Shown here piece after piece: positions 1-54,015 of a DNA stretch of 54,015 nt. Under the pieces are notes generated by a model. It searched no databases. It had not been told where the DNA came from and worked only from the letters and a program-made list of their open reading frames with translations. Origin of the DNA: a virus; IMG/VR virus record IMGVR_UViG_3300037247_000257, positions 1-54,015 of that record; one strand, written 5' to 3'. Position numbers and translations under genes: made by a program. The stretch's first letter is position 1; each line of letters opens with the position of its first letter.

Positions 1-1266
1 CCTGATGAAAAGATTATATCAGTAGTTCAAACTACTGCTGGATTGTTGCAGAATGTATTCTTTACTGGTCAAACTACCACTACTTCAGAAGGCACTTTTG
101 GAGAGACACTTATAAGTGATAAAGGTAGTGTTGCTCAGAACAATCAAACTGTTACTTTAGCTAGTAATGAAACTGAAGCTTTTGCTTTAGAGTTTCTTGG
201 TCAGCCTAGTCCTGCAGGAACAATTATAGAAGGAGACTATTTAGCTTTCCCTATTCTTCAAGTAAGCACTAATCAGAACAATCAAAGGTTCACTATAGAA
301 GCTTACTTATGCGACAATGATGGTGTTCCATTAGGGATAGGTGATGGTGCAGTAGGTACTTTAGGTGTTGCTACTATCTTGATTGCTGACTCAGGTATAG
401 TAGATTTACAAGCTAACAACCCTACCGGGGTTCCTTGTAGTGGCAACGTACCGTTTCCTTTACCTATCGCTGATGGTCAAAGGTTTAGGTATGTAATTGT
501 AGCAGAAAGAGTAGGTGCTGGAGCAAATAACAAAGTAGTAACTTTCTTCTGTGGTAATAACTATAACTCTTACTTTCAAATACCTGGAAGCACAATCATA
601 TCAGGATTCGATCCTAATGCTTTGCATGTTAATGTGGCTGAGGAAATAAACAATCTTACAGCTAAGGTTACTCCTATCGCTACTGACTTCTTAGTAATAG
701 AAGATAGTGCTGACGACTTTAAGAAAAAGAAAGTTGAAGCTAGTGCGTTCTTAGGAGGTGGGCCTGGTCCTAATCCTGGTCCTATATCAGGTATCTTAGG
801 TACTTTTGCTATATCAAATATTAGCCAAGGTTTTGGTTCTCCTGGTATAGTTTACGCTACAAAGTTTTTGTGTGCTACAAGTATCACTGTAAACAAGATG
901 GGTTTTTATGCGACATCGATTGGAGGGAATGATGAAATAACATTAGGTATCTATGAAAACGATACTCTTATTGCTACTACTGCTCCTACTTCTTATACTC
1001 TTGCAAATCTTAATAGCGGAGATCTTCCTGAAATAGATCTTATTGCTCCAGTAGTTCTTCAAGGAGGTAACACTTATCTTCTAGCTATTAAAGGAACCTC
1101 AGGATCTATACAAGTCGGTGCTTTATTAACTTTAAATCAGGGTGGTATTAGTGTTCAAAAACCATGGCTTCTTAATGGTCAAGGCCAACCTCTTTTAGGG
1201 TTGCCGCCTGATCTTTCTGGATCTTCTGGTTCAGCAACAGGCCCTTACATAAACGTAGTTACTTAA
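1..1266 (+). CDS. Tail/appendage protein, 5' end outside window
   Basis: The frame is open from base 1 with no convincing ATG, so this is the 3' part (about 421 codons) of a longer gene. The sequence is rich in Gly, Thr, Ser and Asn and beta-like, as in phage fibres. Around residues 205-235 there is a LTAKVTPIATDFLVIEDS-type segment followed by a KKKKVEAS patch. Such 'dxLliEDSxdxxxkKkv' segments are common in phage fibre and baseplate-appendage proteins. The last ~160 residues form a separate beta-rich domain after a GGGPGPNPGP linker and may bind a receptor or carbohydrate. It is followed after 1 nt by the next gene. The role is inferred from composition and position beside lysis and fibre genes. 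Confidence 0.6.
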   Translation, partial: PDEKIISVVQTTAGLLQNVFFTGQTTTTSEGTFGETLISDKGSVAQNNQTVTLASNETEAFALEFLGQPSPAGTIIEGDYLAFPILQVSTNQNNQRFTIEAYLCDNDGVPLGIGDGAVGTLGVATILIADSGIVDLQANNPTGVPCSGNVPFPLPIADGQRFRYVIVAERVGAGANNKVVTFFCGNNYNSYFQIPGSTIISGFDPNALHVNVAEEINNLTAKVTPIATDFLVIEDSADDFKKKKVEASAFLGGGPGPNPGPISGILGTFAISNISQGFGSPGIVYATKFLCATSITVNKMGFYATSIGGNDEITLGIYENDTLIATTAPTSYTLANLNSGDLPEIDLIAPVVLQGGNTYLLAIKGTSGSIQVGALLTLNQGGISVQKPWLLNGQGQPLLGLPPDLSGSSGSATGPYINVVT

Positions 1267-1267
1267 T

Positions 1268-1879
1268 ATGAAATACAGATTGAAAAACAAATCGACAGAG
1301 AACATAGCTATAGACGGCTTTGTTCTCGGTAACGAAGAGATACCATTGCTTACTTTAGACATCATAGGTAAAGGCAAACAGTTATCTATACTTATGAGGT
1401 ATGCTCTTGAGAAAAAAGTTGTTATAACAGAATCTGGAGTAGAGCTTAGTTTAGACGAAACTAACTCATTGCTTACTGACTTGTACATTCTAAGCGTAAA
1501 CAAGAAGCAACCTCTAAACAGCAAGATAGCTAAGTCATTCAATACTATGTATGGTAATGACTTGATTGATAAGATAGACAACCTTGATATGAAGCAAAAG
1601 ACTATTGCTGAGTATCGTTATCACACTGAGAATGGAGTGAAGTTTTATGAAGACTTCCGAGCAGACTTAGCTATAGGTATTGCTACTGGCCAAGCTAGTG
1701 CTGAAGCTTCTTTTCATATCGAAGCTAGGCTTTCTCCTATTAAGGGAATGTTATTAGCTGGAGATTGGAGGACTGCACAGTTCGCTTGTAGTCAGTTAGA
1801 GGCGGATGAGTTTCTTAGTCAGACACTTATAGATCAAGTTCAAAACGGTTTCGATAATTATGTTGCTCAAAACTTTTAA
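1268..1879 (+). CDS. Uncharacterised virion-associated protein
   Basis: 203 residues, starting at an ATG 1 nt after the preceding stop, so it is surely co-transcribed with the appendage gene. The N-terminal ~60 residues look beta-strand rich (TENIAIDGFVLGNEEIPLLT), and the rest is mixed helical with an acidic C-terminal region. No signal peptide, membrane segment or catalytic motif is visible. I do not recognise the family. Being last before a new promoter and the lysis genes suggests an accessory tail or assembly protein, but that is only positional inference. Confidence 0.6.
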   Translation: MKYRLKNKSTENIAIDGFVLGNEEIPLLTLDIIGKGKQLSILMRYALEKKVVITESGVELSLDETNSLLTDLYILSVNKKQPLNSKIAKSFNTMYGNDLIDKIDNLDMKQKTIAEYRYHTENGVKFYEDFRADLAIGIATGQASAEASFHIEARLSPIKGMLLAGDWRTAQFACSQLEADEFLSQTLIDQVQNGFDNYVAQNF

Positions 1880-1881
1880 TA

Positions 1882-1931
1882 TAAGTATTTGATACTTAAC
1901 TTCATCTAAAGATTAGGTGTTTTAGCCTAAT
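1882..1931 (+). terminator. Paired AT-rich hairpins after the tail gene
   Basis: Two inverted repeats follow the stop codon: TAAGTAT-TTG-ATACTTA (1882-1898) and ATTAGG...CCTAAT (1912-1931). Neither has a clear U-tract, so a role as a weak terminator or mRNA 3' end is a guess. Together they separate the tail transcript from the next promoter. Confidence 0.3.
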
Positions 1932-1939
1932 AATATAGC

Positions 1940-1970
1940 TTGTTAGACGTATTTTTCATAAGTATCTTTG
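1940..1970 (+). promoter_or_regulatory. Bacteroidota-type promoter for the lysis operon
   Basis: TATCTTTG (1963-1970) matches the Bacteroidota -7 consensus TAnnTTTG. A TTG lies 20 nt upstream (1940-1942), in the expected -33 position. Only four bases separate the -7 box from the ATG at 1975. Since transcription in this class starts a few bases after the box, the message would be leaderless or nearly so. Confidence 0.65.
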
Positions 1971-1974
1971 TACT

Positions 1975-2412
1975 ATGGAGAATGTAATAACAAGGCATAA
2001 TATATCTAACAAAACTAATACTGAAAAGTGGATTGGAGTTATATCTAACACTGCTGAAAAACAGTCTAAGTATTTTGTTACACTTATGCCTTTAACTGTA
2101 AAACTATCTGATGATAAAATCGTTATTATACCAGAAGGTTTTCAGTTCGATGGAAGTTCAGTACCTCGTTTTTTAGAAGTTGTATTTAGAAGATATGGCC
2201 CTTTCTTATTTGCGGCACTAATACATGATTGGATGTATACCGTAGACTATAGAAGAAGAGAATTAGGTAGAAAAGAAGCACAAAGATTTGCTGATAAAGA
2301 AATGCTTCTTTGGAGTGATGCTACGAACTTTTATTCCAACTGGTCTTTAATAGACAACTGGTTACGTTATCAAGCTGTAAGATTATTTGGTAAAAAAGTT
2401 TATAAAAGATGA
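1975..2412 (+). CDS. DUF1353 family protein
   Basis: 145 residues. The stretch IPEGFQFDGSSVPR (roughly 60-73), followed by LFAALIHDWMY (about 83-93) and an RRELGRKEA segment, is the signature of DUF1353, a small family common in phage genomes near endolysins. The conserved Asp-Gly-Ser-Ser-Val-Pro and His-Asp residues are present. The biochemical function of the family is not established. It is the first gene of the lysis operon, with its ATG 4 nt from the -7 box. Its stop overlaps the amidase start by 4 nt (ATGA). Confidence 0.8.
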   Translation: MENVITRHNISNKTNTEKWIGVISNTAEKQSKYFVTLMPLTVKLSDDKIVIIPEGFQFDGSSVPRFLEVVFRRYGPFLFAALIHDWMYTVDYRRRELGRKEAQRFADKEMLLWSDATNFYSNWSLIDNWLRYQAVRLFGKKVYKR

Positions 2413-3056
2413 AGTACTTTTGGATATTAGATGCGGGCCACGGAGGAGTGGACGAAAACGGAGACTATACAACATGCCCTAACTGGGAAAGAAACAACCC
2501 ACAAACTTGGCACAAGATGCATGTTCATCCTGCGGGTCCTATTTTTGAAGGAGAGTTTAACCGCTTAGTGGTCGAAGCTATTGTTATGATGCTTGATGAG
2601 AAAGGAATTGACTCACACGTTTTATGCCCAGGGAGTGAGGATATCTCACTTAAAGAAAGAGTCAAGGAAACAAATGACTTGTACAAAAACCATAAAAATG
2701 CTATCTTTGTTTCTGTACACGGAAATGCCTTTAACGGGAACGCAAAAGGTTTTGAAGTGTTCACTAGTAAGGGGTTGACTAGGTCAGATGCTATGGCAGA
2801 TGTATTCGCTATTCAGATGAGCAAAATGTTTCCTAAACGTGTAATGCGTTGGGATTTAACAGACAAAGACAAAGACAAAGAAGCAAACTTTTATGTGCTT
2901 AAACACACAGACTGTCCTGCAATCCTAACCGAAAACTTTTTCTTTGATAGTCCAGAAGACGCTAAGCTCATGATGTCTATAGAAGGTGTGCTCAACATAG
3001 CAAAGGCTCATGTCAACGCAATACTTAAAATCGAAAGTAGTGAAAAACAGTACTAA
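2409..3056 (+). CDS. N-acetylmuramoyl-L-alanine amidase (endolysin)
   Basis: 215-residue Amidase_3-type zinc hydrolase that should cut the bond between N-acetylmuramic acid and the peptide stem of peptidoglycan. The zinc and catalytic residues are visible: His11 in DAGHGG, Glu47/Glu49 in IFEGEFN, His104 in VSVHGN and Glu175 in LTENFFFD. There is no signal peptide or separate cell-wall-binding domain, so release presumably depends on the holin-like proteins encoded next. The start overlaps the DUF1353 gene by ATGA. The adjacent holin- and spanin-like genes make a lysis role very likely. Confidence 0.92.
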   Translation: MKYFWILDAGHGGVDENGDYTTCPNWERNNPQTWHKMHVHPAGPIFEGEFNRLVVEAIVMMLDEKGIDSHVLCPGSEDISLKERVKETNDLYKNHKNAIFVSVHGNAFNGNAKGFEVFTSKGLTRSDAMADVFAIQMSKMFPKRVMRWDLTDKDKDKEANFYVLKHTDCPAILTENFFFDSPEDAKLMMSIEGVLNIAKAHVNAILKIESSEKQY

Positions 3057-3057
3057 G

Positions 3058-3321
3058 ATGGATAACGACCTTTTAAAAAGTATAGGAGTAGGTGCGACAG
3101 CACTGCTTACGATGATGATAGACCAATTTTCAACCCACCCAATGGCATCTATAGTATCGGTTATAGGACTTTTAGTAGTTTATGAGCGATGGAGACACTT
3201 AAGAATTTCTAAAAAGAATGCTGAGTTAGATACCCAAATAAAACAGGAACAACTAAAACAGTTACAAAATGAAGGAGATAGCAGACTTATTAAAAAACGT
3301 AAAGAAGGGACCAAAGACTAG
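3058..3321 (+). CDS. Holin-like small membrane protein
   Basis: 87 residues from the ATG at 3058, 1 nt after the amidase stop. An in-frame upstream ATG at 3010 would overlap the amidase by 47 nt and is less likely. Two hydrophobic segments (about residues 8-20 and 29-43) are followed by a highly charged tail rich in Lys, Gln and Glu. Small size, membrane segments, charged C-terminus and position directly after the endolysin fit a holin. Phage holins share little sequence, so this is inference from architecture. Confidence 0.6.
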   Translation: MDNDLLKSIGVGATALLTMMIDQFSTHPMASIVSVIGLLVVYERWRHLRISKKNAELDTQIKQEQLKQLQNEGDSRLIKKRKEGTKD

Positions 3322-3517
3322 TATAGTTGGTGCTTTAATGATGATATTTGGGGGCTATCTTATTTATAACAACGAGACTGATCTAGAATGGGCGAGTGTA
3401 CCTGTAGGATTATTTGCAATGGGTGCTTATCTTTGCCTTACTAGTGATAGTATATTTTCTAAGAAAGATGATAAAAGTAAAGTGGACAAAAGCGACAAGG
3501 GGGATAGCATATCTTAG
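3269..3517 (+). CDS. Second holin-like membrane protein
   Basis: 82 residues with two hydrophobic segments (about 18-33, VGALMMIFGGYLIY, and 43-60) separated by a short acidic turn and ended by a Lys/Asp-rich tail. It overlaps the preceding holin-like gene by 53 nt and the next gene by about 50 nt, so the three are read from one message in different frames. It could be a holin or antiholin partner. No family is recognised. Confidence 0.6.
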   Translation: MKEIADLLKNVKKGPKTSIVGALMMIFGGYLIYNNETDLEWASVPVGLFAMGAYLCLTSDSIFSKKDDKSKVDKSDKGDSIS

Positions 3518-3836
3518 TGTTCTTTGTATACTAGGAGGTGTTTTTTTCTTAGGTTACAATCATGGTACTGTTGATTTAGAGTCAGCAAATACTGAGATGG
3601 AGCTTGCTAAAAAAGCTCATGCTAAAGCAGATAGTATACTTGATATACACAGAGTGGCGCTTGTAATTATGCAAGCTGAAATGGATAGTTTAGTTCAGCA
3701 ACAAGCAGTCAGTAGAGACAGTACTGACCAGACTATAGAAAGAGTTAGAAACCTTACTGAAGTGGTAGTTACCCCTGAAGTAATAAACGAAGCAATAACA
3801 TGGATAAAAGAACATCAAAAAGATACTGTTCTATAA
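3468..3836 (+). CDS. Inner-membrane spanin-like protein (i-spanin candidate)
   Basis: 122 residues from ATG 3468; an alternative start at 3414 would add 18 residues and give a second hydrophobic stretch. A positively charged N-terminus (KVKWTKATR) precedes one membrane segment (IAYLSVLCILGGVFFLGY). A long periplasmic helical region with coiled-coil character follows, rich in Glu, Ala, Gln and Arg. This is the architecture of Rz-type i-spanins, which connect the inner membrane to the outer membrane during the last step of lysis. It overlaps both neighbours, also typical of spanin genes. Confidence 0.55.
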   Translation: MIKVKWTKATRGIAYLSVLCILGGVFFLGYNHGTVDLESANTEMELAKKAHAKADSILDIHRVALVIMQAEMDSLVQQQAVSRDSTDQTIERVRNLTEVVVTPEVINEAITWIKEHQKDTVL

Positions 3837-4234
3837 TCTTCTTAATGTTGTCATCTGTAATATGCTCAGGCCAAAGTGTCTGGTTAGATTCTACAGGTAA
3901 TGTTGGCATGACAAAGAAGAAGTTTGGGTACTATTACCAGTGCGAAAAAAACTTAAAAGCTATCGAGGATTCTATTCCCGTATTAGCAAAGAACATTGAA
4001 CAAGAAAGAGTAATAGCTGACTCTACTAAAGCTAATCTTCAAAGCCAAGTAGATAATGTTAGTGCTCAGAATACTATTTTAATAAAGAGTAGGGAACAAT
4101 GGGCAAGTACAGCCACTACTCTAAGTATAAATAATGCTGTCTTAGAAGACAGGTTAAGAAAAGAAAAAAAGAAGAAGTGGGTTTTCGGTGGTATCGGAGC
4201 CTTTTTAGCAATACTAGGTGGAATATTGATATGA
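3800..4234 (+). CDS. Spanin-like protein with N-terminal signal and C-terminal membrane anchor
   Basis: 144 residues. A basic N-terminus (KRTSKR) and hydrophobic run SIIFLMLSSVIC form a signal peptide. An imperfect lipobox (V-I-C) makes lipidation at the Cys possible but uncertain. The middle (about 45-120) is heptad-like and predicted coiled coil, and the C-terminus WVFGGIGAFLAILGGILI is a membrane segment. A secreted N-terminus plus C-terminal anchor is the layout of unimolecular spanins. It starts inside the preceding i-spanin-like gene (37 nt overlap), so a two-gene spanin pair is the alternative reading. Confidence 0.5.
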   Translation: MDKRTSKRYCSIIFLMLSSVICSGQSVWLDSTGNVGMTKKKFGYYYQCEKNLKAIEDSIPVLAKNIEQERVIADSTKANLQSQVDNVSAQNTILIKSREQWASTATTLSINNAVLEDRLRKEKKKKWVFGGIGAFLAILGGILI

Positions 4235-5784
4235 TTTTAACAGTAAACATAGTAAACAGCTCTCTTGCTCCTTTGAGTATATTAGCTAACGGCATAACTA
4301 TTAATGATATCAGTAATGCCACAGACAGTACTTCTTTGTCTCAAAGTATAGGTGACGGAGAGTGTGCTAAGATAAAAGTAGAAGAGAATGGGTACTATTC
4401 ATATAGTATGACTATCGATAACGTCTACAAAGCAGACAAAGTAATTACTGTAATGCTTGTTCCTATTCAAGTGGACATAAACAATCCAGACTATAATCGA
4501 CCGTATCCTTATTTCTTTACGTTACAAGATCCTTGTTCTTTTAAAGTAGACTACTACAGCGCATCATCTTTTCCAGGTGATGTTTCTTGGTATCTAAACA
4601 ACAACAAGTTTAATCAAGCTAACTTAAAAGGAACTTTTAGTTTATGTGCTCCAGGAGAGTACCAACTTAAGATGCGTGGCCTTAACTACATTAGTACTAT
4701 GGCTCACTGTCCTTCTAGAGAACTAGCTTGGGACAGACAGTATGCTACTATATTTACAGGTAATACTGTGATATCTGAACTAGATCCTATTGAGGATTAC
4801 TTAGCTTTAGATCCTATCACAAACATTACTGAAGAAGAATACAGACCTTCGTTTAGTTTGTCTGCGTCTAATCCTGTAGATCAACTAGATGATACTTGTT
4901 GTTATACAAAAGATGAACTAGTTAAAATTACTGCAGAAGTATCTATTACTAGACCTGGTTCTACAGTAGATGATTATAACCTCGAGTGGTCTGTAATTGA
5001 TCCACAAGGTATAGAAGTCTTTGAAGATGTTACACCAGTTACATTAAACGAGATTGAATTCAGCTTAGACAAACTAGGAGGTTATACAGTTAATGTAAAC
5101 CTTGTTGACATGGGTTGTGAAATAGTATACCCAGGTTCTCTATTAGTGGAAACTTGTAACTTTATCACGTTTGATTACAACGATTGTAACTCATATACTA
5201 TAAACAACAAGAGTTCTGCAAAAGATGTATTATTCTCTGTGGAATCTATCGAAGGAGAAAGTATTGTAAGCAACCAATCATTAGTGGCTGGAGAATCTGG
5301 TATCATAACTTTTGGTAAACCATCACTTTACTTTGTAGAAGTCACAAGAGTCGTAGATGACGTACCGGTTAAAGAAACTTATGTACTAAACAACTACTGT
5401 GTAATCGAAGAATGTTTTGCTGATTACATCTTAGACATCTTATGTGAAGATACTAGACGATGTGAAGCATGTCCTGACAGTGTAGAATTAAACCAGTTCA
5501 GTCTGCTTTTCTATACTTACTTTATGGAGCTCAACAAAGAGTATGGATTAAATAACTTTTACAGTGGTTTAGAAGATAGTCAGTTAGAAAGACTTGGTAA
5601 CATAGCACAAGTTATGGACCGCATATTAGAATTCTGTATGAGACGTAACTGCTCAAAAGGATCTAAAGCTTCGTTTGGTAAAGACGCTAGACCAGCTGGT
5701 TCAGAAACTTTAGACTGGGCAGGTAAAAGTAATTACTCTAGCATAGCTAAACCAGGACATTGTAGTACTTGTAATGGAAAATAA
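4231..5784 (+). CDS. Large virion protein, unknown family
   Basis: 517 residues from the ATG at 4231, which overlaps the preceding stop as ATGA; an in-frame ATG at 4177 would extend it into the previous gene. It is beta-rich with repeated PKD/Ig-like segments (for example around 235-320: DDTCCYTKDELVKITAEVSI, then a VNLVDMGCEIVYPGS region). Cysteines cluster in pairs (CCYT, CEDTRRCEACPD, C-terminal CSTCNGK). Size and composition suggest a structural or appendage protein. The C-terminal ~80 residues are helical and basic and may be an assembly contact. No family is assigned. Confidence 0.65.
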   Translation: MILTVNIVNSSLAPLSILANGITINDISNATDSTSLSQSIGDGECAKIKVEENGYYSYSMTIDNVYKADKVITVMLVPIQVDINNPDYNRPYPYFFTLQDPCSFKVDYYSASSFPGDVSWYLNNNKFNQANLKGTFSLCAPGEYQLKMRGLNYISTMAHCPSRELAWDRQYATIFTGNTVISELDPIEDYLALDPITNITEEEYRPSFSLSASNPVDQLDDTCCYTKDELVKITAEVSITRPGSTVDDYNLEWSVIDPQGIEVFEDVTPVTLNEIEFSLDKLGGYTVNVNLVDMGCEIVYPGSLLVETCNFITFDYNDCNSYTINNKSSAKDVLFSVESIEGESIVSNQSLVAGESGIITFGKPSLYFVEVTRVVDDVPVKETYVLNNYCVIEECFADYILDILCEDTRRCEACPDSVELNQFSLLFYTYFMELNKEYGLNNFYSGLEDSQLERLGNIAQVMDRILEFCMRRNCSKGSKASFGKDARPAGSETLDWAGKSNYSSIAKPGHCSTCNGK

Positions 5785-6389
5785 TGAGTTGTAAAAATCT
5801 AACAAACTTAGAAGGAATGAAATTTCCTTCACGCTACAAGGCAACACCTAATCTTGATGAAGAATTATTCATCAACGCTTGGGATATTGTTAGTGAAGAA
5901 GTACACCGTTTAAGAGAAGAAGGTTGGGCGTTAGATAAGAAAGGTAGAAGAGAGCAAGCTGGTAATAGATACCAAGCCGCTAACATCTACTTTTATCTAA
6001 TAAACTACGCGATGATTATTCGCAACTATCTAGAACGTACTAGCTTACTAGATCAGTGTGTAGATATAACAGCTTATAAAAAAGACTGTGTAGAAAAGAA
6101 CTTACCATGCCTTAGTAAAACTTACGGTACTGATTACGTAAATGCGTGGAAAAGTATCATGGAAGTATTCTCAATCGACCCTAAAGAAGATTGTGACGAA
6201 TGCTGCGTAGGTATATCTAAGATGATTATCAAAGGAGATAATGATTGTACTGCATTCATTATCGGGCCTTGTGAAGAAAATGAATTAAAAGTTGTCGCAG
6301 AATACGAAGATTGTAACTACGATAACGCACACACAACTGCTGATGATGACGCAAATTGTGATAAAGAAGAACCTTTTAAATGTAACTAA
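5784..6389 (+). CDS. Cys-rich virion-associated protein
   Basis: 201 residues; its ATG shares one base with the preceding TAA (TAATG). The first ~110 residues are helical with many aromatic positions. The C-terminal 80 residues carry at least eight cysteines, including CDECC, and a very acidic end. The Cys-rich C-terminus echoes the paired cysteines of the gene before it, so the two products may interact. No recognised family. The role is inferred from its place in the appendage block. Confidence 0.6.
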   Translation: MSCKNLTNLEGMKFPSRYKATPNLDEELFINAWDIVSEEVHRLREEGWALDKKGRREQAGNRYQAANIYFYLINYAMIIRNYLERTSLLDQCVDITAYKKDCVEKNLPCLSKTYGTDYVNAWKSIMEVFSIDPKEDCDECCVGISKMIIKGDNDCTAFIIGPCEENELKVVAEYEDCNYDNAHTTADDDANCDKEEPFKCN

Positions 6390-6391
6390 CC

Positions 6392-7894
6392 ATGGCAACA
6401 GGAATAGTATATTCAACTCAAGCAGAGTTGGAAGAAAAAGTAAAAGAAAAAATATTTCCTAACCGAAGGAAAGGTATTAAAGGTGAAGCTCACCAACAAG
6501 CAGTTCTTGATATGATAGCTTCTCTTTGGAGAAGTCAAACATCAGGCGGTATAAACTCTGTAAATGGTCCTACAATAGACAACGCAGATCCTGCTAACCC
6601 TATTGTTGGTTTACCTACTGTAGCACAAATACAAGCTATTAGACCTTTAAAAACAGTCGGTGGTGTAACTATAGAAGGACCTGGAGATATTCCAATACCT
6701 GCACAAGGTGTACAATCAGTTACTGGAGATGGTGTAGACAATACGGATCCAGATAATCCAGTTTTAAGTTATGAGTCTGCAGCAGCTATTAAATCAAAGT
6801 ATGAAAGTAATGTTAATACTAACGGATATACTGATGCAGAAAAGTCTAAACTAGCTGGTTTAGAAAGCTCTAAGTTTGTTGGTCAGTTTTCTTCTTTGTC
6901 TGCTTTACAAACAGCTTTTCCTACTGCTTCAATCGGTTCATACGCTTATGTAGACCAAGGTGTTGGACAAAGCAATGTAAAATACATTTGGGATGATGAT
7001 GATACTTCTTGGGTTGAACAAGGTGGTGTTTCTGCTGAAGAAACTCCTTCCACAATCAAAGCTAAGTACGAGTCTAATCCTGACACTAATGCTTACACTG
7101 ACGCTGAAAAAGCAAATCTAGCTAATCAGTCTAACACTAACACTGGTGATGAGACTAACACCACAATCAAGAACAAAAGGCCTCTTAAAACTGTAGACGG
7201 AAGTCCTCTTGAAGGCCCTGGTAATGTTTCAGTAGGAGTTAAAACTGTTACTGGGTCTGGAGTAGATAATACTGACCCAGAAAACCCAGTCTTAAATCTT
7301 AATTTTAGTGAAACTACTTTTACTAATACTGTAGATATATCTACTCTTACAGTGACTAGAGAAGTGTATGGTTCTCAGGTAAGGTTAATAGGAAACATTA
7401 CTTTAGCCCCCGGTACACCATCCTTAATTAGAAACACTATAAGTGACGTTATACCTGCTAATTTTAACGGTAAAACTTGGTTCAGGTTAACAAAAGTATC
7501 TATGGTACATAACATAACAGCTCCAGTTGTTTCTTTCTTAGGCGCTAATGGTTACTTAGAGTTGAGTGAATTATCTACTTTTAATGTAGGTTCTTTATCT
7601 ACTTTAAATACAACCACACTACAGATTCCTGGTGTAAGTATAGGCTATCAAAGATCTTATAGCGTAGACGGTTTTAACCAAGCTTTAGGTGTTAATGCTG
7701 CCTCTACGTCAGACAGAATAGAGTCATCTGATAATGATAACTATATAACAGCTTCGCCTAAGTATTTAGTAAATGAAGGTTTTGATCTAGGTTGGATTTC
7801 ACCTGCACAATCCAACTTCGACTACGGTACATTTTTTCAAGGTAGTACAGAAGGAATAAACGTTAGTTTTGTTTTAGAAGGAATTTTAATATGA
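6392..7894 (+). CDS. Repeat-containing tail fibre protein
   Basis: 500 residues with an N-terminal helical, charged attachment-type region (1-50). Two kinds of internal repeat follow. One, RPLKTVxGxxxEGPG then VTGxGVDNTDPxNPVL, occurs at about 84-126 and 263-302. The other, IKxKYESNxxTNxYTDAEKxxLA, occurs at about 133-156 and 222-244. The C-terminal ~200 residues form a beta-rich domain with many Ser/Thr. These EGPG and YTDAEKxxL repeats are typical of phage fibre shafts. The next gene, a glycosyltransferase, overlaps the stop by 4 nt. Confidence 0.75.
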   Translation: MATGIVYSTQAELEEKVKEKIFPNRRKGIKGEAHQQAVLDMIASLWRSQTSGGINSVNGPTIDNADPANPIVGLPTVAQIQAIRPLKTVGGVTIEGPGDIPIPAQGVQSVTGDGVDNTDPDNPVLSYESAAAIKSKYESNVNTNGYTDAEKSKLAGLESSKFVGQFSSLSALQTAFPTASIGSYAYVDQGVGQSNVKYIWDDDDTSWVEQGGVSAEETPSTIKAKYESNPDTNAYTDAEKANLANQSNTNTGDETNTTIKNKRPLKTVDGSPLEGPGNVSVGVKTVTGSGVDNTDPENPVLNLNFSETTFTNTVDISTLTVTREVYGSQVRLIGNITLAPGTPSLIRNTISDVIPANFNGKTWFRLTKVSMVHNITAPVVSFLGANGYLELSELSTFNVGSLSTLNTTTLQIPGVSIGYQRSYSVDGFNQALGVNAASTSDRIESSDNDNYITASPKYLVNEGFDLGWISPAQSNFDYGTFFQGSTEGINVSFVLEGILI

Positions 7895-8469
7895 TAATAT
7901 ACTGCATACATAGAAAGCAAGATGAAGAAAGATATAATCAGTTGGTAAAAGAACTAGGCAAAGTAAACTTGTCTGTTTCTTTTATCGAACCAGAACCATT
8001 AGATGACAACTTTGAGGATAAGCCTAGGTTTAACAAAGCTATGGATTCCCTTAGAAGAACAACTATTAAGCTAGTTCAAGAGGCTAAAGATAAAAGTCTA
8101 CCGTACATAACTATTATGGAAGACGACTGTAAGTTTCATGTTGAAGCCTATAAAGCATATGAAGAAAAAGGATTGCCTGATGAGTTTGACTTTGTACACT
8201 TAAATGTTACTGGGCGTGATGTTTATGGTTATAGCTTAACAAAAGGTATTTATAGACCTTTCTTTGGAGTATGCTGTCAATATTACGTAATTAGCAGTGA
8301 TGTATACGATACCTATATTAACCTACTTAAAAACAGTATGGTGCCTATAGATGAAGTCACTCGTCACATACAAATGAAAAGAGGAAAAAGTTTTGCGGTA
8401 GAACCCTTACCTGTATACCACGAAAAAAACAGATATAGTACGTTAAGAGGTAAGGAAGTAAAATATTAA
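7891..8469 (+). CDS. GT25-like glycosyltransferase
   Basis: 192 residues resembling family-25 (LPS-type) glycosyltransferases. It opens with a strand and an arginine-containing segment (IIYCIHRKQDEERY). Around residues 70-80 it has ITIMEDDCKFH, whose acidic EDD motif matches the GT25 metal/nucleotide-sugar site. A VHLNVTGRD segment and a C-terminal YHEKNRYST match follow. It is translationally coupled (ATGA) to the tail fibre upstream and followed 3 nt later by another fibre gene. Modification of virion fibres, or of host surface sugars, is the likely role. The acceptor cannot be told from sequence. Confidence 0.65.
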   Translation: MIIYCIHRKQDEERYNQLVKELGKVNLSVSFIEPEPLDDNFEDKPRFNKAMDSLRRTTIKLVQEAKDKSLPYITIMEDDCKFHVEAYKAYEEKGLPDEFDFVHLNVTGRDVYGYSLTKGIYRPFFGVCCQYYVISSDVYDTYINLLKNSMVPIDEVTRHIQMKRGKSFAVEPLPVYHEKNRYSTLRGKEVKY

Positions 8470-8472
8470 GCT

Positions 8473-9735
8473 ATGGCAACATTTAGATTAAAAGAGTGGT
8501 TTCTTACAATAACTGCTACTAACTCAAGAAGAGGTACTCGTCTTAGAGATGGGGATAGACCTACACAATCAACTTTTGAAGATCTACTTAAATCAAGTGT
8601 CTTTAAAACAGAAGCTAATGATAAAGCAAAAGTAAACGATGCTACTAAACCACTACCTGAAGTAGTTGGTCATGTGGCTTTGGCTACGGATGAAGAAGCT
8701 AAATCTAACGCTACTCAACCTCAAGATAGAGCTCTTGCTGCACAACCTTCTCAAATAACTACAGCGAAAGGCGTTGAAGAGAGCGACTTAAATCTATCGT
8801 TAGACACTATTAGTAATGATAATCAAATAGACAACCCTATTGTCTTTGACGATACAGCTATAGAAGTTGAAGATGAAGGAACAACGAGAAACGATTATTT
8901 GATTAGATTCAAAGAATCTTTTAGAAACTTTCTTTCTAGTCTTGTAGAAACAATAAACGATATATCACTAAGGTTAGTTGCAGTTATAGAACAAACTGAA
9001 ACAAATAGACAAGACATTGAGACACTTGTTGACTTAGATGGAGACGTTAGTGCTGTTATAAACGGCATTGCTCCTAAGGGGACTATTATACAAAGTGTAT
9101 TAGGTACTGGAATGAATACTGATTATTGGTATAAGATGGATGGTGGAGCAAGACTCTCTAAATACAATAATGATAATGTTAATGACGGCCCTACTTCAGC
9201 ATGGGCTCTTTTCCAAAACTTAACAGATATAATAGTAGAAGACGGTCTTTTGTTTGGTTTCAAAAACATAGGAGCTCCGGTTTTTGATAGCGGGTTAGGA
9301 CTTGGTGAAAGGGTTACTTCAGGCAACGACTGGAAAGCTACTTTTAGGCAAACTGACATACCTAAGCATAATCATGGAAGTAATCTTTCCACTTCAATAG
9401 AAGGCGGACACAGGCATCAATACGGTACAATTCTTGGAGAAAACGACAAGAACTTTACTGATGCTTTTGCTGCAGGCGCTGATAGAGCTTTTGATTCTGA
9501 TAGAGTTCCTACTAGGTCTTGGTGGACTGATGAATTCAATACCCCTGATGAATCATCTCCTAGTGGTAATCCTGATAAGTTAGTTGCTATAAACGGTCAG
9601 TCTAAAGGAGGAAGAAGAGGTTTCCATAAACACAATATAACTGGAAGCATATCTAATTACGGATCGCAAACTACAACTTATCCAAGTGTAAACGTTCCTA
9701 GAGTAGGTGTAAACTATTACATTAAGATAAAGTAA
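8473..9735 (+). CDS. Tail fibre/collar-type tip protein
   Basis: 420 residues. The N-terminal 100 are low-complexity and polar, then a coiled-coil segment (about 140-195, NDISLRLVAVIEQTETNRQD) suggests trimerisation. The C-terminal half carries several His motifs: PKHNHG (about 297-302), GGHRHQYG (about 312-319) and FHKHNITG (about 384-391). It ends VPRVGVNYYIKIK. This is the pattern of phage tail-collar/fibre-tip domains that bind metal through HxH pairs. It is the last gene of the rightward block and is followed by a strong terminator. Confidence 0.75.
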   Translation: MATFRLKEWFLTITATNSRRGTRLRDGDRPTQSTFEDLLKSSVFKTEANDKAKVNDATKPLPEVVGHVALATDEEAKSNATQPQDRALAAQPSQITTAKGVEESDLNLSLDTISNDNQIDNPIVFDDTAIEVEDEGTTRNDYLIRFKESFRNFLSSLVETINDISLRLVAVIEQTETNRQDIETLVDLDGDVSAVINGIAPKGTIIQSVLGTGMNTDYWYKMDGGARLSKYNNDNVNDGPTSAWALFQNLTDIIVEDGLLFGFKNIGAPVFDSGLGLGERVTSGNDWKATFRQTDIPKHNHGSNLSTSIEGGHRHQYGTILGENDKNFTDAFAAGADRAFDSDRVPTRSWWTDEFNTPDESSPSGNPDKLVAINGQSKGGRRGFHKHNITGSISNYGSQTTTYPSVNVPRVGVNYYIKIK

Positions 9736-9750
9736 CACGTAAGTGTAAAA

Positions 9751-9791
9751 AAAAAGGGGGAACTAACAAATTAATGCTAGCTCCCCCTTTT
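9751..9791 (+). terminator. Bidirectional intrinsic terminator between convergent blocks
   Basis: Inverted repeat AAAAGGGGGA / TCCCCCTTTT, with A-run on the left and T-run on the right, lies 15 nt after the rightward fibre gene. On the other strand it lies just after the leftward operon. Its symmetry lets it stop transcription in both directions. Confidence 0.85.
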
Positions 9792-9795
9792 AGTT

Positions 9796-9879
9796 TTAGT
9801 TTATCAAATGCATGAGAAACATGTATATGTTAAATCCTACACATACTCCGAATATAAAAGCCCAGTGTACTCTTTTCAT
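9796..9879 (-). CDS. 27-residue membrane microprotein
   Basis: ATG at 9879, 2 nt after the stop of the upstream gene, reading MKRVHWAFIFGVCVGFNIYM and ending LIN. Two basic residues at the N-terminus followed by one hydrophobic segment of about 20 residues predict a single-pass membrane peptide. It is the last frame of the leftward operon and ends inside the terminator. Tight spacing supports translation. No family can be recognised at this size. Confidence 0.4.
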   Translation of the reverse strand: MKRVHWAFIFGVCVGFNIYMFLMHLIN

Positions 9880-9881
9880 AG

Positions 9882-10235
9882 TTACTGGTCTAAGAAATCC
9901 TGTGTTTCTTGGCTTACATAGTTTGGTACTTTAGGATCATCTAGATCTAATTGTACTGCTATGTGATTAGGTATTGTTACGGCTTTTAACGCCATTGACT
10001 TACTCCCTTTACGGTTCACTCGAGTTTCCCCTTCAAGTCTAATAACCTCACCTTTTTCTGTTCTTATCCACCCAATCCATGTTGCTGGATTGTCATCACT
10101 ACGATACTCATTTTTAATAAGATTCCCGTGTGCTGGGTAGATTTTTCTTACGTGATCTTTGTCATTCTGTTTTACCGCTTTTGGTAATGTTTCTAAGACT
10201 GTTGTCTTAGGTCTTAACTTTATTTCGTTACTCAT
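9882..10235 (-). CDS. Hypothetical protein, basic, beta-rich
   Basis: 117 residues with a basic N-terminal half (KLRPKTTVLETLPKAVKQNDKDHVRK). A compact strand-rich core follows (WIGWIRTEKGEVIRLEGETRV) and the C-terminus is acidic. There is no membrane segment and no catalytic motif. The core looks like a small barrel but no family is recognised. It lies 11 nt downstream of the next gene in the leftward operon containing Pnkp and RNA ligase. Confidence 0.6.
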   Translation of the reverse strand: MSNEIKLRPKTTVLETLPKAVKQNDKDHVRKIYPAHGNLIKNEYRSDDNPATWIGWIRTEKGEVIRLEGETRVNRKGSKSMALKAVTIPNHIAVQLDLDDPKVPNYVSQETQDFLDQ

Positions 10236-10246
10236 TTTTGTTTGGT

Positions 10247-10573
10247 TTATACTTTTCTTAATCTAAACAAAGCTTCATTTAACTCTTTTTGAGTTTTATT
10301 TAGCTCTTCTTCTACGTATTCAAGCTTCCACTTATAACGCCCTACTTCTTTTAACGCTTCTTTTCGGCCTAACTCAGCCTCAGACTTTTTTCGTTTTTGA
10401 ATAGCATCGTTAATATAGTTTATCCGCTTACTAGAAACATCTATTATCTGAAACATTCCGATAAAGAAAACTGACGCAAAAGCTATGTTTCCTAAAATGA
10501 ATCCTGCTATTGCACCAGGGTGAACTTTTCCTATCTCATAGGTGTAGTCCATCCATTTTATCCACCACTCCAT
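10247..10573 (-). CDS. Membrane-anchored coiled-coil protein
   Basis: 108 residues. An amphipathic Trp-rich start (MEWWIKWMDYTYE) leads into one membrane segment (AIAGFILGNIAFASVFFIGMF, about 21-41). A long charged helix to the end (KRINYINDAIQKRKKSEAEL...) shows clear coiled-coil periodicity. It should sit in the inner membrane with a cytoplasmic or periplasmic stalk. Its start shares one base with the stop of the Pnkp gene. No known family. Confidence 0.6.
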   Translation of the reverse strand: MEWWIKWMDYTYEIGKVHPGAIAGFILGNIAFASVFFIGMFQIIDVSSKRINYINDAIQKRKKSEAELGRKEALKEVGRYKWKLEYVEEELNKTQKELNEALFRLRKV

Positions 10574-11481
10574 TAGAAATTACCTTCTTGTACTTGATAT
10601 ACTTTCAAACCTAGACGTCTTGCATGGTCTACAACCTGGTTACGATCATCGTAAAGAGCTTCTATGAAATACGACTTAGCGATATCTCTCCACATATCTT
10701 CTTTGACTTTCCAATCAGGTTCATACGATCCTTCAGGTCTGATATAGATATCATCATATACAATATCATTCTCCGCCAACCAAGCCATAGTCTCTTGGAT
10801 ACAAGAACCATCACGACCAGTACAGATAATAATAAACTTCCCGTTATTTTGGTGAGCCCAAAGAGCTTCTCTAACGTTTTCATCAACTATATCTTGACCT
10901 ACCTTTTTCCAATCATATGGTTTTCTGTCTACCATGTGAGCAAGAGTACCATCAATATCAAAGATAACTGCTCCTTGTTTAGAAGCATCTCTCGTTATTG
11001 GCTTAGTAATCTTATCTTGCTTGAAGTCATAAGTAGCAATGAGATTCCTGTATTGCTCGTACTGTCTATCGATGACTTCTTTACCGACTTTACGAGCACG
11101 GTCTTCATCATTCATTATACAGTCGATCTTTTCAGTTTTCATTACATGACACTCAACCGGAACACCATAATGACTTAACTGTCTGATATACTTTTCTTTA
11201 AGGTGAGTATTGTCAACTATTACTACTTGGTTACAAGACAAAGCGTATCTAATTAAAGTGTGTTGAAACTGACTTACGTCCCACTCTTTACTTTTTATAT
11301 CTTCCGCTTCGTACCACTGGTGTATATCTTTTTCAGATAAACCTCCCATCATTTCTCGAAGTTTATCTCTGCCGATAATAACACAGTTTTCTCCTTTTTT
11401 ACGAATAGCTTCTGCTAAATAGCGAGCTGTCGTTGTTTTGCCGGATCCACTTGGCCCGACCATTGCTATAATTCTACTCAT
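10573..11481 (-). CDS. pnkP: Polynucleotide 5'-kinase / 3'-phosphatase
   Basis: 302 residues, almost exactly the length of T4 Pnkp. The N-terminal kinase has the P-loop GPSGSGKTTTAR (9-20, Lys15), and the C-terminal HAD phosphatase has FDIDGT (Asp175, Asp177). T4-type enzymes turn 2',3'-cyclic phosphate and 5'-OH RNA ends into 3'-OH and 5'-phosphate ends, which an RNA ligase can then seal. An RNA ligase gene is upstream in the same operon, giving a complete RNA repair pair. The start is the ATG at 11481, overlapping the preceding stop as ATGA; a longer reading to 11565 has no support. Confidence 0.93.
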   Translation of the reverse strand: MSRIIAMVGPSGSGKTTTARYLAEAIRKKGENCVIIGRDKLREMMGGLSEKDIHQWYEAEDIKSKEWDVSQFQHTLIRYALSCNQVVIVDNTHLKEKYIRQLSHYGVPVECHVMKTEKIDCIMNDEDRARKVGKEVIDRQYEQYRNLIATYDFKQDKITKPITRDASKQGAVIFDIDGTLAHMVDRKPYDWKKVGQDIVDENVREALWAHQNNGKFIIICTGRDGSCIQETMAWLAENDIVYDDIYIRPEGSYEPDWKVKEDMWRDIAKSYFIEALYDDRNQVVDHARRLGLKVYQVQEGNF

Positions 11482-11705
11482 TGTTTCTGATCTTCTAAAT
11501 ATGCTATAGTACCTATTACCCCTACTACTGTTGCTATCAAGAACAGTACAAATGCTACAAAGCACTGAGCTGATGTACCTTCTTTTGATACAATAGCCCC
11601 TAATAAGCTAATAAGCATAATTACGCAAGATGTGATTGTTGACCCGATTAAAATCCTATGTATAAGATTGTCGGGTTGTTTTTGTGAATATCTGGAATCT
11701 TCCAT
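11478..11705 (-). CDS. Small two-helix membrane protein
   Basis: 75 residues with two hydrophobic segments (about 20-38, LIGSTITSCVIMLISLLGA, and 47-67, FVAFVLFLIATVVGVIGTIAY) and charged ends. It begins 58 nt inside the upstream gene and its stop overlaps the Pnkp start as ATGA, so it is translated from the RNA-repair operon. No family recognised. Confidence 0.6.
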   Translation of the reverse strand: MEDSRYSQKQPDNLIHRILIGSTITSCVIMLISLLGAIVSKEGTSAQCFVAFVLFLIATVVGVIGTIAYLEDQKQ

Positions 11706-12262
11706 TTTTCTTGTTGTTTATAATATTCTTTAAATTGCATTACGTTAAACGGTGATACTATCAAATGATAACCGTTTTTCGTAGGTAAAGTCATTAACAA
11801 CTTACTTTCTTCTAAAGGGTCGCATATATTAACAACGCTTGTTGCATACGATAACTCTCCTTCATCAAAAGAATCGATGTCAATAACCCACTTCTTAAAA
11901 GACTCATCCATATGAGCCCCACACACAGAGTTAAAAGCATTCTTAACAGACCGAAAGTCTTTGTTCATAATTTGATCAGCTACTTTACGTAAAGTTTGAA
12001 AGGCTGTTTTTTCATATGACCTTCTGTTCAAGTTAATACATGCTCTTGCATTGTGCTGTTTACATAGTAGTTTAATCTCTTCTTCATACTCTAACAACGC
12101 ATCTTTGCGATCTAAGTAATAAGTTTTGATCACTCTACTGTTACTCCCTATCTCAGGGTTCTCTTTCTTACGCTTTATAATCTGTAAATGATAAAACGTG
12201 TCACTATCATCCTTTCTAAAGTCTAGAATAGGGTATATACTTCTAAAGTTATTTACACTCAT
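11648..12262 (-). CDS. Possible primase-fold (AEP-like) protein
   Basis: 204 residues. A WVIDIDSFDEGE segment (about 125-136) offers a D-h-D pair, and LPTKNGYHLIVSPFN (about 158-172) resembles the S/T-x-H motif of archaeo-eukaryotic primase/polymerase folds. The N-terminus is basic. The arrangement of DhD before xxxGYHL is suggestive only. A third conserved aspartate is not obvious, and a DnaG-type primase is encoded elsewhere in the window. It lies between a protein of unknown function and the membrane protein before Pnkp, so an RNA- or DNA-end-related job is possible. Confidence 0.5.
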   Translation of the reverse strand: MSVNNFRSIYPILDFRKDDSDTFYHLQIIKRKKENPEIGSNSRVIKTYYLDRKDALLEYEEEIKLLCKQHNARACINLNRRSYEKTAFQTLRKVADQIMNKDFRSVKNAFNSVCGAHMDESFKKWVIDIDSFDEGELSYATSVVNICDPLEESKLLMTLPTKNGYHLIVSPFNVMQFKEYYKQQEKWKIPDIHKNNPTILYIGF

Positions 12263-12704
12263 AACCTATCATCTTTAGAACCTTTTTTAACTCTGACTTA
12301 TTTTTGACTGTACCTGAGAACCAGTTATGATTATCCTCATACTCTTCCCAATTGGTTATTGTAAGTCTCTCCGGGTTTCTTTGTTCTACTTCAATGTAGA
12401 CATCACTCCCGTTTATCTTACTATTTCCTTTAAGTGTTAACCAGTGTTCAGAGTCTTGAGCTACCTTGAAACCCAAACTCTCTATGTCTTCCCTGTCTAG
12501 GTATTTGACTCTAACACAGTCAGAATTAAGAAGGTTTTCAATCTCTTTAAAATAAGAAAGTTCTGCTGTTAACTTATCAAAAGGCATATCTTTTCCAGGA
12601 ACGTACACAGCCCTGTTTCCTGAGAGTTCAATTCCAAATTTAGCCTCAAACTCAAACCCAACATGAAACTCTTCAATTGTCGGTGTGTAATATTTGTTTT
12701 CCAT
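12249..12704 (-). CDS. Hypothetical conserved-looking phage protein
   Basis: 151 residues from the ATG at 12704, which shares one base with the preceding TGA (TGATG). It begins with YYTPTIEEFHVGFEFE, an acidic and aromatic opening I associate with small conserved proteins of Bacteroidota phages. Its centre is strand-rich (VRVKYLDREDIESLGF) and it ends in a helical Lys-rich tail. No catalytic motif is visible. Function unknown. Confidence 0.6.
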   Translation of the reverse strand: MENKYYTPTIEEFHVGFEFEAKFGIELSGNRAVYVPGKDMPFDKLTAELSYFKEIENLLNSDCVRVKYLDREDIESLGFKVAQDSEHWLTLKGNSKINGSDVYIEVEQRNPERLTITNWEEYEDNHNWFSGTVKNKSELKKVLKMIGYECK

Positions 12705-13555
12705 CAGAATATGTATCTTATAGTGTTCCAAGGTATCACTTCTTTGTGTACCTTCCTAAATTGATTTATATACTGTGCTTTCTTTTCTCGCTTGTATCGT
12801 ATGTTAACTCCTCCGTATTGAGACACTTTGCTTTCTTGTATCTCAGGTTTCCACAATAACTCTTCTCCCGGTCTGTTTGCATTAGCTGAGTGCTTATCCT
12901 TATTATGGGTAAGGAATATACACTCAGATAATACCTCATCCTTGTTATCGACATAATCAGACACCATTTCAAACAAGAAACGATAATCTTCTAGCCAACC
13001 ATCATAGACTATAATAGGTGAAAAGTTTATATGAACTTCGTACCCAGCATCTATGAATGCGTCTATGGCTTTTATCCTGTCGATTATAGGTGGTGTATGA
13101 GGTTCAAGTACAGAGCTTAACTTTTGCGGCATAAGACTAAACCTAATACGTATCTTCTTTTCTGGATTATAGTCCAAGAAGTCTATAGGTATGATCTTAG
13201 TGGCAAAGCTAGCTTTTATGTTACTGTGGTTCTTAAAGTAGTTGAATATATGATTCCACTGGTGATATTTAGAGTGTAAAGCAAAGTCTTCGTTGCATGC
13301 AATGTCGTAGGTATAATACTTTGGATCCGTTTGGTTAGGCTCTTTAGGCGGCAACCATGCGGCATGAGTATTGATAGCTGTTAGTATTGCGTTTGTGTTC
13401 TTTGCTACACTTAAATCATTGTTACCAGTATGTCGTTTCATATAACAGTACGAACAATCGAGTAGACAGCCGAAGCCGAAAGACGGACTTATAAAATCCG
13501 TACTTCGGCCTGACTCTCTGATTTCAAAAGACTTTCTATTTACCGTCTTTATCAT
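12704..13555 (-). CDS. splB: Radical SAM protein, spore photoproduct lyase-like
   Basis: 283 residues. The iron-sulfur motif CLLDCSYC (Cys30, Cys34, Cys37: CX3CX2C) lies in a FGFGCLLDCSYCYMKRH context. The C-terminal stretch EELLWKPEIQESKVSQYGG with NIRYKREKK is characteristic of the SPL branch of radical SAM enzymes. SPL enzymes reverse the thymine-thymine spore photoproduct. A phage copy could repair UV-damaged DNA or carry out related radical chemistry on nucleic acid. It is coupled by ATGA to thyX upstream. Confidence 0.75.
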   Translation of the reverse strand: MIKTVNRKSFEIRESGRSTDFISPSFGFGCLLDCSYCYMKRHTGNNDLSVAKNTNAILTAINTHAAWLPPKEPNQTDPKYYTYDIACNEDFALHSKYHQWNHIFNYFKNHSNIKASFATKIIPIDFLDYNPEKKIRIRFSLMPQKLSSVLEPHTPPIIDRIKAIDAFIDAGYEVHINFSPIIVYDGWLEDYRFLFEMVSDYVDNKDEVLSECIFLTHNKDKHSANANRPGEELLWKPEIQESKVSQYGGVNIRYKREKKAQYINQFRKVHKEVIPWNTIRYIF

Positions 13556-14598
13556 TCTATCTCCTTTCTAAGTTGAACAAACCCTCTAAAGTTACCTGAC
13601 CAGCCTTCTTCAATCACTCTATCCGTAGAGCCAACCGCTTGAGTTGTTCTAGCATTGAACATCATTTCTGACCCACTCATAGCTCTAGCGCAGTGCTCGA
13701 AAGGACTCATGTGACCCATAGCTTTCAATCTATCATAAAGCTTAATATCAGCTTCATAATCATCTTTACCTTCAAAGTTTAGATAAGATACTCTAGCACA
13801 TCTAGCAGTAGCTATCTTAACTCTGCAATCTTGAATAAAACTAAAGGGTACAGATGTTTCTGCTCCTTTATATAACTCACAAATTCTAGCAGAATCAATA
13901 TTGTCTTCAAATGGTATATGCCACTCACCAGCTTTCAACTCTTTAGGTTTAGACTCATTCATAGCATCCCACATAGCTTCAGCTAGTAGAGAGATATGGA
14001 TTTCTCCTTGTCCTTTGTTGATTTTGAGCCAGTCTAAGTCACTAGTTTTACTTAGTGTTTCTTCGTTTCCTCCGTGATAGTGTTTCCAATAGTCTTTCCT
14101 CGACTTAAACTTAGAGTTCTCGTTATCTGGACTGCCATACTGAGGACATCTCAACTCAAAGAAGTTATCATACTCTGTAGCAGTTACAATACAAGTGTAC
14201 CATTGGAAAGGTTCTAAGATACGGTTTACTAGTTGTTTGGTTACTCCGTTAGAGTTCATTGTTCTAGCCATATCTAAAACACCTCTAAGACTACGTTCCC
14301 AATCACACACATGAGCCATTATTTCCGATTCTTTCTCAAAATACTCAGTGCCTTGCATACCACTATGGGTTTTTTGGAACGCTACAGGAATGAAAGGATC
14401 TTCTTCTATATCCTTAATCATTTTGCTCGCAGGTATAGCACGACTACTAGCAGCATTACGTGAGAATAAACGGTGTGTAAGTAACTCGGCATGGATAATT
14501 CTTGGATAAGAAAGGACATAGGTTGTAATCCTATTACCATGCTTGTTAACACTATCTGCAATAATCTCTGCATTAATATTCTTTTTATTCATACTCAT
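13552..14598 (-). CDS. thyX: FAD-dependent thymidylate synthase
   Basis: 348 residues. THRLFSRNAASSR (41-53) matches the ThyX signature RHRxxSxNxxSxR with the initial Arg replaced by Thr. A second cluster near 265-330 (ARCARVSYLNFEG, then MSPFEHCARA) corresponds to the conserved C-terminal part. The protein is longer than typical bacterial ThyX (about 220-250), like several phage versions. It makes dTMP from dUMP using methylene-tetrahydrofolate and FAD, supplying thymidylate for phage DNA. The ATG overlaps the RNA ligase stop (ATGA). Confidence 0.9.
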   Translation of the reverse strand: MSMNKKNINAEIIADSVNKHGNRITTYVLSYPRIIHAELLTHRLFSRNAASSRAIPASKMIKDIEEDPFIPVAFQKTHSGMQGTEYFEKESEIMAHVCDWERSLRGVLDMARTMNSNGVTKQLVNRILEPFQWYTCIVTATEYDNFFELRCPQYGSPDNENSKFKSRKDYWKHYHGGNEETLSKTSDLDWLKINKGQGEIHISLLAEAMWDAMNESKPKELKAGEWHIPFEDNIDSARICELYKGAETSVPFSFIQDCRVKIATARCARVSYLNFEGKDDYEADIKLYDRLKAMGHMSPFEHCARAMSGSEMMFNARTTQAVGSTDRVIEEGWSGNFRGFVQLRKEIE

Positions 14599-15974
14599 GA
14601 CTCTGCCTCTTCTGTGTCTACTGTTCCAGAATCTTTAATGATACCTTCTAGTACTTTAAACAAGTAACCTTTCTGCTTCAAGAATTTAGGCGTTAATGAT
14701 TCACCATCGATACGAATACATACACCTTCTCTTAAGTGCATAGGAAATACAGTAGATGGATCTTCACCCATAGAAACTACACGGTTAGAAATAGCTTCTT
14801 GCTGAACATGAAAGTGTAGAGTTTCTTCTGCTTCTGACATAGCTTTAGCTTTGATTCTCTTAAGCTCAGGCACATGTTGTACTCCCATTTGCTCACATCT
14901 CATCTTAACTTGGTCCCAAGATAAGTCCATCGACACTCCGTCCATGTTAGTCATAGTCATACGATAAACAAAGACTTTACATTCTTTAGGTTGGCACCCA
15001 TAAGTAAATGATGTAGTATTACCGTAAGCTTCAACAAAGTCTTTATAAACATCTTTATCCATAAAAGACTTAAGCTTCTTGTTACCTTGAGAAGGCATGA
15101 TTAGTTTCCCATCAGGTAAATACCCAACGATCTCATAATACACAGTCTCACCTTTTTCAAGCTTATCTCTAAACAATTCTCCAGTCGTAGTCCAAATGTC
15201 GTGCTCATAATACGATTCACCTTCTTTAGCTACATCACCAATAGTCTTTGTTACTCTACGCGAACCTACTACATGCTTATAAACCATGTGTTGATTCTCG
15301 TCGTTGGTTTTAAAGAGAACTTTACTTAGTAACCAGCTAGAAAACTTCTTTAACAGATTATCAGTTTTATAAATAACTGGCAAGTTGCCCACTCTACAAC
15401 TTGTTCCATGGAGCTTTTCCGTTACGATAAGAATCGAGCCTGGCTTTACATGCTGTAAGTTTCTCATAAATTGATCAGTATCGACATGCTCTTTGAACGT
15501 AGGTACTAGGTTTTCCTTAGCTTTTCCCTGTTTGTTCCCTTGACACGGGGAATTACTTACAACTTGATACTTCTTGCAGATTTCGTAGCTTCCCCAATTC
15601 ATGAACTGTTGCCCAAGGTTACTTTTATCTGGTAATTGCTTGTCTTTGTGAGTATATTCTAGTGAACTAATTGGCATCCATAACCCAGAACATTTTACAC
15701 CTTTTAATCGAATTGGTCTAACACGTCTGCTATCTTCAAGATAACCTGTTTTTGATTCGTCTACGTTTAAGTTAGAATGTCTGTACAAGTTGTTTTTTGA
15801 ACAAAACTCGTGACTTAACTCAGTTTCACAGTCAAATAAAATACCTAGTTCACCAGCTTTGTGCTCTTTACTCACAATAACTGTTTCTCCGAATATCGTA
15901 CTACTTACGATGCGGTCGGCTCCTTCAATAGGCTGAAGGTCTTTTAGTTCCGCGATGATTGCTTCTCCTGTCAT
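14595..15974 (-). CDS. RNA ligase (Rnl5/DraRnl-like architecture)
   Basis: 459 residues. An N-terminal OB-like domain (about 1-110, GADRIVSSTIFGETVIVSKE) is followed by the nucleotidyltransferase domain. Motif I is TEKLHGTS with nucleophile Lys187, motif IIIa is VYYEIVGY, motif IV is REGVCIRI and motif V is KGYLFKVLEG. An N-terminal OB domain ahead of the ligase domain recalls the DraRnl class. It would join RNA ends after Pnkp healing, most plausibly tRNAs cut by host anticodon nucleases. It is first in an eleven-gene leftward operon that also contains Pnkp, just past a terminator. Confidence 0.85.
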   Translation of the reverse strand: MTGEAIIAELKDLQPIEGADRIVSSTIFGETVIVSKEHKAGELGILFDCETELSHEFCSKNNLYRHSNLNVDESKTGYLEDSRRVRPIRLKGVKCSGLWMPISSLEYTHKDKQLPDKSNLGQQFMNWGSYEICKKYQVVSNSPCQGNKQGKAKENLVPTFKEHVDTDQFMRNLQHVKPGSILIVTEKLHGTSCRVGNLPVIYKTDNLLKKFSSWLLSKVLFKTNDENQHMVYKHVVGSRRVTKTIGDVAKEGESYYEHDIWTTTGELFRDKLEKGETVYYEIVGYLPDGKLIMPSQGNKKLKSFMDKDVYKDFVEAYGNTTSFTYGCQPKECKVFVYRMTMTNMDGVSMDLSWDQVKMRCEQMGVQHVPELKRIKAKAMSEAEETLHFHVQQEAISNRVVSMGEDPSTVFPMHLREGVCIRIDGESLTPKFLKQKGYLFKVLEGIIKDSGTVDTEEAES

Positions 15975-15990
15975 GACTAGTTTTTAAGCA

Positions 15991-16019
15991 TAAAAAAAAG
16001 CCCAGGACCTTCCTGAGCT
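15991..16019 (-). terminator. Intrinsic terminator after the small basic protein gene
   Basis: On the minus strand AGCTCAGGA-AGG-TCCTGGGCT (one G-U pair) is followed by eight Ts. It lies 5 nt after the stop of the leftward gene ending at 16025 and upstream of the RNA ligase start. Confidence 0.85.
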
Positions 16020-16024
16020 TGTCC

Positions 16025-16261
16025 CTACTTGCGTAGGCCTTTTTGATAATGTTTTACATCACGTTCGTTTCGAGCTATGTCATACGGATTTTGTAGAAAC
16101 TTCCAATCACATATATTCCATGGATTGTAAAGCTTTCTGTATTCTTTTCCGTTGCTTAGTTCTCCTTTATAACGTCTAACAGCTTTGGCTGCTTGTCTTT
16201 TAGCATACCCGCCACGGCTTGAATCAGTGTACACTGACACTTTCTTTCTTGATCTGCTCAT
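16025..16261 (-). CDS. Small basic protein (MSRSRKK type)
   Basis: 78 residues from the ATG at 16261. A TTG 48 nt upstream could extend the frame but lies within the -7 box. It begins MSRSRKKVSVYTDSSRG and continues with a KRQAAKAVRRYKGEL helix, giving a very basic N-terminal half. Similar short basic proteins occur in many phage genomes, but their function is not known to me. Nucleic-acid binding is likely from charge. It is transcribed from its own TAnnTTTG promoter beside tRNA-Gln and closed by its own terminator, so it is a single-gene unit. Confidence 0.65.
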   Translation of the reverse strand: MSRSRKKVSVYTDSSRGGYAKRQAAKAVRRYKGELSNGKEYRKLYNPWNICDWKFLQNPYDIARNERDVKHYQKGLRK

Positions 16262-16278
16262 ATTCTCTAGGTTTATAC

Positions 16279-16302
16279 CTAAAAGACTGTTCCTTTTTTC
16301 AT
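16279..16302 (-). CDS. Seven-codon leader ORF
   Basis: ATG AAA AAA GGA ACA GTC TTT TAG, encoding MKKGTVF. Its ATG lies exactly four bases after a TAAATTTG box, the same geometry as two protein-coding starts in the window. The main gene begins 17 nt after this stop. It may be a leaderless upstream ORF that tunes the basic-protein gene, or a chance frame. Confidence 0.3.
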   Translation of the reverse strand: MKKGTVF

Positions 16303-16306
16303 AATA

Positions 16307-16336
16307 CAAATTTAAGTTGTCCGGGGAGGGATCGAA
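16307..16336 (-). promoter_or_regulatory. Bacteroidota-type promoter overlapping tRNA-Gln
   Basis: Minus-strand TAAATTTG (16307-16314) fits TAnnTTTG. About 18 nt upstream TTCG (16333-16336) could act as the -33 element and lies inside the T-loop of the tRNA-Gln gene. It would drive the small basic protein. Confidence 0.5.
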
Positions 16337-16387
16337 CCTCCATTCTCGGCTTCAAAGGCCGGCGTCCTGCCATTAGACGACCAGACA
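16317..16387 (-). tRNA. tRNA-Gln (UUG)
   Basis: Acceptor TGTCTGG pairs with CCGGACA. The anticodon loop CTTTGAA gives anticodon TTG, on a CGGC/GCCG stem with a mismatched outer pair. The T-arm is GGAGG-TTCGATC-CCTCC. No CCA is encoded. It is the most distal tRNA of the leftward cluster. Confidence 0.88.
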
Positions 16388-16590
16388 ATAATACAGAGTG
16401 TTCTTTATACCGTTAAACTCTTACAAACATTCTCAATGCGTGGAAGTGAGCACGGTTTTCACTTACTAAGGCAAACCCGTTCGCTACCACACTCCTTCAC
16501 TATATACCGTCGCTTCATTCCATAGCAGCTTACCTTTATCACAGCGCTATAATAAAGACCACAGTATAATCCACTTAGCCGGCACTTCCG
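16388..16590 (-). other. Spacer between tRNA-Gln and tRNA-Thr, structured
   Basis: About 200 nt with no tRNA. On the minus strand ACGG(G)TTT...AAACCGT forms a stem (about 16452-16481), and CTTTAT...ATAAAG forms another near 16530-16555. A 19-codon frame (16459-16518, MKRRYIVKECGSERVCLSK) is present but unsupported by coupling. It may be a processed spacer, an sRNA or a microprotein. Confidence 0.35.
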
Positions 16591-16662
16591 AGGTTCCACA
16601 CAGATTCGAACTGTGCTCTGCTGATTACAAGTCAGCTGCATCACCAACAATGCTTTGGAACC
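16591..16662 (-). tRNA. tRNA-Thr (UGU)
   Basis: Perfect acceptor GGTTCCA/TGGAACC. The anticodon stem GCTGA/TCAGC encloses loop CTTGTAA, anticodon TGT. The T-arm ACAG-TTCGAAT-CTGT is intact. No encoded CCA. Confidence 0.92.
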
Positions 16663-16667
16663 TTGTG

Positions 16668-16739
16668 GGTGTCTTCGGGATTCGAACCCTGCTATCCGGA
16701 AGCACAACCCGGCGTAGTCGCCCAGACTACTTAAGACAC
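16668..16739 (-). tRNA. tRNA-His (GUG), T-arm shortened
   Basis: Acceptor GTGTCTT/AAGACAC, anticodon stem CCGGG/TCCGG with loop TTGTGCT, anticodon GTG, and discriminator C as expected for His. Only four bases lie between the T-loop TTCGAAT and the acceptor 3' strand, so the T-stem is one pair short or the loop is six. The D-arm is an unusually long perfect stem. It may be functional with a non-standard elbow, or decaying. Confidence 0.7.
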
Positions 16740-16741
16740 AG

Positions 16742-16813
16742 TGGAGAGAGAGGGATTTGAACCCCCGACTCCCAGATTTTCAGTCTGATACTCTACCCCT
16801 GAGTTACCTCTCC
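16742..16813 (-). tRNA. tRNA-Phe (GAA)
   Basis: Acceptor GGAGAGG/TCTCTCC (one G-U), anticodon stem TCAGA/TCTGG with loop CTGAAAA (anticodon GAA), and T-loop TTCAAAT. It is 2 nt from tRNA-His, so the two are processed from one precursor. Confidence 0.9.
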
Positions 16814-16901
16814 ATGGCTCCAGAGATTTTAGATCTTTACTCCAGAACTGATCAGCTTTTACCCACACTCCTCGTGGGTCCTCACAACCAGCTAAGTCGT
16901 T

Positions 16902-16979
16902 GTCTAGGTGGCAAGATTCGAACTTGCGTGCTCGTCCTTCCAAGGGACGCGAGATAAACCGGACTCCTCTACACCTAGA
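16902..16979 (-). tRNA. tRNA-Pro (UGG)
   Basis: Acceptor TCTAGGT/ACCTAGA, anticodon stem CGTCC/GGACG with loop CTTGGAA (anticodon TGG), and T-arm GCAAG-TTCGAAT-CTTGC. It is the first tRNA of this group; a terminator-like hairpin ends a few bases upstream. Confidence 0.92.
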
Positions 16980-16981
16980 TA

Positions 16982-17019
16982 TAAAAAAAACCCTAAGCTC
17001 TTGGTGGAACTTAGGGTTT
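16982..17019 (-). terminator. Terminator-like hairpin directly 5' of tRNA-Pro
   Basis: Minus-strand AAACCCTAAG ... CTTAGGGTTT (10 bp, 12-nt loop) followed by a run of Ts. The T-run ends about 2 nt before the tRNA 5' end. It looks like an intrinsic terminator for the three barrel genes, yet leaves no room for a tRNA promoter. Confidence 0.8.
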
Positions 17020-17124
17020 AGTTAGTCAAAACAGCAGAAATCAATCACACACACCTAAGTTCCGTCCTATAAAGGTCGGTTGAAATGGCGTATTATGTTG
17101 TGCTATCTTGTTCATATGGTAAAC

Positions 17125-17349
17125 TTAGTCAAAGCTTTTTACTTTTGCAACCATATACTTGATATTATTACAAGAAACTCTTCTTTTGTAACCATTTATC
17201 ACATCTGTTGTGTGTGTTCTTATCATTAAGGTACCACAATCTGTCTGGTGTATTATTACACCATACTGCAAATAACCTGTGTTACTTACAAAGACTTTAT
17301 CTCCTACAAACAAGTCTTTACCGTTTATATCTGTTTCTGTTATTTTCAT
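17125..17349 (-). CDS. Small barrel-like protein A
   Basis: 74 residues. The core GKDLFVGDKVFVSNTGYLQYGVIIHQT looks like a five-strand SH3/KOW-type barrel, with a basic C-terminus (GYKRRVSCNN). It is coupled to the preceding gene by a 4-nt overlap. The opening VGDKV...YGVI pattern recurs in the two genes upstream, so the three may be diverged copies. Barrels of this type often bind nucleic acid or protein tails. Function unknown. Confidence 0.6.
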   Translation of the reverse strand: MKITETDINGKDLFVGDKVFVSNTGYLQYGVIIHQTDCGTLMIRTHTTDVINGYKRRVSCNNIKYMVAKVKSFD

Positions 17350-17570
17350 AATACCATGATCATTTTTTCAGAGTTACCGTTTTGAACCAGTCTCCATAAA
17401 CCTCTGTTACCATCAGGATCAATAAGAATATTACCGTTTTTGTATCTTCTTACAGTACCTGTCCAAATTCGATGTCCCCAATCACCGTAAGCAACTCTTG
17501 CTCCGACTTTAATTTTTTTTCCTTTTACGTCTAGATGTAATTCTGACTCCTCCATTTCTTGTAAGTGCAT
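17346..17570 (-). CDS. Small barrel-like protein B
   Basis: 74 residues, starting at 17570 or at the internal ATG 17555. The core KKIKVGARVAYGDWGHRIWTGTVRRYKNGNILIDPDG is a clear small beta-barrel pattern, like KOW/Tudor-type domains with an arginine pair. It overlaps the gene before it by 62 nt (47 with the shorter start) and the one after it by 4 nt. Its VGARVAYGD motif parallels CGDFVAYGG in protein C. Function unknown. Confidence 0.6.
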   Translation of the reverse strand: MHLQEMEESELHLDVKGKKIKVGARVAYGDWGHRIWTGTVRRYKNGNILIDPDGNRGLWRLVQNGNSEKMIMVL

Positions 17571-17694
17571 ATTGTTCTTTTACGTGTTTATGAAAAGCGG
17601 AATTTAATTCTTCTACAAAAGCATCGCCTCCGTAAGCAACAAAGTCTCCACACTGAACTTTGTTTAATCCATTTTTATCTCTTGTAACTTTCAT
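17509..17694 (-). CDS. Small barrel-like protein C beginning next to tRNA-Ser
   Basis: 61 residues. It starts with KVTRDKNGLNKVQCGDFVAYGG, has a helical centre and ends in a run of Arg/Lys (RITSRRKRKKN). Its ATG at 17694 lies one base after the discriminator of the tRNA-Ser gene. Cutting at the tRNA 3' end would therefore leave a nearly leaderless message. No other start is available in frame. Nucleic-acid binding is suggested by the basic tail. Confidence 0.55.
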   Translation of the reverse strand: MKVTRDKNGLNKVQCGDFVAYGGDAFVEELNSAFHKHVKEQYALTRNGGVRITSRRKRKKN

Positions 17695-17695
17695 G

Positions 17696-17781
17696 TAGAG
17701 AGACCGAGATTCGAACTCGGGGGCCCCAGAAGGACCACTCCCTTAGCAGGGGAGCGCAATCGACCGCTCTGCCATCTCTCT
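17696..17781 (-). tRNA. tRNA-Ser (GCU)
   Basis: Class II tRNA. Acceptor AGAGAGA/TCTCTCT, anticodon stem CTCCC/GGGAG with loop CTGCTAA (anticodon GCT), a long variable arm, and T-arm CCGAG-TTCGAAT-CTCGG. The discriminator reads A rather than the usual G. Confidence 0.9.
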
Positions 17782-18034
17782 AAGATACCGGTTCTCGTAC
17801 CGGCAAACGCTCTTTGATATGCTTAAGGCTATTATGACGTGGTTCGCACACACGCGTGTCGCACCTAAGCAGCATACCCTCATCTTCCTCCGAGTAGAGG
17901 TAAGTATATATCGCGACACTCTAAAGTTTCAGGTGGAAAGATTGTTACACCTTCAATTATTGACCGGTGAGAGACAAACTCCCGGTCACTCTTTCCTAAA
18001 GACGCCTCCTTGTCTGGCTGGGTCACCCCTACTG
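17782..18034 (-). other. Structured spacer between two tRNA-Ser genes
   Basis: About 250 nt with no tRNA and no coupled ORF. It holds at least three inverted repeats: CCGGTacgagaACCGG next to tRNA-Ser(GCU), a GCGACACGCGTGTGTGC element, and GACCGGGAG...CTC(A)CCGGTC near 17970-17995. It is more GC-rich than its surroundings. A rightward frame of 150 codons crosses two tRNA genes in antisense and is not credible. An unassigned small RNA is possible. Confidence 0.4.
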
Positions 18035-18120
18035 CAGAGGGACAGAGATTCGAACTCTGAACAGTGTTACCTGCTACTGGTTTTCAAGACCAGCTCCTCG
18101 TCCAACCACGGACTCCCTCT
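18035..18120 (-). tRNA. tRNA-Ser (UGA)
   Basis: Class II tRNA. Acceptor AGAGGGA/TCCCTCT with discriminator G (serine identity), anticodon stem CTGGT/ACCAG with loop CTTGAAA (anticodon TGA), a long variable arm, and T-arm CAGAG-TTCGAAT-CTCTG. Confidence 0.92.
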
Positions 18121-18210
18121 ATATGAGCAACATTTTATTTTACATCAGACTTGCTCACCGATAACTGATTTGTGCGTCGCCTGGGGCCAACTACACCAAC
18201 GCAGCGTATG

Positions 18211-18293
18211 TCCAGCCTTGAGGACTCGAACCTCGCCCCCGAAAGGCCCGGATTTACAGTCCGGGTGCTAGATCCAACTAGCTTTAAGTCTGG
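18211..18293 (-). tRNA. tRNA-Tyr (GUA)
   Basis: Class II-sized tRNA. Anticodon stem CCGGA/TCCGG with loop CTGTAAA (anticodon GTA), variable arm GGCCTTTCGGGGGC, and T-loop TTCGAGT. Acceptor CCAGACT/AGGCTGG has one A-G mismatch. It is the first gene of this tRNA group; a terminator-like hairpin lies just upstream. Confidence 0.88.
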
Positions 18294-18300
18294 ATAATAA

Positions 18301-18331
18301 AAAAACCCTCAACGTAAAACGAAGAGGGTTT
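18301..18331 (-). terminator. Terminator-like hairpin directly 5' of tRNA-Tyr
   Basis: Minus-strand AAACCCTC...GAGGGTTT (8 bp, 13-nt loop) is followed by a T-run that ends about 5 nt before the tRNA. It has the same geometry as the hairpin before tRNA-Pro. Confidence 0.8.
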
Positions 18332-18624
18332 CTGTAAGTTATTAGAAAAAGTTTATACAGTATCCTCTTGTCGGTGTTTCTCCGATTTCTTTGAATAACT
18401 ATATAGCTCTACTCTAATCATGTTGCTAAACTACAACTTGTGTTTCTATATTCCAAACTGTTTCTGACATTTTTCACATACCTCGGTTCTTACTTCTTCA
18501 TATATACCTTAACCCGAAAAAGATTCTAAATACTTTGAATTACTAGTTTATTAAACGTTCATAAAAGCTTTGTCATCAATACCCATGTCGGAAAAGGGGC
18601 TACTTCAATAATTAGGACTTATTA
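18332..18624 (-). other. Gene-poor stretch, possible decayed small gene
   Basis: About 290 nt between the SPFH operon and the tRNA-Tyr hairpin with no intact ORF. One minus-strand frame reads protein-like pieces interrupted by five stops, including a CEKCQKQFG zinc-ribbon-like piece near 18450-18490 and a basic final segment. Five stops in about 77 codons is near random expectation for AT-rich DNA, so a decayed gene is only a possibility. Confidence 0.25.
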
Positions 18625-18690
18625 CTAAGCGTCTTCACAGATAGCGAATATTATAGACAAGAAAATAACGCACAATACACCCAGTATCAT
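18625..18690 (-). CDS. 21-residue membrane microprotein
   Basis: The ATG at 18690 overlaps the preceding stop (ATGA). The peptide MILGVLCVIFLSIIFAICED plus a final Ala is almost entirely one membrane segment with an acidic end. The exact coupling and absence of rare codons support translation, but length prevents any family assignment. It is the last gene of the SPFH/NAD operon. Confidence 0.4.
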   Translation of the reverse strand: MILGVLCVIFLSIIFAICEDA

Positions 18691-18905
18691 AACTCACAGT
18701 GGATAGATCTGTCACCAGACGTACGTTTATTATACTTGTCATCTAACTTTTTTCTTTCTTCTTTTTCAAGACCTCCAAATAAAGTTGCAAAAGCATCTGC
18801 TTTTTTTTGGGATATCCTTGTTTGATAAGGTCCTTCTGCATAGTCGACTAAAGCAAAACCAAGAATGATACCTCCTAGTAATCCTAGAATAATTACAAGT
18901 ATCAT
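18687..18905 (-). CDS. Small membrane protein downstream of SPFH gene
   Basis: 72 residues. An N-terminal membrane segment (LVIILGLLGGIILGFALVDY) is followed by a charged soluble tail (KADAFATLFGGLEKEERKKLDDKYNK) with helical character. Its ATG overlaps the SPFH stop (ATGA), so the two are likely produced together and may be partners in the membrane. No family recognised. Confidence 0.6.
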   Translation of the reverse strand: MILVIILGLLGGIILGFALVDYAEGPYQTRISQKKADAFATLFGGLEKEERKKLDDKYNKRTSGDRSIHCEL

Positions 18906-20293
18906 TTCTTGTTCTTAATAGCGTCTAAGATAAGAAGCTGCATAGGATCTCCGCTTTTGCTACCAGAACCACCACCAATGTAAGTAGTAGGTAACTTAAG
19001 TTTAGATAATGCTTCAGCTTTAGCTACTTCAGCATCTAACTGCATCTTAAGCTTAACTTCAGGAGTAATACCCGCGATAACTTTCTTCTTAATCTCATAA
19101 GCTTCAGCATCAGCTTTTACTCTTTTCTTCTCAGCATTAATTTTCTCAGTTTCTAAAGCTATCAAAGCTAACTCTTTATTAGACTTTTCTTCTTGAACTT
19201 TAGTCTCTTTAGCAATCAAGATAGATACAGCAGCTTTCTCTTGTTTAGATCTTTCTGCTTCCTTATCTCTCTCACCTTCAGCTCTGATACGTTGTTGCTC
19301 CATCTTAGCAGTCTCGATCTTTTGCTGTTGCATTTGACGCTTAGCAGATTCGTCTTTCTGTTTGTTAAGTCTTGCCTGGTAGCCAGGGTCCATTTTAACT
19401 TGATCAACGATAACACTAGTTACTATAATACCATTTTCAGTAATCTCATGTGGAATTCTGATAGGTACACCGTTTTTAGTGATTTTCTCTACTACATATC
19501 TTACAGAGATATCTTTAATCTTTCTTTTAACTTTAGTATCCGTGATATCTGAAGTATAAGTAGTATCTCTATATTCATTCTTACGAACTTTATAAGTACC
19601 GTCTGTAAGTTGTTCATCAAACGCTTGTCTAAAAGACTGAGCATCACCCGAGATGTAATCTTGAGCGGAGAACATATAACCAGTTTGGATAGCTTGCTCA
19701 CGTACAGTTGGTAATAAAGTTTGGTGAACTAAGTTTTCCATAGTTCTAAACTTCACAGCCATTTTAATGAACTTCTCAGGATCCTTTGGTAGTTCAAACT
19801 TCGATGTAAGCGACATGTCAGCAGTTACTTGGTCAACAAAACGAATAGGAATCGGCTTCATAGCCCCTTCTACTTCGTCACTGATTTCACCGTAAGATGC
19901 TTTAACATCGATGTATTTCTGCCATTCTTGCACTTTAACAAAAGGTCCTACGTAATGATAACCTTCGTCCATTATAGCACTTTTAGAACCACCTGGTTTG
20001 ATAATCAAATACTGGTACCCAGCTTCACCATACATTAAAGTGTTACTAATGAAGAATAGACCAAAACTAATCAACAACATAACAACTCCTTTTTTCCAAC
20101 CAGCTATCGCTAGTAAAATAGCAGGAGATGCTTCAACCGCTACTTTCTTAGTTATTTTCTGCTCCTTCCATCTGTCCCACTCTTCAACTTCCTTAACCTC
20201 TGTCTTTTCTTGCAGCGATAAGAAACTAGTACCAATAGCTACAGCACCTAGTATTAGCAAGATTATTCCTGCGAGTATAATTAAACCAATCAT
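18902..20293 (-). CDS. SPFH (stomatin/prohibitin/flotillin) membrane protein
   Basis: 463 residues. It has two hydrophobic segments (about 1-24 and 69-90), then an SPFH-type domain (about 90-300, with VKVQEWQKYIDVKASYGE and an EKFIKMAVKFRTMENLVHQT region). A long Ala/Glu/Lys/Gln coiled coil follows (about 305-430), ending with a Gly/Ser-rich tail. SPFH proteins form membrane rings or microdomains and often scaffold or restrain membrane proteases. It is flanked by small membrane proteins and a HAD phosphatase, and lies in the same operon as the NAD-salvage genes. Its phage role is not established. Confidence 0.8.
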   Translation of the reverse strand: MIGLIILAGIILLILGAVAIGTSFLSLQEKTEVKEVEEWDRWKEQKITKKVAVEASPAILLAIAGWKKGVVMLLISFGLFFISNTLMYGEAGYQYLIIKPGGSKSAIMDEGYHYVGPFVKVQEWQKYIDVKASYGEISDEVEGAMKPIPIRFVDQVTADMSLTSKFELPKDPEKFIKMAVKFRTMENLVHQTLLPTVREQAIQTGYMFSAQDYISGDAQSFRQAFDEQLTDGTYKVRKNEYRDTTYTSDITDTKVKRKIKDISVRYVVEKITKNGVPIRIPHEITENGIIVTSVIVDQVKMDPGYQARLNKQKDESAKRQMQQQKIETAKMEQQRIRAEGERDKEAERSKQEKAAVSILIAKETKVQEEKSNKELALIALETEKINAEKKRVKADAEAYEIKKKVIAGITPEVKLKMQLDAEVAKAEALSKLKLPTTYIGGGSGSKSGDPMQLLILDAIKNKK

Positions 20294-20715
20294 TTGTTCT
20301 TTTCTTTAAAGTAATTTAATAATTCAACCCAATCACGGTCTGGGTCAAAACCGGCTTTATCGTCTAGCAAGACGTTGAAATAAGGCTTTTTATCAAAGTT
20401 CTGAAACTCATTGTTCTCAAGGCCCATACTAATCTGTACAAGACGCCAAGGCGTCATAGCTATATCACAAGACATAAAGTATTCTAAGTAGAACGCTTTC
20501 GCTTCTTGTGGACTACAAGTATACATGTACATCATAATATTAGGATTCTTACTCATTAACTGTAAAGTTTCTTTTGCTTTCGCGTAAAAACCTGTAGACA
20601 GTTGAGTTGAGTAAGTGGGTTCGAAAACAGTGCCATGGAGATCCACGGCAACTGCTATCTTATCCCATCCTCGGTGTTTCATCAAATCAAAAGCTTTGTC
20701 AAACACTTGTATCAT
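20290..20715 (-). CDS. HAD-like phosphatase/nucleotidase
   Basis: 141 residues. AVAVDLHGTVFEP (about 21-33) is a HAD motif I with the second Asp replaced by His (D-L-H-G-T). MMYMYTCSP (about 61-69) serves as motif II, and NVLLDDKAGFDPDRDW (about 113-128) provides the acidic motif IV. D-x-H-G-T is an uncommon variant, so activity may differ. It lies between nadV and the SPFH gene with 4-nt overlaps, which suggests action on a nucleotide or phosphosugar of the same pathway, or on a protein phosphate. Confidence 0.65.
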   Translation of the reverse strand: MIQVFDKAFDLMKHRGWDKIAVAVDLHGTVFEPTYSTQLSTGFYAKAKETLQLMSKNPNIMMYMYTCSPQEAKAFYLEYFMSCDIAMTPWRLVQISMGLENNEFQNFDKKPYFNVLLDDKAGFDPDRDWVELLNYFKEKNK

Positions 20716-22127
20716 AACTTTGCTCTGTTAATTATGTTAGGCCATACTGGCGCAGACATGATTTTACCATTTTCAAAGACTACTTCTAAGACAGATTCAG
20801 CACCAGGAGCACTATTCTGTACTGTTCTGAAACCTTCTTGAGAACGTTCTAACGCAAGGAAGCCAAGTTTACTCTTCTTAAAAGAAGCATGTTTGTCCCC
20901 ATTACCATCAATTTCTGTTGGAGCTTTGAATACATCTTTCCATTCACCGTTAACACAGATGGCAGAACACTTAAACGCGAACTTCTGTGTATCTCGATTG
21001 ACTTTCTGCAGTAAAGCGCCACCCATCCCAAAGGCTAGGTTCTCTGTACTGTATCCAATCATGTTTATGTACTCAAGAGTCTCTCTCAGACTATCATAGT
21101 TCATACCGTCTCCTTGGATAACTCTTATCTTAGGATTCAAGATCTTGTAACCATTAACAACTTCACCACCAAATACCTTCCATAATTCAGAAAGTACTAC
21201 TTGCAATGTCATCTTAATGTCACCAGAATCAGGTCTAACTACTAAAACACCGTCTCTCGAAATAATCTCAGTTTTCAATGACGCCCAGTGTGTTCTACAC
21301 GCTTCTTGTATATCATAAGAATCTGAAACACAAGCTACTAATCCTGTTGGGTATTTTTCGAGCATGTTGCGATAAGCATCCACCTCATTTTGTTTTCCCC
21401 ATGACGTAATAGTACTGTGTTCAGATGCCGGGATAGAATAAGAAGGCATCATTGATGTTTTGTAGTATTCGTGAATGAAAGGTATTGCTACCAATGTATC
21501 AGAACCTACAAAGTTGATTAAGTGAGCTGCCCCACCTAGTGCTGCAGTTTCTACACTACTTGCACCTCTAAAACCAAAGTCATGCATCTTAAAAGACAAA
21601 GCAGTCTCAAATTCAGCATGACTAGGATAGTCGGTTGTTTCTTTTAAACTTTTACTAATTAGCTTCTTGCACTCTCTACTTAATGTTGCCACTGTAGTAG
21701 GATACCATACTTGTAATAACAAAGTCTCTAAGAAGTTAGTTAACCAAAAACACTTAGGATCAGTGTTCATAACCGTCATTAAGACGTTACTTACACCTAC
21801 AACAGTACCTTCTGGCACAGCTTCTATACGAACTGGTAATCTTCCACCGTGGTTTTCTACAATATGCATCCAACCTTCAATGTTAAATGTCCCCTTGCCC
21901 ATATGCGAGTCTACTATAGTTGACGCATGTAATACATCAGCTTTAGTAATTCTGTAACCTTCTAAATACTGTTTAAGTATATAGTGCAAACCAAAGAATA
22001 CTGTTTCTTCAAACTTTCCTCCTCGGCTCTCTAAGTATGAATAAACATACTCTGTACCTTCAGGGTACTGTCTTGCATGTGACTGCTTATAAGAGTCAGT
22101 CAACAACATGATATTATTGTTCCACAT
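20712..22127 (-). CDS. nadV: Nicotinamide phosphoribosyltransferase
   Basis: 471 residues, matching NAMPT/NadV. The N-terminal LLTDSYKQSHARQYPEGTEY (8-27), the MHDFGFRGASS block (181-191) and SEHSTITSWGK with catalytic His237 are all typical, as are LVACVSDSYDI and LVVRPDSGD. It joins nicotinamide to PRPP to give NMN. The next gene upstream (NadM-Nudix) turns NMN into NAD+, so the pair can refill NAD+ in infected cells, including after depletion by NADase defence systems. It overlaps the NadM gene by 14 nt. Confidence 0.95.
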   Translation of the reverse strand: MWNNNIMLLTDSYKQSHARQYPEGTEYVYSYLESRGGKFEETVFFGLHYILKQYLEGYRITKADVLHASTIVDSHMGKGTFNIEGWMHIVENHGGRLPVRIEAVPEGTVVGVSNVLMTVMNTDPKCFWLTNFLETLLLQVWYPTTVATLSRECKKLISKSLKETTDYPSHAEFETALSFKMHDFGFRGASSVETAALGGAAHLINFVGSDTLVAIPFIHEYYKTSMMPSYSIPASEHSTITSWGKQNEVDAYRNMLEKYPTGLVACVSDSYDIQEACRTHWASLKTEIISRDGVLVVRPDSGDIKMTLQVVLSELWKVFGGEVVNGYKILNPKIRVIQGDGMNYDSLRETLEYINMIGYSTENLAFGMGGALLQKVNRDTQKFAFKCSAICVNGEWKDVFKAPTEIDGNGDKHASFKKSKLGFLALERSQEGFRTVQNSAPGAESVLEVVFENGKIMSAPVWPNIINRAKL

Positions 22128-23079
22128 AATTCTTGATTATTTGTTTGTGATCATCTAAAATCTCCAAAGTACCAGCACGTAATTTATGCAAGCTTATCCA
22201 AGCTACTTCTTCTAAATCATCTCCAGCTTTTATATTACCTTGACACCACTTTAAGATAAATACTGTTGTAAACACTGCGTCTTTAGAACCACGATACCTA
22301 CGATCATTTAACTTTCTTGTCTCAAAATACGTAGGGTACTCTAAGTGTTCAAAGTCTAGTCCTGTTTCTTCATATACTTCTCTAACAACAGCATCTTCAA
22401 AAGACTTGTCAGATAAATCAACATGGCCACCAGGTAATCTCCACTGCTTTTCACCATGTTTACGTCCCATAAGAATGTAACTTACACCATTTTTACGCTT
22501 AGTTACAATAGCATCTACTGTTGGGTAAATGTTACCGTAAGGCTTAAACGTTTGAGCAGCAACTTGTCCAGCACGAAACCATTTGGCTTGTTCAGTAGTA
22601 CTTGGTGTTGGAGGATACTTTCTAATTTTAGTCGCTGATACATTAGGTAATGATTCTATTTCAGAAAACTTAAACTTTCCTGAGTAATATTTATTAAAAG
22701 AATCTCTACCTCCCATCAACGTTATATCAGTTGTATCAGGCACAAGAGTCATTCTCTTATGCATGTCAACAGTATCATCTAAACTCTTAGACCAAAGTTC
22801 ATCTGAAAATGGTATATCTTTCAACTCACCTACTACTACAGTAATATCAGTTCTGTTATGCCATTGTTCATTAAACAACCATTGTTCTATCATAGCCTTG
22901 CGACTACGTAGTGGTAAAGGATGTACCGATGTTGGATTATCACTAGTATAACCTACAAGAATTACACACATCACTTGGGCACGCTCTATAGCTAATCTAA
23001 TTAACTTTTCGTGCCCTTCGTGTAAGTAAGGTGTCTGAAACCTACCTACAACTACCGTAATATCATTTACTTCCGACAT
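22114..23079 (-). CDS. nadM: Bifunctional NMN adenylyltransferase / Nudix hydrolase
   Basis: 321 residues. The N-terminal nucleotidylyltransferase has GRFQTPYLHEGH (12-23) with the HxGH ATP site and an ISATKIR-like VSATKIRK segment (about 147-154). The C-terminal Nudix domain has LPGGHVDLSDKSFEDAVVRE with EETGL following (about 215-241). The first Nudix Glu appears to be Lys, while the catalytic REVYEE is kept. It makes NAD+ from NMN; the Nudix domain may hydrolyse ADP-ribose-type compounds. It overlaps both neighbours, giving a compact NAD-salvage cassette. Confidence 0.92.
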   Translation of the reverse strand: MSEVNDITVVVGRFQTPYLHEGHEKLIRLAIERAQVMCVILVGYTSDNPTSVHPLPLRSRKAMIEQWLFNEQWHNRTDITVVVGELKDIPFSDELWSKSLDDTVDMHKRMTLVPDTTDITLMGGRDSFNKYYSGKFKFSEIESLPNVSATKIRKYPPTPSTTEQAKWFRAGQVAAQTFKPYGNIYPTVDAIVTKRKNGVSYILMGRKHGEKQWRLPGGHVDLSDKSFEDAVVREVYEETGLDFEHLEYPTYFETRKLNDRRYRGSKDAVFTTVFILKWCQGNIKAGDDLEEVAWISLHKLRAGTLEILDDHKQIIKNYVEQ

Positions 23080-23447
23080 ATGTTAAGAACTGTAGCTGTG
23101 GTAATACCATATTTTGTAGCTAACTCTTTAGTAGTCATCTTTTTAGAATCTTTCCTTAAAGCTTCTTTAGTCGTAGCACTCAAGTGTATATGCTTTTTTC
23201 TGGTTTTTACAACAACTACTACCTTTTTCTTTTTCTTTTCTTTCTTTACCTTTTTGTAAACATCTATATCCCCTGATAATGATTTAAGAATACTTTTCAT
23301 GTCTACATCAACTTCTTGTAAAGCCTTTATCACCCCACTTCTTATCAGATGAAAATCTGATAATAACTTTATAGCTGGTGCTATTGTAGACGGATGGGTA
23401 GTCATTCCTCTAGGAATTCTAACTATAGGATTAATTCTCTTTTTCAT
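23067..23447 (-). CDS. HTH DNA-binding protein with lysine-rich linker
   Basis: 126 residues. The N-terminal half is helical, then a striking lysine block (KKVKKEKKKKKVVVVVKTRK, about 65-84). The C-terminus MTTKELATKYGITTATVLNI (about 104-123) is a helix-turn-helix of the resolvase/Xre-like kind. It overlaps the NadM gene by 13 nt and the preceding gene by 4 nt. It may regulate this operon or bind phage DNA. The specific target is unknown. Confidence 0.6.
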   Translation of the reverse strand: MKKRINPIVRIPRGMTTHPSTIAPAIKLLSDFHLIRSGVIKALQEVDVDMKSILKSLSGDIDVYKKVKKEKKKKKVVVVVKTRKKHIHLSATTKEALRKDSKKMTTKELATKYGITTATVLNICRK

Positions 23448-23743
23448 ATCTTGTTTTGTTTTGCTCGTTCTTTATAATACACCCACGCTTCTTCGAGCTT
23501 GTCTGCTAGGTGGTTGATCAAATCCATTCCTTGATCGATTTCTTCTGGGTTACAAGGTCCGTAAATCTCGTTTAACTTTTTGTCGATGGCTGTCTGGAAC
23601 ATGTTCCCTTTATTCTTAACGTCCTGGACGTAAGCCTTAGGTATTCCTGACAAAGCTTCTGTTCGATTTTGTAAAACTTGTAACAAACAAGTGTGAAAGG
23701 TGAGCTGTTGACCCACCTCTTCACTTACTAATTTGTCTGACAT
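23444..23743 (-). CDS. Helical hypothetical protein
   Basis: 99 residues from the ATG at 23743, which lies within the last 16 nt of the upstream gene; a start at 23779 would add 12 residues and lengthen the overlap to 52 nt. It is all-helical (MSDKLVSEEVGQQLTFHTCL...), with no membrane segment or motif. No family recognised. It sits between the dNTP pyrophosphohydrolase-like and HTH genes. Confidence 0.55.
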   Translation of the reverse strand: MSDKLVSEEVGQQLTFHTCLLQVLQNRTEALSGIPKAYVQDVKNKGNMFQTAIDKKLNEIYGPCNPEEIDQGMDLINHLADKLEEAWVYYKERAKQNKI

Positions 23744-24111
23744 CCGCATTGCTCTTCTGGCAAAGAGCATTTTGGACAAGGGGTAAAGTTCATCGACACT
23801 TTATCTTCCCTGTTATCCCATTTTGGATCTTGTAACATTTTGGCCAAAAACATAGCATTGCACTGTATGTGCCCTACATGGTTTATACCACTTTCCGGGT
23901 CATTATCTTCACCTTTAAGAAGAGCGAAAGTATGCCTAAGCATACTCTCTATTATCTTAGTAGTTTCAAGACCCTTTTTCCAATTGTTTGGTGCGTACTT
24001 TTTAGCTCCAAATTCTAGAACTTTTACCATTGGCTCTAGAGATTCAAAGTCTACCAAACTCCATTGAAGTTTTCCATCGTTAAACCTCAATGCTTTATCC
24101 TCATTCTCCAT
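23728..24111 (-). CDS. dATP/dGTP diphosphohydrolase-like protein (MazG-like fold)
   Basis: 127 residues. ALRFNDGKLQWSLVDFESL (7-25), FGAKKYAPNNWKKG (about 34-47), SMLRHTFALLKGEDNDPESG and HVGHIQCNAMFLAK match the phage family annotated as dATP/dGTP diphosphohydrolase N-terminal (DUF5664-like). This is an all-alpha NTP pyrophosphatase with Glu/Asp/His metal ligands. A Cys-rich tail (CPKCSLPEEQCGC) looks like a small zinc knuckle. The family adjusts purine dNTP pools and in some phages feeds Z-DNA synthesis, but no purZ is visible here. Confidence 0.7.
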   Translation of the reverse strand: MENEDKALRFNDGKLQWSLVDFESLEPMVKVLEFGAKKYAPNNWKKGLETTKIIESMLRHTFALLKGEDNDPESGINHVGHIQCNAMFLAKMLQDPKWDNREDKVSMNFTPCPKCSLPEEQCGCQTN

Positions 24112-25126
24112 CTTCTACTTTTAATAGTAAAACACCATTATTTCCAACTTCTTCTAAAGTTTGAGTCCAATCATCAGTTATAGTAGCAAAAGCAATTCGA
24201 CCTAATAAATCTATAGATTCACTAGTACCTTTACTTGTCCATGAAGGATCTACATCGTAAACTTTACATTCATAAAGACCAGATGTTTCTACTACTACCA
24301 TAGTAACTGATATTTTCCACTCGAGCGTATTTTCATCTGGAAACTGTTCTTGTAACCAGACAGATACAGCTCTCATGTACCACGCCATTTGACGATAGTA
24401 TCTATAGTACTCAAACGATGAGTTAAACTTAGAAACTGCTTTTCCTGTAGTTTTCAAATCTATCAGGTGAACTAACTTTTTAGAAGGATAGACTTGTAAT
24501 CTATCGATCAAACCTTTACAAGGTATTTCGATATCTTCACCATCTATAGTTAACTTCTCTTTCCAATAAATAGCTAGTTCATTATAAGCTTTATCACCAA
24601 AGTCTTCACCTTGCTGAAACAACAACTCCTTTGCTTTCTTATTGATTTGTAAGCTGTATATACAGTTCTCTACAATAGTTCTTTGCGCAGGAGTAATGCA
24701 TAAATCATCACTACTAATATATCTATGCCTTAGATAATCAAGACACTCTTGGAACTTATTCCACAATTTAGTAGCATCAGTTGTATTACCATACTTTGGC
24801 ATTACTTCAACTACTAACTTTTCAAGTGTTTTGTTATCTTTGGTGATATATCCTTCATCCCAAGATTCTGGCAACTTTTCCCATACCATGTCTGCCCATT
24901 CACCTAACTTAGCCGTTGGTCTTGACACATCTGATATTATAAAGTCACTAGGTTTCTCGACATACAAGTGAATTAACTTACCATTTTCTAAAGAAGGTGT
25001 TGACTCTTCTTCTTTTTCTCTGTCGACGATAGCTTTTTTGTATCGCGCAGGAGTTCCTCCTTCTTCCGGGTTAATGAATTTCATTCCGGAATTAGAAACT
25101 GCGGGTTTATCGTAATACTCTTTCAT
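24101..25126 (-). CDS. PD-(D/E)XK exonuclease (Cas4/RecE-like)
   Basis: 341 residues from ATG 25126, fixed by an ATGA overlap with the small gene upstream; a TTG at 25150 is the alternative. Nuclease motifs in order: His53 in GKLIHLY, Glu183, GLIDRLQ with Asp208, LIDLKTTG with Asp223 and Lys225, and YRQMAWY with Gln246. The DKPAVSNSGMK start resembles phage PDDEXK exonucleases of the exonuclease VIII type. It probably processes dsDNA ends for recombination together with the Sak4-like and SSB-like proteins encoded further on. Confidence 0.82.
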   Translation of the reverse strand: MKEYYDKPAVSNSGMKFINPEEGGTPARYKKAIVDREKEEESTPSLENGKLIHLYVEKPSDFIISDVSRPTAKLGEWADMVWEKLPESWDEGYITKDNKTLEKLVVEVMPKYGNTTDATKLWNKFQECLDYLRHRYISSDDLCITPAQRTIVENCIYSLQINKKAKELLFQQGEDFGDKAYNELAIYWKEKLTIDGEDIEIPCKGLIDRLQVYPSKKLVHLIDLKTTGKAVSKFNSSFEYYRYYRQMAWYMRAVSVWLQEQFPDENTLEWKISVTMVVVETSGLYECKVYDVDPSWTSKGTSESIDLLGRIAFATITDDWTQTLEEVGNNGVLLLKVEDGE

Positions 25127-25269
25127 TTTGGTATATATGAACGTTTCCAATACTTGCGATTTTGCTCCTTACAAAGTCTCATAAACTCTTGTTCTAACTC
25201 TAAATAAGCTAACACATAGATTTTATGCTGTCTTGGAGTTAAACCGCATTTCATAGGTAGTAACTTCAT
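25123..25269 (-). CDS. 48-residue basic HTH-like protein
   Basis: It starts at ATG 25269 and ends at 25123, with 4-nt ATGA overlaps on both sides (with the phosphoesterase stop and the nuclease start). This strongly supports translation. It begins MKLLPMKCGLTPRQHKIYVL; the GLTPRQ opening followed by a helix recalls the first helices of LexA- or sigma-type HTH domains. The C-terminus is basic (RKYWKRS). It is probably nucleic-acid binding or a small partner of the nuclease. Confidence 0.6.
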   Translation of the reverse strand: MKLLPMKCGLTPRQHKIYVLAYLELEQEFMRLCKEQNRKYWKRSYIPK

Positions 25270-26009
25270 TTCCTTGTCTTTCGATTAGGATCATGTCTAC
25301 CTTTCTCTTCGGGATATAAATCTTGTACTGAATCAGACAGCCAAAACTTTTTAGTGTCGATATCCATAATACTTAATCTACCATTAAAGCCAGCACCAGT
25401 ATCCATATTAAACACGTTACATGCGTTCATTGGAATATCTTTATTCCAATTCATAGTAGATGTATGGCCAATATAGATTTCTTTATGAGGACGTAATCTT
25501 CTAGGTAAACGTTTGTCCTTAAACAAAGCTCTAAAACTACTCTGTCCTGACATAGCTATAGTCCAGAGTTCTCTATCCCACATGTATTTCGTCTTATCAT
25601 CATTTCCTACTCCGTCATGACTAATGTAACCACCATGCACAAATGCACGGTTTTCGTCATCTAAATAGTAGTAAACTTGTTTGTTGAAAAACTCACGTAA
25701 GTGCTTTATTTTTAAAGCTTCGTCTTGATAAGCATCAAAAGTAACTTGCCCTCCATGATTAAGCCAGACTTTTTGAGGAAAACCAAATACCATCCACTCA
25801 ACAGCCCAATGATCATGATTACCTCGTATTGCAATAAGGTTCTTAATACCTAATAGTGTCTCTACCACTTGAGGTACTTCAGACCAGCCATCACATATGT
25901 CTCCTAGTTGTATAAGCGTGTCATCTTCCTGGAAGTTACAACGCTCTAGACATTGTACAAGAGCTCTATTAGCTCCGTGAATGTCACCTACTACTAACGT
26001 CCTTGGCAT
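25266..26009 (-). CDS. PPP-type metallophosphoesterase
   Basis: 247 residues from ATG 26009; a longer start at 26036 adds nine residues with more overlap. The metal-site motifs are GDIHG (8-12), GDICDGW (36-42), IRGNHDHW (61-68) and a late YIGHTS with His. This pattern is the PPP/ApaH-like phosphoesterase set seen in lambda-type protein phosphatase. Substrates may be phosphoproteins or dinucleotide polyphosphates. It overlaps the helical gene upstream by 26 nt and the 48-residue gene downstream by 4 nt. Confidence 0.82.
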   Translation of the reverse strand: MPRTLVVGDIHGANRALVQCLERCNFQEDDTLIQLGDICDGWSEVPQVVETLLGIKNLIAIRGNHDHWAVEWMVFGFPQKVWLNHGGQVTFDAYQDEALKIKHLREFFNKQVYYYLDDENRAFVHGGYISHDGVGNDDKTKYMWDRELWTIAMSGQSSFRALFKDKRLPRRLRPHKEIYIGHTSTMNWNKDIPMNACNVFNMDTGAGFNGRLSIMDIDTKKFWLSDSVQDLYPEEKGRHDPNRKTRK

Positions 26010-26346
26010 TTTTCTGCAGTTTACCAAGCCCTGCATATTGCAACGCTTCTAAATCAAACCCGTTGTAACTCATTAAATAGATAATAAGATCTAAAGACTC
26101 AGACATAGCGCCTATTATTTCTTCGTTATGAGTAGAACTTCTTAGTATAACTAACGCTCTTTCTAAGATATCTCCTATAACAGCGTGTTGGTTAACACTT
26201 AAAACAACTGGTACGTCCCAGTTATCTTCAAATCTATTTTCTATAACGTCACTTAATTCAGCCATTTCGGCTAACTTCAATATAGCTACCAAAGCGTCTG
26301 CTAAGTCTTGTCTTAACTTATCAGGCAACTCTAAATGTAGAGCCAT
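25984..26346 (-). CDS. All-helical protein, MazG-like in size
   Basis: 120 residues from ATG 26346, two bases after the RusA-like stop. An in-frame ATG at 26454 would give 156 residues but overlap that gene by 107 nt. The chain is almost entirely helical (LRQDLADALVAILKLAEMAE, then a RALVILRSSTHNEEIIGAMS segment). No metal-binding EExxE motif is evident, so a MazG assignment is not justified. Function unknown. Confidence 0.5.
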   Translation of the reverse strand: MALHLELPDKLRQDLADALVAILKLAEMAELSDVIENRFEDNWDVPVVLSVNQHAVIGDILERALVILRSSTHNEEIIGAMSESLDLIIYLMSYNGFDLEALQYAGLGKLQKNAKDVSSR

Positions 26347-26347
26347 A

Positions 26348-27136
26348 TTACCTACCGCCCCGACGATTTCTAGTCTGCACTGGTTTAGTTCTACTAGTCC
26401 GTCGCCCTTTTTCCAAGTCTTTTTCACCTCGGATAGATACGCGTTGTATTTCATACTTAGCTTCTTTTAATTGTTCTTGAAAACCTTTATGGTTTATAAT
26501 CCTTTTGTCTGTATCCTTAACAATCGTGAATACCAGCTTTCTGTCTTCTTCTTTATCTACCGGTACAAACTTTGGTACGGGTGGTTGGGTTATCCATAAG
26601 ACATTATCATCTGGTATTACTTGTTTGTTTCTCTTCTTTCCGTTCTTATCCCTGTTACCTGTTAGACAGTCCTGAAAAGCCTTAATATAAGGCCAAGATC
26701 TGTTATCGACATCCCATAGTGAATGACTACTTGGTTCACGTATGATGTCGTGGAGCTCAAGTTCTAACTTCAGAGGAAAGTGTTCTAAATTAATCGGATC
26801 AAGTTTGTTAACGTACGGAGCCATTTGCTCTTTTATGGCTGACAGTATTTTGTTCCGGATATGCTTAGAAGCTTCTCCGTTGTAGATCTTTTGCCCGTTG
26901 ATTGTTATAAGACGAGGTGTTCCTGCTGCTCTTGGGTTAGCTATAACTCTTTCGCCGCTAGCGATTTCTGTTAAATAAGCTTTACCATTAGACCAACGTT
27001 TCCACGTATATTTAGTGTTGTCATTGTATTTCTGAGCTTTAGGGCCTTTCTTGCCTTTCTCATAATACTTTTTCATTCTAGCATCACTAAGTTTAACTTG
27101 TCTTATATATTCGGGTATTTCTACAGTAATTTTCAT
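26348..27136 (-). CDS. rusA: RusA-like Holliday junction resolvase
   Basis: 262 residues from ATG 27136. The central LWDVDNRSWPYIKAFQDCLTG (about 140-160), with Asp142, Asp144 and Asp156, and VIPDDNV (Asp176, Asp177) reproduce the acidic residues of RusA nucleases, which cut four-way DNA junctions. The N-terminal 100 residues are an extra basic region absent from E. coli RusA (120 residues), and the C-terminus is very basic (RTSRTKPVQTRNRRGGR). It lies just past a terminator, first in the leftward run that follows the rII genes. Confidence 0.68.
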   Translation of the reverse strand: MKITVEIPEYIRQVKLSDARMKKYYEKGKKGPKAQKYNDNTKYTWKRWSNGKAYLTEIASGERVIANPRAAGTPRLITINGQKIYNGEASKHIRNKILSAIKEQMAPYVNKLDPINLEHFPLKLELELHDIIREPSSHSLWDVDNRSWPYIKAFQDCLTGNRDKNGKKRNKQVIPDDNVLWITQPPVPKFVPVDKEEDRKLVFTIVKDTDKRIINHKGFQEQLKEAKYEIQRVSIRGEKDLEKGRRTSRTKPVQTRNRRGGR

Positions 27137-27150
27137 ACAAAAGGTTAGTA

Positions 27151-27178
27151 AAAAGTAAAAGGGGAGCATTACTCCCCT
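27151..27178 (-). terminator. Intrinsic terminator after rIIB-like gene
   Basis: Minus-strand AGGGGAG-TAATG-CTCCCCT followed by TTTACTTTTT, 6 nt after the rIIB-like stop. Confidence 0.88.
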
Positions 27179-27183
27179 CTTTC

Positions 27184-28362
27184 TTATAAGTTTTCGATCT
27201 GTTTCAAACCTTCCTCGAAGGTCTTGATCGATTGTCCTTGAGCTTCTATAAGCTCTTTAGTTATAGTTTCCCACTCTTCGTCAGTCTGCTTAGCATACGT
27301 TGAAGGATGGTAAATACTATGGTTGACAGCTACTAAAGAACCGTCTACGTAGTACTGAAGTACACGCATAGCTTTATCTCCACCATAATCTGGAATAGCA
27401 CCGATGTGCATAGGGTCTACTAAACATGTATGGATATCAGCACCACTCCAATGAGCAATGTAACTTAAGCCACCAATGTGAAGACCTTTTACACAAGAAC
27501 GACTATCGTCGCAGTTTACAAACGACCAATCTGGAAGTCTGTGAGTACAACCAATCTTGATGAAGTGACCAGGTTCTGAATATCCATTAGGACCTTCACA
27601 GTAAAAAGCATCTCCACTTTTACCCATAATGTATGGAGTAAAGATTCTATCTTCTGCTTTAGTTGTGTCTCTCTCATCAACTTCCTCGATGATTTTCCCA
27701 GTATCTGGACAGAACGTACGTTTCTTAGCGTATCTAGGAACTGAAACAATGTCACCATCTTCATTTTCCTCGAACTTTTCTAAGTGCTCGTTAGAAGTTT
27801 TGAAACAAGCTATTAAGCCTTCTTCTGTTGGTTTAACTTCGTAAGTAGTAGCTTTTTGCTCAGCTAACTCTTCGCTTAAACCTTCTTCCATGTACTCAAT
27901 TTTCTTAGCTGGATCTACCCACGTCATGTCGATATACTCAGCTAAACGTTTCATAAATACCTTGTTATCAGCTTTAGGGTTACGTAAAGCTCTTTTCCAA
28001 AGCTTGATAAGTGGATTTACATCTATCCCTTTTTCAATCGATTGTTCAAGTCTCCACACTAATTCCTCAGGTAAAGGTATTTTAGAGATAACGTCGTCAG
28101 ATAGTTTGATAAAGTATTCTTTAGTTACCGGTTGGTAATAAAGCTCTTTATGAAACGCTTCTACTTTCTCTTTGTAGTCATCTTTACAGATGTTGTCTAC
28201 ATCTAATAAAAGAGCTTCTAACTCTTCCATAGTTTTCACTTTTTGTGAATCTCCAGAGATTTTCATCAACTTGTTAAATTTCTCATGAGAGAACATAACA
28301 TTAAACGATTTTTCTCTGCATTGTACTGAGATGTTTTCTCCCAGTCTGTTAACTACTATCAT
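27184..28362 (-). CDS. rIIB: rIIB-like protein
   Basis: 392 residues from ATG 28362 (ATGA overlap with the preceding stop). The N-terminal region (GENISVQCREKSFNVMFSHE) and the central LPEELVWRLEQSIEKGIDVN and LIKLWKRALRNP segments resemble phage rIIB proteins, whose middle contains a 'pLi.fw.nl..Np' block. The C-terminal half is rich in Gly, Asp and His (GGLSYIAHWSGADIH). It is encoded downstream of an rIIA-like ATPase, as in T4. In T4 the rII proteins counter lambda RexAB exclusion and influence lysis; the role here is presumed similar. Confidence 0.72.
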   Translation of the reverse strand: MIVVNRLGENISVQCREKSFNVMFSHEKFNKLMKISGDSQKVKTMEELEALLLDVDNICKDDYKEKVEAFHKELYYQPVTKEYFIKLSDDVISKIPLPEELVWRLEQSIEKGIDVNPLIKLWKRALRNPKADNKVFMKRLAEYIDMTWVDPAKKIEYMEEGLSEELAEQKATTYEVKPTEEGLIACFKTSNEHLEKFEENEDGDIVSVPRYAKKRTFCPDTGKIIEEVDERDTTKAEDRIFTPYIMGKSGDAFYCEGPNGYSEPGHFIKIGCTHRLPDWSFVNCDDSRSCVKGLHIGGLSYIAHWSGADIHTCLVDPMHIGAIPDYGGDKAMRVLQYYVDGSLVAVNHSIYHPSTYAKQTDEEWETITKELIEAQGQSIKTFEEGLKQIENL

Positions 28363-28925
28363 AGTTCTACTTTTTGTTTGATTACTAAAGTGTTTCTGTT
28401 CCAAGCTTTTTTATCACAGAGTTCCTGTAATATTTGTAGTGCTTGTTCTACTTTTTTTTGTTCTTCTTCTGTCATTGCAGGATGCTCTCGGTAAGAGTCT
28501 TCCAGATTCCTACATCGTTTCCAAAGTTGAAACTTTAAATAGTTTCTTTTCTTAACAACGTACTCATCAAAAGGAGTAATTCTTTCCGTAAACACTTGAG
28601 AGTAAGTATCTGCTGAACGCCTCAAGGTACTAAAATAGCATGAAACAAACCAACCTGGTTTAGGTAAAGTTGTATCAACTGGCACAGCAAGATTCATACT
28701 TGCCCATTCTGCCATGTTATACTTAGTTGAGTATTTACAAAATATAGCTACTATATTGTTTATCACTCTGTTTTTAGCAGGACCTACTAGCGCATTTTTT
28801 TGCGTAGGCGTTTTAGCTCTTGCCCACGGTGAAATATTACTATCTTTCTCACCGCTTTCAGCTATTAATCTCTCCTGATTTGACAGAAATATCCTCGGTG
28901 TCTTGAATTGTCTCAGATTGTCCAT
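28359..28925 (-). CDS. Hypothetical protein between rIIA- and rIIB-like genes
   Basis: 188 residues, overlapping the rIIA-like gene by 68 nt and the rIIB-like gene by 4 nt (ATGA). It has a basic, helical C-terminal half (KRNYLKFQLWKRCRNLEDSY) and a proline-rich, aromatic middle. No motif is recognised. Its conserved position inside the rII unit suggests a working partner. The real start could be further in, which would shorten the long overlap. Confidence 0.5.
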   Translation of the reverse strand: MDNLRQFKTPRIFLSNQERLIAESGEKDSNISPWARAKTPTQKNALVGPAKNRVINNIVAIFCKYSTKYNMAEWASMNLAVPVDTTLPKPGWFVSCYFSTLRRSADTYSQVFTERITPFDEYVVKKRNYLKFQLWKRCRNLEDSYREHPAMTEEEQKKVEQALQILQELCDKKAWNRNTLVIKQKVEL

Positions 28926-31665
28926 ACTCTAACTTTTTCCAACTTATCATTTCCTGTATTAGTAAAGTTGTTTCCATATCAAGCTCTTTACGTTCACCAT
29001 CTGTTAGAATATCCATCTTGTTAAACACTGCCTTTAAAGGGCCAACATAAGCTATTAAAGCATTTGCCATGTTTATAAGATCACTATTAACAGCTAATCC
29101 ACCTGTTATACCTGTTGGCAAACTTGCTTGTTTTACGTACTCAGCTATAGTTTCTGGAGTTTCATCAGATTGAGCCATATCTTGAAGCTTTTCTATACTA
29201 TCAAGATACTTTAAGAAATCTTGGTGATGCTCGTTCATAGCAAAACGCTTACTATAATTAGAAAGATCTCTATGATATCTTGCTACATATTTCTTTAACT
29301 TAATATAATCTTCATGAGCTTCTTGATTGAAGTTCGCAAAGTTTTCTAAAAAAGCTAAAGATTTCATAGTAGAATCTATCTTTCTTGCTGTGTTCCAGTG
29401 TACTATCGCATTGTCCATAATTACATTGCAGCCCGTTACTTGACCTTTTTCATTTTTTACTAATACAGCTTCTCCGAAGAAATCGTCAATATGCTTATGC
29501 ATACTAAAGTGTTTCTTATTGCTCTTTGAAACTGCTACTACTTTATAAAACTCATTATCAAACCTATCATTACTTCCGTAAATTAAAGGCGTGTTTTCAC
29601 TACGCGCTTCGTTTACATCTTTACAAAGAACTCCGTTCATTCTGTCAAGAATGTGGCAAGCGTATTGTAACTTAGACTCATCGTGTTGAAAGCCATAGTA
29701 CAAAGTACCTTTATAATCTTTGATTTCTTGAAACTTAGGTTCACGCTTATTCATCTGATAAGTTTTACTGATCGTATCCTCCCTATCATAAGGTATATAA
29801 CGCTCAACAAAAGTGTTACAGACAACTCTCATCTCGAGTTCACGCTTTTCTTTAGCTGTGAGTTTTACTTCTTCTTCTATCGAATTACCATCTTCGTCTA
29901 CTTTACCTTGCTCAATCTTTGTTAAGTTTTTGATATACTCTTGTGGTACATCTAACTCATCATAGCTTTTGTAAGATTCTGATAACTTTAGAAGGTTAAT
30001 CACTTCATCCCTATCGGCTTTAGCTTTCTTAATCCAAGCCGCTTTGTTTTGAAGCTGGAGCTTGTTTTTAGTTATCATAGCCGAAGCAGCATGCTCGATA
30101 GTTTCATCGAGTTTAGGTGATATCGTTATGAAAGTGTTACCAGATGACTGATCAGCACAGTAAACATCTTTATAACGAGAAGCTTGAGAAGTCTTAAAAT
30201 AAACAGTATCAGTGTTTATCAAATTCCACCCAATATTCTTATCATCACGATTTACTTGATAAAGTCCTTCTTTGTCTTTAAACTTAGTACTTTTTACAAT
30301 ACTACAGTGCTTAAATACACTAGATGGAATACCAAAGCGTATTTTCGTACCTTTAAACTTAGGTTGAACATTCTGTAAATCGACTATTCGACTTAATCGC
30401 CCTATGGTATTGTTCACTCCTGAATAAGATACGATGTTTTTACACGCATTTAACCACTTTATAAAGTCAGTTTGTTGTAACTCTTTCTCTACAAGGCCAG
30501 TAGCCTCTTCTTGAGCTATTTCAAACTGCTTCTTTAAGAATACTCGTGTAGCAGCAGTCCATCGAACAGTTTCTCGAGAAGGAACAACGTCAACTCCGTC
30601 GCTTATCACAACTTCATTACCTTCGTCATCTTCAACAACCTGTCGGATAGGACATTTTACACCTATATCTCCATGTAAATCCTCTAACTCCATCTCTTTG
30701 AAGTCTATGTGTCCATAACACACACCAGTCTGACTCTCAACGTTATCACCACCTTTAATGATGACGATATGCGGTTTAGAATAAGGACTGTTCTTAGAGA
30801 TAATTAGATTCGCTGAGTTATACATAGTATCAGCTTTAAAAGATATTTCACTTTTATAGCCATCTACACTCTCTTCGTAAAACTTAACGTTTCTAAAATA
30901 AAGTAGCTGAGTTTTTACAGCCTCGATATAGTTTGTTTTGTGGTGCTTAAGAGCCGGCACCTCGACTTGTGTATAATTCTTCTCTTCAGTACGTTCACCA
31001 TGAATGACAAACCCATCAGAGAATGTGTAAGGGATATTTGCTTCTCCCTTATCTAAATCAAGCGCTCCGATCATAGAGTTAATCTTACGATTAAACACCT
31101 GAATCTTGTACTTGATACCGTTGTACACTGTAGTAAGGATATAAAATCCTGTACCATCAGATGTAGCTAGACCAACCTTGGCCCCTAGTCCGAATGCTCC
31201 TAAAGCATCCTTACGATTACGTTTAGTAGAGTAACCAATTTCTAATACACCCTCAAGACGACCTGAGCCAATACCTACTCCATAGTCACGAACTATGAAA
31301 CTATCACAACGTCCTCCTCCTTCTCCTGAACGGTAGATAATCTCTACATCATTCTTGTCTTGATTAAGGTGGTTACGATCGTAATAAGTTGGGTCCCACT
31401 TGGAGTCTGCATAAAGCGCCCCGTCTCGTTCGATAAAGTAATCACTTGCTTTAGCACTACCTGAGAGTATTTCGATAGCTCTCTCTTTCTCACTCTGCGC
31501 ATCAACTGCGTTCGCCGTGAGTTCACGTACCGTACTTTGAATCGGTTTCTGATATTGCTGCGCTTGGACAATGTCCATGACCATGCCTTCTGCCGCTGCA
31601 TTAATCTTTCTCCTCTTACCTGCTGTTCCTTGGACTTCACGTTTTTCTACTTCTTGTATAGCCAC
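28858..31665 (-). CDS. rIIA: rIIA-like GHKL ATPase
   Basis: 935 residues. The N-terminal GHKL ATP-binding site is clear: VRELTANAVDA (46-56; Glu48, Asn52, Asp55), DYGVGIG and GAFGLGAKVGLA. These are the N, G1 and G2 boxes of the Hsp90/MutL/GyrB fold, as in phage rIIA. The C-terminal half is long, helical and charged. T4 rIIA is membrane-associated, works with rIIB and prevents exclusion by Rex. At 935 residues it is larger than T4 rIIA (725). It is encoded two genes upstream of rIIB in the same transcript. Confidence 0.8.
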   Translation of the reverse strand: MAIQEVEKREVQGTAGKRRKINAAAEGMVMDIVQAQQYQKPIQSTVRELTANAVDAQSEKERAIEILSGSAKASDYFIERDGALYADSKWDPTYYDRNHLNQDKNDVEIIYRSGEGGGRCDSFIVRDYGVGIGSGRLEGVLEIGYSTKRNRKDALGAFGLGAKVGLATSDGTGFYILTTVYNGIKYKIQVFNRKINSMIGALDLDKGEANIPYTFSDGFVIHGERTEEKNYTQVEVPALKHHKTNYIEAVKTQLLYFRNVKFYEESVDGYKSEISFKADTMYNSANLIISKNSPYSKPHIVIIKGGDNVESQTGVCYGHIDFKEMELEDLHGDIGVKCPIRQVVEDDEGNEVVISDGVDVVPSRETVRWTAATRVFLKKQFEIAQEEATGLVEKELQQTDFIKWLNACKNIVSYSGVNNTIGRLSRIVDLQNVQPKFKGTKIRFGIPSSVFKHCSIVKSTKFKDKEGLYQVNRDDKNIGWNLINTDTVYFKTSQASRYKDVYCADQSSGNTFITISPKLDETIEHAASAMITKNKLQLQNKAAWIKKAKADRDEVINLLKLSESYKSYDELDVPQEYIKNLTKIEQGKVDEDGNSIEEEVKLTAKEKRELEMRVVCNTFVERYIPYDREDTISKTYQMNKREPKFQEIKDYKGTLYYGFQHDESKLQYACHILDRMNGVLCKDVNEARSENTPLIYGSNDRFDNEFYKVVAVSKSNKKHFSMHKHIDDFFGEAVLVKNEKGQVTGCNVIMDNAIVHWNTARKIDSTMKSLAFLENFANFNQEAHEDYIKLKKYVARYHRDLSNYSKRFAMNEHHQDFLKYLDSIEKLQDMAQSDETPETIAEYVKQASLPTGITGGLAVNSDLINMANALIAYVGPLKAVFNKMDILTDGERKELDMETTLLIQEMISWKKLEYGQSETIQDTEDISVKSGEINS

Positions 31666-32614
31666 TTGTTAAGATTTTAATAATTATCTCTGCGGCGGTT
31701 GAACATCGATTTTTAGCGATATCTGTGATGTCTTTTCCTCCATGTGATGAAAGATACAACTCAGGGATATCATAAAGCTCGGCCATTCTTCCAGCAGAGC
31801 GTCTTCCTGTAAGATCGTCGTCGTACAGGCTAACTAATGTGTCAAATCTTTGAGAAAATTCATAGTGTTCATCTTTGGATATTATGGTTGACTCGCTTGG
31901 TGGAGCAACCGCAGCTATACCACATTGATCTAGGAACATAACATCTTTCATGCTTTTGGTTATCACCAATAGTTTTCCTGAATCAGGGAGCTGTGAGTAA
32001 CCTTGTAATCCTACAAAGTTTCCTAAGAATCTCCATTCTTTTCTCAAAGGGAAATATAGCTTTATCTTACCATCAAAGTAATATCCGTAACACGGATCTT
32101 GTGCGTTATAAGTATACACAAGTCGATCTCCGACCCATGCGTACTGTACTGGCGCAACTTTATACTTTTGCATAGTTTTAGTAGAAATGCCGTAACTTCT
32201 CCAATAAGCAATGTCATGCTGTTTGAGTTTACGCCATTTAACTTTGATTTCAGCTAATTCCTTTTCTTGTATTTCGTGTACTTTTGGTTTGCGTTTTAAG
32301 TTCCCTATTTTGAGACCATCTACGAGACCAAAATCTCGCGCGATAATTTTACACGCATCCCAGAAATTAACACCGTAAAGACGCATTACTACGTCAAAAC
32401 AATTACCTAAAAAGTCACCCGACCAGTCGATGAAAGTCATCACACCGTTCGGGTTCCTTTTAAAGGTACATGTTGGGTTTTTGTCTTCTCTAAACGGAGA
32501 ACATATTTTCTCTGTAAAGTCGACAGTTACCCCAAGATATCTTTCGAATATCTCTTCTTGGGATAGTCGGCTCAGAATGAACTTCTTGTCTATATCTGGG
32601 ACTATCCTAAGCAT
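31637..32614 (-). CDS. DNA primase (DnaG/TOPRIM type)
   Basis: 325 residues. The N-terminal CSPFREDKNPTCTF (about 38-51) corresponds to the phage primase zinc/CHC2 region with reduced Cys content, followed by DWSGDFLGNCFDVVM. The C-terminal TOPRIM domain has LLVITKSMKDVMFL (about 215-228, Glu replaced by Thr-Lys) and SLYDDDLTGRR (about 262-272). It would lay RNA primers beside the DnaB-like helicase encoded nearby. It starts where the SSB-like gene stops (one base shared) and overlaps the rIIA-like gene by 29 nt. Confidence 0.8.
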   Translation of the reverse strand: MLRIVPDIDKKFILSRLSQEEIFERYLGVTVDFTEKICSPFREDKNPTCTFKRNPNGVMTFIDWSGDFLGNCFDVVMRLYGVNFWDACKIIARDFGLVDGLKIGNLKRKPKVHEIQEKELAEIKVKWRKLKQHDIAYWRSYGISTKTMQKYKVAPVQYAWVGDRLVYTYNAQDPCYGYYFDGKIKLYFPLRKEWRFLGNFVGLQGYSQLPDSGKLLVITKSMKDVMFLDQCGIAAVAPPSESTIISKDEHYEFSQRFDTLVSLYDDDLTGRRSAGRMAELYDIPELYLSSHGGKDITDIAKNRCSTAAEIIIKILTSGYTRSRKT

Positions 32615-33228
32615 TACTTACCGAATGGTACTTCGTTATTAGTATTATCAGTACCAAATACAGCATTTAACGCGTCTTCATTGTTGTTTGTGTCTGAAGA
32701 AACTCCGTATTCTGACATAGGTAATACTCTATCGTAAGGTATTCCATTTTGATCTTTGTTATCACGTAACTTAAGACCTCTTGGTCTGAATTCAGTTGAG
32801 ATAAATGCACCGTACTTTGGAATCACACACATTTTATCATCATTATACTTGTAGACAATTTTCATGCTAGCTTCTGCTCCAACATGCGCGGTCAATGCTG
32901 CAGCGATGTTTCTGTAGAATTCACCAATAGAAGCACCACCTACTTTAGCAACAGCATCGTTATCTAAGAAAGCTTCTAACAACTGCTTAATATGCTTTTG
33001 CTTATCTTCTGCAGTATTAGCGTTGTATCTTTCAGAATTAGTATCAAAGTCAGATGCCCAGAATCTTGGCTTGAAATTACCTGCATTGTCAACATTAGTA
33101 CCTTTAAATGTGATATCTAAATGCCCATCTTCTGTGATTTCTACTTTATCAAGTTTTACCGGAACTGCTTCTCCTGGATTGATTGGTGAAAATGATTTTT
33201 CTGATTCTACGTTACCTAAGTTAAACAT
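32614..33228 (-). CDS. Candidate single-stranded DNA-binding protein
   Basis: 204 residues. A strand-rich N-terminal half (VPVKLDKVEITEDGHLDITF) and a conserved-looking FWASDFD segment are followed by a polar, acidic C-terminus ending NNEVPFGK. This resembles the acidic tips (DDDxPF) by which SSBs bind partners. Position between primase and recombination genes and single-unit expression (terminator upstream) fit an SSB. The OB fold cannot be proven by eye, so the name is inference. Confidence 0.5.
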   Translation of the reverse strand: MFNLGNVESEKSFSPINPGEAVPVKLDKVEITEDGHLDITFKGTNVDNAGNFKPRFWASDFDTNSERYNANTAEDKQKHIKQLLEAFLDNDAVAKVGGASIGEFYRNIAAALTAHVGAEASMKIVYKYNDDKMCVIPKYGAFISTEFRPRGLKLRDNKDQNGIPYDRVLPMSEYGVSSDTNNNEDALNAVFGTDNTNNEVPFGK

Positions 33229-33254
33229 AACTTTTTTTTTATTAATTGTTTTAG

Positions 33255-33282
33255 ACTAAAATGCCCCTCTAACGTGAGGGGC
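33255..33282 (-). terminator. Intrinsic terminator
   Basis: Minus-strand GCCCCTC-ACGTTA-GAGGGGC followed by ATTTTAG. It ends the transcript of the acidic-tailed gene (33385-33924) and its GC-rich 3' region, and lies just before the SSB-like gene. Confidence 0.8.
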
Positions 33283-33384
33283 GATACGGCCATTCAACAG
33301 GTGACATCCCGATACCTTGTTTTCGCACAAGGTTAAGCGGCACGGCGAGGTAGCGAATCTGCGCGAGGGTGCAACGATACTTTT
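33283..33384 (-). ncRNA. GC-rich structured 3' region or small RNA
   Basis: About 100 nt, markedly more GC-rich than its surroundings and without a supported gene. It contains ACCTTGT-(6)-ACAAGGT (33314-33333) and several GCG-rich complementary pieces near 33335-33370. On the minus strand it ends at an intrinsic terminator, giving a compact RNA of about 130 nt. On the plus strand it ends in GATACTTTTTT. It could be a 3'-UTR-derived small RNA or an unrelated inserted element. Confidence 0.45.
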
Positions 33385-33924
33385 TTACGCTTCGTGAGAA
33401 TCGTTTGCGTCGTCCATGTCAGCTACAGCTTCCATTTGTGGCTCTTCTTCAGAGTCTTCAGCTAAGATCTCCGCTCTAACTTGTGCAGCTGCTTCAGCTT
33501 CAGAAACAACTTCTGTGTCGTCATGTGCTTCGCCAGCTTCCTCAGCTTTGATTCTAAACTCTTCTCTTTTTTCTGCACCATTAACAGTTTCTTCTAAAGC
33601 GTAATAAACATCTCCAGTAGCAGGATGTTCTTGCCCATCACCTACGATAGCAAGCTCAGTGTACTTTCCACCTAACAAGTGTGCTATTGTTTGGTGAGAA
33701 AATTCACCATTTTTAGCAGGTCTTCCAACACCACTTTCAGCATCAGTTGATGCAATAATAAACACTTCACCAGTTCTTTGAACGATGATATTTCTATCAG
33801 CAGTAAGGTTTAAACGCTTCTTAGCATCTTCTCCTAATCTGATCTTGTTACCTGCAAATACTTTTACATCTGCCACTTGAATTGTCTTATTTGTTACGTT
33901 CTCTATGTTATCGAAGTTAAACAT
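33385..33924 (-). CDS. Hypothetical protein with long acidic tail
   Basis: 179 residues from ATG 33924. The first 110 residues are compact and strand-rich (KVFAGNKIRLGEDAKKRLNL, then RNIIVQRTGEVFIIAST). The last 65 are Glu/Asp/Ala-rich and probably disordered. It is expressed as its own unit, bounded by terminators. An acidic tail beside recombination genes recalls DNA-mimic or SSB-interacting proteins. I recognise no family. Confidence 0.6.
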   Translation of the reverse strand: MFNFDNIENVTNKTIQVADVKVFAGNKIRLGEDAKKRLNLTADRNIIVQRTGEVFIIASTDAESGVGRPAKNGEFSHQTIAHLLGGKYTELAIVGDGQEHPATGDVYYALEETVNGAEKREEFRIKAEEAGEAHDDTEVVSEAEAAAQVRAEILAEDSEEEPQMEAVADMDDANDSHEA

Positions 33925-33962
33925 CTTCTTGATTTTTATAAAATTATACACTGATTTTTTTT

Positions 33963-33988
33963 GAAGAAAAGAGGGGAAAGTCCCCTCT
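33963..33988 (-). terminator. Intrinsic terminator after Sak4-like gene
   Basis: Minus-strand AGAGGGG-ACTTT-CCCCTCT followed by TTTTCTTC, 2 nt after the stop codon of the ATPase gene. Confidence 0.88.
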
Positions 33989-33990
33989 TA

Positions 33991-34683
33991 CTATTCTCCG
34001 TAGTACTTATCGATAGCAGCTACTACCTTTCCAAGATCATTCTCAACGAAATCGTCTTTGAACATCCCTTCTGGACTCTTAGCTGTTGTTGTGCCGTCTG
34101 AGTGTGTTATAAACCCGTATTCTGGGCGGTCATCCTTATCTTTACGGATGTCTGTGAATAACACAACAGTAAACAAACCTTCCATGGTCAATTTCTCATC
34201 AACCATCTTACCGATCGTCTTCATCTTACGAAGAGGTTTGAAGTTTTCACTTGTTTCCTCTTCATGAGTGAGTACAAAGACTTTAATGTCTTCTCTTTCT
34301 AGCTGCGAAGCTTTCATGAGAGGACGAGCTCCATTCTTACCGATTGAAGCAAACTTTTCGAAACCTTTCTCGTCAGCTCTATCAAAGAACTCAAAACCCA
34401 TGATGTACTGATAATCATCAATCACGACATTTTTAATGTCCGGGCGTTTCTTATCAACCAGACTAAGTATCTGGATAATAGTATCTGCGCTTTTTGATTT
34501 GAAATAGTTACCAGTTGCACCACCGCTTGCCACATCAAGAGGAGTATACAGTTTATTAAACCCCTTCATAGGAATCTTTTTACCTGATACACTGATGATC
34601 AACGTTTCTTTAGGGTCTAACCCTTGGATCGATCGAGTCTTACCCGATCCTGAACGACCCACTACACCTACACATTCTGCCAT
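33991..34683 (-). CDS. Sak4-like RecA-fold ATPase
   Basis: 230 residues. Walker A is GRSGSGKTRS (9-18, Lys15) and Walker B is KNVVIDDYQYIMG (about 79-91). Later IKVFVLTHEEE and LFTVVLFTD strands give the RecA-like order. Phage Sak4 proteins are short Rad51-like cores that promote strand annealing with an SSB, and an SSB-like gene is two genes downstream. A UUCG hairpin lies immediately upstream of the start and may control translation. Confidence 0.65.
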   Translation of the reverse strand: MAECVGVVGRSGSGKTRSIQGLDPKETLIISVSGKKIPMKGFNKLYTPLDVASGGATGNYFKSKSADTIIQILSLVDKKRPDIKNVVIDDYQYIMGFEFFDRADEKGFEKFASIGKNGARPLMKASQLEREDIKVFVLTHEEETSENFKPLRKMKTIGKMVDEKLTMEGLFTVVLFTDIRKDKDDRPEYGFITHSDGTTTAKSPEGMFKDDFVENDLGKVVAAIDKYYGE

Positions 34684-34685
34684 AG

Positions 34686-34734
34686 CCCTGATCCCTCCGA
34701 AGAGGGACGGGAGCCTGCTGAGATTTCAAGTCTC
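34686..34734 (-). promoter_or_regulatory. 5' leader hairpins of the ATPase gene
   Basis: Minus-strand TCCCTC-TTCG-GAGGGA (34692-34707), with a wider CCC/GGG clamp, ends a few bases before the ATG at 34683. GAGA-(7)-TCTC (34720-34734) precedes it. A stable UUCG hairpin this close to a start codon is a good candidate site for translational control or a repressor. Neither hairpin has a U-tract. Confidence 0.5.
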
Positions 34735-34745
34735 GACAAAACGTG

Positions 34746-35810
34746 TTAGATGAGTTTTTTTTGGCTACTTATTAAAGGCACCCCGCCTTCTTTTTGCGCA
34801 TCGTCTAACATCTGGCTAAACACATCTCTTTCCATCTCATCAAAGTCAAATAATGCTAACTTGTTATAGCATGGTATCGTTAAATCTGAGGCACCTGACC
34901 TCTGTTTTACTAATTCGAAGTATACCATCTGATAAGTAACATCATCTAATCTGTAACGAGTTGGTAATCCATGTGGTGTGTACAAATCTAAGCCTAGTTT
35001 TGCCGGTATGTGTGAGAACATAATGTAGTCAGAGCACTGCTCGATACTAGAAGCACCGAATAGACAGCCAGTGTCCGGTCTATGCATGTCTGAATTTCGT
35101 ACTCTGTCCACCGATCGGATCTCTCGGTTCATTTGACTTAGAACAATACCCACTGAATGACCACCATTATCAGCTATGTATTTCTTGACGTCAACTAGAA
35201 GATACATAAGCTCATCGACTCTTTGCTTTTCGCTTTGACCTTCTCTACCTTTTACAAGCAGAGCGTGATCAATTTCGTAAACCATCGTTTTGTTAGTTGG
35301 TTTACATTCATTCTCCCAGTAATATATTATAGAGTCAGCAATGGCTTTAGGCGTGTTTGGAACATCGATAAAATCGACATCACGCTTAGCTAACTCATCA
35401 TAATACTCTTTAAGTGCTTCGAACTGCTTATCAGTAAGCGGCTCATCTACACTATAAAGATCTCTCAACTTCATTTTACTATCTGTAACTACAGATCTTG
35501 CAATCTGTTGGTGAGCTAGCATCTCGAAGTTGAAAATATACTGTTTGAAGTTTTGATCTGTGTTGAGAGTCGTAATAGAATCTCTTACACATTTCGATAG
35601 TGTACTCTTACCTGCGCCAGACAAGGCAGAAATACACATAATAGTATCTAACTCGATACCACCCATTAAACTCGCGTCTAACTTAGGGAATTTAGTTTTG
35701 AGTGAAGTAATATCACCGTTCATACGCTTTTGAACGTAATCTAGGTTTTCTGCCGCAGCTTGTTTGGCAGACTTCTTTCTCATGACGATTTGTTTAGACG
35801 ATTGTGACAT
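34746..35810 (-). CDS. DnaB-like replicative DNA helicase
   Basis: 354 residues. Walker A is SALSGAGKST (61-70, Lys68). Walker B lies in TMVYEIDHALLV, H4 is SVGIVLSQMNRE, and an Arg-containing MHRPDTGCLFGASSIEQ segment follows. This is the RecA-like motor of DnaB/gp41-type hexameric helicases without a full N-terminal primase-binding domain. It would unwind the f ork for the family-B polymerase. The gene starts inside the end of the preceding one (17 nt overlap). Confidence 0.85.
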   Translation of the reverse strand: MSQSSKQIVMRKKSAKQAAAENLDYVQKRMNGDITSLKTKFPKLDASLMGGIELDTIMCISALSGAGKSTLSKCVRDSITTLNTDQNFKQYIFNFEMLAHQQIARSVVTDSKMKLRDLYSVDEPLTDKQFEALKEYYDELAKRDVDFIDVPNTPKAIADSIIYYWENECKPTNKTMVYEIDHALLVKGREGQSEKQRVDELMYLLVDVKKYIADNGGHSVGIVLSQMNREIRSVDRVRNSDMHRPDTGCLFGASSIEQCSDYIMFSHIPAKLGLDLYTPHGLPTRYRLDDVTYQMVYFELVKQRSGASDLTIPCYNKLALFDFDEMERDVFSQMLDDAQKEGGVPLISSQKKLI

Positions 35811-36384
35811 CAGATGCTTTGTTAGATTGAGTGTTACGAGATTTACGGATTACTTCCCAAAAGCGAGTAAGAACAAACTTCTGTAATCCTAAGATTATTC
35901 CGTTGTTCTTTTTCGCCCATTCGAGGTCTTCAATGACTCTCTTATGTTCTTTAGGATCTTTGTTAATAGCCCTTAGGTATTCTAATGCTATTTCCTCAGC
36001 AGAACAAGTACGACCTATAAAGTCACGCCCGTTCGTACCTCGGAACATACCTGGATATCTGTCAAACAGTTCCATTGGCATTGGATACACTTTAAGCTCA
36101 AAGTTTCCCGCAAACTTAGGGTTAATCTCGTAGTAATCATAAAGAGTTTTACCGAAATCATTTAAATCTTCGATTATCTCTCTAGCTACTAAATCTGCTA
36201 ACTCTTCAGGAGCAAGACCTCCTAAAACTGCCTTATACTCTAAGGACATTTTATAGGATTTCTTTTTCCAATCTGGATCATCATATGCTGGGTCTTTCAC
36301 CAACATTTTGACGAACATCAACTGAGCAGGGCTCAGCTTGAACTCTTTACAAAGCTCTAAGTCTTCTTCGACTGTGTGTAACAT
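35794..36384 (-). CDS. Hypothetical replication-block protein
   Basis: 196 residues, helical and charged. The first 60 (ELCKEFKLSPAQLMFVKMLV) look like a small helical domain. A MELFDRYPGMFRGTNGRDFI segment lies in the middle, and the last 60 residues are basic and helical. It precedes the helicase gene with a 17-nt overlap, so a helicase loader or cofactor is conceivable, but no AAA motif is present. Family unknown. Confidence 0.6.
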   Translation of the reverse strand: MLHTVEEDLELCKEFKLSPAQLMFVKMLVKDPAYDDPDWKKKSYKMSLEYKAVLGGLAPEELADLVAREIIEDLNDFGKTLYDYYEINPKFAGNFELKVYPMPMELFDRYPGMFRGTNGRDFIGRTCSAEEIALEYLRAINKDPKEHKRVIEDLEWAKKNNGIILGLQKFVLTRFWEVIRKSRNTQSNKASDVTIV

Positions 36385-36404
36385 AGGACTTCCTTTATGG
36401 GAGC

Positions 36405-36674
36405 CTACTCATCATTTTCTTGGATTAATACATACTTATTAGCCTGAGCTTCTTCGTAAACCATATTAACCATCTCGTCCATGATGTCTGTAAGCTCATA
36501 TTCAACATCATACCTCTCCCGGAGGAGTTGTTGAATCTCATTAACGTCAGTCTGGTGTGTTACCAACCGTTTTGTCTTAAGCACAATCATATGTGCTTTT
36601 AGCATGCCGCTACGTACATGCGATTTCGCAACGTCTTTTACAACGTAAGCATCGAATTCTTCCCACTGTTTCAT
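36405..36674 (-). CDS. Small helical hypothetical protein
   Basis: 89 residues (MKQWEEFDAYVVKDVAKSHV...), with a mixed first half and an acidic helical second half (LTDIMDEMVNMVYEEAQANK). Its ATG overlaps the SF2 helicase stop (ATGA). It lies between two replication helicases. No motif or family recognised. Confidence 0.55.
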   Translation of the reverse strand: MKQWEEFDAYVVKDVAKSHVRSGMLKAHMIVLKTKRLVTHQTDVNEIQQLLRERYDVEYELTDIMDEMVNMVYEEAQANKYVLIQENDE

Positions 36675-38092
36675 AGTACTTTCTTTAATAAGTTAATACA
36701 CTCATCCATGTCTTGTAACCATGCTACATTTTGAGAATTCTTTTGGCATTTACGTAACCACTTCTCATCCTGTGAGTTAGGAATGAAAAGGTTTACATAT
36801 ACACCTTGTTTCTCGGTACCATCAGCATATGTATGCTTACGAGCGATACGCCCAGTACGCTGTGTATGCTGAGTTGGATTAGTAGTTCGACTTGCATCAA
36901 CTCCTAATACTACATCTGGTACATCGAACCCTTGGTCGAGAGCTTTTGCGGTACATACTACATCTACGCCATGACTAGAATTAGTGAATCGCTCTAGAGC
37001 ATCTTTCTTTCTAGCTGTTGGCCCTTGCTTTTTTGTCGTTTTATACTTGACTTTGTATATTCCGTTAACGTACTGAGATTTACCATTCACTGTTTCCGCA
37101 AAGCGATCAGCTGATTCTTGTCTCTTGTACTCCTTAGTCTTAGTAATTTGAACGTGTTTAGTTTCAAGGTTAGAGTGATATGCTACTGCTCTCCTGCCTA
37201 CTGCGTTTTTAACTTCGTCTGCGAACTGTGTTGATTGAGAAAACGTGATGGTTTTATAACCAAACTCGTTGATAAGATCAACGGTAGCGTTAACTTTATG
37301 CTCTGTTTTGTATAGAAACGATTGTCTCTCTTGCACACAACGCTGTCCTTGAACAGCATCCCGTACAATTTCTTTACTCTTTTCCTTAGGGTCTTGAGTA
37401 GGATAATACTGTAGAGCATAAGCATACGCGTTATCCGAATTCATACAGCTACGCATTATGTCGAAGTCTCCGAACTTTGCAGCAAAGTGTCGAATTTGTT
37501 TTGATAAGTTAGTTAGCTTATCTTTTTCATGTCGAGTTAAGAATACTGGAACATTCAACTCTATGAAATCATTAATCCACCCTTTCTCTATTGCTAGAGA
37601 TTGGCTTATCGTGTAAATAACAGGTGCGTACTTCTTTAAAAGCGCTTCTTTACCATCTAAACGATCGATAGTTGCTGTTAAACCTAGTATCCACTTGTAA
37701 TCTACTAAAGAAAACAAGCGACTAAACTTATCGGCAGCCATCATATGGATCTCATCTACAATGAGTAGATCAACTTTATATTTCTGGTTTTTCAGAGCTA
37801 TAGAGTTGATCACCATCACTGTAGTGTTGGTTGATAGCCCGAAGGCTTTCAATATACCCTCCCACTGAGCCTTCAACTGAGTTGTCGGCACAATGATAAG
37901 AGCGTGTCGGTTGGAATTAAGTTTTACCATCTTAGCTATTGCTAGACAGCCAATAATAGACTTACCAAAACCTGTTGCAGCTTCGATAGTACCACGTGCT
38001 CCGGACCTAGTCCAAGTTATGATACAACGAAGTTGCATGATGTACTTTAGTGCATCAATTTTATCAACGGGTATTCCTAGTAAAGTCTTCAT
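36671..38092 (-). CDS. SF2 DNA helicase (UvsW-like)
   Basis: 473 residues. Motif I is AATGFGKSIIG (38-48, Lys44), motif II is VDEIH (112-116), motif III is LGLTATI, motif VI is QRTGRIARKH, and the C-terminal domain has VVCTAKALDQGFDVPD. This is the DExH branch used by phage UvsW-type proteins for branch migration and recombination-dependent replication, and matches other phage DEAD/H helicases. It is coupled to neighbours on both sides by 4-nt overlaps. Confidence 0.85.
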   Translation of the reverse strand: MKTLLGIPVDKIDALKYIMQLRCIITWTRSGARGTIEAATGFGKSIIGCLAIAKMVKLNSNRHALIIVPTTQLKAQWEGILKAFGLSTNTTVMVINSIALKNQKYKVDLLIVDEIHMMAADKFSRLFSLVDYKWILGLTATIDRLDGKEALLKKYAPVIYTISQSLAIEKGWINDFIELNVPVFLTRHEKDKLTNLSKQIRHFAAKFGDFDIMRSCMNSDNAYAYALQYYPTQDPKEKSKEIVRDAVQGQRCVQERQSFLYKTEHKVNATVDLINEFGYKTITFSQSTQFADEVKNAVGRRAVAYHSNLETKHVQITKTKEYKRQESADRFAETVNGKSQYVNGIYKVKYKTTKKQGPTARKKDALERFTNSSHGVDVVCTAKALDQGFDVPDVVLGVDASRTTNPTQHTQRTGRIARKHTYADGTEKQGVYVNLFIPNSQDEKWLRKCQKNSQNVAWLQDMDECINLLKKVL

Positions 38093-38385
38093 CGTTTTAA
38101 AACTTCTAAAACTGGACCTGGAGCATCTCCTAACTTAGCTGCTTCAAGTATACCTTTTTTGTCCATATTTGAACTTAGTTTATCAATACCTGCTTCAGAC
38201 ATATCAATAATCCAAGATGATACTGTTACTATATCAATTTCAGTTGTATTCTTAGTTATAAGAATTAATCTGACTTCTCGTACCAGCTTAGCTCTTTTAA
38301 TATACTGAGAAACAACTTGTTTTTGTTCCTGTGGTACATGTACCCTAACAGTATGTGACCAAGGCCTTGCGTTTTCATTTTCCAT
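38089..38385 (-). CDS. Small hypothetical protein downstream of DNA polymerase
   Basis: 98 residues from ATG 38385, 10 nt after the polymerase stop; an in-frame ATG at 38424 would overlap the polymerase by 29 nt. The first half is strand-rich and basic (HTVRVHVPQEQKQVVSQYIK). The middle contains EIDIVTVSSWIIDM and the end is helical. It may be a polymerase accessory protein by position. No family recognised. Confidence 0.55.
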   Translation of the reverse strand: MENENARPWSHTVRVHVPQEQKQVVSQYIKRAKLVREVRLILITKNTTEIDIVTVSSWIIDMSEAGIDKLSSNMDKKGILEAAKLGDAPGPVLEVLKR

Positions 38386-38395
38386 CTTTGTGTTT

Positions 38396-40222
38396 TTAGA
38401 AGAGAGACAGTTGAGCTGGCTCAATGAGCCTTCTGAGTTTTTCTGCTTCTCTGATGTAATAACTATAGTTTATACGCTCACCTTCAGCATAATCATTTAA
38501 GATAGTAACGCCGCTGTCTTTGAGTACATGACCCATTGACCCGTCTGGTTTTTTCTTAAATAAGTACGCTCCATTAAGAGACGCATAGAACCTATTTGTT
38601 TTTTGTAGTTCCTTTTGATTGTGTACCGCTTTGAACTGCTTACCCATTTTCTGCATCATACAGAAGTCATAGATGTTAGTACAGCTTTCTACAGTATCTA
38701 TGATATGTTTACCGTTGATAAAGTACTCATAAAGAGCCTTCTTAACTATCGGTTTATCATATCCTTTACCTAGCGGCGTATCACGCAGAAAGAAACCTTT
38801 CTCTTTTACTCCACCTCCTTTATAAACAGCGAGGTAACTGTTAACGTCACGTCTGATAACCTTCTCGTATTCAGCATATTCTAACTGTAACCTAGTTACA
38901 GCTTCCCAATTCTTACATATTTCATAATACGTGTCGATTTGATCTTCTGGGATCATGCATGTTATACCATCGGTATTCAGTGAGTCAACTTTAAAGCCCG
39001 CGTCAGTCAATGATTCTGATAACATACTAAGGAGTAATTGTCCGTTTAATGTTATCTTCATCGCAACCATTGGGTCATATAACCAAGAAAACTCGTTGAT
39101 TAAATTACCGTACGAACCATTTAGCATCAACTTATAAGTATCTGCCATCAATTGTGCTTGAGGATCTGTCTTAGCTGCAGGTTTATAGATATTCAGTCTA
39201 TCATCTCTAATCTGTTTGTACAGAGGAATGAATATATCTTTATCCAAATGTTCTGGACACCATCCATATTCTATCCATAAAGACGGATATAGTGAACCTA
39301 CATCAGCATCCATGTATATCCAGCCTGGTTCCGGAGCAATAATACCCGGACGATCTTTGCTGTGTATACCACCTGTACCATAATCATGTTTAACACCACC
39401 GTATATAACTGAGTAATTCAAAGCACCACGTGTTTCCGTGATAGTTTTCCCTTTCAAAGTCACAAGTAAATCGCTAAACTCTTTGCTTTTAAAGGATACT
39501 TCAGGTAATATACAATCAGATAGCTTGATTTCAGGTCTGAATGTCCTACGGTCTCTAAAACCTTCATCACCAGACTCTTCCTCGTACATGTTAGCAAATA
39601 AGTTTACACCTACACGCACTGGGTCATCGCTCAGGCAATCTAGCCCAAACTTCTCTTTAACACCTATGCGTAAAGCTATATCCTTATCTTTAAGCTCACA
39701 AAGTCGTTTAGTAGCGCCGATATCATTCCAGTTATACTCTTTAACTTTTTCCCATTCAGTAAGTGTCAACTCCTTATCAAAAGGATAAGGTAAATCTTGC
39801 ACTTTAGCCCAACACATACTTACTTCCATCTCTTTGAGACTCACACGCAACGCTTTAGATGCATGTAGTGTCATCAAGTCAACAGATTGATAATGAGTAT
39901 TACAGTACACATACTTCTTTTTAAAGAGCTTGTATGTAAAGTCAAAATCACCGTGTTGAGATGTTATAATCTTTTGTGAAACGCCATATAGCTCAGGAGC
40001 TGAAACAGCAGGGTGAGCTAAGATATAGTTGATAATAGGATCATCATAACCTGAGTTATTATAACCTACCAACCATTTTACCGAAATAAGAAACTCTCTA
40101 AGCCTATTACTATCATCACGCCAAGGAGATATCTCAAACATGTGACGCTCGTTGCTTTTATAGTTCTCAAAACCTACACAGAATGCATTAGGAAAGATCT
40201 CTATATCGTATATCCATACCAT
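38396..40222 (-). CDS. Family B DNA polymerase with proofreading domain
   Basis: 608 residues, compact for this family. Exonuclease motifs are WIYDIEIF (Asp6, Glu8), GYNNSGYDDP and YNWNDIGA. Polymerase motif A is DADVGSLYPS (Asp307), motif B is KLMLNGSYG (364-372) and motif C is LNTDGIT with Asp418. The first Asp of the usual DTD is Asn. N-terminal 3'-5' exonuclease plus motifs A-B-C identify the main phage replicase. No TPR1/TPR2-type protein-priming insertion is obvious. It lies downstream of a terminator as the head of the replication operon. Confidence 0.88.
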   Translation of the reverse strand: MVWIYDIEIFPNAFCVGFENYKSNERHMFEISPWRDDSNRLREFLISVKWLVGYNNSGYDDPIINYILAHPAVSAPELYGVSQKIITSQHGDFDFTYKLFKKKYVYCNTHYQSVDLMTLHASKALRVSLKEMEVSMCWAKVQDLPYPFDKELTLTEWEKVKEYNWNDIGATKRLCELKDKDIALRIGVKEKFGLDCLSDDPVRVGVNLFANMYEEESGDEGFRDRRTFRPEIKLSDCILPEVSFKSKEFSDLLVTLKGKTITETRGALNYSVIYGGVKHDYGTGGIHSKDRPGIIAPEPGWIYMDADVGSLYPSLWIEYGWCPEHLDKDIFIPLYKQIRDDRLNIYKPAAKTDPQAQLMADTYKLMLNGSYGNLINEFSWLYDPMVAMKITLNGQLLLSMLSESLTDAGFKVDSLNTDGITCMIPEDQIDTYYEICKNWEAVTRLQLEYAEYEKVIRRDVNSYLAVYKGGGVKEKGFFLRDTPLGKGYDKPIVKKALYEYFINGKHIIDTVESCTNIYDFCMMQKMGKQFKAVHNQKELQKTNRFYASLNGAYLFKKKPDGSMGHVLKDSGVTILNDYAEGERINYSYYIREAEKLRRLIEPAQLSLF

Positions 40223-40240
40223 AAATAACGAGTTTAAGAA

Positions 40241-40269
40241 AAGAAAAGGAACACACGAATGCGCTCCTT
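40241..40269 (-). terminator. Strong intrinsic terminator before DNA polymerase
   Basis: On the minus strand AAGGAGCGCA-TTCG-TGTGTTCCTT (10 bp including G-U pairs, UUCG loop) is followed by TTTCTTTTC. It ends the transcript of the gene at 40278-40793. Confidence 0.88.
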
Positions 40270-40277
40270 AACTAGTT

Positions 40278-40793
40278 TTACTTCATAAACGCAGGAACTT
40301 CCTGGTCTTGTTTGTCATGAACAGCCGGAGCTATTGCATCAACACTGGTGTTACTAGCCATACGAGCTGCTTTACGCTCAGCTGCTGTCTTACGAACACC
40401 TTCCTTTTTAGGTGCAGGACACCAAGACTTCACAAACAAACCGGTAATACCTTTGCTTGTTGTCTTTTCAATGACAGTAATCTCTACTGCCTGGCCATGT
40501 TCAGGGAATTTGGCATTACCCTCAGTGTCTAAGAAAACACTCAAGCTAAGAGCTTGATTTGCTGCCTCGTCATAATCACCTTGAGCCATCAAGGTATCTG
40601 CTGCTAAATCGTGATACTCAGACATTGCTGCGAAATTCACTATACCTACTTGATGAGCACCACTTGGGTGTATCTTTCTGTAATTCTTGTTGACGTTAGT
40701 CACGACAGTGTCGTATGTACCAGGACTACCAATGATAAGTCTTGATGCGATGATTCTGTCTGCTGCGTCTTCTGTTAATCTTTGCGTTTGCAT
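40278..40793 (-). CDS. Hypothetical protein, DNA-metabolism block
   Basis: 171 residues. A helical N-terminal third is followed by a strand-rich middle (GQAVEITVIEKTTSKGITGL) and a basic then acidic tail ending DKQDQEVPAFMK. The C-terminal VPAF recalls SSB-type tips but is weaker than in the 32614-33228 gene. It has its own terminator, like the other individually expressed replication genes. No recognised family. Confidence 0.6.
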   Translation of the reverse strand: MQTQRLTEDAADRIIASRLIIGSPGTYDTVVTNVNKNYRKIHPSGAHQVGIVNFAAMSEYHDLAADTLMAQGDYDEAANQALSLSVFLDTEGNAKFPEHGQAVEITVIEKTTSKGITGLFVKSWCPAPKKEGVRKTAAERKAARMASNTSVDAIAPAVHDKQDQEVPAFMK

Positions 40794-40816
40794 AACTTTC
40801 TGTTTATAATTTACGT

Positions 40817-41158
40817 TTAATTTAACCCGAACTTTTTAGACATAATATACATCTTATGGCGTTCGGAATTTACCATTTCAGCGTGTACACACACGCCTAT
40901 GAAGAATGAGATTTCTGGTGTCAGCTCTTCCACTTTTTCAGCTGCTGCTTGAGCTAGCTCTCCTACGGAACATGGAGCAGATACTGATATACCTTTACCT
41001 CTTTCATCATCGATTTTACTTTGAATTGCTAAATCAAGGTTTTCATTCATCACAGTTTCAACTACTGAGTGTATTTCAAAAGCTTTTTCTTCAGATAAAT
41101 CACAAGAAGCAAACAAGTTATTGTCTGCTTCTGCTACGTTAAAGTTAAACCTCTTCAT
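40817..41158 (-). CDS. Helical hypothetical protein
   Basis: 113 residues, mostly helical and acidic (LFASCDLSEEKAFEIHSVVE, then VGELAQAAAEKVEELTPEIS), with a short basic end. Its ATG overlaps the HNH gene stop by 4 nt. No motif or family recognised. Confidence 0.6.
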   Translation of the reverse strand: MKRFNFNVAEADNNLFASCDLSEEKAFEIHSVVETVMNENLDLAIQSKIDDERGKGISVSAPCSVGELAQAAAEKVEELTPEISFFIGVCVHAEMVNSERHKMYIMSKKFGLN

Positions 41159-41493
41159 AAACCACTCTTTTCTAAACCTTTCATTAAATTCTTGATTTGT
41201 GTAACTGTTAACTCACCTTTCACAAACTGGTTAAACCCCCTAGAACAAGCTACAACATTACCTTTCACATACCCCTTGTCGTTGTCAATACGATCTAGGC
41301 TGTGTTGGTTGTAATCTTCGTTTATATGATTTAGTTGTTCACCAGTAAAGTGACAAGTGTCAGTCTTCATTACTCTTTTTAACTCAGCAAAGCTGATTGA
41401 GACTTCAATGTCTCTCTTACTAGCGTTTAATGCTAGTGCCACATACTTCTTCGCTACGACTAAGTCTGTGATCTGTTTTTTTGCGTTTTTCAT
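41155..41493 (-). CDS. HNH-type endonuclease-like protein
   Basis: 112 residues. The segment CHFTGEQLNH...HSLDRIDNDKGYVKGNVV (about 46-82) matches the phage HNH/endonuclease-VII-like pattern CxxTGxxL...SLDRIDnxkGYvxgN. Single His and Asn residues are in the right places, but only one Cys is present, so a zinc site may be absent. It starts close to the irregular tRNA. It may be a homing or nicking nuclease, or a recombination nuclease. Confidence 0.65.
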   Translation of the reverse strand: MKNAKKQITDLVVAKKYVALALNASKRDIEVSISFAELKRVMKTDTCHFTGEQLNHINEDYNQHSLDRIDNDKGYVKGNVVACSRGFNQFVKGELTVTQIKNLMKGLEKSGL

Positions 41494-41516
41494 TATTATC
41501 TATAGTGTTTTCATAG

Positions 41517-41597
41517 TAGAGAGTACAGGATTCGAACCTGCAAATTGCTTACGATCAAGCGAGTCATTCCTTGGTATACCAATTCCGCCAACTCTCT
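41517..41597 (-). tRNA. Irregular class II-sized tRNA, isotype unassigned
   Basis: Perfect acceptor AGAGAGT/ACTCTCT and T-arm GCAGG-TTCGAAT-CCTGT, with a Leu-like start to the D-arm (GGCGGAATTGGTA) and 81 nt in all. The D-arm continues into the palindrome TTGGTATACCAA. The anticodon arm cannot be folded with a 5-bp stem and 7-nt loop; the best alternatives leave loops of 6 or 10 nt. It could be a degenerate tRNA, a tRNA with an insertion, or a tRNA-like RNA. Confidence 0.6.
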
Positions 41598-41601
41598 ATT
41601 A

Positions 41602-41625
41602 GGTAAGGACATTGATGTCCCTACC
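41602..41625 (-). other. Hairpin immediately 5' of the irregular tRNA
   Basis: GGTAAGGACATTGATGTCCCTACC folds into a near-perfect stem (one A-C mismatch) whose 3' side ends about 5 nt upstream of the tRNA. It lacks a U-tract, unlike the hairpins before the other stable RNAs, but occupies the same position. Confidence 0.5.
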
Positions 41626-41646
41626 ATGCTAGTACTTTCCTAGCAG

Positions 41647-42336
41647 TCATACTTTCTTATTCTTCCAATCAGAGAATTTCTCACCCTCAGTACGCATACC
41701 ATGCAACCATGCTGATTTGCATAACCTCTCAACCTCTTCACGAGTGTATAGTTTTTCTCCTACTATTTGTGATGGAGTAGCTCCTTTATATAAGACTTCA
41801 TCTAACTCTTTAAAACCAGTAGTCATTTTAGGCTCAACCCACACAACCTCGTTGTTTTGGAGTTTGAGATTAACTATCTGCGTATTATCGTCAGGATTAG
41901 CATAATATGTTACATTATACTCCAACTCAACCTCTTCAGGTTGATTTTTAGCATAGTGTTCTACTAAGCTTTGAGGGATTTGTGGTAAACTTCTAGACAC
42001 TTCTGTTATTGTGCCGTCCATTGAGTGTAAACCTACCTTCACTTTAAGCTTAGGATCAGTTGTAGCTATGATTTTCTTGAACTCATCACTATAAGGTGAC
42101 TTAAACTCTTCTTTATAATCATCACACCTCCAAACCTCATCCCCATCAAATACCCAATCACCCTCTTTTATATCATCATCTGAGAGTATGTAGAGGTGTT
42201 GCATCTCTCCTCTAGGTATATCAGTTTTGTCGTTATACACTAAATCACCAGTGTCTTTATATTTACCTATATAGGAAAATTTATCCTCAGTAGGCAACAT
42301 GATTATTTTCTCAAATGATATTAGTTCGTCTTTCAT
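41647..42336 (-). CDS. Conserved-looking phage protein of unknown function
   Basis: 229 residues. Segments such as HLYILSDDDIKEGDWVFDGD (about 47-66), KKIIATTDPKL (about 87-97) and SLPQIPQSLVEHYAKN (about 115-130) belong to a protein I associate with many Bacteroidota phages and prophages; no function is known to me. A C-terminal LYTREEVERLCKSAW helix looks like an HTH-type or partner-binding end. It lies between the irregular tRNA and the tmRNA. Confidence 0.65.
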   Translation of the reverse strand: MKDELISFEKIIMLPTEDKFSYIGKYKDTGDLVYNDKTDIPRGEMQHLYILSDDDIKEGDWVFDGDEVWRCDDYKEEFKSPYSDEFKKIIATTDPKLKVKVGLHSMDGTITEVSRSLPQIPQSLVEHYAKNQPEEVELEYNVTYYANPDDNTQIVNLKLQNNEVVWVEPKMTTGFKELDEVLYKGATPSQIVGEKLYTREEVERLCKSAWLHGMRTEGEKFSDWKNKKV

Positions 42337-42353
42337 AATTAGATTTTTTAAAG

Positions 42354-42727
42354 TGGAGACGCAGGGAGTCGAACCCTGGTCCAGCGAAGCACTATGTCCA
42401 CACGATATACGAACGTAAAGGTTTTAAAGCTCCACAGCTACATCTTATTTACTGTAGGTGCCAAACAGAGCAGCGTTTTACATCTCTACCCGATGGATTC
42501 TAGTGTGACTAGTAACTTGTGCAACTTTCTGTTCCTCCGTAGTTACAACGGGCGCGATCCTATGCTGCTACAGCTACAGGTGCCACAAGGGCTCTCGCTT
42601 CGGTAAGTAAACTTACCATGATTGTCTCGTCGTTTCCGATTAAACAGTTGGAACGTTTTTACAGTGTCTCATTCCATCACTGGCCGCGTGTGTACATAGT
42701 TACAACCTGTCAATTCCGGTCGTCCCC
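42354..42727 (-). ncRNA. ssrA: Transfer-messenger RNA (tmRNA)
   Basis: The 5' end GGGGACGACCGGAATTGACA and 3' end GGTTCGACTCCCTGCGTCTCCA form a tRNA-like domain. The 7-bp acceptor contains G3-U70, the alanine identity pair, and the T-arm is CAGGG-TTCGACT-CCCTG. The resume site TAATC-GGA-AAC-GAC-GAG (GGA at 42635-42637) mirrors the E. coli TAGTC-GCA-AAC-GAC-GAA. The tag frame runs 25 codons to TAG (42560-42562), beginning GNDETIM and ending APVAVAA. It would rescue stalled ribosomes and mark the peptide for proteolysis. No CCA is encoded. Confidence 0.93.
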
Positions 42728-42730
42728 ATG

Positions 42731-42771
42731 TAAAAAGAACTCGGTACATGAATTAACTTTACCGAGTTCTT
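42731..42771 (-). terminator. 12-bp terminator-like hairpin directly 5' of tmRNA
   Basis: AAGAACTCGGTA...TACCGAGTTCTT is a perfect 12-bp inverted repeat (42735-42746 with 42760-42771). On the minus strand it is followed by TTTTTAC, then the tmRNA begins about 4 nt later. It looks like a strong intrinsic terminator or a processing signal. The 136 nt upstream of it (42772-42907) hold no gene that I can support. Confidence 0.8.
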
Positions 42772-42907
42772 ATAATTATTATTCTTTCTTTGCTTTTTAG
42801 TTACTTCGTTTTGTTTTATGAGTAAAAAACGAATAGTATAGTAGCAGACAGAAACCCAAATTCTGCGCCACCTCCTTGCTGTTACTCGCTTGTAACTTGC
42901 CTCCTAG

Positions 42908-43009
42908 TCAAGTATCGATCGCTACTGAACTGGTTTGACAAGTAATCAAGTATAACACTACCATGCTCATGACAAGTAGTATCAATGGTATAAGTATCAA
43001 CTTTATCAT
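42908..43009 (-). CDS. 33-residue membrane microprotein
   Basis: The ATG at 43009 overlaps the preceding stop (ATGA). The peptide begins MIKLILIPLILLVMSMVVLY and ends in a short polar tail with Cys (TCQTSSVAIDT), a single membrane segment. Coupling plus clear hydrophobic pattern make it credible. Function unknown. Confidence 0.5.
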   Translation of the reverse strand: MIKLILIPLILLVMSMVVLYLITCQTSSVAIDT

Positions 43010-43233
43010 GAGTGTCTTGTTACGCAATACTGACCTTGAACTGTTAACCCAGCATCCATTGCTTCTACTCTTTCTTCAGTAGACATTGGCTCAGGTTTAT
43101 TAATTCTGTAACTGAGTGTTTTATCTGCTTGTGAAGGCAAAGGATGATTTTTACCATGGTTTAATTTATTCCATAAACCTTTGGCTTTTCTATTTGATGC
43201 GTTAAGTGCATCCCACTGCTTTCTGTCTAGCAT
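43006..43233 (-). CDS. Small basic hypothetical protein
   Basis: 75 residues. An Arg/Lys/Asn-rich first half (DRKQWDALNASNRKAKGLWN, then KLNHGKNH) is followed by PMSTEERVEAMDAGLTVQG. It overlaps the 43-residue gene upstream by 7 nt and the microprotein downstream by 4 nt. It may bind nucleic acid. No family recognised. Confidence 0.55.
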   Translation of the reverse strand: MLDRKQWDALNASNRKAKGLWNKLNHGKNHPLPSQADKTLSYRINKPEPMSTEERVEAMDAGLTVQGQYCVTRHS

Positions 43234-43358
43234 TGCTTTAATATTAACGTTGTAAAAACTTTGATTCCTGTTATTTTAATTCTTGCTCTTTTACCTTGAG
43301 CGGAGGTGTACTGTTGCCCAACCTGGTTAGGCAACGTACTTGTATTAGTTTTATTCAT
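43227..43358 (-). CDS. 43-residue basic hypothetical protein
   Basis: ATG at 43358, overlapping the lipoprotein gene's end by 8 nt, and stop at 43227 inside the next start. The N-terminal half is polar (MNKTNTSTLPNQVGQQYTSA) and the second half is basic and hydrophobic (KRARIKITGIKVFTTLILKQ). Overlaps on both sides support it. Function unknown. Confidence 0.5.
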   Translation of the reverse strand: MNKTNTSTLPNQVGQQYTSAQGKRARIKITGIKVFTTLILKQC

Positions 43359-43734
43359 AAGATCTTATGTCATAAGTATTACCTGCTGACATAAATATGT
43401 AATCTTCGACCCATGTTCTAGAGCCTGAGTAATCATAAGTATAAGCGACAAATATATCTCTCGATCCGTTGTCAAAGTCTCTTAATACATACTCTTTTGT
43501 AACTTGACCCGAAGGTATTGTGTCCCACGTCCACTGACGTATACCATCAACAGGCACAGATGTTTGCATTATAGCACCATCTACATTGTCTGCTTTATAC
43601 CACGTTACTGTAATCAAATCATCAGTTTCACTAGATGATGTAGTTGGAGCAACTGTGTCGTCGTTGTCCTTATTGCACGATATCATACAAGCACCTAGTG
43701 ACAGTATGATAAGATTAGTAATAATAGTTTTCAT
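43351..43734 (-). CDS. Phage-encoded lipoprotein
   Basis: 127 residues. The signal peptide MKTIITNLIILSLGACMISC ends in a lipobox-like I-S-C, with Cys20 the likely lipidated residue. CNKDNDD follows, an acidic/lysine start like the Bacteroidota lipoprotein export signal that sends proteins to the cell surface. The mature part is strand-rich with many aromatic residues (TVTWYKADNVDGAIM, then TWDTIPSGQVTKEYVL). A surface lipoprotein from a phage suggests superinfection exclusion or receptor masking, which is inference. Confidence 0.7.
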   Translation of the reverse strand: MKTIITNLIILSLGACMISCNKDNDDTVAPTTSSSETDDLITVTWYKADNVDGAIMQTSVPVDGIRQWTWDTIPSGQVTKEYVLRDFDNGSRDIFVAYTYDYSGSRTWVEDYIFMSAGNTYDIRSYE

Positions 43735-44254
43735 TATTGTTTTCTAAGCTAGAATTAGCTTTTTTGTGGTAAAACGGTTTATCGTTAAATGACGTACTAG
43801 ATCTAATTTCACCAAACTCTTTATGAATTACATAAGTAAGTGTTCCGTAGCATTCTTGATCATTTATCCACCATCTAAGAAAGTCTTTTTCAGTTTTAAT
43901 TATTACTTCTTCGTCAAACTTTAAGAAATCACCTGACTGATCACAAAGCCATACAGGTCTACCACAAGCTAAACTGTGTTCTATTTCTTTTGCTGAACCT
44001 CTACCAATACTTCCATTACAGTCTGCTTCTACTACAATGTGTAAGCTTGTATCACCCATTACTGTCTGACAGTTTGGATAATCAGCTTTACTGTATCTCT
44101 TATTACCTGTAATATTTACTTGATGTGAGTATGCGCGAGATACTTTTGGATTTTTGCGTAAATCAGCTAACGCCTTGCGTTGTTCACCCCAAGGCATGGA
44201 ATTAGGAAAGGACACATAAACTGATATGCCCTTTCCGTTTTGATTCTTTAACAC
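43715..44254 (-). CDS. Rossmann/SLOG-like protein, possibly nucleotide-binding
   Basis: 179 residues. The centre DTSLHIVVEADCNGSIGRGS then AKEIEHSLACGRPVWLC (about 68-104) has the layout of Rossmann folds in the nucleoside deoxyribosyltransferase/SLOG group: strand, Gly-rich turn, glutamate, helix, 'GRPVWL' strand. A SHQVNITGNKRYSK segment precedes it. The C-terminus overlaps the lipoprotein start by 20 nt. It could bind or hydrolyse a nucleotide signal. The assignment is tentative and lacks a full motif set. Confidence 0.45.
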   Translation of the reverse strand: MLKNQNGKGISVYVSFPNSMPWGEQRKALADLRKNPKVSRAYSHQVNITGNKRYSKADYPNCQTVMGDTSLHIVVEADCNGSIGRGSAKEIEHSLACGRPVWLCDQSGDFLKFDEEVIIKTEKDFLRWWINDQECYGTLTYVIHKEFGEIRSSTSFNDKPFYHKKANSSLENNNENYYY

Positions 44255-44649
44255 TAACCTGGTAAGTTGTCGTTAAATGATAAACCTTCTTTCTCTAAGT
44301 AAGAGTAACCAAACAGTTTGTTTAAGTTAGCATCACTAACTCTTACTTTCTGCTTAGCTATGAAAAGCTTGTGAGTTAAGTCGTCATACTTCTTAGCCCA
44401 AGTCTTACCATCAAATGATGACTCATCAGTACGCTTAGCGTCCATTAAGTTGTTTGATACATTGATGTTCTCCATCTTTTGGAGTTCGATCGTAAATTCA
44501 TCAATCTTTTCTACTTGATCACTTACAATAGATTCATATGCTTTCTTTGTAGAACGCGCAATGATTGAACCTGTCTCTTTGTTGATGTCTTTTCCATCTC
44601 TACCTAGTAAAGTATCGAAAAGCGCTTTTGTTGTTTTAGCTGCTGCCAT
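44254..44649 (-). CDS. Helical hypothetical protein
   Basis: 131 residues. A basic helical N-terminus (AAAKTTKALFDTLLGRDGKD) leads into a long charged helix with coiled-coil character (DQVEKIDEFTIELQKMENIN), and the end is compact (NLNKLFGYSYLEKEGL). Its stop shares one base with the following start. No family recognised. Confidence 0.6.
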   Translation of the reverse strand: MAAAKTTKALFDTLLGRDGKDINKETGSIIARSTKKAYESIVSDQVEKIDEFTIELQKMENINVSNNLMDAKRTDESSFDGKTWAKKYDDLTHKLFIAKQKVRVSDANLNKLFGYSYLEKEGLSFNDNLPG

Positions 44650-44656
44650 TATCTTA

Positions 44657-44929
44657 TTATCTTCCCTTTGCTTGTCTTAGTTGTGCGTCAGACAAATCAC
44701 GCTTTGCTTGTGTTCTGATATAGTTGAATATTAACCAAAAGGTAATACCACCAAGAGTAAACAACCATCCGAGGATTTGTGTTATATCTTTTGTACCAGG
44801 TACATTAGCAAATGTACAAAGAAGTACCACTAATCCAAACACAATTTGGACTAATGATACTTTTTTTCCTAATGACAAAGTTTTTACTCTGTCATGTGCT
44901 TTCCTAGTCTCTTGACTATCGCACATCAT
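44657..44929 (-). CDS. Two-helix membrane protein
   Basis: 90 residues with two membrane segments (about 26-43, VSLVQIVFGLVVLLCTFA, and 53-71, ILGWLFTLGGITFWLIFNY) and basic flanks on the same side. The start MMCD overlaps the 45-residue gene by ATGA. It is one of several small membrane proteins in this block. Function unknown. Confidence 0.6.
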   Translation of the reverse strand: MMCDSQETRKAHDRVKTLSLGKKVSLVQIVFGLVVLLCTFANVPGTKDITQILGWLFTLGGITFWLIFNYIRTQAKRDLSDAQLRQAKGR

Positions 44930-45063
44930 GCCGCTTCTTTTAAAGATTCAGCTTTAGTTACTTCTGCTTCTTGGCTAACTAACACCAAGTCAGTGTATTG
45001 TACACACACTGCATCATTCATCGTATCTGATACGACGAGAAGCCCTAATGGTCCTTTTATCAT
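44926..45063 (-). CDS. 45-residue hypothetical protein
   Basis: ATG 45063 to TGA 44926, coupled by ATGA to the membrane-protein gene. It begins MIKGPLGLLVVSDTMNDAVC and is strand-rich, then an acidic helix (EAEVTKAESLKEAA). The sequence looks genuinely coding. Function unknown. Confidence 0.5.
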   Translation of the reverse strand: MIKGPLGLLVVSDTMNDAVCVQYTDLVLVSQEAEVTKAESLKEAA

Positions 45064-45091
45064 TTTGTTTAAATTTGGTTACTCTTTGATA

Positions 45092-45298
45092 CTAGTTACT
45101 TGATAGGATGAGGACTTGAGCTTTGTTCATAAACTCAACCACATCTTTTTGTGAGAATAGTTCTTCTTCTACACTGTCCCGATGCATTAAAGCTAGGACT
45201 CTGTCATCTCCAGATGAAGTAAGACGAGCTATTCTAGTTAGCTCGCCTATTAGATGACGTTTGGCCATCAAGAATTCAATGTACATTACTTGTGGCAT
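45092..45298 (-). CDS. Small helical hypothetical protein
   Basis: 68 residues from ATG 45298; the longer reading from 45346 overlaps the secreted-peptide gene in another frame and is less likely. A helical, charged product (FLMAKRHLIGELTRIARLTS, then SVEEELFSQKDVVEFMNKAQ). No family recognised. Confidence 0.5.
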   Translation of the reverse strand: MPQVMYIEFLMAKRHLIGELTRIARLTSSGDDRVLALMHRDSVEEELFSQKDVVEFMNKAQVLILSSN

Positions 45299-45411
45299 TT
45301 TCCAGGGCTGTGAAACCCGTTGACTTGACAATAACCACTTTTGCATTTTGAAGATGCCTCTTTTTTGTCTCCGCTACCTAGTAGAAGAGACAACGCTAAT
45401 AAAAGTTTCAT
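45286..45411 (-). CDS. 41-residue secreted or periplasmic Cys-rich peptide
   Basis: The ATG at 45411 overlaps the preceding stop (ATGA). MKLLLALSLLLGSGDKKEAS is a classical signal peptide, followed by a short mature peptide with three cysteines and Lys/His residues (CKSGYCQVNGFHSPGKCHK). It resembles a secreted toxin, inhibitor or envelope-modifying peptide by architecture only. Confidence 0.55.
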   Translation of the reverse strand: MKLLLALSLLLGSGDKKEASSKCKSGYCQVNGFHSPGKCHK

Positions 45412-45569
45412 GATGAGAATGTTATAAGGTGTAAATCCTTATCGAGTTGTGTATGATATTCCACAGCATTTAAAGGAGGATATATTTTCTTTAGCTCTGT
45501 GTTAATTGCACGTAGTTGACCATCTTGATCAACCACGTACCTAATGAATGACATGTGTTTTACTTTCAT
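45408..45569 (-). CDS. Small hypothetical protein
   Basis: 53 residues from ATG 45569, which overlaps the stop of the 24-residue microprotein (ATGA). Sequence MKVKHMSFIRYVVDQDGQLR, then AINTELKKIYPPLNAVEYHT, compact and mixed. Coupled at both ends. Function unknown. Confidence 0.5.
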   Translation of the reverse strand: MKVKHMSFIRYVVDQDGQLRAINTELKKIYPPLNAVEYHTQLDKDLHLITFSS

Positions 45570-45640
45570 AAGTAAAGGTATAATACAGTTGCTGTGTACG
45601 CTACGCACTTAACAACGATTGCTATAATAAACAACCTCAT
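45566..45640 (-). CDS. 24-residue membrane microprotein
   Basis: ATG 45640 and TGA 45566, with ATGA overlaps on both sides. MRLFIIAIVVKCVAYTATVL plus a short end is one membrane helix with a central Lys-Cys. Exact coupling supports translation. Confidence 0.5.
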   Translation of the reverse strand: MRLFIIAIVVKCVAYTATVLYLYL

Positions 45641-45918
45641 ATTACGATGGTTATTATAGTTGGAAGACAGCAAACAAATACTATTATTCCGAATAATATT
45701 CCTTTCTCCGACTCATCTAAGTCTGCTTCTTGTGCTATTATTGTTGAACCTCCAGCGCAACACATCATAGCAACTGTTATCATCATTAAAACTATCAGTT
45801 TTGTGAACTGATCATCTCCTGCGACATTCATCGCACCGTAAACCCCAATCATCCCGATTAAGATTAACGTCAAGGCACTAAGACCTTTAAATATTGTAAG
45901 CATTGATTTCATAGACAC
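45637..45918 (-). CDS. Three-helix membrane protein
   Basis: 93 residues (93 or 91 depending on the first or third-codon ATG). Hydrophobic segments at about 12-32, 40-60 and 72-93 are separated by short charged turns (AQEADLDESEKG). It is the largest member of this run of small membrane proteins. A holin-like or envelope-altering role is possible. No family recognised. Confidence 0.6.
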   Translation of the reverse strand: MSMKSMLTIFKGLSALTLILIGMIGVYGAMNVAGDDQFTKLIVLMMITVAMMCCAGGSTIIAQEADLDESEKGILFGIIVFVCCLPTIITIVI

Positions 45919-45956
45919 ATAGTGTTTCGTCTTGCCTCATCAGTATGATAGTTTAT

Positions 45957-46052
45957 AGTCCGCAAGAGGACTTTAAAAATGAGCAGTTTAAGACATGCTC
46001 AGGTCACAACCAAATCAACGTTTGGTTTAATGTTCTCCTAGGATAATCTAGG
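45957..46052 (-). other. Tandem of four hairpins in a 100-nt leader
   Basis: Four consecutive stems: AGTCC/GGACT (45957-45972), TGAGCA/TGCTCA (45980-46001), AACCAAA/TTTGGTT (46008-46027) and CCTAG/CTAGG (46037-46052). They lie between two leftward genes, the last overlapping the end of the upstream one. They are likely an mRNA leader or processing region. None has a U-tract. Confidence 0.5.
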
Positions 46053-46241
46053 ATTAACTTTTAACTGGTTTAAAGAGTAGTCTGCCAACTCTTCATCATC
46101 AGAATAGACATACATAGTGAAGTTGTCTCCATCTTTTGACTCTTCTCTCATAGAGATGACTTCATCTCTAAGTAAGTCATGCCACTCTTCTATCCCGTGA
46201 CTCCATGTTTGGACTAAGTATTCTTTTATTTCTTTTCTCAT
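46038..46241 (-). CDS. Small acidic hypothetical protein
   Basis: 67 residues from ATG 46241; the upstream extension to 46307 begins in intergenic-like sequence. It is helical at first (MRKEIKEYLVQTWSHGIEEW) and very acidic in the middle (SKDGDNFTMYVYSDDEELAD). It could be a small protein inhibitor, but there is no direct evidence. Function unknown. Confidence 0.5.
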   Translation of the reverse strand: MRKEIKEYLVQTWSHGIEEWHDLLRDEVISMREESKDGDNFTMYVYSDDEELADYSLNQLKVNPRLS

Positions 46242-46351
46242 AATAGTTTGTTTTAGCTTGTAAATTAGGAATATTAAACACACTGGACGTTGCTTACTTA
46301 GTGGCAACTACTATAGTTTCATGACTCAGTGTGATTGTTTACGAGTTAATA

Positions 46352-46435
46352 TTAAATCTTGTTAGTTTGTTTCGCTTGAATAGTCAGAATGCTACAAACA
46401 GCTATAGTTGTTATGACGCCTTGTGTATCAAGCAC
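46352..46435 (-). CDS. Possible 27-residue membrane peptide (GTG start)
   Basis: GTG at 46435, just downstream of a terminator. The frame reads VLDTQGVITTIAVCSILTIQ then a polar AKQTNKI end, which would be a single membrane segment. There is no coupling and the start is non-ATG, so support is weak. Confidence 0.25.
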   Translation of the reverse strand: MLDTQGVITTIAVCSILTIQAKQTNKI

Positions 46436-46440
46436 GAGCT

Positions 46441-46461
46441 TAAAAGCCCCCGAAGGGGCTC
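46441..46461 (-). terminator. Intrinsic terminator
   Basis: Minus-strand AGCCCC-TTCG-GGGGCT followed by TTTTA, 6 nt after the stop of the gene at 46467. Confidence 0.88.
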
Positions 46462-46466
46462 ATTGA

Positions 46467-46742
46467 CTAGTACTGTAACTGCTTCAACGGACTACCGTCT
46501 TTAGCTGTGCGTACTTCACCTGTTTCCAGGTCTACGATATCCACTAACTTGAATCCGGTTTGGATTTCAAATTCATATCCTTGTTCTAGAGTCGAGACAT
46601 CTTGACCCGTCATCATTGCTAGACCTGAGATAGGTACATAAGCAGGTTTAGAAGAGAACTCTAAAGGATTACCTTTGACTAAGATTAACGCTGATTTTTC
46701 CGAACGGACAGAGTGAAACTTTGCTGTTGTTGTAGTTTGCAT
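46467..46742 (-). CDS. Small hypothetical protein, first leftward gene of the divergent region
   Basis: 91 residues from ATG 46742; a frame extending to 46826 has Arg-rich, GC-rich codons and runs into the promoter zone, so I prefer the shorter start. The core KFHSVRSEKSALILVKGNPL, then a TLEQGYEFEIQTGFKLVDIV segment, is strand-rich and looks barrel-like. It is closed by its own terminator. Being the first leftward transcript, it may be an early-expressed protein. Function unknown. Confidence 0.55.
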   Translation of the reverse strand: MQTTTTAKFHSVRSEKSALILVKGNPLEFSSKPAYVPISGLAMMTGQDVSTLEQGYEFEIQTGFKLVDIVDLETGEVRTAKDGSPLKQLQY

Positions 46743-47143
46743 GACGAATATATTTAAGGTGAAACAAACAGACGCCCCCACCCGAGGACGTCGAAGCTTA
46801 AGGGGTGTTGACTTTAAAGTACCCATCAAACTAACACTCTCTGAAAATATACCGGAAGGGGGGGGGTGTTTTTATATACCCAGAAAAAATATAACCATGA
46901 TATAGTAACTAGTGTTCACCATGACTTATCATCTTGCGGGCAAAGCAAGTACAATAAGAAGAATAACTAATAGAACAGATAAGAAGAGGGTAAATGAAAG
47001 AAACTGTAAAAATCATGCTCTATGATCTGGAAACGTACAAAATCATCACTTCTTAAGAAAGCCGACTTACTCGGTGTGTTATATTCATTATAACGGTGTG
47101 TTATATTCTTTACATCATACAGCCAACTTTTTACACCGCAATG
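46743..47143 (+). promoter_or_regulatory. Divergent control region between early blocks
   Basis: About 400 nt separate leftward and rightward operons. Visible elements: the 10-bp palindrome ACTTTAAAGT (46811-46820) inside a GGGT/ACCC frame, a run of nine Gs (46858-46866), and two 15-bp direct repeats (47072-47108). A 20-codon rightward frame (46994-47056) begins MKETVKIMLYDLETY. A TTAGTTTG sequence on the minus strand next to 46826 could be a weak leftward -7 box. This is the best candidate for the transcriptional switch of the window. Confidence 0.55.
47072..47108 (+). repeat. Two 15-bp direct repeats, 22-bp period
   Basis: CGGTGTGTTATATTC occurs at 47072-47086 and again at 47094-47108. The 22-bp spacing is about two helical turns, so two protein dimers could bind the same face. 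They lie just upstream of the promoter for the rightward operon, as expected for an operator or activator site. Confidence 0.7.
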
Positions 47144-47174
47144 TTTTACTTTTATAAAAAAAGTCCTACATTTG
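47144..47174 (+). promoter_or_regulatory. Bacteroidota-type promoter for the rightward operon
   Basis: TACATTTG (47167-47174) matches TAnnTTTG. TTTT lies 19 nt upstream (47144-47147) as an imperfect -33 element. The ATG begins four bases after the box, identical geometry to the lysis promoter at 1963. Confidence 0.65.
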
Positions 47175-47178
47175 AGAT

Positions 47179-47394
47179 ATGGTACAGAACATTATATCAC
47201 ATTTAACAAAAAAGGGGAACAAGCCGGGAGAGGTTGTAGTTATCCTAGACAATTCTGAGTACACTATTACTAATGTTACCAGAGTATTGGACAAGGTTCA
47301 ATTAACTGTCGAAAAAGTTATTCCTACTGATTCTGAAGAAGTTGAAGGAGTAGATCAAGAAGTAGAAACTCAAGAAGAAGAAGATCATGAGTAA
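47179..47394 (+). CDS. First gene of rightward operon, acidic hypothetical
   Basis: 71 residues. It starts MVQNIISHLTKKGNKPGEVV, has a strand-rich middle and a strongly acidic tail (EEVEGVDQEVETQEEEDHE). Its ATG is four bases from the promoter box, so the message may be leaderless. It overlaps the GroES-like gene by 8 nt. Function unknown. Confidence 0.6.
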   Translation: MVQNIISHLTKKGNKPGEVVVILDNSEYTITNVTRVLDKVQLTVEKVIPTDSEEVEGVDQEVETQEEEDHE

Positions 47395-47701
47395 AGTTCC
47401 ATTTAAACCAAATGGTATGCAGTTACTGGTCCAAGTACCAGCGCATGTATACAAACCTAAAGTAAACGACAAAGGCGTTGCTATGGTTATGACTGACGCA
47501 ACAGTTAAATCGCTTAGAACTGACTACCTTACTAAAGGTGACAAGTTAGAAGTAATGGCTGTAGGTGACGAATGTAAGTTCGTTAAAGTAGGAGACTTTG
47601 TTTCTGTAAATACAAGAGGTATGGTAGAGCTTAACCTAGATGGTATTGACGAGCCTTTTACATTAGTGCGTGAAGCAGAAGTTCTTGGAAAATTCTTATA
47701 G
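47387..47701 (+). CDS. GroES-like co-chaperonin candidate
   Basis: 104 residues, close to GroES (97) and T4 gp31 (111). It opens with PFKPNGMQLLVQVPAHVYKP, has a mobile-loop-like polar stretch (20-50), then GDKLEVMAVGDECKFVKVGD (about 51-70). It ends LVREAEVLGKFL, matching the GroES order of AVG, VKVGD and SEsDIL blocks. Phage co-chaperonins adapt host GroEL to fold capsid proteins, and it lies in the operon that leads to terminase. The assignment is based on pattern only. Confidence 0.6.
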   Translation: MSKVPFKPNGMQLLVQVPAHVYKPKVNDKGVAMVMTDATVKSLRTDYLTKGDKLEVMAVGDECKFVKVGDFVSVNTRGMVELNLDGIDEPFTLVREAEVLGKFL

Positions 47702-47705
47702 CATA

Positions 47706-47813
47706 GTGTTCTTATACGGTAGCGTCCTCTTTAAACTGGAAGGGGACGCTTTATACGGCCGTCACGAAGACCGCTGGTTAGAAGTTCAATCTTTAAACAC
47801 AGGTAATGACTAA
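47706..47813 (+). CDS. 35-residue protein with GTG start
   Basis: GTG at 47706, 4 nt after the preceding stop; the stop overlaps the next start by 8 nt. Sequence MFLYGSVLFKLEGDALYGRH then EDRWLEVQSLNTGND, with strong protein-like character. A near-perfect 12-bp hairpin (47721-47750) lies within the frame, so this mRNA is both coding and strongly folded. It may instead be an attenuator. Confidence 0.5.
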   Translation: MFLYGSVLFKLEGDALYGRHEDRWLEVQSLNTGND

Positions 47814-48144
47814 ATTAGATAATCCACTCTGGAGAATTAAAACCTCCCTACTTATATACTTTACACGTGACTTCATGAATGTAATAGTGTATATAATAGC
47901 TGCTTTTGTTACAATAGCTCCTTACTTTTCAAATACACACTGGGTAGTAAGTTTTATGTTTACATGTCTTTTTTTAGGGTATAATGCTAGATGCTATACT
48001 TTAGGTAGGTTGTATTTAGCTAACGTAATACTAGGTGGTGTTGCAAACGATGTAGCCCCATGGGCTGTTGTTAGACTTCTTAAGAAGCCTGTAGAATTTG
48101 CTTACGAATTAAAACTGTTACATGACAAAGGAAGAAGCTTATAA
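47806..48144 (+). CDS. Membrane protein, two helices
   Basis: 112 residues with two hydrophobic segments (about 24-40, VIVYIIAAFVTIAPYF, and 46-60, WVVSFMFTCLFLGYN). A third weaker segment follows near 66-80, and the C-terminus is charged (VEFAYELKLLHDKGRSL). It overlaps the genes on either side (8 and 23 nt). No family recognised. Confidence 0.6.
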   Translation: MTKLDNPLWRIKTSLLIYFTRDFMNVIVYIIAAFVTIAPYFSNTHWVVSFMFTCLFLGYNARCYTLGRLYLANVILGGVANDVAPWAVVRLLKKPVEFAYELKLLHDKGRSL

Positions 48145-48358
48145 TATCGTAACTCAAAAAGAAGTCTCAGAACAAGAAGCAACAAAGATTGTAGAGTTCT
48201 ACATAAAAGAGAAAAAGAATGTCAACGTTAAGATCATTCCACCTTTTACTGAATTCCAACCTGGTAACGCTCACTTAGAACTGAGATACAGACATATGCT
48301 ACAGTTACTTAACTTAGCTTATCAAAAAGCATCTGATTACGTACTAGAAAATGCCTAA
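48122..48358 (+). CDS. Helical hypothetical protein
   Basis: 78 residues, charged and helical (MTKEEAYNIVTQKEVSEQEA), then PPFTEFQPGNAHLELRYRHM. It overlaps the membrane-protein gene by 23 nt and the RepL-like gene by 8 nt. No motif recognised. Confidence 0.55.
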   Translation: MTKEEAYNIVTQKEVSEQEATKIVEFYIKEKKNVNVKIIPPFTEFQPGNAHLELRYRHMLQLLNLAYQKASDYVLENA

Positions 48359-48797
48359 GAAATTAGCACATATAGAAGAAACAACTGACCGTACAACGGG
48401 AGAGTTAGTTACAGTTAAAAAGACTTTTGCTGTAAAGAGTAAGACTACTGAAGAGTTCTTTATGATCTTCCTTAGTGGGCTTAATGCGCTATGTGCTCTT
48501 TCTAGACCTAGTGATATTAAGATACTAGCATGCTTATGCGAAAAAGCTGAATATAATACTGGTGTAGTTAGATTAACATCGCTTGACAGAGCTTCGATAA
48601 TGGAGAAACTAAAGATTAAACCTCAAGCGTTTTCTAACTCAATAGCAAGGCTCAAAGCAGCCAATTTAGTAACGGGCAATAGAGGAGCCTACGAAGTAAA
48701 TCCACAACACTTTTGGAAGGGGGAGACTAACGAAAGACAGCGTCTGTTAAAGGCAAAAAGCATGGATATCCTTTTACAATACAGACACGAACCTTAA
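48351..48797 (+). CDS. RepL-like winged-helix replication/regulatory protein
   Basis: 148 residues. A variable N-terminus precedes a winged helix: SDIKILACLCEKAEYNTGVV, LDRASIMEKLKIKPQAFSNS, then IARLKAANLVTGNRGAYEVN and PQHFWKG (about 117-123). The final NPxxFWKG block is typical of plasmid/phage RepL-type proteins. It would bind DNA, either as a replication initiator or a transcription regulator of the nearby switch region. Confidence 0.65.
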   Translation: MPKKLAHIEETTDRTTGELVTVKKTFAVKSKTTEEFFMIFLSGLNALCALSRPSDIKILACLCEKAEYNTGVVRLTSLDRASIMEKLKIKPQAFSNSIARLKAANLVTGNRGAYEVNPQHFWKGETNERQRLLKAKSMDILLQYRHEP

Positions 48798-48806
48798 GAA
48801 CAAACT

Positions 48807-49508
48807 ATGAAAAACGAAGTTATACTATTTATTAGCGACTTACACGTCCCTTATCAACATAAAGACGCACTTGCTTTTCTTGCTGAAATAAAGAAAACAT
48901 TTAAGCCAACTAGAGTTGTTAATGTAGGAGATGAAGTAGATTATCACGCATTATCCTTTCACAATAGTGATCCGGATCTAGATTCAGCAGGGGTTGAACT
49001 AGAAAGAGCAAGACGTACTATACATCAGTTAGAAAAACTGTTTCCTAAAATGGAGCTGGTAAATTCTAACCATGGTAGTATGGTATATAGAAAAGCAAAG
49101 TACGCAGGTATGCCAAGACACGTTGTTAAACCATACAACGAAGTTTTAGGTGTAGGAGAAGGTTGGGTTTGGCAGAATAGTATTACAATAACTCGTAAAG
49201 GTTTACCATCGATTTATGTTACACACGGTTCTAGAAAGAACTCTGAAACATACGCTAAGCAAATGGGTTGTTGTGTTGTTCAAGGTCATTACCACGAAGA
49301 CTTTAGATTAGGATTTCACCAGACACCAAACGGACAGATCTGGGGAATGAACGTAGGGTGTTTAATAGATGACAAAGAGTTAGCTTTTGAGTATAACAAA
49401 GTCAATCCTTTTAGACCTCAATTGGGAGTAGGTTTATTAGTAGACAATCTACCGGTACTTATCCCAATGACACTTGATGCTAAAGGTAACTGGCATGGAA
49501 GAATATAA
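48807..49508 (+). CDS. Calcineurin-like metallophosphoesterase
   Basis: 233 residues. The metal motifs are FISDLHVP (8-15, Asp11, His13), VGDEVDYH (about 41-48), VNSNHG (about 83-88, replacing GNH[ED]), YVTHGS (about 133-138) and VQGHYH (about 152-157). This is the calcineurin-like superfamily; phage members include nucleases and phosphatases. The NSNHG variant suggests a distinct subfamily. It lies 9 nt after the RepL-like gene. Confidence 0.78.
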   Translation: MKNEVILFISDLHVPYQHKDALAFLAEIKKTFKPTRVVNVGDEVDYHALSFHNSDPDLDSAGVELERARRTIHQLEKLFPKMELVNSNHGSMVYRKAKYAGMPRHVVKPYNEVLGVGEGWVWQNSITITRKGLPSIYVTHGSRKNSETYAKQMGCCVVQGHYHEDFRLGFHQTPNGQIWGMNVGCLIDDKELAFEYNKVNPFRPQLGVGLLVDNLPVLIPMTLDAKGNWHGRI

Positions 49509-49665
49509 GCTTATGAGATATGTGTACGAAAATATAGAACTAGCTCTCAAGATGAGCAGCAGTATAATGGAGTTATTCTTAGCTGAAAAGATCTATTACA
49601 GTCACACGATCACTAGTTTAAATTCTGGAAAGTATATGGTAACCTTTAAAATCACAGCAGATTAA
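49495..49665 (+). CDS. Small hypothetical protein
   Basis: 56 residues from ATG 49495, overlapping the phosphoesterase by 14 nt; an earlier ATG at 49474 is possible. Sequence MEEYKLMRYVYENIELALKM, helical at first with a strand-rich end (YYSHTITSLNSGKYMVTF). It ends 2 nt before the next start. Function unknown. Confidence 0.5.
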   Translation: MEEYKLMRYVYENIELALKMSSSIMELFLAEKIYYSHTITSLNSGKYMVTFKITAD

Positions 49666-49667
49666 TT

Positions 49668-50033
49668 ATGAAACTTGTAACACACGTAAACAAACATACT
49701 CACGTCCTAAACTGGATTAGGTTATGGAACGGTGGGTTTAATCTCACTGAAAAAGAACAAGCATTCTTTGGTGCTATTCTAGAAAAGTATTTAACACTTA
49801 TGGAAGATGGTGTTAAAGAACCTTACATAGGCGAGCTTGTATTCTCGACCAAGAACATGAATGAGATTAAAGATAGCCTCAATCTCACTAAACAAGGTTT
49901 GACTAACTATAAAGTAGCTCTTAAAGACAAAGGAGTTATTCGAAAGAATGATGCTGGAGTATGGACTGTGCTACCTATGTTAGTACCGAAAACAGAAGTA
50001 ACATTTAGCTTTGTATACGATGAACAACGATAG
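49668..50033 (+). CDS. Winged-helix protein
   Basis: 121 residues. After HVLNWIRLWNGGFNLTEKEQ, the segment NMNEIKDSLNLTKQGLTNYK and VALKDKGVIRKNDAGVWTV (about 63-103) form a helix-turn-helix plus wing. It ends with a basic/hydrophobic tail. It probably binds DNA, either regulating the operon or taking part in packaging initiation. No exact family is recognised. Confidence 0.6.
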   Translation: MKLVTHVNKHTHVLNWIRLWNGGFNLTEKEQAFFGAILEKYLTLMEDGVKEPYIGELVFSTKNMNEIKDSLNLTKQGLTNYKVALKDKGVIRKNDAGVWTVLPMLVPKTEVTFSFVYDEQR

Positions 50034-50406
50034 ATTACAAGCAGCTCTTGCTGCAAAAGAAAAAGCTGCTATGGAAAAGATGCAGGATCCTGAAGCATTA
50101 AGTAAAATGGCTGAGGAAGAATTGGAACATTTTAAGCCGATTCCTGTTGATACTATGAACCATAGCGAACGCAAAAGGCGCTTGAAGTACTTTAAGAAGA
50201 TGATGAAGGACCACGAAAAACGTAAGCCTTCTATCAATATTCATGAAGAAAACGAAGAGAAGCAAGCTGCTGCTATAATGCGTATGCAAAGATGGGCAAC
50301 TAGGTACGGAATATTAATGAAGAAAGTATATGAGCTTGGAATTAAACAAAATCATAAAGGGTTACACCAACCACGCACTGAAGAAAGTGAACCTACTACC
50401 GAATGA
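50020..50406 (+). CDS. Charged helical protein (possible small terminase or scaffold)
   Basis: 128 residues from ATG 50020, overlapping the previous gene by 14 nt. It is highly charged and helical (LQAALAAKEKAAMEKMQDPE, then HSERKRRLKYFKKMMKDHEK), with a polar, acidic end. The position before terminase large subunit would suit a small terminase, but several other small genes are equally placed, so this is only one candidate. Confidence 0.5.
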   Translation: MNNDRLQAALAAKEKAAMEKMQDPEALSKMAEEELEHFKPIPVDTMNHSERKRRLKYFKKMMKDHEKRKPSINIHEENEEKQAAAIMRMQRWATRYGILMKKVYELGIKQNHKGLHQPRTEESEPTTE

Positions 50407-50566
50407 GGTAGAAAAAATGGGTAACCAAAGGATGCTAATATGTAATAAGTGTCCTATATTTGATAAAAACACTAAAGTTTGTGTTAAAGTTAAGGGGGGA
50501 TGTGGTTGTTCGATGGATAAAAAAGTTTTGGTCCAAGAAGCAACCTGTCCAAAAGACAAGTGGTAA
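50330..50566 (+). CDS. Cys-rich zinc-binding protein
   Basis: 78 residues. A basic N-terminal helix (ELNKIIKGYTNHALKKVNLL) leads to a metal site. It runs RMLICNKCP (about 34-42), then CVKVKGGCGC (about 51-60), then ATCPKDKW at the end. This zinc-ribbon pattern is seen in a family of short phage proteins. It overlaps the preceding gene by 77 nt, a long overlap; the Cys part supports the frame. Function unknown. Confidence 0.65.
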   Translation: MSLELNKIIKGYTNHALKKVNLLPNEVEKMGNQRMLICNKCPIFDKNTKVCVKVKGGCGCSMDKKVLVQEATCPKDKW

Positions 50567-50567
50567 T

Positions 50568-51053
50568 ATGTACAACATGAATTTAACTCAGTTAGAGAGG
50601 GTACTGACAGAAAACAAACCTCTGTATATAGACGTCCAATTAAACGACAAAGAGTTTTATAATAGAATCGCTATTCAATGTGACGAACTTGGTAATAAAG
50701 CTATAGTATTACTTACCAAAGATCAAATACTCATGGTAGCTGATAATATCCAACTCGTTAATAAGTCACAAGGGGTTAGTACAATGCGTTGGGATGGAAC
50801 TGGTATTATGTTAGAAAATAATAAGTACATTCATATCTTCGAAAGAGATCTTATCTATGATATGCTGTCAGGATATAAAAACGCAGTTCAATCTAAACAA
50901 GCTTTAAAAGGCAAAGATAAACCTCTTACAAAACCTTGGGTAGCTGATATAAAGAAAAAGAAACTAGCTTTAGCACCAACTGGTAAAGAAAAAGTGGCTA
51001 TGATTGAATACGATCCAGATTGGAATGAAGGGTATTACTATAACTTGATATGA
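50568..51053 (+). CDS. Hypothetical protein
   Basis: 161 residues from ATG 50568, 1 nt after the preceding stop; a start at 50460 lies inside the zinc-protein gene. The N-terminal half is strand-rich (KPLYIDVQLNDKEFYNRIAI, then LLTKDQILMVADNIQ). The C-terminal half is Lys-rich (KGKDKPLTKPWVADIKKKK) and ends in aromatic residues. It overlaps the next start by 4 nt. No family recognised. Confidence 0.6.
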   Translation: MYNMNLTQLERVLTENKPLYIDVQLNDKEFYNRIAIQCDELGNKAIVLLTKDQILMVADNIQLVNKSQGVSTMRWDGTGIMLENNKYIHIFERDLIYDMLSGYKNAVQSKQALKGKDKPLTKPWVADIKKKKLALAPTGKEKVAMIEYDPDWNEGYYYNLI

Positions 51054-51637
51054 TGGAAAGCTTTAACTTTAATGATAACTTCTGGGAAGTACACCCTGGT
51101 CTAGCAGCAGCTGGGCCTTTTAAAAAGTTACACGCTTCAGATAAAAGTCGTAACAAGGTTAACTCAAGTAAGTTAGCTTGGTGTGTTAAGTTAATATGGG
51201 ACCGTAAGTCTGATTATTACTCACTTCCAGAAACAGGAGAGAATAATAAGATCGAACTTATCTTTGGTGATCACTATGGCGATGCTGGGTATTACACTAA
51301 AAACAAAGAAAAGGTAGAAGCGTTACGCGACTTTTATATTACAAGTAAAGATACAGTTGCAATACGTACTTTACGTGGTATTGAAGAGAAGCTTACAGAA
51401 AGAGCTGCCTTTCTTCGTAATACACCATATGATAACGGTGATGAACTAGGTTTAGAAGACGTTGGTTTCAGTGTAGCAGACTGGGCGAAAAGAATAGATA
51501 CTATCGATAAAATGATGGCTAACACTGACAAGTTGTACACGCTATATGATAAAGCTCGTAAAGCTGTAGAACAAGAAGAGCAAATTACAGCTATAGGTGG
51601 TGCTCAAGAATCTTTATCAGACAGTGAGATGATATGA
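51050..51637 (+). CDS. Hypothetical protein, helical, terminase-adjacent
   Basis: 195 residues. The N-terminus is aromatic and mixed (FNFNDNFWEVHPGLAAAGPF, then KLAWCVKLIWDRKSDYY). A helical C-terminal half follows (VAIRTLRGIEEKLTERAAFL, then RIDTIDKMMANTDKLYTLYD). It is coupled (ATGA) at both ends. Another possible small-terminase or packaging accessory protein by position. No family recognised. Confidence 0.6.
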   Translation: MMESFNFNDNFWEVHPGLAAAGPFKKLHASDKSRNKVNSSKLAWCVKLIWDRKSDYYSLPETGENNKIELIFGDHYGDAGYYTKNKEKVEALRDFYITSKDTVAIRTLRGIEEKLTERAAFLRNTPYDNGDELGLEDVGFSVADWAKRIDTIDKMMANTDKLYTLYDKARKAVEQEEQITAIGGAQESLSDSEMI

Positions 51638-51963
51638 TGAAAGCTAAGTACAAAGGGCCTCAAATGGCGCATCTAGTTCTTTCAATGATGAAGCAAGCTA
51701 TAAACAACGGTTTATCTGTAGTTATTGAAGATAATAAGTACTATCAGTATTTACCACCAGTTGGTGAAATAGCTGATATACCAGAGAGAAAAGAATGGTT
51801 AACGTTTTTAAGTTTTATAAGAAAACATGAATGGTACAGCGACATCGAACAAAAAGATTTACCAAAATCTGGCAGAAGAGTTTCAGATACCTTACGAACA
51901 AGTTCGGAAGATATGCGAAAGTCAATTCGAGTTCACAAAGAATATTATCCAGTCAGGCGATGA
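51634..51963 (+). CDS. Hypothetical protein overlapping the HU-like gene
   Basis: 109 residues. The first ~65 (AKYKGPQMAHLVLSMMKQAI, then LSVVIEDNKYYQYLPPVGE) look genuinely coding. The last ~45 share 137 nt with the next gene in another frame and are Arg/Ser-rich. Either the pair truly overlaps or a frameshift joins them, which sequence alone cannot settle. No family recognised. Confidence 0.5.
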   Translation: MMKAKYKGPQMAHLVLSMMKQAINNGLSVVIEDNKYYQYLPPVGEIADIPERKEWLTFLSFIRKHEWYSDIEQKDLPKSGRRVSDTLRTSSEDMRKSIRVHKEYYPVRR

Positions 51964-52066
51964 CGAGCCGGTTAGGCTCCAGTTTCTCGGGCTGTTCCAA
52001 GTTAAACCTGGAAGACGGGATACCGTGCGCAAAAGACGCGAACATATCAAAAAGTATAGGAAATGA
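51827..52066 (+). CDS. HU/IHF-like DNA-binding protein
   Basis: 79 residues. NKKIYQNLAEEFQIPYEQVR forms the helical start of an HU-type fold, and VRLQFLGLFQVKPGRRDTVR with KRREHIKKYRK gives the basic arm and end. The LGxFxVkpgR pattern is typical of HU/IHF family members. It would bend or bind DNA and could assist packaging, since the terminase gene starts by ATGA overlap at its stop. It overlaps the preceding gene by 137 nt. Confidence 0.65.
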   Translation: MNGTATSNKKIYQNLAEEFQIPYEQVRKICESQFEFTKNIIQSGDDEPVRLQFLGLFQVKPGRRDTVRKRREHIKKYRK

Positions 52067-54015
52067 AACTTGACAAGCGTAACAACGAGTTAACATATAA
52101 AGATGAACACTTTCATGAGCGTTGGGTAAAAAACGAACACTTTATCCATAATATAGAAAGCCCTTACCCACTTTCAGTAAAGTATCAGCCATTTTGGTCT
52201 GAGATCAAGCGTAGGTGTATGGAAGGCTATTGGTACGAAGGAAAATGGATGCCAGGGCCTTTATACTTTTATATCAACTTATGTAAAATCAGAGTTGGTA
52301 AAAAAGGTGGTTCTACTACAAAGATTGTAGGTAGACCATGGCTGCGAGATCTTGAATGGGAAAAAGGTTATGTGTTAATGGAAGCTAGAGGATTCTCTGG
52401 TTTTGAAGGAGACCCTGTATATACTTGTTACGATTTATTTAAAGATTATGATTTACTCACCACAGAGGAACAAGAAGACATCCTTAAAGCAGCTCCGACA
52501 ACAGCTATTGTGGTCGACAGAGAAGGAAATATCAAACCTAAACAGTATGTTAGACCAAGAGAATACTTGCGAAAACAACACCTCACAAACATGGGAAAAC
52601 CATGTTTCAAGTCAGCCGCATCAAACGTCATCGACATCGAATGTAGAGGAGGGGGAAAATCTTACTGGGGAGCATGCGGAATTATACTACATGCCTATTT
52701 AATGGACGGAGTCTATGATTACGATGATTTCTTACTTCAAAGAAGAACGGGGGAAGCGTATTCAGTAGATGTTTTAGTAGGTGCTATTGACGGAAAGTAT
52801 ACTAAAGATTTACTTGAAAAAGTGACTTTAGGTATTGATACGTTAACAGGTATGTATGAAACACAAGGTAAAGTGTTTCCATCACCGCTTAATAAGAAGC
52901 ACGAAGGTTCTTGGTATTCTGGTAAGCAGTTTATTCAAAACAAATACAAGGTTAAGAAAGGTAACGACTGGATTACAAAAGGATCTGGTTCTAAGATTTA
53001 TCACCGTACTTTTAAAGATGATGAGCACGCGGGTAACGGTATTCGTATTTCGATAGGAGTACTAGAAGAAGTGGGCTTTATGTACAACTTGAAAGAGGCG
53101 TACGGGCACATGAAAGATACCATGTATGAAGGTTCTCGTAAGTTTGGTTCCTTGTATATGTTTGGTACAGGAGGAGATATGGAAGGAGGGTCTTCAGAAG
53201 CCGCTAGAGACGTCTTTTACGAGCCGGAGACATATGACTGCCTAAGCTTTGAAAACGTCTGGGAGGACAACGGTATAGACACAGGATTCTTTGTACCGTA
53301 CCATATGGGTATAAATGACTTTAAAGACGACGAAGGTCGTACTGATGTAGCTCGTTCTAAAAGGTTTGTAAACGCAAAAAGAGATAAGTTACGTAAAGCT
53401 AAGAATAAACAACCGTTATATCATGAAGAACAAAACAACCCAGAAACACCAGCAGAAGCTTTCTCTGTCCCAGATGGTAACATCTTTCCAGTCGGAGAAT
53501 TACGTGAACAACAAGGATGGTTACGAAGTGCAATGGAAACAGATGGGTTTGTTAGAGGAGATTGTGGAACTCTTGTTTGGGAAATGGGTGAAGACGAAAA
53601 GCCTGAAATCTCATGGAAGCCTGATTTGGACAATGTTCTTAAGCCTTGTACTTTTCCTGTAAAACAGAAAGATGATAAGACTGGGTGTATACAGATATGG
53701 GAACACCCACAAAGAACAAACGGCCAAATACCTTATGGTATGTACATAGCTGGTACCGATCCATATGATCAAGACCAGGCAGCAAACTCTGCTTCTTTAG
53801 GTTCTACTTTTATCTACAAAACGTTTCATACCGATGAAGGTATCTATGAATGGCCGGTAGCAGAATACACCGCTAGACCAGCTACGGCAGCAGAACACCA
53901 CGAGAACATACGAAAGTTACTTACGTATTATAACGCACGTGATCTATACGAGAATGAAAAGAACACGTTAAAAATGCACTTCGAACATAAAAATTCACTA
54001 TATTTGCTAAGTAAA
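52063..54015 (+). CDS. terL: Terminase large subunit, 3' end outside window
   Basis: 651 codons are open to the window edge. The ATPase has ECRGGGKSYW (residues 193-202, Lys199), an atypical Walker A lacking the usual GxxxxGKS spacing, and Walker B IGVLEEVGF (331-339). The nuclease part begins with YIAGTDPYDQD (Asp566, Asp569). Before Walker A there is a long N-terminal domain (about 190 residues) with FYINLCKIRVGKK and YLRKQHLTNMGK. It cuts concatemers and drives DNA into capsids. The ATG overlaps the HU-like stop. Confidence 0.85.
   Translation, partial: MKLDKRNNELTYKDEHFHERWVKNEHFIHNIESPYPLSVKYQPFWSEIKRRCMEGYWYEGKWMPGPLYFYINLCKIRVGKKGGSTTKIVGRPWLRDLEWEKGYVLMEARGFSGFEGDPVYTCYDLFKDYDLLTTEEQEDILKAAPTTAIVVDREGNIKPKQYVRPREYLRKQHLTNMGKPCFKSAASNVIDIECRGGGKSYWGACGIILHAYLMDGVYDYDDFLLQRRTGEAYSVDVLVGAIDGKYTKDLLEKVTLGIDTLTGMYETQGKVFPSPLNKKHEGSWYSGKQFIQNKYKVKKGNDWITKGSGSKIYHRTFKDDEHAGNGIRISIGVLEEVGFMYNLKEAYGHMKDTMYEGSRKFGSLYMFGTGGDMEGGSSEAARDVFYEPETYDCLSFENVWEDNGIDTGFFVPYHMGINDFKDDEGRTDVARSKRFVNAKRDKLRKAKNKQPLYHEEQNNPETPAEAFSVPDGNIFPVGELREQQGWLRSAMETDGFVRGDCGTLVWEMGEDEKPEISWKPDLDNVLKPCTFPVKQKDDKTGCIQIWEHPQRTNGQIPYGMYIAGTDPYDQDQAANSASLGSTFIYKTFHTDEGIYEWPVAEYTARPATAAEHHENIRKLLTYYNARDLYENEKNTLKMHFEHKNSLYLLSK

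Follow-up and report, generated by a model that had tools for sequence, protein, structure and literature searches.

What does a phage do with a tmRNA whose tag runs to 25 codons, and is such a gene real and in working order? The locus lies on the minus strand of the 54,015-nt window, the whole stretch of DNA analysed here, a 54-kb linear viral fragment. An earlier note had read it as a phage tmRNA and had suggested that the longer tag could change which host protease or adaptor meets rescued proteins. The features on which the argument rests are the following.

42354..42727, minus strand: tmRNA (ssrA) gene, mature length 374 nt, one-piece standard form, placed by Rfam model RF00023 and by acceptor/T-stem pairing at both ends
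42721..42727, minus strand: 5' strand of the acceptor stem, GGGGACG, paired with 42355-42361 and including G3-U70
42355..42361, minus strand: 3' strand of the acceptor stem, CGUCUCC, with the discriminator A at 42354
42362..42378, minus strand: T arm, CAGGG-UUCGACU-CCCUG, 5/5 pairs
42650..42682, minus strand: H-type pseudoknot PK1, CAGUG/CACUG + GGAAUG/CGUUCC, read by eye from the sequence
42560..42637, minus strand: tag frame with resume codon GGA, 25 sense codons GNDETIMVSLLTEARALVAPVAVAA and stop TAG (ARAGORN)
42602..42617, minus strand: P5-like hairpin GGUAAGUUUACUUACC within the tag frame (Rfam alignment and MFE fold)
42737..42769, minus strand: hairpin GAACTCGG/CCGAGTTC, then TTTTT, immediately 5' of the mature tmRNA (from sequence)

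The locus is a complete one-piece tmRNA gene. In the covariance search that the earlier note had called for, RF00023 covers positions 42727-42351 of the minus strand over the full model (1-374), scoring 76 bits (gathering score 47; E = 8e-28). The tRNA-like ends and the G3-U70 pair described in that note are indeed present, with 7/7 pairs in the acceptor GGGGACG/CGUCUCC and 5/5 in the T stem. The gene does not encode CCA, its 3' end reading CUCC-A-CUU, and 12 nt separate the end of PK1 from the resume codon GGA. The PK2-PK4 region is included in the full-length model alignment, but here with low posterior confidence.

ARAGORN recovers the same 25-codon tag, although it sets the 5' end at 42875. 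We discarded that end in favour of 42727, because the start GGGGACGACCGGAATTGACAGG fits a 5' pattern, GGGGNYGANYGGAWTTGACAGG, whose bacterial matches are nearly all from Bacteroidota and mostly ARAGORN tmRNAs (70 of the 80 loci checked from bacterial genomes); this start also pairs 7/7 with the 3' end. Upstream, the terminator-like hairpin and its TTTTT stop a few bases short of the tmRNA 5' end and leave no room for a promoter in between. This element may be a leader hairpin or terminator-like, serving as a processing leader or an attenuator. A search for a promoter of the window tmRNA identified none.

The tag itself reads as the earlier note had proposed. The resume site TAATC-GGA-AAC-GAC-GAG is found at 42642-42626 of the minus strand, the open reading frame (42637-42560) comprises 25 sense codons followed by TAG, codon 7 is an ATG (at 42619), and the C-terminus is PVAVAA, that is, AVAA-TAG. 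In the Rfam alignment, the P5 helix GGTAAGTTTACTTACC lies within the tag frame, with a 25-nt insertion 3' of the helix; the tag is therefore long because its frame crosses both. Since a frame would by chance end in Ala-Ala just ahead of its stop in only about 0.1% of cases at the local base composition, the long frame is best taken as a real tag rather than an accidental read-through, and it is likely that the extended frame bears the degradation signal. The claim that the tag starts like the bacterial one, with NDE, stands only in part: NDE is reminiscent of the E. coli tmRNA tag, but the tags of the likely host phylum, Bacteroidota, read GENNYALAA, ADDYSYAMAA and the like.

By its best terminase and polymerase matches, the carrier is assigned to the crAss-like phages (Crassvirales), with Fipvunavirus phages matching too. 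The terminase is closest to that of Cellulophaga phage phi14:2 (Crassvirales; 32.5% over 97%), the DNA polymerase and the helicase are closest to those of crAssphages (36% to crAssphage cr52_1 for the polymerase), and Sak4, rIIA and tail genes are also encoded. No tmRNA was seen in three polymerase relatives (53-62% identity, fragments), and 0/9 gut crAss-like records gave one above the gathering score, so that the gene looks sporadic within the crAss-like group. Closer relatives of the window tmRNA were sought with its resume site and its tag core, without success, and no DNA match to it was found among phages. Recent capture from a host was considered: the tRNA-like part of the window tmRNA has its nearest counterparts, at about 75% identity, in Cytophagales tmRNAs, but on the tmRNA tree most phage tmRNAs stand apart from those of hosts, with weak support, so that either origin is possible. 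No SmpB gene was found in the 54-kb record.

A partner gene beside the tmRNA was considered and rejected: in other phages, homologues of the 229-aa gene downstream are found several kb away from the tmRNA. Other phage tmRNAs do have small conserved neighbours, which may merely track phage lineage. We note several further genes in the window. A NAMPT gene adjoins an NMNAT/NUDIX gene at 20712-23079 (minus strand), an NAD+ salvage pair that is possibly a counter-defence against NAD+-depleting immunity. An RNA-repair pair, a polynucleotide kinase/phosphatase (10573-11565, minus strand) and an RNA ligase (14595-15974, minus strand), lies near a cluster of seven tRNA genes at 16316-18120. A spore photoproduct lyase-like protein (PF20903; 12704-13555, minus strand) and a Band_7/SPFH protein (18902-20293, minus strand) are encoded as well.

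Is a tag of this length simply the habit of the host phylum? Host tmRNAs were collected in two sets, the first by a pattern resembling the window 5' end and rich in Sphingobacteriaceae, the second drawn across Bacteroidota rather than by naming the hosts of the cultured phages discussed below. In 162 of 165 ARAGORN calls the tag has at most 12 aa, usually 9-10. Of the other three calls, two resolve to short tags and the third is a questionable additional call, its locus having a short tag too; the long or odd host tags that ARAGORN gives in L325, L326 and L331 were rejected as misread short tags. The ending [YF]x[LM]AA is found in 157 of the 162 short tags, and AVAA in 0/162, against 12/32 long phage tags. 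Tags as long as that of the window are thus absent from the sampled host phylum.

Phages differ. The one-piece tmRNAs of Bacteroidota phages frequently have tags between 21 and 49 aa long (median 34 for the 31 that were set beside the window tag). When viral contigs were scanned with the 5' pattern, several phage types, among them some of 270 kb, showed tags of 21-40 aa, and other phage tmRNAs had tags of 8-11 aa. For a second scan the query was a conserved upstream stretch that takes no account of the tag; it gave 37 loci. Nearly all readable tags among them contain the core Q[VI]xANMxxVxx[LI][LI] (for example QVEANMNMAFSLIRED), behind which come a linker that varies and, in most cases, an end rich in alanine, frequently AVAA; one long phage tag ends ...FSLIREDVAVAA. 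Long tags of 30-38 aa also occur in four isolates: FpV4 (GNTNNSVVSLEDNAQVEANMNMAFSLIREDVAVAA), Calle_1 and phi38:1 (both GNNTNAVNAQIEANMEAVNAILNLEVAVGV), and phi14:2 (GNDTDNTQLKANMTVVHNILNGSDALIGSSVQKLAMVA, read by hand where ARAGORN gives a shorter frame). The phi14:2 tmRNA scores 46 bits, one under the gathering score, with E = 1.8e-18; among the records of these four phages, only that of Calle_1 annotates a tmRNA. On sequence evidence, the long tag is a trait common to many Bacteroidota phages and not the quirk of one.

Four side observations concern these phage tmRNAs. The 271-kb phages with tag GNTNFWSLVNESVNAPVTEELLAA encode SmpB too (PF01668, E = 2e-45; L343, the record of L017, G124:C1:108268-108678, minus strand), and thus both partners of trans-translation; this is the only type with SmpB among 20 phage records. 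Some phage contigs hold tmRNA-like genes, about 115 nt long and without a tag, that consist of the tRNA-like domain only (L026:269-385 and L088:4806-4919). They resemble the form in mycobacteriophage DS6A, and a similar molecule has been reported to inhibit tmRNA (PMC4131195). A group I intron (RF00028, 96 bits) sits near the T-loop region in the 3' part of a long-tag phage tmRNA (L021:2766-2989, minus strand). In the L015 and L024 phage tmRNAs, which score above the Rfam gathering score, the T loop reads TATCGTA- in place of TTCGANT.

The core family allows the meaning of the extra length to be addressed. Among 28 distinct core sequences, the codons of the fixed residues vary synonymously, with a pN/pS of 0.39 and pS near saturation. 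These 28 were chosen by an expression naming some of the residues, which inflates the conservation; the tag-blind set of 37 loci is free of this flaw. Synonymous changes under fixed residues, including those before the Met codon, point to selection on the peptide, and we conclude from this codon pattern that the tag of the large core family is under selection at the protein level. The same pattern bears on the idea that the codon-7 ATG opens a micro-protein of its own, made without trans-translation. The ATG occurs in the window and does not vary within the core family, but the Q, A and N before Met are equally invariant with synonymous changes, so that conservation applies to the frame read from the resume codon, and Met is absent from several long tags (L017, L048). 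We consider a separate micro-protein highly improbable.

Protein-level conservation of an internal core in the large family, and the repeated occurrence of long phage tags when those of hosts are uniformly short, also argue against an ordinary phage tmRNA in which the added length is a by-product, the stop having moved out of P5 to leave a neutral linker before an AVAA that alone works. There are, in turn, observations that such a linker would explain. Tags differ widely in length and sequence, and L013, L051, L052, L067 and L077, aligned to the core, show no likeness beyond that of shuffles. On the tmRNA tree, where most phage tmRNAs stand apart from those of hosts with weak support, short-tag and long-tag phages are intermingled. 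A scan for the core of the window's own tag gave no match, so that this tag has no relatives among the sequences searched. We hold the neutral linker to be possible but doubtful. No helical amphipathicity beyond that expected from composition was found in the tags.

The ends of the tags bear on two further readings. C-terminal Ala-Ala is kept in 28/32 long tags, whereas the host form [YF]x[LM]AA remains in 1/32, and two tags end in GV or VA. The near-complete replacement of the host ending, together with the two divergent ends, would suit a tag that protects or parks its products, the altered ends slowing degradation and ribosome rescue being the sole benefit to the phage; the widespread Ala-Ala, needless on a non-degradable tag, makes this quite improbable. 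Alternatively, the long tag could steer products away to a different protease, for instance Lon. ClpXP is present in Bacteroidota, and the ClpX-like Ala-Ala end is kept in the window and many other long tags, both of which speak against such a redirection. A precedent exists in Mycoplasma, which according to PMC3985003 is without ClpXP, ClpAP and Tsp and has a tag ending in AFA, not ALAA; the co-evolution of its extended tag with Lon is given by the title of Ge and Karzai 2009, cited there. Redirection to Lon seems to us unlikely, if somewhat less so than parking.

How close is the window tag to the other long tags? It falls within the broad long-tag class of Bacteroidota phages, being phage-encoded, longer than 20 aa and different at its end from the host [YF]x[LM]AA, but it lacks the core QxxANM and so lies outside the core family as defined. 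Like the tag of phi14:2, it begins GND. Its segment MVSLLTEARALV aligns gap-free to MDALLNEAKSIV of L024, and against its own shuffles the window tag is closer to the long tags (p ~0.003 for the best match, 0.014 for the mean); with L024 removed, p is 0.17 and 0.03, respectively. The likeness to the shared core consequently rests mainly on one locus. A scan with the L024 core also struck two unrelated proteins, which indicates that motifs this short turn up by chance. Kinship with the core class is thus suggestive, while the shared trait of length with an ending unlike that of the host is solid.

Taken together, the reading that we judge probable is that of a working phage tmRNA acting through host SmpB, an AVAA degron and a second contact. 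Once expressed, the RNA would be charged with alanine via G3-U70, in line with established tmRNA biology, and would enter the stalled ribosome with host SmpB. Translation would resume at GGA, adding Ala and then GNDETIMVSLLTEARALVAPVAVAA before release at TAG, and the degradation ending would be shifted from about codon 9 to codon 25. Most likely, (I) the C-terminal AVAA would still send the product to a host AAA+ protease, e.g., ClpXP, and (II) the added hydrophobic internal segment would make a second contact, with an adaptor, another protease or a chaperone, by which tagging during infection would differ from that of the host. We infer the second contact from the peptide conservation in the larger family and from the case of Mycoplasma, where the extended tag goes together with a change of protease. 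That the longer tag alters which protease or adaptor sees the product, as first suggested, fits the evidence, given that long tags recur, the core is conserved as protein and the host ending is swapped, often for AVAA. A more specific version, held only tentatively, is that the internal segment may be a phage-made targeting peptide read by a dedicated adaptor or host factor, giving proteins from stalled ribosomes a different fate; if true, phages would rewrite the ribosome-rescue label and not merely supply more tmRNA.

Because long phage-specific tags recur, often with a conserved core, phages seem to alter what happens to unfinished proteins. A systematic difference from the host tag, with protein conservation in a large phage family, indicates that the label and not only ribosome rescue is selected. 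tmRNA occurs in 2.3% of phage genomes, and the roles suggested for it there include maintaining the translation machinery and degrading host proteins to obtain amino acids (PMC9004378). Cultured phages make the question testable: FpV4 on Flavobacterium psychrophilum, and phi38:1 and phi14:2 on Cellulophaga baltica.

Phage tmRNAs as such are already known, including huge phages with tmRNA and SmpB (PMC7162821), as is one 25-aa phage tag. In the literature searched, mostly open-access main texts, we found no description of long, conserved, phage-specific tags in Bacteroidota phages. Compared with the standard tmRNA of RF00023, the window gene has the same tRNA-like domain, G3-U70, PK1, resume codon and tag ORF in a full-length match, but 25 codons, where the most frequent tag length is 10 (PMC11915505), and a frame that runs through P5. 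FpV4 (Fipvunavirus), Calle_1 and phi38:1 (Pervagoviridae) and phi14:2 (Crassvirales) share with it the one-piece form, the GGA glycine resume codon and a long tag without the host ending; they carry QxxANM, which the shorter window tag lacks. Mycobacteriophage ET08 (Bxz1 type), among the tmRNA phages listed in PMC4131195, likewise encodes a 25-aa tag (ATDTDATVTDAEIEAFFAEEAAALV), but it is an actinobacterial phage, its tag ends in ALV and it has no significant best match to the long tags compared. The extended Mycoplasma tag (PMC3985003) is similarly lengthened, with its end changed together with the protease; in contrast to the window tag, it belongs to a cellular gene, ends in AFA and serves a host without ClpXP.
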